DNA from: a virus
Reading direction: 5' to 3' (one strand)
Virus record (IMG/VR): IMGVR_UViG_3300018083_000089
Coordinates: 1 to 32,959 of that record
DNA: 32,959 nt
Every line of letters starts with the position of its first letter. Position 1 is the first letter of the stretch. The position numbers and the translations under genes were made by a program. Below are positions 1-32,959 of the stretch, piece after piece. Below the pieces are notes generated by a model. That model was given only the letters and a program-made list of their open reading frames with translations, was not told the DNA's origin and made no database searches.

Positions 1-1
1 A

Positions 2-172
2 AACCGAGTGCTGCCGTACTCATTGCAGGTCAACCATAAAAATAAAGACTTCACCGATAACGATCCGAGCAACCTCCAATGGCTATGTGCTTTATGTCAT
101 AAAGTGATTGACGGGATGACTGAGGCAGGTGAGGTAGACTACAGCGAGTACGGATCGTCAGGTATTTCATAG
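2..172 (+). CDS. HNH endonuclease, C-terminal part (cut by window edge)
   Basis: This is the last 56 residues of a gene whose start lies left of the window. The reading frame contains VNHKNKD, then NDPSNLQWLC and ALCHKVID. That is the His...Asn...Cys-x2-Cys-His layout of HNH homing-type or packaging endonucleases, where the first His and the Asn/His pair bind metal and cut DNA and the cysteines hold a structural zinc. The tail after the motif is short (GMTEAGEVDYSEYG) and ends in TAG. Phage HNH proteins may be free-standing homing nucleases or may assist terminase. With the N-terminus missing the two cannot be told apart. The family call is good from the motif; the role is open. Confidence 0.75.
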   Translation, partial: NRVLPYSLQVNHKNKDFTDNDPSNLQWLCALCHKVIDGMTEAGEVDYSEYGSSGIS

Positions 173-178
173 AAATCG

Positions 179-206
179 CTTGACAAGCCCGATAAGATGT
201 GTCAAG
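179..206. promoter_or_regulatory. 7-bp inverted repeat upstream of the first complete gene
   Basis: CTTGACA at 179-185 and TGTCAAG at 200-206 are perfect inverted repeats with a 14-base gap, 40 bases before the ATG at 246. The left half includes a consensus -35 hexamer (TTGACA), but no acceptable -10 lies 16-18 bases downstream. I read it as an operator-like dyad or a promoter remnant rather than a proven promoter. Confidence 0.35.
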
Positions 207-245
207 GTGAAGGTCCACCAGTCCCCTATACCAAAGGAAGTAGAA

Positions 246-1031
246 ATGCCTGACGTTAAGGAAATGTACGACACCGCTACTAAGCGGGTTGAGGAACTTG
301 ATGACCTCATTGATTCCGCATCTGATAGTAAGGGTGCGGGACAGCGAGCCGTTAAGAATCGGCTGATTGCTGACAACGAGGGTAATGTTAAGGATCTTGT
401 GGTCCAGATCAGTGAGGGTTTCGCTGATGAGGATCCGCAGGTTAAGTTTGGAGTCTACTTCGGACTTCTCCGAGAGTTGAAGAATGCTTTTGACGAGGCG
501 GCTACTGCTTACGTCGATACTCTCGTTGAGACTCGTCCCGAGGTTCAGAAGGCTTCTGATGCAGAGGTTGCTAAGGCTCAGGAAGAGCGTGGAGTTCTTG
601 CGGGTGTTATTAAGCACCTTGTTGGAATTCTCACGGTTACTAATCCTGAGTTGAAGGATGAGTTGAAGGTTCCCCGCAAGCGTCCGGTTGGTGGTGCTCG
701 TGGTAAGAGGGCAATCTCTTATTACACTTGGACTGTTAATGGTGTTGCTTTCGAGGGTGGAATCACTGAGTTGGCTAAGTCGATTGGTTACACTGATCGT
801 CCCGCTGATCTTCGTGATGAGATGAAGAAGGCAGACATTGACCTCACCAATCCTCCTCAGGTTATTAACTTCACGACTCCTTCTGGTGTTGTGCTTGTTG
901 GTACCAAGGATTCGGATGCCCCTGATTTCTCTAAGGCTGAGAAGCCCGAGAATGATGAGGATGATGACGAGACTCTCGACGCCGAGGATGATGACGCCGA
1001 GGATTTCGAGGACGCAGGACAGTCAATCTAA
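246..1031 (+). CDS. Acidic-tailed hypothetical early protein
   Basis: A 261-residue protein of unrecognised family. The ATG at 246 is preferred over upstream starts because AAGGAAG lies just before it. The first 130 residues look helical and charged. A middle part (about 150-225) has a basic patch, RKRPVGGARGKR, followed by YYTWTVNGVAFEGGITELAKSIG. The last 35 or so residues are almost entirely Asp/Glu. A basic or DNA-contacting body with an acidic tail is the pattern of phage ssDNA-binding proteins and of DNA mimics, but no diagnostic motif was found. Codon use leans strongly to T-ending codons plus GAG and AAG, unlike the following genes, which suggests high expression. It is separated from the replication operon by the hairpin-rich region at 1032-1440. 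Confidence 0.6.
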   Translation: MPDVKEMYDTATKRVEELDDLIDSASDSKGAGQRAVKNRLIADNEGNVKDLVVQISEGFADEDPQVKFGVYFGLLRELKNAFDEAATAYVDTLVETRPEVQKASDAEVAKAQEERGVLAGVIKHLVGILTVTNPELKDELKVPRKRPVGGARGKRAISYYTWTVNGVAFEGGITELAKSIGYTDRPADLRDEMKKADIDLTNPPQVINFTTPSGVVLVGTKDSDAPDFSKAEKPENDEDDDETLDAEDDDAEDFEDAGQSI

Positions 1032-1142
1032 GTAGGTCCGTTGTGGTCAGGCCACTCAGGAAGGATACGTTAAGTCCTTCCCTCCCATAAGGGTCAGTAA
1101 GAGATTACTGATGCCACCTGATTCGTTTCGGGAGTGGGAGCC

Positions 1143-1177
1143 GGGGGAATTAGGTCCTCTACCTACCTAATTCCCCC
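1143..1177 (+). terminator. 13-bp perfect hairpin, terminator-like
   Basis: GGGGGAATTAGGT (1143-1155) pairs perfectly with 1165-1177 across a 9-base loop. A G/C-rich base with an A/T-rich upper stem is terminator-like, but no T-run follows, so intrinsic termination is doubtful. It may act as an RNA-stabilising 3' end for the upstream gene. Confidence 0.35.
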
Positions 1178-1303
1178 TCCTAACACTAAAGAACCAGGAC
1201 AAAAAGCGGGGTTTCCGTAACAACCCTGGGATGCCAAAAGAGGGACTCTAGGAAAGTTTGCTAGAGCCTACACTCTTGAGGAACATCGGCTACTAAGCCG
1301 GGG

Positions 1304-1348
1304 GGAAGTTAAATGGAGGATCCACCCTAACGGGTCCATTTAACTTCC
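1304..1348. repeat. 14-bp perfect inverted repeat
   Basis: GGAAGTTAAATGGA (1304-1317) is exactly complementary to 1335-1348 across a 17-base loop. The loop holds a competing small stem, ACCC/GGGT (1324-1327/1332-1335, the last base shared with the right arm), so two alternative folds are possible, as in attenuators. Confidence 0.5.
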
Positions 1349-1360
1349 TCAAACATTCGT

Positions 1361-1412
1361 GGAGAGGGGGGTAGAGTTTCTTGATCCCCCTTGGGAAACT
1401 CCCCCCTTCTCC
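1361..1412 (+). promoter_or_regulatory. Long G-rich hairpin just upstream of a start codon
   Basis: GGAGA plus six G (1361-1371) pairs with six C plus TCTCC (1401-1412, one bulged T). After a 3-base bulge, AGTTTC (1375-1380) pairs with GAAACT (1395-1400). This gives 17 pairs, and the stem ends 28 bases before the ATG at 1441. The octamer ACATTCGT directly precedes the left arm, as it does at the hairpin at 4901-4973. Probably a leader hairpin affecting expression of the next gene. Confidence 0.45.
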
Positions 1413-1440
1413 CGAAGGTCACAACTAGAAAGGAAAGTTC

Positions 1441-1932
1441 ATGGCAGATGAATGGGGACGTCCAGGATTTCCTCAAGTCTTTGTTCCTAAGTCTTCTCTC
1501 CCCGGAGTAATCCGTGAGATGAAGTTGGGAACTCGTCAAGCAATCTACGCAGTAGCAGTCAAGGCTAAGTTCCGTAGAGGAACTTGGAATGGCTGCGTGA
1601 TGAATCAAGTTGCCGACGGATCAAATAACGTTCAGATGGCGGCGAATTACTTTGGTGAACCGTCCGATCTTATCGCCCGCTTCATTGCTAAGTGGGATGA
1701 AACGTCGGGGCATATCACTTCTGATGTGCAGGCAACTAAAGTCCTGATCCATGCTCTAATGGCTGCGGGACTAGTTGATACTCCGTCAGAGACACCTGTT
1801 CAGCATAAGGTGTGGAGAGTTGCCGTCTATACTTCTGACGAGACTCTCATGGTAGAAGAACTTCGTAACGAGATTGAGGATGGAGCATTCGATTCTCTCT
1901 TGGAGCGGATGGAGGAATTCTCCCTTGTATGA
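1441..1932 (+). CDS. Hypothetical protein, first gene of the replication operon
   Basis: A 163-residue protein I do not recognise. AGAAAGGAAAG sits just before the ATG. The sequence is mixed alpha/beta in character, with a basic stretch KAKFRRGTW near residues 41-49 and an acidic C-terminus rich in Glu. No membrane segment, Cys pair or catalytic motif is evident. Its position immediately downstream of the hairpin-rich region and upstream of a chain of overlapping replication genes suggests an early or replication accessory role, which is inference from context only. Its stop overlaps the likely TTG start of the next small gene. Confidence 0.65.
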   Translation: MADEWGRPGFPQVFVPKSSLPGVIREMKLGTRQAIYAVAVKAKFRRGTWNGCVMNQVADGSNNVQMAANYFGEPSDLIARFIAKWDETSGHITSDVQATKVLIHALMAAGLVDTPSETPVQHKVWRVAVYTSDETLMVEELRNEIEDGAFDSLLERMEEFSLV

Positions 1933-2065
1933 TTTCCCAATTGTAAGAGATCCTGAATGTCCCCCCGACGTCTGGTATCTCGTTCAGGATATCGCCTACT
2001 GTAGGGATTGTAACTATGTACTACGACATTGTATATGTCATGATACTGGTAAGGGGGATAAGTGA
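1925..2065 (+). CDS. 46-residue Cys-rich microprotein
   Basis: The frame is open from further upstream, but the best start is TTG at 1925, ten bases after GGAGGA (1910-1915) and overlapping the TGA of the preceding gene. The product begins MYDFPIVRDPECPPD and carries CRDC (about 26-29) and CIC (about 36-38), a pattern that can hold one zinc. Its TGA overlaps the ATG of the next gene (TGATG). The function is unknown. The coupling to neighbours on both sides is the main argument that it is real. The TTG start is a choice; a start at ATG 1874, inside the previous gene, is possible but less likely. Confidence 0.5.
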   Translation: MYDFPIVRDPECPPDVWYLVQDIAYCRDCNYVLRHCICHDTGKGDK

Positions 2066-2238
2066 TGTGGGGCGACAAGGGAGAAGAATATCGTCCAGAT
2101 AAGTGTACTCATGGTCCAGATGATGGATGCATGTGGTGCTGCCGATTATGTAATTATGATAGACACCTATGTCCTGGGTGTGGAACGGTTACCGACCATG
2201 TAGAATCTATTTGTGACGATTGTGAGAAGATCAAATGA
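2065..2238 (+). CDS. 57-residue protein with four Cys-x2-Cys pairs (zinc ribbon)
   Basis: Too short for most gene finders, this frame starts with ATG at 2065, overlapping the previous TGA, with AAGGGGGATA as ribosome site. It holds nine cysteines in 57 residues, including CMWC (22-25), CRLC (26-29), CPGC (36-39) and CDDC (50-53). This is enough for two zinc ribbon or treble-clef sites. Such small zinc proteins bind nucleic acid or proteins. Which applies here cannot be seen. Its stop overlaps the next ATG (ATGA), so it is part of a translationally coupled chain. Confidence 0.6.
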   Translation: MWGDKGEEYRPDKCTHGPDDGCMWCCRLCNYDRHLCPGCGTVTDHVESICDDCEKIK

Positions 2239-2372
2239 AAGTTCGAATCATTAGTGATTGCCAACATGGATGGAAGAAATGGTTTCACTTTCATGCATGG
2301 GAGCCTTGCCGCAATTGGCAGGGTAATACCTGGATTAGATGTTTCCGATGTGGAAAGCAGAAGATACGATGA
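2235..2372 (+). CDS. 45-residue zinc-ribbon-like microprotein
   Basis: The ATG at 2235 overlaps the preceding stop (ATGA) and its own TGA overlaps the start of the nuclease gene (ATGA at 2369). The product contains C9, C25 and CFRC at 36-39, together with several His and Trp residues (HGWKKWFHFHAWEPC). This resembles a degenerate zinc ribbon. It is unusually rich in aromatic residues. No known family was recognised. Coupling on both sides and the conserved Cys/His pattern support it as a true gene. Confidence 0.55.
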   Translation: MKVRIISDCQHGWKKWFHFHAWEPCRNWQGNTWIRCFRCGKQKIR

Positions 2373-3307
2373 GGCGTGACAACACTAAGGAAAGAGTTGG
2401 ACGCTACATCTCTCACTCCCAGGCACAGACCTGGTTGAATTGTGAGCAGAAATGGTGGTACAACTACAAACTAGGTTGGGTCAGTAAGGACACGGTCCCT
2501 CACCTAGTTATGGGGGATTACATTCACGGGAAACTTGACATCTATTACCAGATGCAGAAGTACGAAGACGGGGAGCCTCACTACACTCCCGATGAGTTGT
2601 ACGATATCATGGAGCCGTTGATTCTTGAGGATTTGAAAGAGGACGGCACGAACGGCGAGCACATTTCTCGTGCTCTCAAGACCATGAATCGATACATCCG
2701 AGTCTATGCCCCTGTAGAAGATGAGGGTATGGAAGTAGTCGAGTCGGAGATGTATTTCGAGATTGAGATTCCTACTCCCAAAGATAGGACTGTTACTATC
2801 GAGGGGTATGTTGACTTGTTCTACAAGAATAAGTTTGGACTACTGATTGTTCGGGATCACAAATCTACTGACTCTGGTAGGTTCTGGAACAGTCTGCAAG
2901 TCAACTACGATATGCAGCAGACAGTATACATTGCTGGCTTGCGTTCCCTTGGTTATGACGTGTGGCGGGGTGAAGTAAACTTCCTTAACACTCACGACTA
3001 CAAAGACTTCAATGCAGTCCCTATCGAAAAGATGTTCAAGACTGTGGGAGCCTCTCGCACACAAGATGAGTTGGATGCTAGTCTACTGTGGCTTGGCAAG
3101 ATGGTGGATCGTCAACTTGATTTGACTGATCCTCAGATGAGCCGAGATAAATCCTGTGGCTATTGTCCCTATGCTAATCCCTGTCTCCACAAATTTAAGG
3201 GGAAAGATGATGCGGTTATCCTTCAACTCGGATTCAGAAGAAAGGATGGATACACAGAATATCATGCCGCCGAAGCAAATCAGCAAAGTAGTAGTGACGT
3301 ATCTTGA
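2369..3307 (+). CDS. PD-(D/E)XK nuclease, Cas4/RecB-like, with probable Fe-S cluster
   Basis: A 312-residue nuclease starting at ATG 2369, which overlaps the previous stop; the frame is open further upstream but that start is inside the preceding gene. Seen motifs: C25 in LNCEQKWW, His in GDYIHGKLD (about 53), a catalytic Asp in EGYVDLF, then VRDHKS as the D-x-K motif, and CGYCPYANPC near 263-272. The order Cys, nuclease core, three C-terminal Cys is that of Cas4 and AddB-type enzymes, in which four Cys hold a 4Fe-4S cluster. These enzymes process DNA ends, usually 5'-3' on single strands. Next to a RecA-like ATPase and an OB-fold-like protein, it probably serves phage recombination or replication. 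Family confident, exact activity inferred. Confidence 0.8.
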   Translation: MRRDNTKERVGRYISHSQAQTWLNCEQKWWYNYKLGWVSKDTVPHLVMGDYIHGKLDIYYQMQKYEDGEPHYTPDELYDIMEPLILEDLKEDGTNGEHISRALKTMNRYIRVYAPVEDEGMEVVESEMYFEIEIPTPKDRTVTIEGYVDLFYKNKFGLLIVRDHKSTDSGRFWNSLQVNYDMQQTVYIAGLRSLGYDVWRGEVNFLNTHDYKDFNAVPIEKMFKTVGASRTQDELDASLLWLGKMVDRQLDLTDPQMSRDKSCGYCPYANPCLHKFKGKDDAVILQLGFRRKDGYTEYHAAEANQQSSSDVS

Positions 3308-3449
3308 TGGGTCCGAGGAATCATTTGATGTCCCCGAGACTCAAGGTTTTGTTCGCAAGTCCCTCACCTACGAACCAGTACGTGAGGCCCAAGGAATTCT
3401 CAAGTGGGGAAAGGCTATTAACATGCACGAAATCTGCTGGTACACATGA
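3264..3449 (+). CDS. Small hypothetical protein
   Basis: A 61-residue frame (MPPKQISKVVVTYLDGSEESFDVPE...) overlapping the 3' end of the nuclease gene by 44 bases. ATG 3264 gives a sensible beta-rich N-terminus; ATG 3246 is the alternative and lies closer to AAAGG. Neither has a perfect ribosome site. The segment VVVTYLDGSEESFDVPE resembles the small beta proteins with a 'YxDGxxE' turn often found in phage operons. Function unknown. Its TGA overlaps the next ATG (ATGATG at 3446), which supports translation. Confidence 0.5.
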   Translation: MPPKQISKVVVTYLDGSEESFDVPETQGFVRKSLTYEPVREAQGILKWGKAINMHEICWYT

Positions 3450-3625
3450 TGTTCCCTACTTGGATTCAACTCGGAATTGGAACCCTCAAATATAATACTC
3501 CTACCATACGTATATGGTGTAAGCGATGTGGGTGGTTTAAGGATGAGATAGTAGACGTCAGGATTAATACAGTGACCCTCGTTGTAAATAATCATCTATC
3601 TCTTTCCCCGGAGTGTCAAGCATGA
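3446..3625 (+). CDS. 59-residue protein with one Cys-x2-Cys
   Basis: ATG at 3446 overlaps the preceding stop, and the TGA at 3623-3625 overlaps the next ATG (3622). The product is short and beta-rich with a single CKRC knuckle at residues 25-28 and a lone Cys near the C-terminus. It may hold half of a zinc site. No family recognised. It belongs to the same chain of coupled microproteins as those at 1925-2372, which supports it as a gene despite its size. Confidence 0.5.
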   Translation: MMFPTWIQLGIGTLKYNTPTIRIWCKRCGWFKDEIVDVRINTVTLVVNNHLSLSPECQA

Positions 3626-3765
3626 CTGTCGAAGAACTCATAGAACTACTAAATCAAGATTGGATTGACAAGGGCCTAGATGTTGTTGTTACAGCATCTG
3701 AGCCTGGGGCTACTAACATCTCTGTAGAAATCTATGAGGATGCAGTAGAAATTTGGGGTCGATGA
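3622..3765 (+). CDS. 47-residue acidic microprotein
   Basis: Starts with ATG 3622 inside the previous stop and ends with TGA overlapping the ATG of the ATPase gene (3762). The sequence begins MTVEELIELLNQDWIDKGLDVVV and is strongly acidic overall. It has a short amphipathic helix followed by beta-like repeats of V and I. There is no Cys pair. The function is unknown. The overlaps on both sides and absence of any gap suggest it is translated along with the operon. Confidence 0.5.
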   Translation: MTVEELIELLNQDWIDKGLDVVVTASEPGATNISVEIYEDAVEIWGR

Positions 3766-4475
3766 CAGTCACTCCTAGACCTCCCCGCAAACTCACTGGT
3801 CATTACTTAGGTGCAATCTATGGTGATCCCGGATGTGGCAAGACAACACTTGCCGCCAAGTCTCCTGATCCCATCCATATAGATACTGGTAACGAGTCAT
3901 TAGTTCTCGCCTATACACCTGGGCTTGAGAACACACCAGTATATCCTGTGACTTCCCACCAGGAAATCATGGAGATAGTTATGGACGTGCGGATCGGAAA
4001 GATCAAGTGCAAGACTCTCATCATAGACAACGTCACAGATCAACAGCGTCTGCAACTTGCTCACTCCGCTGAGAAGTTAAAGACTGGCAGACTCTTTGCA
4101 GACGTCATCGTTCCCATTCAGCAGGACTATAACATTGGTACTGTGGCAATCGGAAACATGCTTGATACTCTCAAGTCGGATGCTTTCCCTGCTGACGTGC
4201 TGTTGATTATGCACCGCTCGGATATCTTTGACAAGGCTGGTAACTTTGTCATCACCCGTCATGCAGTGACACCTAAACTCGCTACCAGAATTTCTGGTGC
4301 AGTGGACTTCCTTCTTTACATGAAGAAGGATATCAACTCAATCAAGAAGGAGGTTCTTCGTACCCTTCGTGCCAATCCTAGTAATATGGTAGATGCTAAG
4401 AATCGTATAGCACTACCCGATGAGTTCCCCGCAGAGGACCTTTGGTCCATCATAGAAAGTAGGAGAGAGAAGTGA
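3762..4475 (+). CDS. P-loop ATPase, RecA/AAA_24-like phage nucleotide-binding protein
   Basis: A 237-residue ATPase; ATG 3762 overlaps the preceding stop. GDPGCGKTT (21-29) is the Walker A motif and CKTLIIDNVT (about 82-90) carries the Walker B Asp. The length and the following DUF669-like gene match the phage pair 'AAA-family ATPase plus DUF669 protein', found in replication/recombination modules of many siphophages and podophages, where the ATPase is thought to work as a Sak4-like annealase or recombinase. Here it sits directly downstream of the Cas4-like nuclease, making a nuclease, ATPase and OB-protein recombination set. Its TGA overlaps the GTG of the next gene, implying fixed stoichiometry. 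Confidence 0.8.
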   Translation: MTVTPRPPRKLTGHYLGAIYGDPGCGKTTLAAKSPDPIHIDTGNESLVLAYTPGLENTPVYPVTSHQEIMEIVMDVRIGKIKCKTLIIDNVTDQQRLQLAHSAEKLKTGRLFADVIVPIQQDYNIGTVAIGNMLDTLKSDAFPADVLLIMHRSDIFDKAGNFVITRHAVTPKLATRISGAVDFLLYMKKDINSIKKEVLRTLRANPSNMVDAKNRIALPDEFPAEDLWSIIESRREK

Positions 4476-4888
4476 AACTTAAGCTTAATATGAAGAACGT
4501 TGGGAGCATGTTTGATCCTGTTCCTGACGACGTCTATCGATTCCGTATCACTGCAATCGAAGATAGGGAAGGGCCCGCAGGGCCATACTGCTATGTCACT
4601 CTCACAATTGCAGAGGGTGAATTAGCCGAGACTCGGGCAGTTGGTGACAACTGGAGTTTCGCAGAGAAGGCTTTGTGGAAGACCAAGAAGTCTCTCGAAG
4701 CAGTCTCAGGTGTGGAGTGGGACGAAGATGATATGGACTTCGACTCGGATGAGTTCGTTAACATGGAAGTCTATGGCCTGACTGCTCAGGAAACCTATCC
4801 CAAGAAGGATGGTACCGGAGAGGGTACTAAGTCTGTTATCTCTGAGTACTATTCGATTGCGAGTATGTCGGACCCCAAGGACATTTAA
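4472..4888 (+). CDS. DUF669-like protein, probable ssDNA-binding partner
   Basis: A 138-residue acidic protein starting with GTG 4472, which overlaps the ATPase stop (GTGA), with AGGAGAGAGA as ribosome site. The N-terminal pattern FDPVPDDVYRFRITAIEDREGPAGPYCYVTLTI is that of DUF669/OB-like phage proteins: a short 'x-P-x-G-x-Y' type lead-in, then paired beta strands. The middle is acidic (WDEDDMDFDSDEF), and a 'Y..KDG...' turn precedes the C-terminus. DUF669 proteins are taken to be ssDNA-binding or annealing helpers of the adjacent Sak4-like ATPase. The family assignment is by pattern and neighbourhood, not by a catalytic motif. Confidence 0.6.
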   Translation: MKLKLNMKNVGSMFDPVPDDVYRFRITAIEDREGPAGPYCYVTLTIAEGELAETRAVGDNWSFAEKALWKTKKSLEAVSGVEWDEDDMDFDSDEFVNMEVYGLTAQETYPKKDGTGEGTKSVISEYYSIASMSDPKDI

Positions 4889-4900
4889 TTCCACACATTC

Positions 4901-4973
4901 GTAAGGCAGGGGTCTCCACTCGGCTACGGTTGCTACAACTCTGTATCCGTAAGTGGTCGGGCCCCTGCCTTAC
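4901..4973 (+). promoter_or_regulatory. 73-base hairpin before the primase-helicase gene
   Basis: GTAAGGCAGGGG (4901-4912) pairs perfectly with 4962-4973. Inside, CCACT (4916-4920) pairs with AGTGG (4952-4956) and TACGG (4925-4929) with CCGTA (4947-4951), leaving a 17-base apical loop. The element fills most of the 106-base gap and ends 21 bases before the GTG start. ACATTCGT overlaps its 5' end, as it precedes the hairpin at 1361. It is probably an RNA leader element or a processing or attenuation site; an origin is also possible. Confidence 0.5.
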
Positions 4974-4994
4974 ACTTCTTTGAAGGGAGTGAGT

Positions 4995-6674
4995 GTGGAA
5001 TCAATTGATGAGTTTCTATCACTCATCTTCCGACACGCACCAGATGGACGATTCTATTTCTCCAATGAGATCCACAAGACGTTGGGAAAAGCCTTCCCGA
5101 AGTGGCACAGGACGAAAGAAGACTATGCTAAATCGCTTGTTACCGAAACAGGAAAGTCAACCGATCTCTATTTCTCGCCTGCACTCTACCTCCGGCCAAC
5201 ACGACCCATCAAATCCAATGTCGCTGGCTCGTCAGTTGTGTGGGTTGATTGTGACTCTGGACTACCAGAATTTGACAAGTCTCCCAGCCTTCTTATTGAA
5301 ACTAGCCCTGATCACTTTCACGCCTATTGGGCTCTTGAGGGCTTCAAACCTGCTCCGTACATCGAAGCAATCAACAGGCAGTTGGCATATAAGTACCATA
5401 CTGACAAGTCGGGATGGGACTCTACACAGTTGTTACGCCCACCGGGCAGTTACAATCGCAAACGGGAGAATTTCCAGGCAAAGGTCACTGAACATCGTGA
5501 CTCTATCCATGCCTTCGAGGTAACCGCCGAAGATATAACTACTCCTACCCTACAGGGGGACGTGTCAGAAGTTCTGGCCCGCACCGTCTTCACTCAGAAG
5601 ATTAGGAACCTGCTATTCAAAGAGACCACCTCTAAGAACGAGGGCCGTTCCGGCCTGATCTTTCAAACAGCGTGTGAATTAGTCTCAATGAATCTTCCGG
5701 ACTCGGAAATCATTGCACTGCTGATGATGCAGGATGACCGCCTTAAGAAGTTCACAAATCATGCTGACCGCATAGGAACTTTGACGGGGTTGGTTACGAA
5801 CGCTCGCGGCAAGGTGGGTATACACGCCCCTGTAGGGAAGGAAGATTCTCGCCCGCTTTACTCAATTTGGAAGGGCAATAAGGAATTCCTTTCTGCAAAG
5901 GACGGGGAGGGGGAGCAGTTCATCGTTCAACATCTACTGTATAAGCAGGGTATTACCATCATTGGGGGAGAACCCGGTGCTGGTAAGTCTAGGTTTACAA
6001 TTCAGATGTTGGATTCGATCAGTTGTGGCAAACCATTTATTGGAAAAGCAGTTCATGAACCCTTAGTGTGCGCTTACATCTCGCTTGATATGAACAATCG
6101 GAGGGTAAGAGATATTCGTACCAAGCAGCAATTCTTCTATACCGATGTGGAACAGGATCTCATTGAGAAGAACATGAACATGTTTATCCGTGGATATGGT
6201 ATGGACTTAACAAACCCTGAACTTCAAGCAAGGGTCCAAGAGGATCTAATTGCCATTGGTGCACAGGTAGTCTGCTTCGACGTTCTAGCGAGGGCAGTAC
6301 CCTCTATGCTTGATGATCAGATGGCAGTTAAATTTCTCGATTGGGTTCAAGCCATGATTGAATTTAATGGGATATCAGTAGTGTTTGTAACCCACACTAG
6401 AAAGACTGCGGTAGGTATTAAAGCATCTCACGGATTGGATGATATGTATGGGTCACGTCACTGGTCAATTCCTCCCGATGAGGCATTTACCCTGGTCAAC
6501 ACCTCCACTAACGATACTACTATGTATGTAAATAAAGATCGTTCAGGAGAACTCGGAGAGTTCGTCTATCTTTATAAGGATTACAATCATTCTTCATTCA
6601 GTATTAGGAATCTTACCAAGAAGGAAGATGTTAGTGAAGAAGATGCTACGACTGCCGCAGGACAGGGACTCTAA
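4995..6674 (+). CDS. Primase-helicase fusion (PrimPol/RepB-type primase plus RepA-like AAA_25 helicase)
   Basis: A 559-residue protein. GTG 4995 is chosen because GAAGGGAG lies 5 bases upstream; a longer frame from GTG 4953 would start inside the hairpin. N-terminal half: WVDCD (about 84), then SPDHFHAYW and STQLLRPPGSYNRK, which match the catalytic DxD, 'sxxHxYW' and basic motifs of archaeo-eukaryotic-type primases of the RepB/PrimPol group. C-terminal half: GGEPGAGKS (about 325-333) as Walker A, VVCFDVLAR as Walker B and VVFVTHTRK, typical of RepA-like hexameric helicases (AAA_25). It likely unwinds the fork and lays primers for the downstream polymerase. Its last base overlaps the polymerase ATG. 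Confidence 0.82.
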   Translation: MESIDEFLSLIFRHAPDGRFYFSNEIHKTLGKAFPKWHRTKEDYAKSLVTETGKSTDLYFSPALYLRPTRPIKSNVAGSSVVWVDCDSGLPEFDKSPSLLIETSPDHFHAYWALEGFKPAPYIEAINRQLAYKYHTDKSGWDSTQLLRPPGSYNRKRENFQAKVTEHRDSIHAFEVTAEDITTPTLQGDVSEVLARTVFTQKIRNLLFKETTSKNEGRSGLIFQTACELVSMNLPDSEIIALLMMQDDRLKKFTNHADRIGTLTGLVTNARGKVGIHAPVGKEDSRPLYSIWKGNKEFLSAKDGEGEQFIVQHLLYKQGITIIGGEPGAGKSRFTIQMLDSISCGKPFIGKAVHEPLVCAYISLDMNNRRVRDIRTKQQFFYTDVEQDLIEKNMNMFIRGYGMDLTNPELQARVQEDLIAIGAQVVCFDVLARAVPSMLDDQMAVKFLDWVQAMIEFNGISVVFVTHTRKTAVGIKASHGLDDMYGSRHWSIPPDEAFTLVNTSTNDTTMYVNKDRSGELGEFVYLYKDYNHSSFSIRNLTKKEDVSEEDATTAAGQGL

Positions 6675-8344
6675 TGTTAATTACTGATCCCGATATCCTG
6701 AAAGTGTGGCTGCGCCAACAGAAAGTGATAGCCATTGACACGGAAACCAACATCACCGAGAATGATCATGAGCGATTCCTTGTTGGGGTTTCGTTTTACT
6801 CACCGGGAAATGAACCCTTCTATCTCCCTGTGGGACACCGGGAATATATTGTTCCCATTGAGAATGCCACGTTCTGGGACTTCTCGATGGACCTCAGACC
6901 GGATGTTTCGCTCATATTCCATAATGCCAAGTTTGACCTTAAGGTATTACGGGGTGCGGGATGTGACTTGTTGGACTTCGATATTATCGATACGATGCTA
7001 TGGCATCATCTTCTCGATTCTTACCGCCCGCATGATCTAGCATCCTTGGAGAAGAAGTTTCTCGACAAGGATACGAAAGCGGATCTAGTAAAGGCCATCA
7101 AGCAGATCAGAGAAGCCCGAGGGATGGAAGCCGTACCTCCAATTGCGATGGCAGTATACGCAGAGAACGACGTTATCTCAACGTATGAACTCTACGCTCT
7201 ATTCCGACCGCAATTGGAGGCACAAGGCTTAATAGAAATCTGGGAGACGGACCAGAAGTTCATGAAACTTCTAGTTCGGCTCGAAGAGTCCGGGCTAAAG
7301 TTAGATCGCCCACGCGCTCAGCATCTTGCACAGCAATCCAAAGATCGAATGCAAGTAATTCGTCAGCAGTTACCGTTCGATCCTGCGAAATCCTCTCAAG
7401 TAATAACACGGTTCTTTTCTCCAATCCCTGATGGCTTAGGTCTCTCTCCAACTAAACGCACTCCTGGTGGTAAACCCTCCACGGATGACGAGGCCATGAC
7501 AGCCGTGAATCACCCCGAGGCGGGTCTACTCCTTGAGTATAGAGGATTGGCTAAGGCTACGTCAACATGGTTTGAAGGATTCCAGACCAAGTGTGACCAG
7601 GCAGGATACCTCCATCCCACCTTTAAGCAGCACGGTACCCTGACCCACCGGCTCAGCGCTGAGAACCCCAACCCTCAACAGATACCTAGAGAGGGATCTG
7701 TTAAGTCTTTATTCCTACCAGAAGAAGGATGTGAGTTAGTTGAGTTTGACTATAGAGCGATTGAATTTAGACTTGCTGCGTGGTATTCTGGTGATGAGAA
7801 TCTCATCGAGGTCTTTCGCACAGACGGAGACATTCATCAGTACGTTGCCGACAGGTTGGGTATTAAACGGCAGTCGGCAAAGAACACTAACTTCACCATC
7901 ATCTACGCTGGTGGCCCATCTAGAATTGCCACTACCGCAGGTATTCCTCTTAAAGACGCAAGGGCAATCTATGCTTCATATAGAGAAGAATATCCTAAAT
8001 TATTTGCGATTGCTGACAAATGCGAATATCTTGCTGAGAAACGCGGATACATCAAGTATTGGGATGGACGACGAAGAATTTTCAAGCAAACCTTTGAGTG
8101 TCGTAAAGCCTTTAACTCGGTTGTTCAAGGTGGAGCATTCCAAATAATTAAACGGTCAATGCTTCATCTCGAAGAGATGGGTGTGGATATGCGTAACCAA
8201 GTTCATGACTCTATATGGGTGAATGTTCCCATTGGAGAAAGTAAACAGTCAATCATTGACGCAATGGTTGACTGGACAGTAGAGAGATTCGATATGCCAT
8301 TCCATGTTGATTGGAAGGTACTACACAAAGGAGTATTGGTATGA
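6674..8344 (+). CDS. Family A DNA polymerase with 3'-5' exonuclease
   Basis: A 556-residue replicative polymerase. Exonuclease motifs: AIDTET (about 20), FHNAKFDLK (about 80) and YAENDVISTY (about 162). Polymerase motifs: HRLSAENPNPQQIP; motif A VEFDYRAIEFR with D359; motif B KRQSAKNTNFTIIY, in which the Phe that discriminates against dideoxynucleotides is kept; motif C NQVHDSIW with D512. Two departures from the family are visible: motif A has Arg-Ala where Ser-Gln is usual, and motif C has HDS instead of HDE. There is no 5'-3' exonuclease domain. Its TGA overlaps the next ATG. The fused primase-helicase upstream supplies priming and unwinding. Confidence 0.92.
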   Translation: MLITDPDILKVWLRQQKVIAIDTETNITENDHERFLVGVSFYSPGNEPFYLPVGHREYIVPIENATFWDFSMDLRPDVSLIFHNAKFDLKVLRGAGCDLLDFDIIDTMLWHHLLDSYRPHDLASLEKKFLDKDTKADLVKAIKQIREARGMEAVPPIAMAVYAENDVISTYELYALFRPQLEAQGLIEIWETDQKFMKLLVRLEESGLKLDRPRAQHLAQQSKDRMQVIRQQLPFDPAKSSQVITRFFSPIPDGLGLSPTKRTPGGKPSTDDEAMTAVNHPEAGLLLEYRGLAKATSTWFEGFQTKCDQAGYLHPTFKQHGTLTHRLSAENPNPQQIPREGSVKSLFLPEEGCELVEFDYRAIEFRLAAWYSGDENLIEVFRTDGDIHQYVADRLGIKRQSAKNTNFTIIYAGGPSRIATTAGIPLKDARAIYASYREEYPKLFAIADKCEYLAEKRGYIKYWDGRRRIFKQTFECRKAFNSVVQGGAFQIIKRSMLHLEEMGVDMRNQVHDSIWVNVPIGESKQSIIDAMVDWTVERFDMPFHVDWKVLHKGVLV

Positions 8345-8613
8345 TAGTACGACAAGGTATGGTTCAACAGTATGCTAACTTGAGGGATCAGACACTCCCC
8401 GATAAGATTGGTACTGCCCATAGATGGGTCGTCATTGCTACCCACAACATCAGTGAGTCAGCATTAATGTCCAACATTAAGGATGGCGAAGAGATTCATT
8501 TGGATCTTGAGAATCTTTTCGATATCAACGTTGGATGCATTGACTGTGAGGAAGTCTTTCAGGTTACCCTACTTGGGGGTAAGTGTTCCGCCCCAGCATG
8601 GGAAATGGAATGA
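8341..8613 (+). CDS. Hypothetical protein with C-terminal Cys-x2-Cys
   Basis: A 90-residue protein; ATG 8341 overlaps the polymerase stop (ATGA) and its TGA overlaps the resolvase ATG (8610). The first half (VVIATHNISESALMSNIKDGEEIHL) is alpha/beta. The C-terminal part holds GCIDCEEVFQVTLLGGKC, with CxxC and a lone Cys, so a zinc knuckle is possible. It belongs to the group of small Cys-pair proteins in this operon. No enzyme motif is visible and no family was recognised. Confidence 0.6.
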   Translation: MIVRQGMVQQYANLRDQTLPDKIGTAHRWVVIATHNISESALMSNIKDGEEIHLDLENLFDINVGCIDCEEVFQVTLLGGKCSAPAWEME

Positions 8614-9170
8614 TAACTCTTTACGGAATCGACCCTGGACAGACAACTGGATTCGTTCAGGTTGATATAGTCGACAGGGAATTCATCGTAAAGAACGTCC
8701 AACACTGGAACGTTACACAAGTGAACGATTGGTACACCGAGATGTTAGATAGTCCACCGGCTATCTTGATAATAGAGGACTACATCATCCAGCCAAGAGT
8801 TCATAACTACTCTCATGAGGGGGACAAGGGGATTGCGCTTCGCCTGATTGGTGGAGCGCAATTTCTATGTCACGCGAAACCTCAACTACAACTTGAACTC
8901 CAAGGGAACTTTCGGAAACCGACCGGCTACGGAATGTTAGGTGCAAAGTATGTTCGTGGGAAGAAGGGACAGCATAGTCTTGATGCGTTGGCTCACGTAA
9001 TGTACTACGCAGCGATGAATAAGTTAGCGGATCCAATTGCTCAAGTAAAAGATATCCAAGAGCCCTCTCAGAAACGGTCAGGCCCCCGAATATTCCGAAC
9101 GGTTCAGAGTTCACAATGGCGTAGACCAGACAAGGAACACGGTATTGACATTGATGACAAATTGCCTTAG
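8610..9170 (+). CDS. RuvC-like Holliday junction resolvase
   Basis: A 186-residue protein of the RNase H fold. YGIDPGQTTG at the N-terminus carries the first catalytic Asp, ILIIEDYII the Glu, and HSLDALAHVMYYA (about 122-134) the final Asp pair region. These are the ordered active-site motifs of RuvC/YqgF-like nucleases that cut branched DNA before packaging or during recombination. ATG 8610 overlaps the previous stop; an upstream GTG at 8583 lies inside the previous gene. Residues after about 140 look disordered, and their codons lie opposite the conserved core of the whiB-like gene on the other strand. Last gene of the plus-strand operon. Confidence 0.8.
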   Translation: MITLYGIDPGQTTGFVQVDIVDREFIVKNVQHWNVTQVNDWYTEMLDSPPAILIIEDYIIQPRVHNYSHEGDKGIALRLIGGAQFLCHAKPQLQLELQGNFRKPTGYGMLGAKYVRGKKGQHSLDALAHVMYYAAMNKLADPIAQVKDIQEPSQKRSGPRIFRTVQSSQWRRPDKEHGIDIDDKLP

Positions 9171-9264
9171 CCTTTGCTACCTCACGTACTTTATCTTCGC
9201 CTACATAGAATAGTTTAGTCAGTCCAACACATGGGGGTTTAGTTCCGTCAGGTATAAAGTCCAT
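8785..9264 (-). CDS. whiB: WhiB-like Fe-S transcription regulator
   Basis: The minus-strand frame begins MDFIPDGTKPPC with GAGGG 7 bases before the ATG. It has C12, C36, C39 and C45 (C-x23-C-x2-C-x5-C), followed by GIFGGLT at 57-63. These are the cluster-binding cysteines and the glycine/aromatic turn of Wbl proteins (usually G-V/I-W-G-G; here Phe replaces Trp). Wbl proteins bind a 4Fe-4S cluster and partner the primary sigma factor. Phage versions such as WhiB of mycobacteriophage TM4 repress host whiB genes. The frame runs 159 residues, longer than the usual 80-110; everything past about residue 31 is antisense to the resolvase gene, and the tail after about 78 may be non-functional. Confidence 0.75.
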   Translation of the reverse strand: MDFIPDGTKPPCVGLTKLFYVGEDKVREVAKAKAICHQCQYRVPCLVYAIVNSEPFGIFGGLTVSERALGYLLLEQLDPLTYSSLRSTLREPTHQDYAVPSSHEHTLHLTFRSRSVSESSLGVQVVVEVSRDIEIALHQSGEAQSPCPPHESSYELLAG

Positions 9265-9276
9265 AGCTAACCCTCA

Positions 9277-9296
9277 GTGGCTCCGTGTGGCTCCGT
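9277..9296. repeat. Tandem 10-bp direct repeat upstream of whiB
   Basis: GTGGCTCCGT occurs twice without a gap (9277-9286 and 9287-9296). On the minus strand this reads ACGGAGCCAC twice. It lies between the predicted transcription start (about 9297) and the whiB ribosome site, an ideal place for a repressor or autoregulator. Confidence 0.5.
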
Positions 9297-9303
9297 CAAC
9301 GTC

Positions 9304-9332
9304 ATGGTACACGAGGCCGGGGCCCAGGTCAA
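9304..9332 (-). promoter_or_regulatory. Promoter for the whiB-like gene
   Basis: On the minus strand TTGACC (9332-9327) is followed after 17 bases by TACCAT (9309-9304). That is a near-consensus -35, ideal spacing and a -10 fitting the actinobacterial TAnnnT. The expected start near 9297 leaves a leader of about 33 bases before the ATG at 9264. This would give the gene transcription independent of the late operon ending at 9350. Confidence 0.55.
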
Positions 9333-9349
9333 CGGCTCTCTACGGGTCG

Positions 9350-12300
9350 TCAGGGGGTGCCTCTGTCCAGGGCAGTTGCTCGCCTCGCCGCCATGTTATA
9401 GTCCCGAAACTTAGCAATTATCTCGCCCGTCTTTAAATCCTTAATATTGTAATAATCACCCTTAGTTGTCGAGTGAGCCTTCTTAATTTCGTAGCCCTTT
9501 AATTCTGCATTGACGTCACGAGTATAGCCCTTGTCCTTGGTATCCCGAATGATCTGTCCCCTCTGTCGGTTGAACGTCATTCGTTGAATAGGAATACCAA
9601 ACAAGTTGGCGACTTGTTCTGCACCTGAACGATCAGGTGTCTGACTTGATCCCGGGTTCAGTTGAGTTCCCGATGCTCGACTAGCAATCTGAGCCGTGGG
9701 AATCTGCCCGAGAAGATACTCCCCCCAGTTAGTAATTGGCTGCTGGTTGAACAGAGTTCTCTGCTGGGCAATTTCAATTGGCATCTTAGCGAGTGGGTTA
9801 GCCTGGTTAACTACGTTAGCCAGCGGATCAGTATATTGATCCCCACCAAGAACTCGGTTAACGACTGATAAAGGGGATGGATCCTTCATAAACATGGGCT
9901 CATCACCCTTTGTCAGCCTGGTCATACCAGCCTGTAATGCCCAGAACGGCCAAGCAATTCCATCATCCTCTTGCTTGGGAAGTCCAAGCATTTGTTCGGT
10001 AGCCCGCTTAGCCATATCGTAGTGGACTAACTTACCTGGCCGAGTAACCATTCCTTCAAACATAAGAGGTGTGGCCTTACGCATGAAGGTGTAGAAGGGT
10101 ATAGCCCACTTACGAACTTGGCGTTCAAAGGGAGTGATACCAGAATAGTCAATGTTCCAGTGGGCAACTCTCCTAGCAGCACGCTCTCCCGCTACATCAA
10201 GAGCCTTCTCATATCCAAGTCCCTTACGTAAAGCAACGCGAGTTTCTTCGTCTAGAGCGTGAAGGAAGTGAGCGAGGCGTACTGATTCTTCCCGGGCTTC
10301 GTATGCATTCTGGACACCACGAACTAAACGACTCCGTCCAAGTGCTGAACCCTCAGTTCTAATGAACCCACCAGATGGTGCTTGACGCTTGAAGATATCA
10401 ACTACGTCAATACCGCTAAGATCACGTCCTGCAATAGAAACAGTCCGGGGAAACTCTGTGCCTTCCGTACGTAAAAGTCCCACAGCCCGCTTATACCAAA
10501 GAGGATTCCGTACACCGTCCATGTAGTTAAGAAAGAAATCTCCGAGCGTATTGTTGACCCAGTTACTAGGAGCGCCGACAGTAGCACTAGTCTTAAAGTA
10601 ACGAGTAGCCTTGGCATAGAAATCCATAATCTGATTGGCTTCACGGTTGACTCCAATCTCCATCATTCTGTCCATAGCGTCAAACGTCTTATGAACATCC
10701 GGAGGTAAATACCAGCGAGCGTTAGGGCCCTTAGCCTGAGCAAGATCAATGAAGGGCTTGTTAAGTGATCCACCCTTAACCTCAGTTAAACCTAGCTGCT
10801 TAGCAAATGCGGCGTTGTCCGTCAAGACTCCATAATTATCCACTACACCCTGACGGAAGTTACTCCGCTGTAAATCTCGGATGAAATCCCTATGCTGCAT
10901 GACAAGCATATCGTCAATGGAATCCATTGGCTTAAGTCCGGCAGCCTTAGCAGCTTCAATAGTCGGACCCTTCTTTCCTTCACGAAGAAGTGCAGTCCTA
11001 TCATCCTTGAATGCCTTAATCTTATCTCGGGCTCCCTTGCGATAGTAATGGTAGACATAGTTATCTGCCTCAGCACCGGGAGGATACTTCCCTATATCAG
11101 ACTGCTTAACGAAAATCTCATGGATCTTCTCTTGGGCGAACGCTTGTGCTTCACCTAAACGACCCTCGAGTTTATACCCACCTTCAATGGCCTTCGTGAC
11201 CTGACGCATCTCATCCTTGGAGAACTCATTAGTTAGCGCCTTCCTAACCTTAAGAGTCCAGTCGGCGTGCTCTACAATTCCATGAGATTCCGCCATTGAG
11301 CGAAGATCCTCAGTGAATCCTGGGAAGTGGGCTCCCATCTTAAACGCCTTAGCAAGTGATTGTCCCGCACCAGTAGCACCAATGTGACGACCAGTTAACT
11401 CGAATGGCATGTAGGCAGCACGAAGTACCTGGCCAATGGGCTTGAAGTTTCCAAGATCACTTCCACCAACATGGATCATGAATCGCTTCTGTAATCCGTT
11501 GGCCAGAATCTTATCCATTGTCTCCTTCGTGGGAAGGATTTCCTCTGCTAATGACTCATCAAAGAGGGAAGCCTTTAACTCAGAACTGACTGACAACGGA
11601 CCCTTTGCGGCACGAATGTTTGCAACCTTCTCACTGGTCCGTGCTAATGCCGCATCTTGGACGCCAGTTTCACCCATCTTCTTAAAGAGTTCCTGAGCGA
11701 CTAAAGCATTTTGCTCACCACTAGTTACTGCTCGACCACGAAGTTCTACGTTATCAAGGATACTCTTAGCCATATCATGTGCAGACCGACTGGCATTTGA
11801 ATCACTAACAATCTGTGCAGCCTGTGAGATTGTTTCAGGAGAATGAGTAGGAATCGAAGCGTTCTCCGCTGCCTTATCAATCTCTCGAAGAAGAAGATTG
11901 GACGGTTGAACCTTGTTCGGATTCTTAGTGAACTGACTCTCGTTCTCCTTCATAAGAGCAAGCAGATGATCTTGAACCGAGGGGTTATTAACTACTGCTT
12001 CCTTGGCAGCCCGAGTTAGATTGACTTCCTTACCAGCATTAAGATCCTCAACCATCTTGAGAATCTCATCAGCGTGATTAGGGATGTTCGCAATCTTAGC
12101 ATTACGAGCGAGTGCAGTCTGAACCTTAAGAGCCTCACTAGCCTTCTTAAGGCGTGCGGCTACAACAGTATTGTTGGGACTGACCTTAGCGATGGTTTTG
12201 AGATCTTCAACCTGCTTCGCAAGTTTGACAACATCCTCTCCTACAGGGGCGGATGTAGCAACCTCACGTATCTTTGTGATCCGATCATACCGCGCATTTA

Positions 12301-13627
12301 ATTGCGCAAGGAGAGCCTTAGCACCGTCGAGTTCGTCATTAATGGCTGCTCCGAGAGCATTTGTAACTCCGCCAGTTCTCTTAATTTTTGCTTCAAGACT
12401 GGCAACTCGTCGGGCCTGCTTTAAAGTCTCAGCCTTAAGGGCCTTGTAACCACCCTCAGTAGCAGATCGAATATCGGCAGCATTTCTACTAGCCTGAGCT
12501 GTCCTCTCTGCAATTTGTGCGTCAAGTGCCGCAGCGTGTTGTCCTTGGTTCTCAATAGAACCAGCGAGTTGTTCCATCCAAGGGGTTTGAGTTGCCTCAG
12601 AAGCAAGAACAAGTTCCTTAGAAGCCGATCTGGCCGCGGCGGTTTCCCGAGCCACGTTTGAAACGTCCTGAATAACATTCTCGGCGGTCCGAGCTTCTCT
12701 AACCGTCTTAGCAACTCCACGAGCAACCCCAACACCAACAACATTCAAGGGATCCGTAACAACATCCGTAGCTAAACCAGCAGCCACTCCATAAATCTTT
12801 GCGGCAGTGGTCGGAGGCTTGTAATCAGTGGCCTCAGCGATCTGACGCTGCATTAAATCAGCGAAGGAGAACTTCTTCTTCCCGGACAGAGCATCCGATG
12901 CGGCCCCTAATGGCCCACGCTTCTTGAGTTCTTGAGCGTGAGCATAGAGAGCATCAGCATTAGCCTTCTGCTCCGGGGTAAAGTTCTTGTAATCAGGATC
13001 CCGCTTAGGGTCACGAGTAGCAGACGGCCCCGTTAAGGGGTCAGCACTAATAGGCGCCCCCTTTTCGATAGCGGACTGAACGAAACCAGAAAAAGCGCTA
13101 GCGGGACGACTGAGAACGTCAATAGCCTTTCCAGCAACATCACCTACAACAGAATGCTGTACGGAGCGTGCAGTATCACCAATAACATTATCTGCGATGT
13201 TCCTCTGTAGCCAGTTACGGTGCTTACCCTTCTGATTAACAGAGTCAGCCTGAACAACAGCACCAGAATTCATATCCGACTTGAGTTGTTCAACGATCTT
13301 ATTAGTTAGATCGCGAGTTTGGGCAGCCTTCTCCGTCTTGGCCTTCTCGGAGTCCACCTTAGTCTCGTCAATAAGCATTGACGTGGTCTTCTTCTTTTTC
13401 TTTGCAGTGGTTTCCTTCTTGTTCCCACTGGTATCACCGTAACGAGACGCCATATCCGCTCTGGAACGGTTTACATATGTTTCCTTGCTCTCACGAACAA
13501 GATGAACTCCACCTTGATCGTTGGCAGGAACTCCACGCCAATAGGCGAGTTTAACCTTATCCCCAGGAGAACCAGTGGGATAGAAACGAGAAGAAGTATA
13601 CTCTTTAGGCTTCTTAGGGGCAGCCAA
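9350..13627 (-). CDS. Giant polyvalent-type internal virion (ejection) protein
   Basis: A 1425-residue protein, the largest and last of the late operon. The start is TTG 13627, six bases after GGAGG, with the shine site overlapping the previous stop. Residues 1-90 are basic (TTAKKKKKTTS). About 220-700 is Ala/Lys/Glu-rich helix and coiled coil. About 1005-1200 holds FKTSATVGAPSNWVNN, then YSGITPFERQVRKWAIPFYTFMRKATPLMFEG, a pattern I associate with large polyvalent-protein domains such as LPD38. No clear lysozyme or transglycosylase motif was seen. Large proteins at this place in podoviruses are packed in the capsid and ejected with the DNA to span the envelope. Role inferred from size, position and composition. 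Confidence 0.65.
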   Translation of the reverse strand: MAAPKKPKEYTSSRFYPTGSPGDKVKLAYWRGVPANDQGGVHLVRESKETYVNRSRADMASRYGDTSGNKKETTAKKKKKTTSMLIDETKVDSEKAKTEKAAQTRDLTNKIVEQLKSDMNSGAVVQADSVNQKGKHRNWLQRNIADNVIGDTARSVQHSVVGDVAGKAIDVLSRPASAFSGFVQSAIEKGAPISADPLTGPSATRDPKRDPDYKNFTPEQKANADALYAHAQELKKRGPLGAASDALSGKKKFSFADLMQRQIAEATDYKPPTTAAKIYGVAAGLATDVVTDPLNVVGVGVARGVAKTVREARTAENVIQDVSNVARETAAARSASKELVLASEATQTPWMEQLAGSIENQGQHAAALDAQIAERTAQASRNAADIRSATEGGYKALKAETLKQARRVASLEAKIKRTGGVTNALGAAINDELDGAKALLAQLNARYDRITKIREVATSAPVGEDVVKLAKQVEDLKTIAKVSPNNTVVAARLKKASEALKVQTALARNAKIANIPNHADEILKMVEDLNAGKEVNLTRAAKEAVVNNPSVQDHLLALMKENESQFTKNPNKVQPSNLLLREIDKAAENASIPTHSPETISQAAQIVSDSNASRSAHDMAKSILDNVELRGRAVTSGEQNALVAQELFKKMGETGVQDAALARTSEKVANIRAAKGPLSVSSELKASLFDESLAEEILPTKETMDKILANGLQKRFMIHVGGSDLGNFKPIGQVLRAAYMPFELTGRHIGATGAGQSLAKAFKMGAHFPGFTEDLRSMAESHGIVEHADWTLKVRKALTNEFSKDEMRQVTKAIEGGYKLEGRLGEAQAFAQEKIHEIFVKQSDIGKYPPGAEADNYVYHYYRKGARDKIKAFKDDRTALLREGKKGPTIEAAKAAGLKPMDSIDDMLVMQHRDFIRDLQRSNFRQGVVDNYGVLTDNAAFAKQLGLTEVKGGSLNKPFIDLAQAKGPNARWYLPPDVHKTFDAMDRMMEIGVNREANQIMDFYAKATRYFKTSATVGAPSNWVNNTLGDFFLNYMDGVRNPLWYKRAVGLLRTEGTEFPRTVSIAGRDLSGIDVVDIFKRQAPSGGFIRTEGSALGRSRLVRGVQNAYEAREESVRLAHFLHALDEETRVALRKGLGYEKALDVAGERAARRVAHWNIDYSGITPFERQVRKWAIPFYTFMRKATPLMFEGMVTRPGKLVHYDMAKRATEQMLGLPKQEDDGIAWPFWALQAGMTRLTKGDEPMFMKDPSPLSVVNRVLGGDQYTDPLANVVNQANPLAKMPIEIAQQRTLFNQQPITNWGEYLLGQIPTAQIASRASGTQLNPGSSQTPDRSGAEQVANLFGIPIQRMTFNRQRGQIIRDTKDKGYTRDVNAELKGYEIKKAHSTTKGDYYNIKDLKTGEIIAKFRDYNMAARRATALDRGTP

Positions 13628-13629
13628 AA

Positions 13630-14454
13630 CTACCTCCGAACGTAAGTAGGACCTCGGCCTGCGCCAGTAGAGCCCTTATTCCCACTCTTGGAGTTCACCC
13701 TAACTCCCGCAAAAGAAGACTTGGCAGGAGAAGATGCTGGAATTCCACCCTCTTTAGCTCTCATAGCCCCAGCCGGGGCAGTAGCCATAGAGACAGGATA
13801 GAAAACAGTATCAGCATTATTAGTATTGCTACCTAATGCCGAAGACTTAGAACCCTTCTTACTTCTTCCTCCGCCTCCACCTCTTCCTCCCCCACCGCCG
13901 CCTCCGCCCCCACCACCAGAACCGGCCAAAGCCTGTTGGGCAGCGAGAACTTGCTTGTAGAGAGAAGAAAGATCTTGGGCAGCAAGATTGTCGTAGTTGA
14001 CATAGTTCCGGCCAAGTTGATCAGCATAGGTATTGCGGACCAGATCAAAAGACGCCAACTGATTATTGCGGTTGGTGTTATTCAACTTCGATAATTGAGC
14101 AGTCTGCTGAGCCTGAGATTCTGCGGCAGGATCCTGTAGGGCGGACTCTAACCCAAGTTGCTTTGCGATAGCAGACATATAGTTTCCAGAGTTTGCTTGG
14201 GTTGCAGCATTAGTAGCATCAACATTTGCAAACTGATCCAGAAGGTTACTACGCTGGCCTTCCATTCGCTGCTTAGCATCAATACCAATATCCTCCGAAG
14301 AATGTCGGAGGGCTTCATACATATCGGAAATACTTCCAGCGAATTGCGCCGCCTGAGGGTCAACTCCCATTAAGGGAGCCTTAGCCTGATTTTGGCGAGT
14401 GGCATCCATCCAGGCTCTTGCCTGCTGAACCCAAGGATCAACGGGAAGGGGCAT
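13630..14454 (-). CDS. Structural protein with poly-Gly linker, probable ejection component
   Basis: A 274-residue protein. The N-terminal 170 residues are Ala/Gln-rich helix (SAIAKQLGLESALQDPAAESQ, NNTNRNNQLASFDLV). A run of about eleven Gly and then more Gly with Arg lies at about 178-197, and the C-terminal part is basic and low in structure, ending PTYVRR. The ATG overlaps the previous gene's TAA (TAATG). The Ala/Gln helical type resembles the small internal virion proteins (T7 gp14, P22 gp7 class) that precede the giant ejection protein. No sequence family was recognised; the call rests on composition and gene order. Confidence 0.55.
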   Translation of the reverse strand: MPLPVDPWVQQARAWMDATRQNQAKAPLMGVDPQAAQFAGSISDMYEALRHSSEDIGIDAKQRMEGQRSNLLDQFANVDATNAATQANSGNYMSAIAKQLGLESALQDPAAESQAQQTAQLSKLNNTNRNNQLASFDLVRNTYADQLGRNYVNYDNLAAQDLSSLYKQVLAAQQALAGSGGGGGGGGGGGRGGGGGRSKKGSKSSALGSNTNNADTVFYPVSMATAPAGAMRAKEGGIPASSPAKSSFAGVRVNSKSGNKGSTGAGRGPTYVRR

Positions 14455-15200
14455 TACTGTGGTCCAGACGTCCGAATAAGATTATAATTCTTTGTCTTAT
14501 TCACAGCCGTGGCAGGGTTATTATATGCCCCAGTATAACTTGTAGCAACTGGAGGTGGCGGGGCCGAAGGTAATGCGGCTGGAGCCTTCTGAACAACAGT
14601 ACGGTTAATAATTTGCGGAGGCTTAGCCTGAGCCGCTAACAGCGCCTTCTGCTGATTCTGCTGAATTGCAGCATTCCAAGCCGCTACTGCTTGCTCCTGT
14701 AGGAAGGAACTGATCCCTTCACCGTAGCCTTGTTCTGCCGTTTGACGTCCCCGTCCGAGACCTTCAATAAGAGAATTGCGTCGGCCTCCGATATCAGTGA
14801 GGTTGGTAGCTCTGTCGGCTCCAAGTTGATTGACGTACCGATCAAAGTCACCATTCGCCCGACCAAGTTCATCAGCGTGTGACGAACTGAACGACATACC
14901 CCTGTTGGCAAAGTTATTTCGGATGGAGTTGAGTGCCTTGTCACGATCAATCACTTCCTGAGCCATAGAACGATCGTAGTTAGTATTAACATCTCCCTCA
15001 CTACGATCGAGTGAGCCAGATGTTTCTGCACCCTGACGATAAAGATCATCAATCGAACGATCAAACTCAGAGTTACTACCTATTCCACCGATTTGATTTA
15101 CACCAAGTTGAGTTGGATTGAGATTAAGACGTTGGAGAATTGCCTGCCGCATATTGGCAGGATTCTGTAATCCAGCAAGGGCTTCCTGTACGGTAGGCAT
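14454..15200 (-). CDS. Structural protein, probable internal virion/ejection component
   Basis: A 248-residue, Asn/Gln/Arg-rich protein. The middle has repeated tyrosine-Asp-Arg elements (FDRSIDDLYRQ, NTNYDRSMAQ, NGDFDRYVNQ), which look like heptad-type helices. The C-terminus is Pro/Ala-rich (APAALPSAPPPPVATS). Its ATG overlaps the TAA of the upstream gene, and its own TAA overlaps the ATG of the downstream gene. It lies between the tail proteins and the poly-Gly and giant ejection-type proteins, so it is probably one of three co-packaged ejection components. No diagnostic domain was seen. Confidence 0.5.
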   Translation of the reverse strand: MPTVQEALAGLQNPANMRQAILQRLNLNPTQLGVNQIGGIGSNSEFDRSIDDLYRQGAETSGSLDRSEGDVNTNYDRSMAQEVIDRDKALNSIRNNFANRGMSFSSSHADELGRANGDFDRYVNQLGADRATNLTDIGGRRNSLIEGLGRGRQTAEQGYGEGISSFLQEQAVAAWNAAIQQNQQKALLAAQAKPPQIINRTVVQKAPAALPSAPPPPVATSYTGAYNNPATAVNKTKNYNLIRTSGPQ

Positions 15201-15385
15201 TAGTAGCCCAACCTCCTTTTAGCAGCCGAGATAATATTAGCACCATTTCGCTTTTGAGTATCACGAAGGGCTTCCCCTGGCCGGACGGCTGTGGCTCCCT
15301 TAAAGTTTGGTGAGTTGGAGGTACTTTTGTATACCTTCTTCCCCGTTCTGAGAGTATTAGAACTCATGGGTGTCATTTTGTCCAC
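15200..15385 (-). CDS. Small basic hypothetical protein
   Basis: A 61-residue basic protein with many Lys, Arg and Asn (KKVYKSTSNSPNFKGATAV, AAKRRLGY). The frame opens with GTG 15385, five bases after an AGGATAGG site that overlaps the upstream stop; ATG 15376 is the alternative start. It has no Cys pair or membrane segment. It sits between a fibre-like protein and the ejection proteins and overlaps the next ATG with its TAA, so it is likely a minor virion or assembly protein. Function unknown. Confidence 0.5.
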   Translation of the reverse strand: MDKMTPMSSNTLRTGKKVYKSTSNSPNFKGATAVRPGEALRDTQKRNGANIISAAKRRLGY

Positions 15386-15388
15386 AAC

Positions 15389-15964
15389 CTATCCTAAGAG
15401 AGATATAACAGCGCCGTCAAGACTAAACCAAACATTAGATCCTATGACCGGAATAACAACTCCAGCAGTTGTTATTCCAACATATCCAAAAGCAGCATTG
15501 GAAACTGTTCCTATATTATAGGTGTATAAAGGTCTATACCCTACAGGAAGGGTAAATGCACCTAAACCTATGGTGCCCGCAGAGAGTAGTCCTCTAAAGT
15601 GCAGGAAGTCTCCAATCTTACAGTAGGATACTGGAGTATTGCCTCCACCGAAATTACCCCAACCATTACTAAATGACCCGACACTAGTCCACGGAATAGA
15701 ACTAATTCCATGCCTGTGGTCAGAACGTGCAGGGCCGTCGGCTATTCCTACGAAACCATCTAGATCATTAGGATCATCAATAGCGATTGCAACGGGAACC
15801 TCGAATGCACCACCAAACGTATGTCGAATAGCAGAATCATGGTGCTGGATATCTAGGCCCTGTGAAAGATCAGAGAGTAGCTGATCCCGTTTCTGTTCCT
15901 GCTGAACTCGATAAGCGGGGTGACCAGCAACTCCTGTAAGTTTATTAGTGTGGAAATCGCTCAT
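15389..15964 (-). CDS. Tail fibre or tail-needle-like protein
   Basis: A 191-residue protein. The N-terminal third is helical (AYRVQQEQKRDQLLSDLSQGLDIQ). The middle has SDHRHGISSIPW, the 'xDHxH' pattern that recurs in tail-fibre proteins. The C-terminal half is beta-rich and includes FTLPVGYRPLYTYN, the 'LPxGYRP' element typical of phage tail-tip and head-binding domains. It is therefore a likely third surface-exposed adhesin, placed beside the tail hub instead of with the other two receptor-binding proteins. Its ATG overlaps the previous stop (ATGA). Confidence 0.6.
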   Translation of the reverse strand: MSDFHTNKLTGVAGHPAYRVQQEQKRDQLLSDLSQGLDIQHHDSAIRHTFGGAFEVPVAIAIDDPNDLDGFVGIADGPARSDHRHGISSIPWTSVGSFSNGWGNFGGGNTPVSYCKIGDFLHFRGLLSAGTIGLGAFTLPVGYRPLYTYNIGTVSNAAFGYVGITTAGVVIPVIGSNVWFSLDGAVISLLG

Positions 15965-17541
15965 TCAGGGTTCTCTCCCTGACCCGCCTTCATTAGGTAT
16001 GTAATGTCGTACCCTGTAATCATGAATTCAAGCGTGTTACTGGTAGTAAGTTGTAATTGCATACGACGATGATAGCCCACTCCAGGAATTTTATACGCAA
16101 GAGTGCCTCTGTGATTGTTATCAACACGGAATTCATGGAAGGTACTGATCATATCTTGGTCAAATTTGTATTGAGCAGTGAATTCCGCATCAGTAATCTG
16201 TTCTTGAGTAGGCACATTGATTTCTATGGTACTAAATTTATTCCGCTTCAAACGCCAAAAGGCCCCTAGATCCCACATCTTGGTTTTGATAGTAATTATG
16301 ATTGGATCAATAATTCTAGACCCTACTGTAGCATTATGTAGAGAGTAATCAGAATATGCAGTATTAGAGGGCATATCCATATCACCTAGGCCAAACCAAA
16401 TTGGCCCTGCAACGTTAGGACTGCTACTTGTCTTATCGGTACCAAACCAAGTACCTCTAACGCCATTTGATAAAATCCCTTGAGTCCCTCTAAATAGTTT
16501 GCCTACAAGATCCTGAGTGGTAGCAAATACACACTCTGACCATGCATTCTGCACAGGATTGTAGAAGAAGTACCCAGATACACTTGAACCAACGTTAATC
16601 GAGATAAACAGGTAGTCATCCACCATACACATGAATCGACTTCTGTCTTCGGAACTAGTAACACTCTGGATATTGTCCGTGAATCTATCTTGGATTGGGT
16701 ATCCTACGAAGTCAAGGACAACACCGTCACAACGGTACAACCCCTTATACGATAAGAGGTAAAGTAATCCCCTATATTCTAATGTGCAGAATGGTCCAAG
16801 AGCCCCCACATTCTTATCGAAGGGCTTCTGAATCCATCCAGCAGGATCACCCGTTACCGTAAGAACGTGGCAACTGTATCTCTTGAAGATGAAAAGTCTT
16901 TCCCCAAATGGTATAATATCCGTGATATAATCACCATCGCCAGGAACAACATCGAAGAACCCACCACCAGTCCAGTTACCAGGGTCAGTTACCGCAGAAT
17001 AATAGACACGAGAAGATTGAAATTCTGATACCCTAATTGCAAATAAGCGGTCCTTAAAGATAACCGACCTTGAAATATCATCAGGGGGAGTACCAGTTAC
17101 AGTTGCAGCACCAAAGGTTGGAGTAGCAACTGTCCAGTCAGAAACGGTCAGAGCAGTAAGGGACGGAGCAGAACCAGCAGACCAGATGTAGAGATTCTTG
17201 TTATAAAGAATCGCGCTGTCAGCATCTTCTCCAGCGGTACTGACTAGTACTGTGGTCATTGCCGTACCCACGTCTGTATCTGGATCACTCAAATAGATGT
17301 TATCACCAGAAGTCCATAGAATACGGTTGTAGAATACACCTAGAATTTGGGCTTTGGTATTGCTATCAGGATTGAGAATGAAAACCCTCATGGGCTTGCG
17401 ACGAATAAAATCACCAGCATCATTAATGATCCCATTTTGTAGAACCTCAAACTCACGATCATCAATAACGTGAGGAGGATCTGTAATGTTCATCCCCTTG
17501 AAGGTACTTATGGTAAGATGCGCTTCGCGACTCTTAGCCAT
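15961..17541 (-). CDS. Tail hub / nozzle-like structural protein
   Basis: A 526-residue beta-rich protein. ATG 17541 overlaps the TGA of the adaptor gene. Repeated elements of the type 'F..RLFAIRVSEFQSSRVYYS', 'FGERLFIFKRYSCHVLT' and 'LEYRGLLYLLSYKGLYRCDG' look like beta-propeller blades. The propeller-like build, the size and the position directly after the adaptor are those of podovirus tail tubular protein B or P22 gp10-like hub proteins, which close the short tail beneath the portal. The function is inferred; no catalytic motif is expected in this family. Confidence 0.6.
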   Translation of the reverse strand: MAKSREAHLTISTFKGMNITDPPHVIDDREFEVLQNGIINDAGDFIRRKPMRVFILNPDSNTKAQILGVFYNRILWTSGDNIYLSDPDTDVGTAMTTVLVSTAGEDADSAILYNKNLYIWSAGSAPSLTALTVSDWTVATPTFGAATVTGTPPDDISRSVIFKDRLFAIRVSEFQSSRVYYSAVTDPGNWTGGGFFDVVPGDGDYITDIIPFGERLFIFKRYSCHVLTVTGDPAGWIQKPFDKNVGALGPFCTLEYRGLLYLLSYKGLYRCDGVVLDFVGYPIQDRFTDNIQSVTSSEDRSRFMCMVDDYLFISINVGSSVSGYFFYNPVQNAWSECVFATTQDLVGKLFRGTQGILSNGVRGTWFGTDKTSSSPNVAGPIWFGLGDMDMPSNTAYSDYSLHNATVGSRIIDPIIITIKTKMWDLGAFWRLKRNKFSTIEINVPTQEQITDAEFTAQYKFDQDMISTFHEFRVDNNHRGTLAYKIPGVGYHRRMQLQLTTSNTLEFMITGYDITYLMKAGQGENPE

Positions 17542-18176
17542 CAATACGACCAGTCTGAGGGATCATCCTTCACTACAGGGAAGGTTTCCCTTGCCTTGTT
17601 CTGTTGGTCGTCACGACTCTTACCGAGAGAAGCGTCAACTTCCTGCTGCAAGCGGGCGGCCTGATCGAAATCCTCATTTAGTTCCCGTGCGCGAATCATT
17701 GCCATGCGGCACACATCATTGTGCATGAAAATAGGAACTGGCAATTGCGCAGTCATATCAGAAATCACAGCAGGAGCCTGAACGTAAGCAATTACTAAAG
17801 ACTTAGTGGCTGTGGGTTGGGGGTATAGCCAAATCTTAGAATCATGGAAATAAAAATGAGTAGGACTTCCACCCACATCCGACGGAAACAATCCAAGATT
17901 GTCGATTGAAGTAATTTCGGTGCGATCTAAAGGAACGCCATCCCAAGTAATCCGCCGCTCTCCAATGAAATCGGTGTTAAGAGCAAGACCTAAAGTAGCA
18001 GCGCCGTAGTTAGCGGTCTGAGTAGCCGTGAAGCATTCAGTCTCTCTCGCTATCGTCATGATAGATTCATTGACCCAATCAACTACATCGGTGACCTTAA
18101 TTTGTACCTCGAAATCATCACCAAAAAGCCGTTGGACTCTACTAACCGCTTGATCCAGGTTCAACGCTCTGTCCAT
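17541..18176 (-). CDS. Head-to-tail adaptor (gp4/gp11-like)
   Basis: A 211-residue protein with helical ends and a beta-hairpin middle. It starts MDRALNLDQAVSRVQRLFGDDF and has VVDWVNESIMTIARETECF (about 30-48), then GLFPSDVGGSPTHFYFHDSKIWLYPQP and VIAYVQAPAVI. The 'G.P..Y...G..I.LYP.P' pattern is common in the adaptor rings of short-tailed phages, which dock under the portal. Start ATG 18176 overlaps the upstream gene by 35 bases, and the stop overlaps the hub gene start. The context, portal side upstream and hub downstream, agrees. Confidence 0.65.
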   Translation of the reverse strand: MDRALNLDQAVSRVQRLFGDDFEVQIKVTDVVDWVNESIMTIARETECFTATQTANYGAATLGLALNTDFIGERRITWDGVPLDRTEITSIDNLGLFPSDVGGSPTHFYFHDSKIWLYPQPTATKSLVIAYVQAPAVISDMTAQLPVPIFMHNDVCRMAMIRARELNEDFDQAARLQQEVDASLGKSRDDQQNKARETFPVVKDDPSDWSY

Positions 18177-18669
18177 TCCTCTTTACGATTCCAACATGAT
18201 CATCCAGCGTCACGTTATCCCCATCTGTATTGGGGAAAGTATATGACGTCTTGGGATTGGCAAGAGCGTGAGCATAAATATCTCCGGCTTCTGCCATTCG
18301 ATCTTTACTAGCCTGAGCAAGTTCCTTGCGGCGGGCTTCATTATGCTTCTCAATTTGGGCGCCAACGTCATAGAGAGTAGTGTCGGCTGCCTTAATTCTT
18401 TCCTTCACAGTTTCATCAAGTTTCCACACAGAGCAAACCAGACGAGGAATTCCATCACGGCAATGCTCAAAAATAATGTAAGGTGCATCAAACGGAGAGT
18501 CACACTTGTCAGGGTCAAGATAAGCAACATCAATTTGAGCGTAATAGTCTCCGTAATTACGAATCCACTCGACAATACCCAATACATCTCGCTCAACGGT
18601 AGTATTGGGAGCAATGTGTAAGAGGTCTTGAACATCATTCAATCCTCCGGACCTAGTGCGGGAAGTCAT
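18142..18669 (-). CDS. Hypothetical head-region protein
   Basis: A 175-residue protein, acidic at the N-terminal part and with a helix rich in Lys/Glu in the middle (KERIKAADTTLYDVGAQIEKHNEARRKELAQASKDRMAEAG). The first 90 residues hold aromatic beta segments (EWIRNYGDYYAQIDVAYLDPDK, PYIIFEHCRDGIPRLVCSVW). I do not recognise the family. It lies between the small basic head-region proteins and the adaptor. A completion or accessory role in the connector is plausible but unproven. Its ATG overlaps the previous stop (ATGA). Confidence 0.55.
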   Translation of the reverse strand: MTSRTRSGGLNDVQDLLHIAPNTTVERDVLGIVEWIRNYGDYYAQIDVAYLDPDKCDSPFDAPYIIFEHCRDGIPRLVCSVWKLDETVKERIKAADTTLYDVGAQIEKHNEARRKELAQASKDRMAEAGDIYAHALANPKTSYTFPNTDGDNVTLDDHVGIVKRNGQSVEPGSSG

Positions 18670-18989
18670 TTCATTCCTAACTTCTTAGCAGTATTTTGAT
18701 TTCTCTGACGACGTAACTGAGCATTCATGATATCACGACCAGCGTGATCAACGGTACCAGGGGTGCTAATTGATGAATCATTCATCTGACCTTTACCAGG
18801 ACCCGTTGGACCCTTACCTCGAATTCTCTTGAAAGCAGCCCGTTGAATTTGAGGAAGATCAATCTTAGATTCCCTAGGCCCCTTTCTATGCGGGGCATCC
18901 TTTTTAGGAAGAGCATACCTCTTAGCAGCAACTCCCGGCTTACCAGTAATCTTCTCACTTCCAGATGCACCAGCAAACGGACTAGTCAT
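18666..18989 (-). CDS. Small basic protein, probable virion component
   Basis: A 107-residue strongly basic protein rich in Lys, Arg, Gly and Pro (KRYALPKKDAPHRKGPRESK, FKRIRGKGPTGPGKG, QLRRQRNQN). It looks disordered. The ATG lies in the overlap with the previous gene's TGA, and the stop overlaps the next ATG. Together with the three neighbours up to 19832 it forms a run of small basic proteins after the major capsid gene, which may bind packaged DNA or the inner shell. No family recognised. Confidence 0.5.
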   Translation of the reverse strand: MTSPFAGASGSEKITGKPGVAAKRYALPKKDAPHRKGPRESKIDLPQIQRAAFKRIRGKGPTGPGKGQMNDSSISTPGTVDHAGRDIMNAQLRRQRNQNTAKKLGMK

Positions 18990-19138
18990 GATCCCCTCTT
19001 ATTTCCCTTACTCTCCTTCTGACGAGATTCCTTAGTCTTAGATACACTCGTTTGCAGTTGGTCCCCATCAGTAGAATCAAGACCAAGACGCTTTGCCATT
19101 GCCTTCATAATGGGATCAGGAACGGAATTAAGAGCCAT
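18986..19138 (-). CDS. 50-residue basic protein
   Basis: A short frame missed by many gene finders. It begins MALNSVPDPIMKAMAKRLGL and ends in a Lys/Arg/Ser-rich tail (SKTKESRQKESKGNKRGS). The ATG overlaps the stop of the upstream gene (TAATG), and the TGA overlaps the next ATG (ATGA). The N-terminal helix with a following basic tail fits a small structural or assembly factor. Function unknown; the tight overlaps and the filled gap support the gene. Confidence 0.5.
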   Translation of the reverse strand: MALNSVPDPIMKAMAKRLGLDSTDGDQLQTSVSKTKESRQKESKGNKRGS

Positions 19139-19548
19139 TACTTAACCTTCCGATTCTGAGCCTTAGACGTATTTCCAGAACTGCGACCCCCAACGGGAGT
19201 ATCTGCTGGAACCATTCCCCAAGCCGGACCCCTGCGAAGATTACCACTAGAAGCCTCACGATAAGTCACGGGGGCATTATCTTCAGCCTTATACTTCTTA
19301 GGTGGATACTTCTTAGCAGCAGGACCATGACCACCACCAGAGGCACCCTTAAGACGGTTTGCAGCGGCTCTCATAATTTCAGGGCGAGTTTGACTCCGCT
19401 TTCCTCCGCTCTTACCACCTTCCTTCTCATCAGGCCCCTTAAGACCCCTATCACTTTCTTCCTTATATGCCATTTTAGACCACCTTTTCGCTATGTCTGG
19501 GTGTTTAGCCCACATAAATCTTCGCTGAGATTCTGATTGAAACGGCAT
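19138..19548 (-). CDS. Basic protein with QRRFMWAKHPDIAKRW motif
   Basis: A 136-residue basic, mostly disordered protein. Its N-terminus MPFQSESQRRFMWAKHP is a motif found at the start of many small phage proteins of structural clusters; the function is not settled. The rest is Gly/Lys/Arg/Pro-rich (GGKSGGKRSQTRPEIMRAA, PAAKKYPPKKYKAED). The ATG overlaps the upstream stop (TAATG). Part of the run of basic proteins behind the capsid gene. Confidence 0.55.
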   Translation of the reverse strand: MPFQSESQRRFMWAKHPDIAKRWSKMAYKEESDRGLKGPDEKEGGKSGGKRSQTRPEIMRAAANRLKGASGGGHGPAAKKYPPKKYKAEDNAPVTYREASSGNLRRGPAWGMVPADTPVGGRSSGNTSKAQNRKVK

Positions 19549-19832
19549 TAGCCGCGGTCCGAATTCCTCCGGTACGTTGCAGTTCCCGGAGCAGTAGAAG
19601 AACTATTGCCAGTTAAACGAGCCTTGGCGGCCCTCTGTAGGGCGGCCATTCCGTCAGGCTGAGGACCCTCTGCAATACCATTTGGATATGACCCGGCAGC
19701 ATCAGCTAACCGTGCGCCAGTAGTATCCTTGCGAGAATTCTTAATTCGAGCATCAGTATCATGAATCCCCTTGGGGATCATACTTTGTGCAGCAGCCTCG
19801 CCAGGAACAAAGGGGTGAATTGCTTCGGACAT
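19548..19832 (-). CDS. Small hypothetical protein after the capsid gene
   Basis: A 94-residue protein, Ala/Gly/Ser-rich, containing IPKGIHDTDARIKNSRKDTTG and ATYRRNSDRG at the end. The ATG at 19832 has an AAAGGATC-type ribosome site. It is the first gene after the major capsid gene and is separated from it by a G/C hairpin at 19858-19877. It is probably a minor head component. No family was recognised. Confidence 0.5.
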   Translation of the reverse strand: MSEAIHPFVPGEAAAQSMIPKGIHDTDARIKNSRKDTTGARLADAAGSYPNGIAEGPQPDGMAALQRAAKARLTGNSSSTAPGTATYRRNSDRG

Positions 19833-19857
19833 TGAGATCCTTTCTGTTCAAGGAGAA

Positions 19858-19877
19858 GGGGGAGATTGCTCTCCCCC
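19858..19877 (-). terminator. Hairpin downstream of the major capsid gene
   Basis: GGGGGAGA (19858-19865) and TCTCCCCC (19870-19877) form a perfect 8-bp stem with a 4-base loop in the 68-base gap after the capsid stop. No T-run follows on the minus strand. It may be a weak terminator or an mRNA-stabilising element that sets capsid protein above its downstream neighbours. Confidence 0.45.
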
Positions 19878-19900
19878 AACTCCACTCCCCGCAAAGGGAT

Positions 19901-21100
19901 TTACGACTCAGTAACTCCGGTGTGGAGAACGTGAGCGTTACGCTGCTTGGTACCATACTCAAAGTAGCACTTCATCAGCCCTTCCCAGGCATCGAAGTTG
20001 TTAACCCACTTGAAAATGGAACCATCAACATCGGAGAAGTACCACGGACGCTTGCGATACTTCTTGATCTTGGTCTCATCCATGTAGAACATCTCGCCCG
20101 GAGGGCAATCAGGATCTTCCACAAGGGGAATTTCTCGGCCATAGTTGAATGGGAGAGCCTGAAAACCACCAGGATACGACTTCGTATCAACAAGGCGGCG
20201 ATCAGTCTTAAGGAGACCGAAGTAAGACCGACGAACACCGAGAGAGGTGAAAATGACCGAAGTCTTCGCACCATTCACTCGGGCAACATCGCAAGCCTTA
20301 ATCATGTTCAGTTCCGTAAGAACACCTGCAATTGCAGTAGTATTGCCCTTCCAGACAGGCTGAGTAGCCGGATCAAGTCCGTGAAGGATTGCCGTAGGTG
20401 AAGTGATATCCGAGAAGGAAGTCGGCTCCAGCAAACGGTTACCCATACGGTAAACCCGGGAGTTAGCATCAGTCAGGAGAGTTGCAGCGGAAATCGTAAT
20501 CTGCGTAGCAGAAACAATTGCCGTGATCGTAACATCAGCAACACCAGTTGCAACTGAACCAGTGGTGACGTTCCGAATATCAATCTGCTCACCAACTGAG
20601 AGGTACTGAGTGGAATCAACGTTGATGGTAGTCGTAGCCGTGAAGGCAGCGATAACCTTTGCCAAGGCCGCATTCTCACCCTGGTAAACACCATAGGCAA
20701 TGCGGTTCTCATCCTTAACAATATCAACCTTAAGTTGATCCATCTCATCATCAAGTGCAGAAGCAAAAGCCTGCGGGTTAGTCTCGGCGAGTTCCATCAC
20801 CTGACCGGTAACCCGGAATCGGCCATACCCATACTTAAGAGGAACCTGAACCGCAGCATTTCCCTGCCGTCCAGCATTCGCACCCAACTGAGTATCTTCT
20901 GCGCGGTACGAAATGTTCGTATTCCGCTGGGTCCTAATCGGGAAGGTGACGTACTTACCACCAACCGTATCGACAACATTCTCCGAGGAACTCTCAATCC
21001 GCTTAACGGCGACAACTTCCTCGTTCTTCTGATCCTCGATACGGCCTTCGTACACCTCCTTCAACATTGCGGTGAGGGTAGCCATTGTTTGGCCGGCCAT
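19901..21100 (-). CDS. Major capsid protein
   Basis: A 399-residue protein. AGAAAGGAAC precedes the ATG. It opens with a helical arm (MATLTAMLKEVYEGRIEDQ), then VDTVGGKYVTFPIRTQRNTNISYRAE. Next come VPLKYGYGRFRVTGQVMELAETNP, a long helix with FASALDDEMDQLKVDIVKDENRIAYG, a beta insertion (about 150-235), and SVIFTSLGVRRSYFGLL further on. The N-arm, E-loop-like sheet, spine helix and beta domain order fit an HK97-fold coat. The position directly after scaffold and portal and the typical length make the call firm, although no tool-based match was made. Confidence 0.8.
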   Translation of the reverse strand: MAGQTMATLTAMLKEVYEGRIEDQKNEEVVAVKRIESSSENVVDTVGGKYVTFPIRTQRNTNISYRAEDTQLGANAGRQGNAAVQVPLKYGYGRFRVTGQVMELAETNPQAFASALDDEMDQLKVDIVKDENRIAYGVYQGENAALAKVIAAFTATTTINVDSTQYLSVGEQIDIRNVTTGSVATGVADVTITAIVSATQITISAATLLTDANSRVYRMGNRLLEPTSFSDITSPTAILHGLDPATQPVWKGNTTAIAGVLTELNMIKACDVARVNGAKTSVIFTSLGVRRSYFGLLKTDRRLVDTKSYPGGFQALPFNYGREIPLVEDPDCPPGEMFYMDETKIKKYRKRPWYFSDVDGSIFKWVNNFDAWEGLMKCYFEYGTKQRNAHVLHTGVTES

Positions 21101-21112
21101 CTTGGTTCCTTT

Positions 21113-21910
21113 CTACTTTTGAGCGTTTATGGCTGTAAGTTGATCTGCAAGGAAATTTCTCACGTCTTGTCCCGACATCTTGCGGGGATCAACTCCGCTC
21201 TGAGGAACCGTTCCACTACCGCCTAATACGGTTGGAGCCGGTCGGCTACTGCGGCTATTGATAGCACTCTGAATGGAATTATTCCACTGATCAACAGCGG
21301 CTTCTGGATCCATTCCTTGTACGATGTGAGCCATAACATAGGTCTCATCGTAATCTCCGTACTTGTCGTGCAGGGCTCCTAGCAAGTCATCTAACGCTGC
21401 CTGATCCTGCTGATCTTGAGTGGCAGTATCTATCCCAGACACTTTAGCTACAAGCGCCTCAAGAAGATTCTGCTGTTGCACCACCATATTTGCAAACTCA
21501 TCAGGGATACCAAGGTCTTCCCAAGGATTCTGAAAATCCGACTGACTAGTCCGCTGAGGTTCTGGTGCTCCAACCTGATATCCTAATTCTCTTGCGAGAA
21601 GATTGAATACCTGTTCGGGATCCGCGTCTAGAAGTTGAGAAACCTTAATGGCCTTCTCAACATCTGCTGCATCACCAAACTCCTTGTACGGCTTATATTG
21701 CTCATGAATTGCCTGGAAACGCTGCTGAACCCCACGATCCCAATCCTGAATATATCTTGCAACAACGGGGCGATCCGCTTCTGGAATCTTAGCCAGAAAT
21801 GGGGACGACAAATTGTCAGGATTAGTTGCGAGTGGATCAGGCTGTCCAGGTAAATCAGTTCCCGCAGTGGGATCAATTCCCGGGATTCCAGATCCGGTTG
21901 TATCACTCAT
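21113..21910 (-). CDS. Capsid scaffolding protein
   Basis: A 265-residue acidic protein with a low-complexity, Pro/Gly/Asp-rich N-terminus (GIPGIDPTAGTDLPGQPDP). A helical middle contains RFQAIHEQYKPYKEFGD and NMVVQQQNLLEALVAKVSGID. A helical C-terminus (PRKMSGQDVRNFLADQLTAINAQK) would be the capsid-binding end. Composition, size and place between portal and coat gene are those of scaffolds that guide procapsid assembly and are then released. ATG 21910 overlaps the portal stop. Confidence 0.75.
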   Translation of the reverse strand: MSDTTGSGIPGIDPTAGTDLPGQPDPLATNPDNLSSPFLAKIPEADRPVVARYIQDWDRGVQQRFQAIHEQYKPYKEFGDAADVEKAIKVSQLLDADPEQVFNLLARELGYQVGAPEPQRTSQSDFQNPWEDLGIPDEFANMVVQQQNLLEALVAKVSGIDTATQDQQDQAALDDLLGALHDKYGDYDETYVMAHIVQGMDPEAAVDQWNNSIQSAINSRSSRPAPTVLGGSGTVPQSGVDPRKMSGQDVRNFLADQLTAINAQK

Positions 21911-23850
21911 TGTCCATTCCTTTGTGGGTTAGTTGGGGCTGCCCGCTGTGAAATAGGACTTCCATTTCCTACAGGGGGTCCACCCATTTGGGCCTGCTGC
22001 ATTTGTTCCGCTTGCATCTTCTGCATCATTCTCATCTTGTGCTCATTCCAATGCATAACGGCTTTCTGCTGAATTTCAGGAGGAAGATTACTAAACTCTT
22101 CACCCTTCATCCAATTACTATGGCCAAGATCATGCGCCTCGTCATTATCAAAGGGATTGACCATAACGTCCTGGCCCTCTTTGAACATAACGTGTTCCCT
22201 AGCAATCTGACGGGCATCAACTTGAGCATCCTCGTAGAGTTTACCGGTCTCAACCATATCCAAATACTTCAAAGAGGTGACACCGTCGATAACTCCCATC
22301 TTGACCAATTCAATGATTTGAGCCTGCCGCGCCGCCCTACTTCTTGGAGCGGCCGAACCGGTTTCTACGACGAAGTCGGTATTTCCCTTAACGTCTGCCT
22401 TGGAGAATTCCCGTGTTTCCATAAGACGGCCATCACCGACTACCTTTACCTTACGTGCTTCGTCCCAATACTCGTTGACGAACGCGAGCATTTGCTTGCC
22501 AAGTTTCTCGGTGGCCTCTTCAATTGACGAGACAGTCGGCGCGAAACGATTGTCATTCTCTTCTTGTAGGTAAGAAATGGCACTTGCAGCGGTAATACCT
22601 GGGGGAACATTTCCCTTCGTGATTTCACCTGTGGCTGCAAGATCATCCATACTCCTTGTCAATCGTTCGAGTTCATCAATAACATAACTCGGAAGGGATG
22701 GTGGTTGAACAGGTTCCGGTGCTTGGAAACCTGGGGTGTAAAGAACAACTAGGCCAGGTTCCGACGTCATCTTTCCAACATCAACTGAGCCGCGCTGTGC
22801 TTTCCATTGCGGCTTCGCCATCTTGTTCTTAGATTCAACGATCTGAGAGTGAGTTCGGTTAACTTCCTTCTGCAATGGAATTAAGTCAACTAGACTGGAA
22901 TCCCCATAGAACCTTCCTGTAGGAATGTGATCTAACTTTGCAAAAGGAAATTCCTGCCTGGTGTAGGGCCATTCTTCTAAGACCTGAATGAGTTGCTTAT
23001 CACCCCAGGAAACAAGTGCCCCCTGAGGGAATTTCACGCAAGGCTTACACCACATCTCAAATACTTGGACCTTATTCTTCTGCGGCATATTGGATCTAAT
23101 ACCAAGTGCATTAAAGAATCTCTGCTCCAACGCTCCACCCTGAACTTCTACATTGGGCTGAACGTTGACCTTCCAGTTCTGCTTAACTTCCTCAGAATCC
23201 TTAAGCATGGTATGGATAGCGAATGGCTGGCCCTCCATAGTTTCCTCCTGAATGTCAGGAACAAACATATGGAAAGCAGTCACAGGATCTAAACAGATCG
23301 TTCCCATGACACCACTCGGATCCATCTTGGTACTATCCCAATACTCCTTAAGAAAAGACGTACCACATAGCAGCATCCATTGGGCCGCCATGCGGAATTT
23401 CTTATTCCACTGCAACTCTCGAATCTGATATTCTGCAATCTGTTCTGCTGCAATAGCAGCCATGCGGTCATCATCATCCGTAGTATTCGGGACGACATAA
23501 TACTGCGGCGTTTGGCGAGTGACCTTAGTTAACTCCGTTCGCACAATCCTACGGCAGATATTAACAATCATTCGCACCCGATAAGGTGGGGCCGGGGGCT
23601 CATAAAGTCTGGACAACCCGGAACTAGACTGGTTCATCCAAGCGACGTATTGACGACCAAAATAGAAAGCCATGTTCATGTACCACTGTTGCTCGAAAGC
23701 AATGCGGGACTGAACACACGCCTGAAGTTTCTGATCACACCAGGAGATTAATTCGCCCTTGTCCTTCTCTTTCATCTTAAGGGCTATGTTCTCCAGCGGA
23801 ACCGGAGCCTCAATAATGTCAAGCGGTGACGTTGCCATAGTCGAGCTCAA
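21907..23850 (-). CDS. Portal protein
   Basis: A 647-residue protein. TTG 23850 is preferred because GGGAGGTG lies 4-6 bases upstream; ATG 23838 has no comparable site. It has AFYFGRQYVAWMNQSS, RMIVNICRRIVRTELTKVTRQTPQYYVVPNTTDDDDRMAA, PFAKLDHIPTGRFYGDSSLVDLIPLQKEVNRTHSQIVESKNKMAKPQWK and PGITAASAISYLQEENDNRFAP. These are the usual portal wing, stem and crown pattern for long podovirus portals. The C-terminus is Met/Gln-rich. It forms the dodecamer through which DNA is packaged by the terminase encoded upstream. The start overlaps the preceding gene. Confidence 0.82.
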   Translation of the reverse strand: MSSTMATSPLDIIEAPVPLENIALKMKEKDKGELISWCDQKLQACVQSRIAFEQQWYMNMAFYFGRQYVAWMNQSSSGLSRLYEPPAPPYRVRMIVNICRRIVRTELTKVTRQTPQYYVVPNTTDDDDRMAAIAAEQIAEYQIRELQWNKKFRMAAQWMLLCGTSFLKEYWDSTKMDPSGVMGTICLDPVTAFHMFVPDIQEETMEGQPFAIHTMLKDSEEVKQNWKVNVQPNVEVQGGALEQRFFNALGIRSNMPQKNKVQVFEMWCKPCVKFPQGALVSWGDKQLIQVLEEWPYTRQEFPFAKLDHIPTGRFYGDSSLVDLIPLQKEVNRTHSQIVESKNKMAKPQWKAQRGSVDVGKMTSEPGLVVLYTPGFQAPEPVQPPSLPSYVIDELERLTRSMDDLAATGEITKGNVPPGITAASAISYLQEENDNRFAPTVSSIEEATEKLGKQMLAFVNEYWDEARKVKVVGDGRLMETREFSKADVKGNTDFVVETGSAAPRSRAARQAQIIELVKMGVIDGVTSLKYLDMVETGKLYEDAQVDARQIAREHVMFKEGQDVMVNPFDNDEAHDLGHSNWMKGEEFSNLPPEIQQKAVMHWNEHKMRMMQKMQAEQMQQAQMGGPPVGNGSPISQRAAPTNPQRNGQ

Positions 23851-24211
23851 CTAGCACCTCCCCGATTCCAAGATCATTAAATGCATCATTGCCATACTCC
23901 ATTTGTTCCTCTGGTGAAATGCTGACACTTTGCTCAGAGCCGGAGTTGAAGATTGGACTTGTCGTCGTCACTCCCGCGTAACTCTGCCAATCGTGTGTCA
24001 TCAGTCGATTTAATAACTCGGTTCGCTCTCTTAGAGCGATTGCTAGCAGTTCTGTCCGTTCCGCTTGAAACTGCTGCATCAGGTGAAACTTCTCCTGGGA
24101 GTTCCTGTTCATCTCCCTCAGGAGATATACCAGCAAGAATCCCGACGCTAATAAGGCGGTCAGCATCAAGACCGAGTAAACCAAGAACACGACTAACATT
24201 TCTGAGTTCAC
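23819..24211 (-). CDS. Membrane-anchored coiled-coil protein overlapping its neighbours
   Basis: A 130-residue frame. GTG 24211 follows GAGGAAGAG at good spacing; ATG 24199 is the alternative. Residues 5-30 (LVVFLVYSVLMLTALLASGFLLVYLL) form a clear membrane helix, followed by an amphipathic charged helix (QEKFHLMQQFQAERTELLAIALRERTELLNRLM). Small membrane/coiled-coil proteins of this shape are often encoded just before portal genes. The gene overlaps the zinc-pair gene by 278 bases in another frame and the portal by 32 bases. Function unknown. Confidence 0.5.
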   Translation of the reverse strand: MNSEMLVVFLVYSVLMLTALLASGFLLVYLLREMNRNSQEKFHLMQQFQAERTELLAIALRERTELLNRLMTHDWQSYAGVTTTSPIFNSGSEQSVSISPEEQMEYGNDAFNDLGIGEVLVELDYGNVTA

Positions 24212-24461
24212 GATTCTCTTCCTCCAACTCTTCCATTCGATCGACGTTCATCTGTTGAATCATTTCAAATTTCTGATATCCCGCGAATTCTGCAAGAGTC
24301 TGCACGCAGACATTGCATAACTGGATTGCGTATCCGGGACGATCCTCATCGTCAATATCCAGATCCATAATCCATTCACGAGCAAGCGATGTTGCCCGGC
24401 AACCTCTACAGTAGCCGGGCATCCTTTGCGGGGATTCCTCAATGCGGAGAGCCTCAAACAT
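23934..24461 (-). CDS. Cys-pair (zinc finger-like) hypothetical protein
   Basis: A 175-residue protein. ATG 24461 immediately follows the upstream stop. CRGC (about 18-21) and CNVC (about 50-53) form a two-knuckle zinc site in the N-terminal domain, followed by a helix (MIQQMNVDRMEELEEENRELRNVSRVLGLLGLD). The C-terminal 80 residues are low-complexity and are shared in another frame with the membrane-anchored gene at 23819-24211, so the real protein may matter only in its first half. A packaging accessory role is a guess from its place between terminase and portal. Confidence 0.5.
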   Translation of the reverse strand: MFEALRIEESPQRMPGYCRGCRATSLAREWIMDLDIDDEDRPGYAIQLCNVCVQTLAEFAGYQKFEMIQQMNVDRMEELEEENRELRNVSRVLGLLGLDADRLISVGILAGISPEGDEQELPGEVSPDAAVSSGTDRTASNRSKRANRVIKSTDDTRLAELRGSDDDKSNLQLRL

Positions 24462-24462
24462 A

Positions 24463-24702
24463 TTACTTTTCCACCTTCTCAACAGGTGCTTCCTTCACCT
24501 TGGGTGAAGTCTTAAAGGAAAGTGCAGCGTTACTACCAGTATCATCTACTGCTCCGACAAGTCTAATCGTAAGCAGACTATCCGTAGCATTGACCTCATA
24601 GGTCCTACTACCCTGTGCTCCATACACACCGACGGAAACAAGTCCTTCGACGTCCTGGGAGCTAACTTCCTCATCATTGTGGAAAATCTTGACTGTGTTC
24701 AC
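24463..24702 (-). CDS. Small hypothetical protein
   Basis: A 79-residue beta-rich protein starting with GTG 24702, which overlaps the terminase stop (TAGTG). It contains LVSVGVYGAQGSRTYEVNATDSLLTIRLVGAVDDTGSN and ends in a Lys/Glu/Pro tail (KVKEAPVEKVEK). The beta-sandwich-like pattern could belong to a decoration or accessory protein, but no family was recognised. The stop is next to the ATG of the following gene. Confidence 0.5.
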   Translation of the reverse strand: MNTVKIFHNDEEVSSQDVEGLVSVGVYGAQGSRTYEVNATDSLLTIRLVGAVDDTGSNAALSFKTSPKVKEAPVEKVEK

Positions 24703-26195
24703 TAGTAATCTCCTCCCATGTGGGGATCTGCGGATGCATTGACAAATTCCTTACTTATATTATCATACCTTTCACCACTTGAAGGTAAGGATGGGGCAAG
24801 TCCATGAAGATTGTCCAATGTCTCTACAATCTTCTCTATGTGCTCAGGACGGGAGCACATACCATAACGTAACGCATCACATGCGTGATCATCTTTCTTA
24901 TTAGGTTCCTCCTTCGGGTTACGCTTTTCAGCAATGATCTTACTGGACCAAGTTGCCCAACGATAGCGAGCCATCTCCCAAATCAGATTTTGACAGTTCT
25001 GCGTGAAGAATAGTTGCTTATCCTTCAATGCTCTGGCTACAACGTTAAGTCCAATCTTGACGTCATTGTTTCCAGGTAAGATAGGCACTCCAGCAATAGC
25101 ATACTCGATCTGTACGGATGTACCAGTAACTGGATTAGAATGAGCAATACTAGGATCCCCAACATTGTATGTGGGAGAGATTCCCCAGAAGTCGTTTCGT
25201 CCTTTGACGATCGCGGCGTGCTCAGACACGACGAGTTGGCTTTGATAATGCTCATCGAAGACAATTACCCTTCCATCTTTGTCGGCAGCACACCACAACC
25301 ATGCCGTTGGGTTGTTAAATCCAGCATCCATAGTACAGAAGAAGGTCCAATGCCTCTTCATTGCCTCAAATGCTTCGGAATTCACATCAATCTGTGGAAT
25401 TACATTCTCGGGGCCAAACATTTTGTAGATCAAGCCACCGATTTGAATGAATTTACCCTCACGACGGGCTTTTCGTTCATCTATGTCCATTGTAGAGAGC
25501 AGGAAGTCAATTTGTCCTTGTGAAAGGTAGGTGTTGTCATCCATTGAGGCTTCTATGACGAAGAATTCGGTATTAGTCTTAGCCTCAATGAAGATCGCGT
25601 CGTAAACCCACGTCATCCCCTCTACAGGGGTCATGGTTAGCCACCATTCACCACTAGTATCAACTAATCGAGCCATATTCTCGTTGAAAATCGCCTTTGG
25701 CGGTTCCTCGTCAAACCAAATACCGTGACGACTCGTTCCTGCGTGCTTCACCAACTCCATTTCTGATGTAGTGAAGTCCATTGAGGAACCATTAGAGAGA
25801 CTTAGGATCTTATCCCCCTTGTGGAATGAATCCTCCCAACTCCCATTAACTAAGAGGGACGGCGGAATCCATTTTGCAAGCTCTGGCAACATGATCTGAA
25901 CCATTCCATGCGGCCAGTCGGATGCTACTCCTCTTAATCGAACTGGTGGTTCGGGTGTCTTCCTGTAGGGATGATTCCCATTTAACCACCAGGCCGATTC
26001 AGATGCCCCACCAACAGTCTTACCGGATCGGTTTCCACCAATGAAAGCACGGCCCCTGGCGGGGCTAGTATGGAACTTTCTTTGGTGATCCATTGGATGA
26101 TAACCGAATACGGATGGGCGATCCGCAGCAGAGCGCAAACTCGTAGCGAGTTCGTCCACAATGCCTTGGATTGTCAGTGGCTTTTGGCGGGCCAT
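24702..26195 (-). CDS. terL: Terminase large subunit
   Basis: A 497-residue packaging motor. FIGGNRSGKTVGG (about 51-63) is the Walker A-like motif and HGIWFDEEPP (about 153-162) the Walker B with catalytic Glu. TPVEGMTW follows as the coupling motif. The nuclease domain has TMDAGFNNPTAWLW (first Asp), IVFDEHYQS and a final DHACDALRYG. All parts of an ATPase plus RNase H-like nuclease are in order. It cuts and pumps DNA into the procapsid through the portal. The likely small subunit lies 6 kb upstream in the operon (32073-32762), with fibre and lysis genes between. Confidence 0.92.
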   Translation of the reverse strand: MARQKPLTIQGIVDELATSLRSAADRPSVFGYHPMDHQRKFHTSPARGRAFIGGNRSGKTVGGASESAWWLNGNHPYRKTPEPPVRLRGVASDWPHGMVQIMLPELAKWIPPSLLVNGSWEDSFHKGDKILSLSNGSSMDFTTSEMELVKHAGTSRHGIWFDEEPPKAIFNENMARLVDTSGEWWLTMTPVEGMTWVYDAIFIEAKTNTEFFVIEASMDDNTYLSQGQIDFLLSTMDIDERKARREGKFIQIGGLIYKMFGPENVIPQIDVNSEAFEAMKRHWTFFCTMDAGFNNPTAWLWCAADKDGRVIVFDEHYQSQLVVSEHAAIVKGRNDFWGISPTYNVGDPSIAHSNPVTGTSVQIEYAIAGVPILPGNNDVKIGLNVVARALKDKQLFFTQNCQNLIWEMARYRWATWSSKIIAEKRNPKEEPNKKDDHACDALRYGMCSRPEHIEKIVETLDNLHGLAPSLPSSGERYDNISKEFVNASADPHMGGDY

Positions 26196-26204
26196 TAATT
26201 TCCT

Positions 26205-26378
26205 TTACTTATTGCTGGGACCAGCCCAGGTAACTCCAAATGGGAACAAGAAGGCTGCTACAACAGTAGCAACCTCTTCTGCTGTATATCCATCGGGTGC
26301 CGCAAATACCGCAGCGGTTACGGCTGCTGAGGCCCCAGCTAGAATAGCCTTCCAGTGACCCTTAATCCATGCTTGCAT
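26205..26378 (-). CDS. Small two-helix membrane protein, probable holin
   Basis: A 57-residue protein, MQAWIKGHWKAILAGASAAV..., preceded by a near-perfect Shine-Dalgarno (AAGGAGGTGAA). Two hydrophobic segments (about 10-27 and 36-52) are joined by a charged turn DGYTAEEV. This is the layout of short class II/r1t-like holins of actinophages. It forms the membrane lesion that lets the endolysins reach the wall. It lies just upstream of the large terminase and downstream of the other lysis genes. The family call is by architecture. Confidence 0.6.
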   Translation of the reverse strand: MQAWIKGHWKAILAGASAAVTAAVFAAPDGYTAEEVATVVAAFLFPFGVTWAGPSNK

Positions 26379-26387
26379 TTCACCTCC

Positions 26388-26525
26388 TTATAGAGACAAT
26401 ACAGAACTAATTCCCGATCCATTCCCGATCCCATTTCCGCCAAAGATCATTGGGAACAACCAGAAGAACAGGATCAACGCCACAATCACAGCGACGATTA
26501 CCCATAAAACTGAATACCGTTGCAT
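26388..26525 (-). CDS. 45-residue single-span membrane protein
   Basis: MQRYSVLWVIVAVIVALILF begins a membrane span of about 22 residues, followed by FFWLFPMIFGG and a Gly/Asn/Ser-rich tail. It has the same Shine-Dalgarno and first bases as the adjacent holin-like gene (17 identical bases). Possibly an antiholin, a lysis regulator or a second pore protein. No family recognised; its place within the lysis block supports a lysis role. Confidence 0.55.
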   Translation of the reverse strand: MQRYSVLWVIVAVIVALILFFWLFPMIFGGNGIGNGSGISSVLSL

Positions 26526-26534
26526 TTCACCTCC

Positions 26535-27023
26535 TTAACGAAGAAGAACAGTAATGATCAATCCAATAATACCCATAGCAACAGTGGCAGCAACTACAAA
26601 GTACCCAATCGTTTGTTGTCCACCCTTCTTATTTCCTTCCTGATTATTGATTCTTGCTGCAAGTGAATCTATCTTATCGGTATTTGCATTGACTCGGAGA
26701 GACACTGCATTGATACGAGCCTCGGCTTCGGCTCTTGGCATAAATGTCTGTGCCTGATCCGCTAGTTGGGCCCTAAACTCATTAACTGACTCAAATCGTC
26801 GTTCTGCGGCTGTTTCTGCCTTATTCACGGCTTTTTCTGCGGCAAGTAAGGCAGCCTGCACAGCCTTATCCGCTTGTATCAATGCTGACTCAACGGCTTT
26901 GTCTGATGATCGAAATCGTTCAGCTGTAAACAATTTCTGATCCTCTAGAAGTTGTCCAAGTCTTTGAATATGAACTCGAAGTACGTCTACTGACCAGCTC
27001 TCATTAGATGATTCTTCCTCCAT
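26535..27023 (-). CDS. Coiled-coil protein with C-terminal membrane helix (XhlA/holin-like)
   Basis: A 162-residue protein. Residues about 15-125 are a long Ala/Glu/Lys-rich coiled coil with repeated 'A..A(E/D)KAV..A' heptads. The last 25 residues are hydrophobic (YFVVAATVAMGIIGLIITVLLR). This shape is that of hemolysin XhlA or spanin/holin helper proteins, which anchor in the membrane and assist lysis. ATG 27023 lies just after the stop of the GH25-like gene. No catalytic residues are expected. Confidence 0.6.
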   Translation of the reverse strand: MEEESSNESWSVDVLRVHIQRLGQLLEDQKLFTAERFRSSDKAVESALIQADKAVQAALLAAEKAVNKAETAAERRFESVNEFRAQLADQAQTFMPRAEAEARINAVSLRVNANTDKIDSLAARINNQEGNKKGGQQTIGYFVVAATVAMGIIGLIITVLLR

Positions 27024-28022
27024 TTATGATTCCAATCTCTGCTTCAACTCCTCAGCAGCGGCTTCCGCAATTGCCTGTAGGTCTGGCTGAGGAATTGTAA
27101 TAGAATCAGCAATCTTCTGAATCTGTTCAGGAGTTAAACTGAACTCAACGGACGTGTCAATATTAAGAACAGCAGCAATCAATGCATCCATCTTAGCCTG
27201 TAGAGTTCCAGTGTAAGGGATTCTATCAAGAGTTTCCTGATCTAACTTTACCACCTTATATCCAGCACCGACGAGTGCAGAATAATCATTAGCGGATAAG
27301 AAGAAGTAGTTACTGCAATCGGCTGCCACGCAGAGCGGGGAGCCCTTATCACTAAAAGCAATGAATGCCATGATTTCCTCCTCGGGAGGGGTTGTAGGAA
27401 TTTGTGGGCCTGGATTCTGTCCCCAATCTGATTTTAGGATGAGATTCTCATCATAAGCCGACTGGGGAAATTGTGGATAGGACTTGGAAGTTAATTGCTT
27501 AATAGCAACATTAGAACTTGGAATTGGGGACCAACTACTAGAAGCAGCCTGCCAAATCCAAGAAGCATACCCGGCCTTGATACATGCCTCTCCAACTAAT
27601 GTTCCTCCATAACAGGGTTGACGGCCTAACCCCCTACCATCTATATAACCATGCATATATTCTACCGCCGTTGGAATCCCACTAGTAGGAATACCTTGAT
27701 CCTGAACTGCTAGTGCAACTCCACAGGAATCTGGGTGACCTAATGCTCTTGATTGAGCAAGAGAAGCCCTCCCATGATCCACTCCATGATTATATCCGAA
27801 TTGCCAATCATTCTTGTCAACCTGCATCACTAGACTAATAGGGAAATTCAATGCACGAAAGGTATCGTACTCCGGTTTCTTGATTCTCTTATCCTCATTA
27901 AACTTCCATCGAGATTGGTCGAATCCAGGTATAGATAAATATCTGATGCCACCTTCAACTCCAGCCGCTTTTACGACAGCAACTGGTAAATTTGCTGTGG
28001 ACCAATCAAAGGCTACTGCCAT
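27024..28022 (-). CDS. Endolysin-type glycoside hydrolase (DUF1906/GH25-like)
   Basis: A 332-residue protein. It opens MAVAFDWSTANLPVAVVKAAG, the 'DxS' start of DUF1906/Rv2525c-like TIM barrels, and has RYLSIPG, WKFNEDKRIKKPEYDTFRALNFPISLVMQ, VALAVQDQGI, YMHGYIDG and YASWIWQAASS. The N-terminal barrel spans about 1-200, with catalytic-type acids in the 'D' and 'D/E' positions. A Pro-rich linker (PGPQIPTTPPEEE) leads to a C-terminal part of about 120 residues that may bind the wall. It would cut glycan strands alongside the amidase. ATG 28034 is an alternative start; both overlap the amidase 3' end. Confidence 0.65.
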   Translation of the reverse strand: MAVAFDWSTANLPVAVVKAAGVEGGIRYLSIPGFDQSRWKFNEDKRIKKPEYDTFRALNFPISLVMQVDKNDWQFGYNHGVDHGRASLAQSRALGHPDSCGVALAVQDQGIPTSGIPTAVEYMHGYIDGRGLGRQPCYGGTLVGEACIKAGYASWIWQAASSSWSPIPSSNVAIKQLTSKSYPQFPQSAYDENLILKSDWGQNPGPQIPTTPPEEEIMAFIAFSDKGSPLCVAADCSNYFFLSANDYSALVGAGYKVVKLDQETLDRIPYTGTLQAKMDALIAAVLNIDTSVEFSLTPEQIQKIADSITIPQPDLQAIAEAAAEELKQRLES

Positions 28023-28620
28023 GACCCTCATCATCCTCGTGTGGAATTTCAGGATCCGGGGGAGCCGGAGGAGGTAAAGTATTATATGGAACTAAGAGTT
28101 CTTTCCGAGGATTCCCTAGAGATCCCTCCCCTGTAGGTGAATTCCACCTTGGACCCGGAGGATCGGCGAGAGTATTTCCCGGACAAGCCGTTGATCGAAA
28201 TGTGTAGTGGCACTTCATTACTGCATCCTGAGTAAGTTGCCCATTCTTCTTAAGTTCAGCAAACAACCATCTAACCGAGTCCATTACAATTTGACTTGGC
28301 TCATAGCCCACTCCCAAATTAACTTGAACCCCATATGATTGAGGATTGAAATTTAGACAGTGGGCACCCTGGAATTCACCTGCCATTTCCCAAATCCAAC
28401 CTTGGAAAAATGTCACAACATAATTATACTCCCAGGTCTTGCCAGCATTAATCGCAGATGCCTGTAACCGAGCCATATGTTGTGCGTCGGTATTTCCGGC
28501 ATATGGAGAGCCGCCTCCGGTATAATGTACTAGGAAATGAGGCGTTGGACGTAATACTCTGGAAGTGGTGTGAGTAAGGGGAACAATCCCACCTTCCGCT
28601 CTTGAAATAATTCTTGGCAT
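28006..28620 (-). CDS. N-acetylmuramoyl-L-alanine amidase (Amidase_2/PGRP endolysin)
   Basis: A 204-residue enzyme. HFLVHYTGG (about 28-36) supplies the first zinc His, NYVVTFFQGWIWEM and GAHCLNFNPQSYGVQVNLG give the strand and His/Asn region, and KCHYTFRSTACPG (about 136-148) supplies the last His and Cys. This is the zinc-binding pattern of type 2 amidases that cut the bond between muramic acid and the stem peptide. No signal peptide is present, so exit depends on holin. The Pro/Asp/Glu tail (PPPAPPDPEIPHEDDEG) may be disordered. The ATG overlaps the preceding TAA. Confidence 0.75.
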   Translation of the reverse strand: MPRIISRAEGGIVPLTHTTSRVLRPTPHFLVHYTGGGSPYAGNTDAQHMARLQASAINAGKTWEYNYVVTFFQGWIWEMAGEFQGAHCLNFNPQSYGVQVNLGVGYEPSQIVMDSVRWLFAELKKNGQLTQDAVMKCHYTFRSTACPGNTLADPPGPRWNSPTGEGSLGNPRKELLVPYNTLPPPAPPDPEIPHEDDEGHGSSL

Positions 28621-28754
28621 TATTCCTCATGCCTCACTTCCTCGTCCAGAACATCTTGCATCATTTGTAATCCCTCGGGGGTAGCCGCTAAGATTTCTAT
28701 GTCAACCCAAACTTCTGCAATCTGTTCCTGAACTTCCTTTCGTGTTGGTGTCAT
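28620..28754 (-). CDS. 44-residue acidic microprotein before the amidase
   Basis: The frame begins ATG 28754 inside the TGA of the upstream gene (ATGA) and ends in TAA overlapping the amidase ATG (TAATG). The product starts MTPTRKEVQEQIAEVWVDIEI and is Glu-rich and helical. It has no Cys or membrane segment. It may be a lysis regulator or a small virion protein. Function unknown; the stop/start coupling at both ends argues that it is translated. Confidence 0.5.
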   Translation of the reverse strand: MTPTRKEVQEQIAEVWVDIEILAATPEGLQMMQDVLDEEVRHEE

Positions 28755-29455
28755 CGTAACCTCATCATGTTAGATCGGTTCCTACGAAACTTCGTAGGCT
28801 CTGCGGGGGCTCCTGATACTAATTCTTTAATTTGAATTCCTAAGGTCTGCCATCTGACAGACGTGAATGTCATTGTGGCTGTTAAGTCAGATCTATCTGT
28901 TCTCCACTCTGTTCTAGAACCATGGGCCGGGGAAGCGCCAGTAAGATCTGTTCCAGGACTCCATCCGGCTTCACTTGTAGATGCAGTTTGACCCCTATGG
29001 AAATGCATTGTAATTACTGCATCTGTAGCAGAACCTATACCGTTCATAGTTATAGAGGAAGTACCAGAGGTAGTTCCAGTAGGACCAAGTTTGGTATCTA
29101 CAACTGTCCCGGACGGATCATGCCCTGTGCATTGAAGAACGTGGTGTCCGAATCCAATTGCAGTAACTCCGCCATCTACGTTCCAAGTGATTTGAGCCGT
29201 ACCGGGGGACGCGCCACATTGGAGAGTCCAACAACCGATTGCTGAAATAGCATCGACCTGCTCTCCAATGGATTCAACCCAAGTTCCCCCAAAAGCATTT
29301 ACGGGGGTAACTCCTGGTGCAGTTGTACCGTGACGGCAAATGGTTGGAACTACTAGAAAAGAATTAGCAGCAGGAGAATAACTAGCCACAGAAATGTACT
29401 GTGTAGCATCCGTACTGCTATATTCTCTACTGAGTTCTGATACACCAACTGTCAT
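28751..29455 (-). CDS. Probable surface or minor tail protein
   Basis: A 234-residue beta-rich protein with many Ser, Thr and Gly (SYSPAANSFLVVPTICRHG, VDGGVTAIGFGHHVLQCTG, TSGTSSITMNGIGSATDAVITMHFHRG). It resembles jelly-roll proteins of phage tail or receptor-binding complexes. The C-terminal tail is basic (FRRNRSNMMRLR). It follows the two receptor-binding protein genes and precedes the lysis block, so a role at the tail tip is likely. No family could be assigned. Confidence 0.5.
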   Translation of the reverse strand: MTVGVSELSREYSSTDATQYISVASYSPAANSFLVVPTICRHGTTAPGVTPVNAFGGTWVESIGEQVDAISAIGCWTLQCGASPGTAQITWNVDGGVTAIGFGHHVLQCTGHDPSGTVVDTKLGPTGTTSGTSSITMNGIGSATDAVITMHFHRGQTASTSEAGWSPGTDLTGASPAHGSRTEWRTDRSDLTATMTFTSVRWQTLGIQIKELVSGAPAEPTKFRRNRSNMMRLR

Positions 29456-29456
29456 A

Positions 29457-30947
29457 TCAGCAGGGGTTCGTCCAAAGCTTCACAATGAGGTCAGTAGTTC
29501 CAGCATACTGTGCTGCAACAGTCGTACCCATTTCCAGAACACCAAAGATATCTGCACCAGCAGTCGGAATTCCGAACAGAGTAACCGGGCCCTTGTTCAA
29601 AGAGGCATTACACATGCACGAGTTAGCAGTGTCGTAATAATCAGTGGCCAAGAACTGAATCACACCAATTGGGTTTCCCGCCTCCAAGTTCGCCCCAGTA
29701 ATATCCAGTGGAGCATTATCAGCAGAAGCAATCGTTGGGTTCGTTTCAAATAACCACAGGTTTAAATCATTCTTAGCAGCAGCAGTCCTACAAGTAATGC
29801 TTGCCTGAACTAACTGCGTAATCCTTGCAGCAGCAAGTGCAGCAGCAGTGAAAGTCATTACAGTTCCAACGCGATCACCAGCAACATATCCTGAAGTAGC
29901 AATCGTTGGCGTAGCCGAAGGCTTAGCAGAACGAGGCTGGGGAATTACGATTTGAGCACCAGAACGATCTGCCCACGGAGTAACAATATCGTTATCGGCC
30001 GACATTGCTGTAGGAACTGCGGTACTAGCCCGAACTCCAATTCTCTGTGGATTACCAGAGAGTGCAGCATCTTCTGCAACTGTTCCCGCTACAGGGAAGG
30101 TAGATAAAATTGCACCTGCGGAATCTAAAATGGTAACATAAGCCGCACCAAAGTTAGATCCTCTTTGTGCAATATTATCCAGATCAGCAGAAACAGTTGC
30201 CGCAGGCACATCCTTCCGGACGAGGATAACTCCATTTCCTACAGGGTCGGCTGCTGCAACTGCGTCCTCAGTATATTGTGTTCCGCCTCCAAATGTATCA
30301 ACGACCGCACCGGCAGAAGTTAAAATGGAAGAATAAGCGGCGCCGAAGTTATTTCCACGACGTGCTACGTTATCTCCATCGGTGGTAACAAGTGCTGCCG
30401 GAACGTCCTTACGGACAAACATCTCCATAGATCCAATTGGATCAGCAGCGGAGGCAGCATCCTCTGTATATTGAGTCCCACCACCGAATGAAACTATCTG
30501 GTCACCGTTAGCGTCCGCAATTGCAACCATCAACGGCTTTGAGTTGGTGAGGGACTTAACGGTAGCTAAAATTGCTCCGCTTACTCCATCTTGGATAACG
30601 GCCATATCATCTCCTAGTTCTGGGATCTGATTAGTGATCAGATCCAACACTTGATTAGTTCCGCCAGGTAGAGAACTTAAAACCCGTACGAAGTACGTCT
30701 TAGTTTCTCCACCTGGATATATTTCGTGTATTTGGTAGGAACTTCCGGCAGGGGTTAATTGATCATTGCATTCTACTGCAAGTGACCAGGTTCCATCAGA
30801 TGCGGAGAACTTCTCGATCCGTCTAGCGATCGAAGCCTCATCTGAAACTCGATTCAAGTCACCGTTCAGATTAATTATGATTCTTGCCCCTGTGACCCCT
30901 ATATTTTGTAGGTCATGGATAGTTCCTCCAATGACCTTAGATGTCAT
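29457..30947 (-). CDS. Receptor-binding/tail fibre protein 2, with internal repeats
   Basis: A 496-residue protein. Residues 1-105 (KVIGGTIHDLQNIGVTGARI..., TPAGSSYQIHEIYPGGETKTYFVRVLSSLPGGTNQVLDL) match the N-terminus of the next fibre gene and form a common attachment domain. The middle (about 125-320) has repeated units with FGGGTQYTEDA..AADP.G....VRKDVPA.....D.DN.A.RG.NFGAAY. Two are near-identical and one is diverged. The C-terminal 170 residues are a beta domain, probably the ligand-binding head. The ATG overlaps the previous stop. Confidence 0.65.
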   Translation of the reverse strand: MTSKVIGGTIHDLQNIGVTGARIIINLNGDLNRVSDEASIARRIEKFSASDGTWSLAVECNDQLTPAGSSYQIHEIYPGGETKTYFVRVLSSLPGGTNQVLDLITNQIPELGDDMAVIQDGVSGAILATVKSLTNSKPLMVAIADANGDQIVSFGGGTQYTEDAASAADPIGSMEMFVRKDVPAALVTTDGDNVARRGNNFGAAYSSILTSAGAVVDTFGGGTQYTEDAVAAADPVGNGVILVRKDVPAATVSADLDNIAQRGSNFGAAYVTILDSAGAILSTFPVAGTVAEDAALSGNPQRIGVRASTAVPTAMSADNDIVTPWADRSGAQIVIPQPRSAKPSATPTIATSGYVAGDRVGTVMTFTAAALAAARITQLVQASITCRTAAAKNDLNLWLFETNPTIASADNAPLDITGANLEAGNPIGVIQFLATDYYDTANSCMCNASLNKGPVTLFGIPTAGADIFGVLEMGTTVAAQYAGTTDLIVKLWTNPC

Positions 30948-32080
30948 GCAGGCGCTCCTGACGGTCCGATGTCCAAAATGAGTATACTAGCCTTACAATT
31001 AGCTTCCCCACCAGCTTGAACAGTCCCAGCCCCAGTAACTCTCTGGGCAGCAAGTTTCCTAGTAATAGTTCCCGCCCCAGTTATGACTCGTTCTTGGAGA
31101 TTCTTAGTCTCTGAAATTCCCGCCGATGCAACAATTATTTTTGCCGTGTCCTTAACAACCGAAGCCCCATCTGATAAGTACGCCCAAATTAGTTCAGCAG
31201 CATTACTTGAGAGCACAGACAGTTTTGCAAGACACATGTATTTTCTATTTGCAATTCCTGTGAAAGTCAAACTTAATCCAGTAAGATCAACAACCGACCC
31301 AACAATTCCACCGGTCATAGAAGAACTATCTACATAGGCCACTTCACCCCACGGCATGTTCCAAGGTAAACGATATTGGCCCGCATGATTCCGATAGATT
31401 GGCCCTTCTTGAAGATCATTGCTATCGAAGTAATAACTATCTCCAATATTTGGAGCAGTGAACGCAGCATCTCTAATTCCTGTAGTAGTAAATACTGGAT
31501 CATTAACCGGGACGTATTTCGAACCATTCCAAGTCCAATAGATCATTCTATCAGTCTGCAGAACTAACAAACCGCTCACCGGAGTCAAAGCATCTAGTGC
31601 CGCCCTATTAGCAACTGGTAAGTATCCTGCCGCCCCACTTCCTCCTGTAGCACCTGCGGGCCCGGGGGGCCCAACACTCGTTCCTACAGGGGAGTAGGTT
31701 GCGTCGGCATATGCCTTAGTAATGTAGTTGTTCACCGTTCCGACTGCGCCGGGTGTTGGTACCACTAGGTCGAGGACTTGATTGGTGCCGCCCCCAAGAC
31801 TGGTAAGAACTTGGATGAGATAGTTCTTACTTCCGCCGTGTGCAATCGGAATCTTCTCAGTAACTTGATAAAGAGTCCCAGCGGGAGTAATCCCATCATT
31901 CTCCACCAGCGTAGCGGTCCAAGTCCCGGCGGCAGTTGTCTGAACTACTTGGACGGGGGCTAAAGAATACTTTCCAGTTATTGCGAAGCCCTGGGCTAGA
32001 ACTAACTCTATCTCTACAGGGCACGAAGCGATCGGATTAAGGTTGGTGTCAAGGATCGTTCCCCCAACAATTTTAGCCAT
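30944..32080 (-). CDS. Receptor-binding/tail fibre protein 1 with collagen-like segment
   Basis: A 378-residue protein. The N-terminal attachment domain (about 1-110: KIVGGTILDTNLNPIASCPV..., ITPAGTLYQVTEKIPIAHGGSKNYLIQVLTSLGGGTNQVLDL) is shared with the neighbouring fibre. A short collagen-like stretch (GPPGPAGATGGSGAAG, about 138-153) forms a triple-helix neck. The rest is beta-rich with Trp and Tyr (IYWTWNGSKYVPVNDP, YRLPWNMPWGEVAYVD), followed by a jelly-roll-like end. Such proteins trimerise and recognise the host surface. The start overlaps the small-terminase-like gene by 8 bases. Confidence 0.7.
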   Translation of the reverse strand: MAKIVGGTILDTNLNPIASCPVEIELVLAQGFAITGKYSLAPVQVVQTTAAGTWTATLVENDGITPAGTLYQVTEKIPIAHGGSKNYLIQVLTSLGGGTNQVLDLVVPTPGAVGTVNNYITKAYADATYSPVGTSVGPPGPAGATGGSGAAGYLPVANRAALDALTPVSGLLVLQTDRMIYWTWNGSKYVPVNDPVFTTTGIRDAAFTAPNIGDSYYFDSNDLQEGPIYRNHAGQYRLPWNMPWGEVAYVDSSSMTGGIVGSVVDLTGLSLTFTGIANRKYMCLAKLSVLSSNAAELIWAYLSDGASVVKDTAKIIVASAGISETKNLQERVITGAGTITRKLAAQRVTGAGTVQAGGEANCKASILILDIGPSGAPA

Positions 32081-32762
32081 TGTCCCTCCGGAATGTCAGT
32101 TGAGGCATTGAACTACCATTATGTTCTGGAAGGCTAGTGTCTGAACTAGTAGTTTCAATCACGCCCTTCATTCGATCCTCTAACTGTGCCGCAATCTGTC
32201 GAAGCACGTCAGGCGTAACGAACTGAACCAATGTCTCCATGATCATCGCCATAACTCGGGCGAGGTTGACTTGATCGGATTGCGTGTGGCGCCCCGTCAT
32301 TTCATTGTAATAAGTGATTGCCTTAAGATCACCATCTTCTAGTAACTTCACCAGTTCAAGATCAGCGGTGACGTCTGCGTCCTTAAACCTATTCCTGACT
32401 GACGTCCTGAAGTAATTCATGAAGACGGGATTATGCCGCCACTTATTATACGTGGCCATTGTTACGCCACATTCCTTCAACTTAACCCGGGTGGATCTGC
32501 GGTCAGTTGGATTCAAGAGAAGTTGAGCCAACTGAAATTGCTCGGGAGTTAGAAGGTTATTTATTTGTACGTCTAGATTGTTGTTGGCCTTGTAGGTGTT
32601 GAATTCGATAGCGAGGTTTAAAGTTTGTTCTTTGGTCAGGTTGAAATACTTCTGAAAGTCATTTAAATTGGGTGGGGTTCCAGTGGAAAAGAATCCTTGC
32701 TCAATAAACAACTTATGTTCATTGGTAAGATTTTTGTTTGTTTTGTTTTGAATGTCTTCCAT
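32073..32762 (-). CDS. Small terminase-like DNA-binding protein
   Basis: A 229-residue protein, first gene of the late operon. Residues 75-120 (LTPEQFQLAQLLLNPTDRRSTRVKLKECGVTMATYNKWRHNPVFMNYFR) have the helix-turn-helix pattern of phBC6A51-type proteins that serve as small terminase in some Gram-positive phages. The N-terminal 70 residues are a helical domain, and the C-terminal part (VMAMIMETLVQFVTPDVLRQIAAQLEDRMKGVIE) could be the oligomerisation helix. It would mark the packaging site for the large subunit encoded about 6 kb downstream. A transcription regulator is the alternative. Confidence 0.55.
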   Translation of the reverse strand: MEDIQNKTNKNLTNEHKLFIEQGFFSTGTPPNLNDFQKYFNLTKEQTLNLAIEFNTYKANNNLDVQINNLLTPEQFQLAQLLLNPTDRRSTRVKLKECGVTMATYNKWRHNPVFMNYFRTSVRNRFKDADVTADLELVKLLEDGDLKAITYYNEMTGRHTQSDQVNLARVMAMIMETLVQFVTPDVLRQIAAQLEDRMKGVIETTSSDTSLPEHNGSSMPQLTFRRDNG

Positions 32763-32788
32763 TTTTCCACTTTCCGCGAGTTGGTAGG

Positions 32789-32808
32789 GACTACGTCAAG
32801 ACTACGTC
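32789..32808. repeat. Direct repeat in the late-operon leader
   Basis: GACTACGTC occurs at 32789-32797 and 32800-32808, an 11-base period that places both copies on one face of the helix. They lie 27-46 bases upstream of the ATG at 32762. Possibly a regulator site in the leader of the late operon. Confidence 0.4.
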
Positions 32809-32835
32809 CATCGCATTAAGGACACAACTCGGAGA

Positions 32836-32849
32836 CGAACAAACGTTCG
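32836..32849. promoter_or_regulatory. SOS-type box 1
   Basis: CGAACAAACGTTCG fits the Gram-positive LexA/DinR consensus CGAACRNRYGTTCG exactly. It lies 74 bases upstream of the late operon's first ATG. It may bind host LexA, or a phage repressor with a similar site. Confidence 0.6.
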
Positions 32850-32861
32850 CTTTCAGCCTAC

Positions 32862-32879
32862 TGACTGATGCGTCAGTCA
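32862..32879. promoter_or_regulatory. 7-bp dyad TGACTGA-N4-TCAGTCA
   Basis: A perfect inverted repeat with a 4-base centre (tgcg), lying between SOS-type boxes 1 and 2. It differs in sequence from the boxes, so a second DNA-binding protein may act here. Confidence 0.45.
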
Positions 32880-32899
32880 AATTGAGAATGAGAATCAAA

Positions 32900-32928
32900 T
32901 TCAAATCGAACGCATGTTCGCATATCAT
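32900..32928 (+). promoter_or_regulatory. Possible rightward promoter with an SOS-type box in its spacer
   Basis: TTCAAA (32900-32905) is followed after 17 bases by TATCAT (32923-32928). The spacer contains SOS-type box 2 completely. The -35 match is modest; the -10 and spacing are good. It would drive a gene beyond the right edge. Confidence 0.35.
32907..32920. promoter_or_regulatory. SOS-type box 2
   Basis: CGAACGCATGTTCG fits the consensus CGAACRNRYGTTCG exactly. It lies within the spacer of a possible rightward promoter, the classical place for repression. Confidence 0.6.
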
Positions 32929-32930
32929 AT

Positions 32931-32959
32931 AGTATACGAACACACGTACCCTTACTCAC
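32931..32959 (-). promoter_or_regulatory. Possible leftward promoter for the late operon
   Basis: On the minus strand TATACT (32936-32931) is a strong -10. Its -35 at optimal spacing would be GTGAGT (32959-32954) at the window edge, which is weak. The third, partial SOS-type box fills most of the spacer. The direction and distance fit a promoter for the late genes. Confidence 0.35.
32937..32950. promoter_or_regulatory. Partial SOS-type box 3
   Basis: CGAACACACGTACC keeps the left half and the centre of the SOS consensus, but the right half has two changes. It abuts the predicted minus-strand -10. Confidence 0.4.

Follow-up and report, generated by a model that had tools for sequence, protein, structure and literature searches.

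The 409 nucleotides that separate the g1 stop codon from the g2 start codon (positions 1032-1440), in the left arm of a viral DNA record, are predicted to fold as RNA into nine terminal hairpins. The array looks like a real RNA element rather than the product of chance or a replication origin. We tentatively interpret it as an intercistronic RNA of the early operon, which would punctuate the transcript by allowing its processing or protection; we infer both read-through transcription and this function.

Position and fold of the array

We analysed a whole virus record of the IMG/VR kind (the window, 32,959 bases), which is perhaps a fragment of a larger genome. The genes of its left arm run rightward and include an exonuclease (2339-3307), a Sak4-like ATPase (3753-4475), a primase/helicase starting at about 4953 or 4995, and a family A DNA polymerase (6674-8344). 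The genes of the right arm, including the terminase, run leftward, and by its layout this arm holds the structural genes. The closest annotated genome is that of Podoviridae sp. ctEqG8 (MW202795; polymerase 40%, terminase 39%, helicase 26%), followed by Arthrobacter Jasminevirus phages, Microbacterium phage Shocker and Cellulosimicrobium phage DS1. These similarities, together with the presence of WhiB genes in ctEqG8 and Jasmine, suggest an actinophage-like virus, whose host group is probably the actinobacteria.

The gene order is g1, hairpins, g2, exonuclease, Sak4, helicase, polymerase (Table 1). Homologues of g1 were found in L002, L093, L096, L098, L103, L104, L105, L147, L153 and L155, and in L096, L098, L153 and L155 a TTGACA element likewise sits immediately upstream of g1. 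Homologues of g2 were found in L093-L096, L098, L146-L149 and L153-L156. Neither protein has a Pfam, PHROG or fold match; g2, with its TWNGCxxN motif, represents a protein family conserved in the clade.

Table 1. Features of the window discussed in the text, with positions, strand and description or basis.
Feature	Position	Strand	Description or basis
Candidate promoter upstream of g1	180..208	+	TTGACA at 180, weak -10; predicted from sequence
g1	246..1031	+	Conserved, mostly helical protein, acidic tail
Whole hairpin array, intercistronic structured RNA	1032..1440	+	Fold and shuffle tests
Hairpin, 8 pairs	1059..1081	+	Mean pair probability 0.99
Three-way junction	1082..1140	+	7-pair closing stem, 10-pair arm, 5-pair arm with UUCGUU loop
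Perfect 13-bp hairpin, 9-nt loop	1143..1177	+	Arms 1143-1155/1165-1177
Hairpin, 5 + 4 pairs	1194..1229	+	Predicted fold
Hairpin, 5 + 10 pairs	1238..1277	+	Predicted fold
Small hairpin, 4 pairs	1288..1299	+	Predicted fold
Perfect 14-bp hairpin (16 pairs with a G-U)	1302..1350	+	Arms 1304-1317/1335-1348
Compound hairpin, 15 + 11 pairs (MFE fold), G/C-slippable register	1356..1416	+	Predicted fold
g2 ribosome-binding site GAAAGGA	1428..1434	+	Sequence; mostly unpaired when folded in context
g2	1441..1932	+	Conserved protein, TWNGCxxN motif
Second intercistronic long hairpin, g5-helicase gap	4901..4973	+	15-pair stem

An earlier note on this DNA had described at least eight consecutive inverted repeats here, with perfect 13- and 14-bp stems, and the predicted fold contains all of these. 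Most helices have a mean pair probability of at least 0.85; in the three-way junction the values are 0.76 for the closing stem, 0.87 for the 10-pair arm and 0.99 for the 5-pair arm. A tRNA-like identity of this junction received no support from ARAGORN or Rfam. The 17-pair stem that the note placed next to a start codon corresponds to the compound stem, which has a different composition and ends 24 nt upstream of the start codon of g2. The region has a GC content of 51% and contains no + strand ORF above 39 aa. It is indeed the only gap of its length in the left arm without an ORF, the other gaps (1933-2338, 3308-3752 and 8345-8582) having small ORFs inside.

The stability of the array exceeds that of shuffled sequence. 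The fold energy of the + strand is -177.3 kcal/mol, against a shuffle mean of -137.2, and z lies between about -6.5 and -7.7, with none of 100 shuffles as stable in the run that gave -6.48. The excess is weaker on the - strand (z about -3.7 to -4.2; -3.69 against the -6.48 of the + strand). None of the 120 other tiles of 409 nt that were taken from the record, on both strands, falls below the array in energy or in z. With loops of 35 or less allowed, 6 perfect stems of at least 7 bp were counted where 1.14 were expected, a number matched in none of 300 shuffles; for stems of at least 9 bp the count was 2 against 0.08 expected, and two together occurred in none of the 300. In 120-nt windows the array stands out less (best z -4.2, rank 12 of 1096 in the record), and it is its length that sets the region apart.

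The same slot in related genomes

Relatives with a shared gene order were gathered through alignments of the polymerase, the helicase and g2. Single-protein scans with g1, g2 and the polymerase, a two-sequence g1 alignment and a g1 motif pattern yielded no loci, and two scans of genome contigs gave no matches. In L093, L096 and L098 no large conserved gene separates g1 from g2; elsewhere further small genes intervene. Searches for sequence homologues of the array gave nothing in phages or, by blastn and nhmmer, among all loci, and a covariance model of 1059-1177 retrieved no homologue, its best match, in relative L155, being at chance level (E 0.26). A likeness of 1143-1177 to L147 2537-2580, seen by eye, was not recovered by blastn/nhmmer or covariance-model searches.

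Long stems recur in position. We looked for the longest stem with at most two G-U pairs and a loop of at most 70. Such a stem of at least 13 bp lies within 360 nt after g1 in 12 of 14 genomes, and in 12 of 15 within a stretch of equal length around the beginning of the helicase match; both counts include the window and both overstate the number of events, since the relatives are not independent samples. Among control windows from the same loci, 2.7% (n=300) have one. At both slots the stem sequences differ between genomes. In the window the 15-pair stem 4901-4973 fills the second slot, and the sequence makes a GTG at about 4995, preceded by AAAGGAG, the likelier start of the helicase. Downstream of g1, the first 300 nt fall below z -2.4 in 11 of 14 genomes, where controls average -1.1; L156 shows no excess fold there, and L147 and L103 show little.

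The slot of L093, L096 and L098 begins with two long hairpins, followed by a TTGACA promoter before g2, and a terminator-like hairpin and a promoter are found there together. In the second hairpin of these three genomes 9 of 17 pairs are compensatory and 98% of cells are paired, a level reached in none of 500 shuffles, and the covariation is destroyed when the partner is slid by one to three columns. Coming from three sequences, this is good but small evidence. Between L153 and L155, the first hairpin has kept its loop and changed its stem. Strand asymmetry, structure conserved in position and the covariation in the relatives' hairpin together support the suggestion, made in the earlier note, of a structured phage RNA.

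Other elements were observed in these slots. In L153 the first hairpin is followed by a four-way structure resembling a cloverleaf (2919-3010 and 3008-3070). L153 and L155 (2645-2770) share CCGCCUCUU...GGGAAACGG with differing stems in between, which is perhaps a second conserved RNA element. The loops of the first hairpin after g1 in L096 (6395-6433), L098 (about 6260-6294) and L093 (2644-2684), namely CACCUUUCU, UUCCCUUUCU and ACCCUUUCC, are similar to an anti-Shine-Dalgarno sequence; pairing with ribosome-binding sites of the GAAAGG type is conceivable.

Possible roles of the array

Structure that is held at fixed intercistronic places while its sequence is free fits punctuation of a transcript, and the array consists of long hairpins between co-directional genes, as expected of processing or protection elements. 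In the mechanism that we propose, transcription would most likely enter upstream of g1 and read through the array. Within the message, the long hairpins would act as punctuation marks on the way from g1 to the recombination/replication genes: a double-strand-specific nuclease could cut at their double-stranded sites endonucleolytically, and 3'-to-5' decay would be blocked; the g1 message would thereby be separated from the downstream message and could outlive it. Partial termination at the hairpins may perhaps occur as well. In this phage the first slot would have grown into the nine-hairpin array, relatives keeping hairpins without the sequence. Read-through is favoured over a terminator-promoter pair because no sigma-70-like promoter was found between g1 and g2 in the window and no U-tract follows the main hairpins. 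Across relatives the class of hairpin may be mixed, some being terminator-like. Nine hairpins exceed what protection or processing needs, which counts against punctuation.

The array could instead hold one or more dedicated non-coding RNAs cut from the early transcript, with the slot after g1 serving as a stable-RNA locus, an account that we consider possible but doubtful. In ctEqG8 (L002) the slot contains tRNA-Leu and tRNA-Arg (at 13071 and 13526) and has z -9.2 over 826 nt, tRNAs included; L103, L104 and L105 have tRNAs between g1 and the exonuclease, and DS1 (L085) has tRNAs upstream of the exonuclease. A closing stem of 12-14 bp surrounds a multi-branched domain in L098 (6517-6690), L093 (3137-3290), L147 (3152-3307) and L002 (13283-13403). 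With tRNAs and complex domains occupying this slot in relatives, a released stable RNA is among the possibilities for the array, and folded in isolation a helix can close the array as a whole. That helix, however, nearly disappears once the flanks are included, and the array and its relatives have no sequence or covariance-model match. Rfam gave no match at the gathering score in the window, relaxed E-value matches lying far below the families' cut-offs, and neither ARAGORN nor RF00005 detected a tRNA there. In the relatives tested no Rfam match other than tRNA was found, and the L147 and L098 domains and the L153 slot gave none. Without the closing stem, the inner domain of L147 is no more stable than shuffled sequence and that of L098 is only weakly more stable; the closing stem therefore carries much of the signal. 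We consider it rather unlikely that, in this uncultured actinophage clade, undescribed structured RNAs evolve fast in the slot after g1 (hairpin arrays, multi-branched domains with long closing stems, tRNAs), are released from the early transcript and act in trans, for example against RNA-targeting defences of the host or on ribosomes.

The closed domain is recurrent, as a multi-branched structure of about 100-150 nt inside a stem, between genes. In the L093 domain two complementary loops (AUGCAC / GUGCAU) form a possible kissing pair. ARAGORN also reports a tRNA with anticodon CUA (labelled Pyl) at L147 4901-4985 and L149 443-527, possibly an amber-reading or a misread tRNA on an actinophage-like contig. 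In Arthrobacter phage Jasmine (L083), about 700 nt after an Lsr2-like gene are gene-free (959-1652) and contain GGATAG repeats, long inverted repeats and TTGACA-type promoters.

Alternatively, the array could regulate g2 and the operon that follows it as a leader, with alternative folds that switch access to the g2 start; we regard this as improbable. The idea of a leader controlling the replication operon, put forward in the earlier note, holds in so far as the array follows g1 and precedes the recombination/replication genes, but it is intercistronic, with a candidate promoter upstream of g1, and a regulatory switch could not be shown. The compound stem has a slippable register and ends close to the g2 start codon, an alternative pairing joins 1276-1283 to 1345-1352, and in the isolated fold the g2 ribosome-binding site is paired with 1037-1047. 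With the flanks included, this sequestration of the Shine-Dalgarno sequence is lost: the site is 69-85% unpaired in context and the long-range pairing falls to 0-8%. No Rfam riboswitch was found.

Still less probable, in our view, is that the g1 transcript ends at a series of intrinsic terminators lacking U-tracts. The array does have long G/C-rich hairpins after a stop codon, and terminator-like hairpins with T-rich tails occur at the same place in L155 and L096, but the main hairpins of the window lack a U-tract on both strands and no promoter for g2 was found after them. Two weak terminator consensus matches lie inside the array (1318-1337 on the + strand, 1226-1209 on the - strand); the total to which they belong, 8, agrees with what shuffling gives (6.7).

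A replication origin or another DNA-level signal (a cruciform or single-strand fold), which the earlier note had also considered, is highly improbable: the fold excess is also seen with DNA parameters and replication genes are close by, but the array has no iterons, tandem repeats, nearby DnaA-like boxes or AT-rich stretch, the GC skew does not turn there, and the RNA fold is strand-asymmetric.

Comparison with known systems

If transcript data confirm the positional conservation, this actinophage group marks its early operon by RNA structure rather than by sequence, in a way that escapes ordinary gene annotation. The Rfam-negative structured RNAs near tRNA genes named above could be a new class of phage RNA. 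GOLLD and ROOL are large structured phage RNAs that often lie near tRNA genes or islands (PMC12286853). The relatives of this phage likewise have tRNAs in the slot, whereas the array is shorter and matches no Rfam model, and the window has no tRNA. Phage tRNA clusters occupy the same slot in ctEqG8 and others, in contrast to the window, where ARAGORN and Rfam detect none. The terminator and promoter boundary of L093, L096 and L098 differs in that the hairpins of the window have neither a U-tract nor a detectable promoter after them; it shares with the array the slot and the long hairpins directly after g1.

In phage T7, the early mRNA contains intercistronic hairpins that are processed by RNase III. 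T7 has single hairpin sites and another host group, whereas here nine hairpins are packed into 409 nt and processing is what we infer; the likeness lies in long hairpins placed between the genes of a single early transcript.
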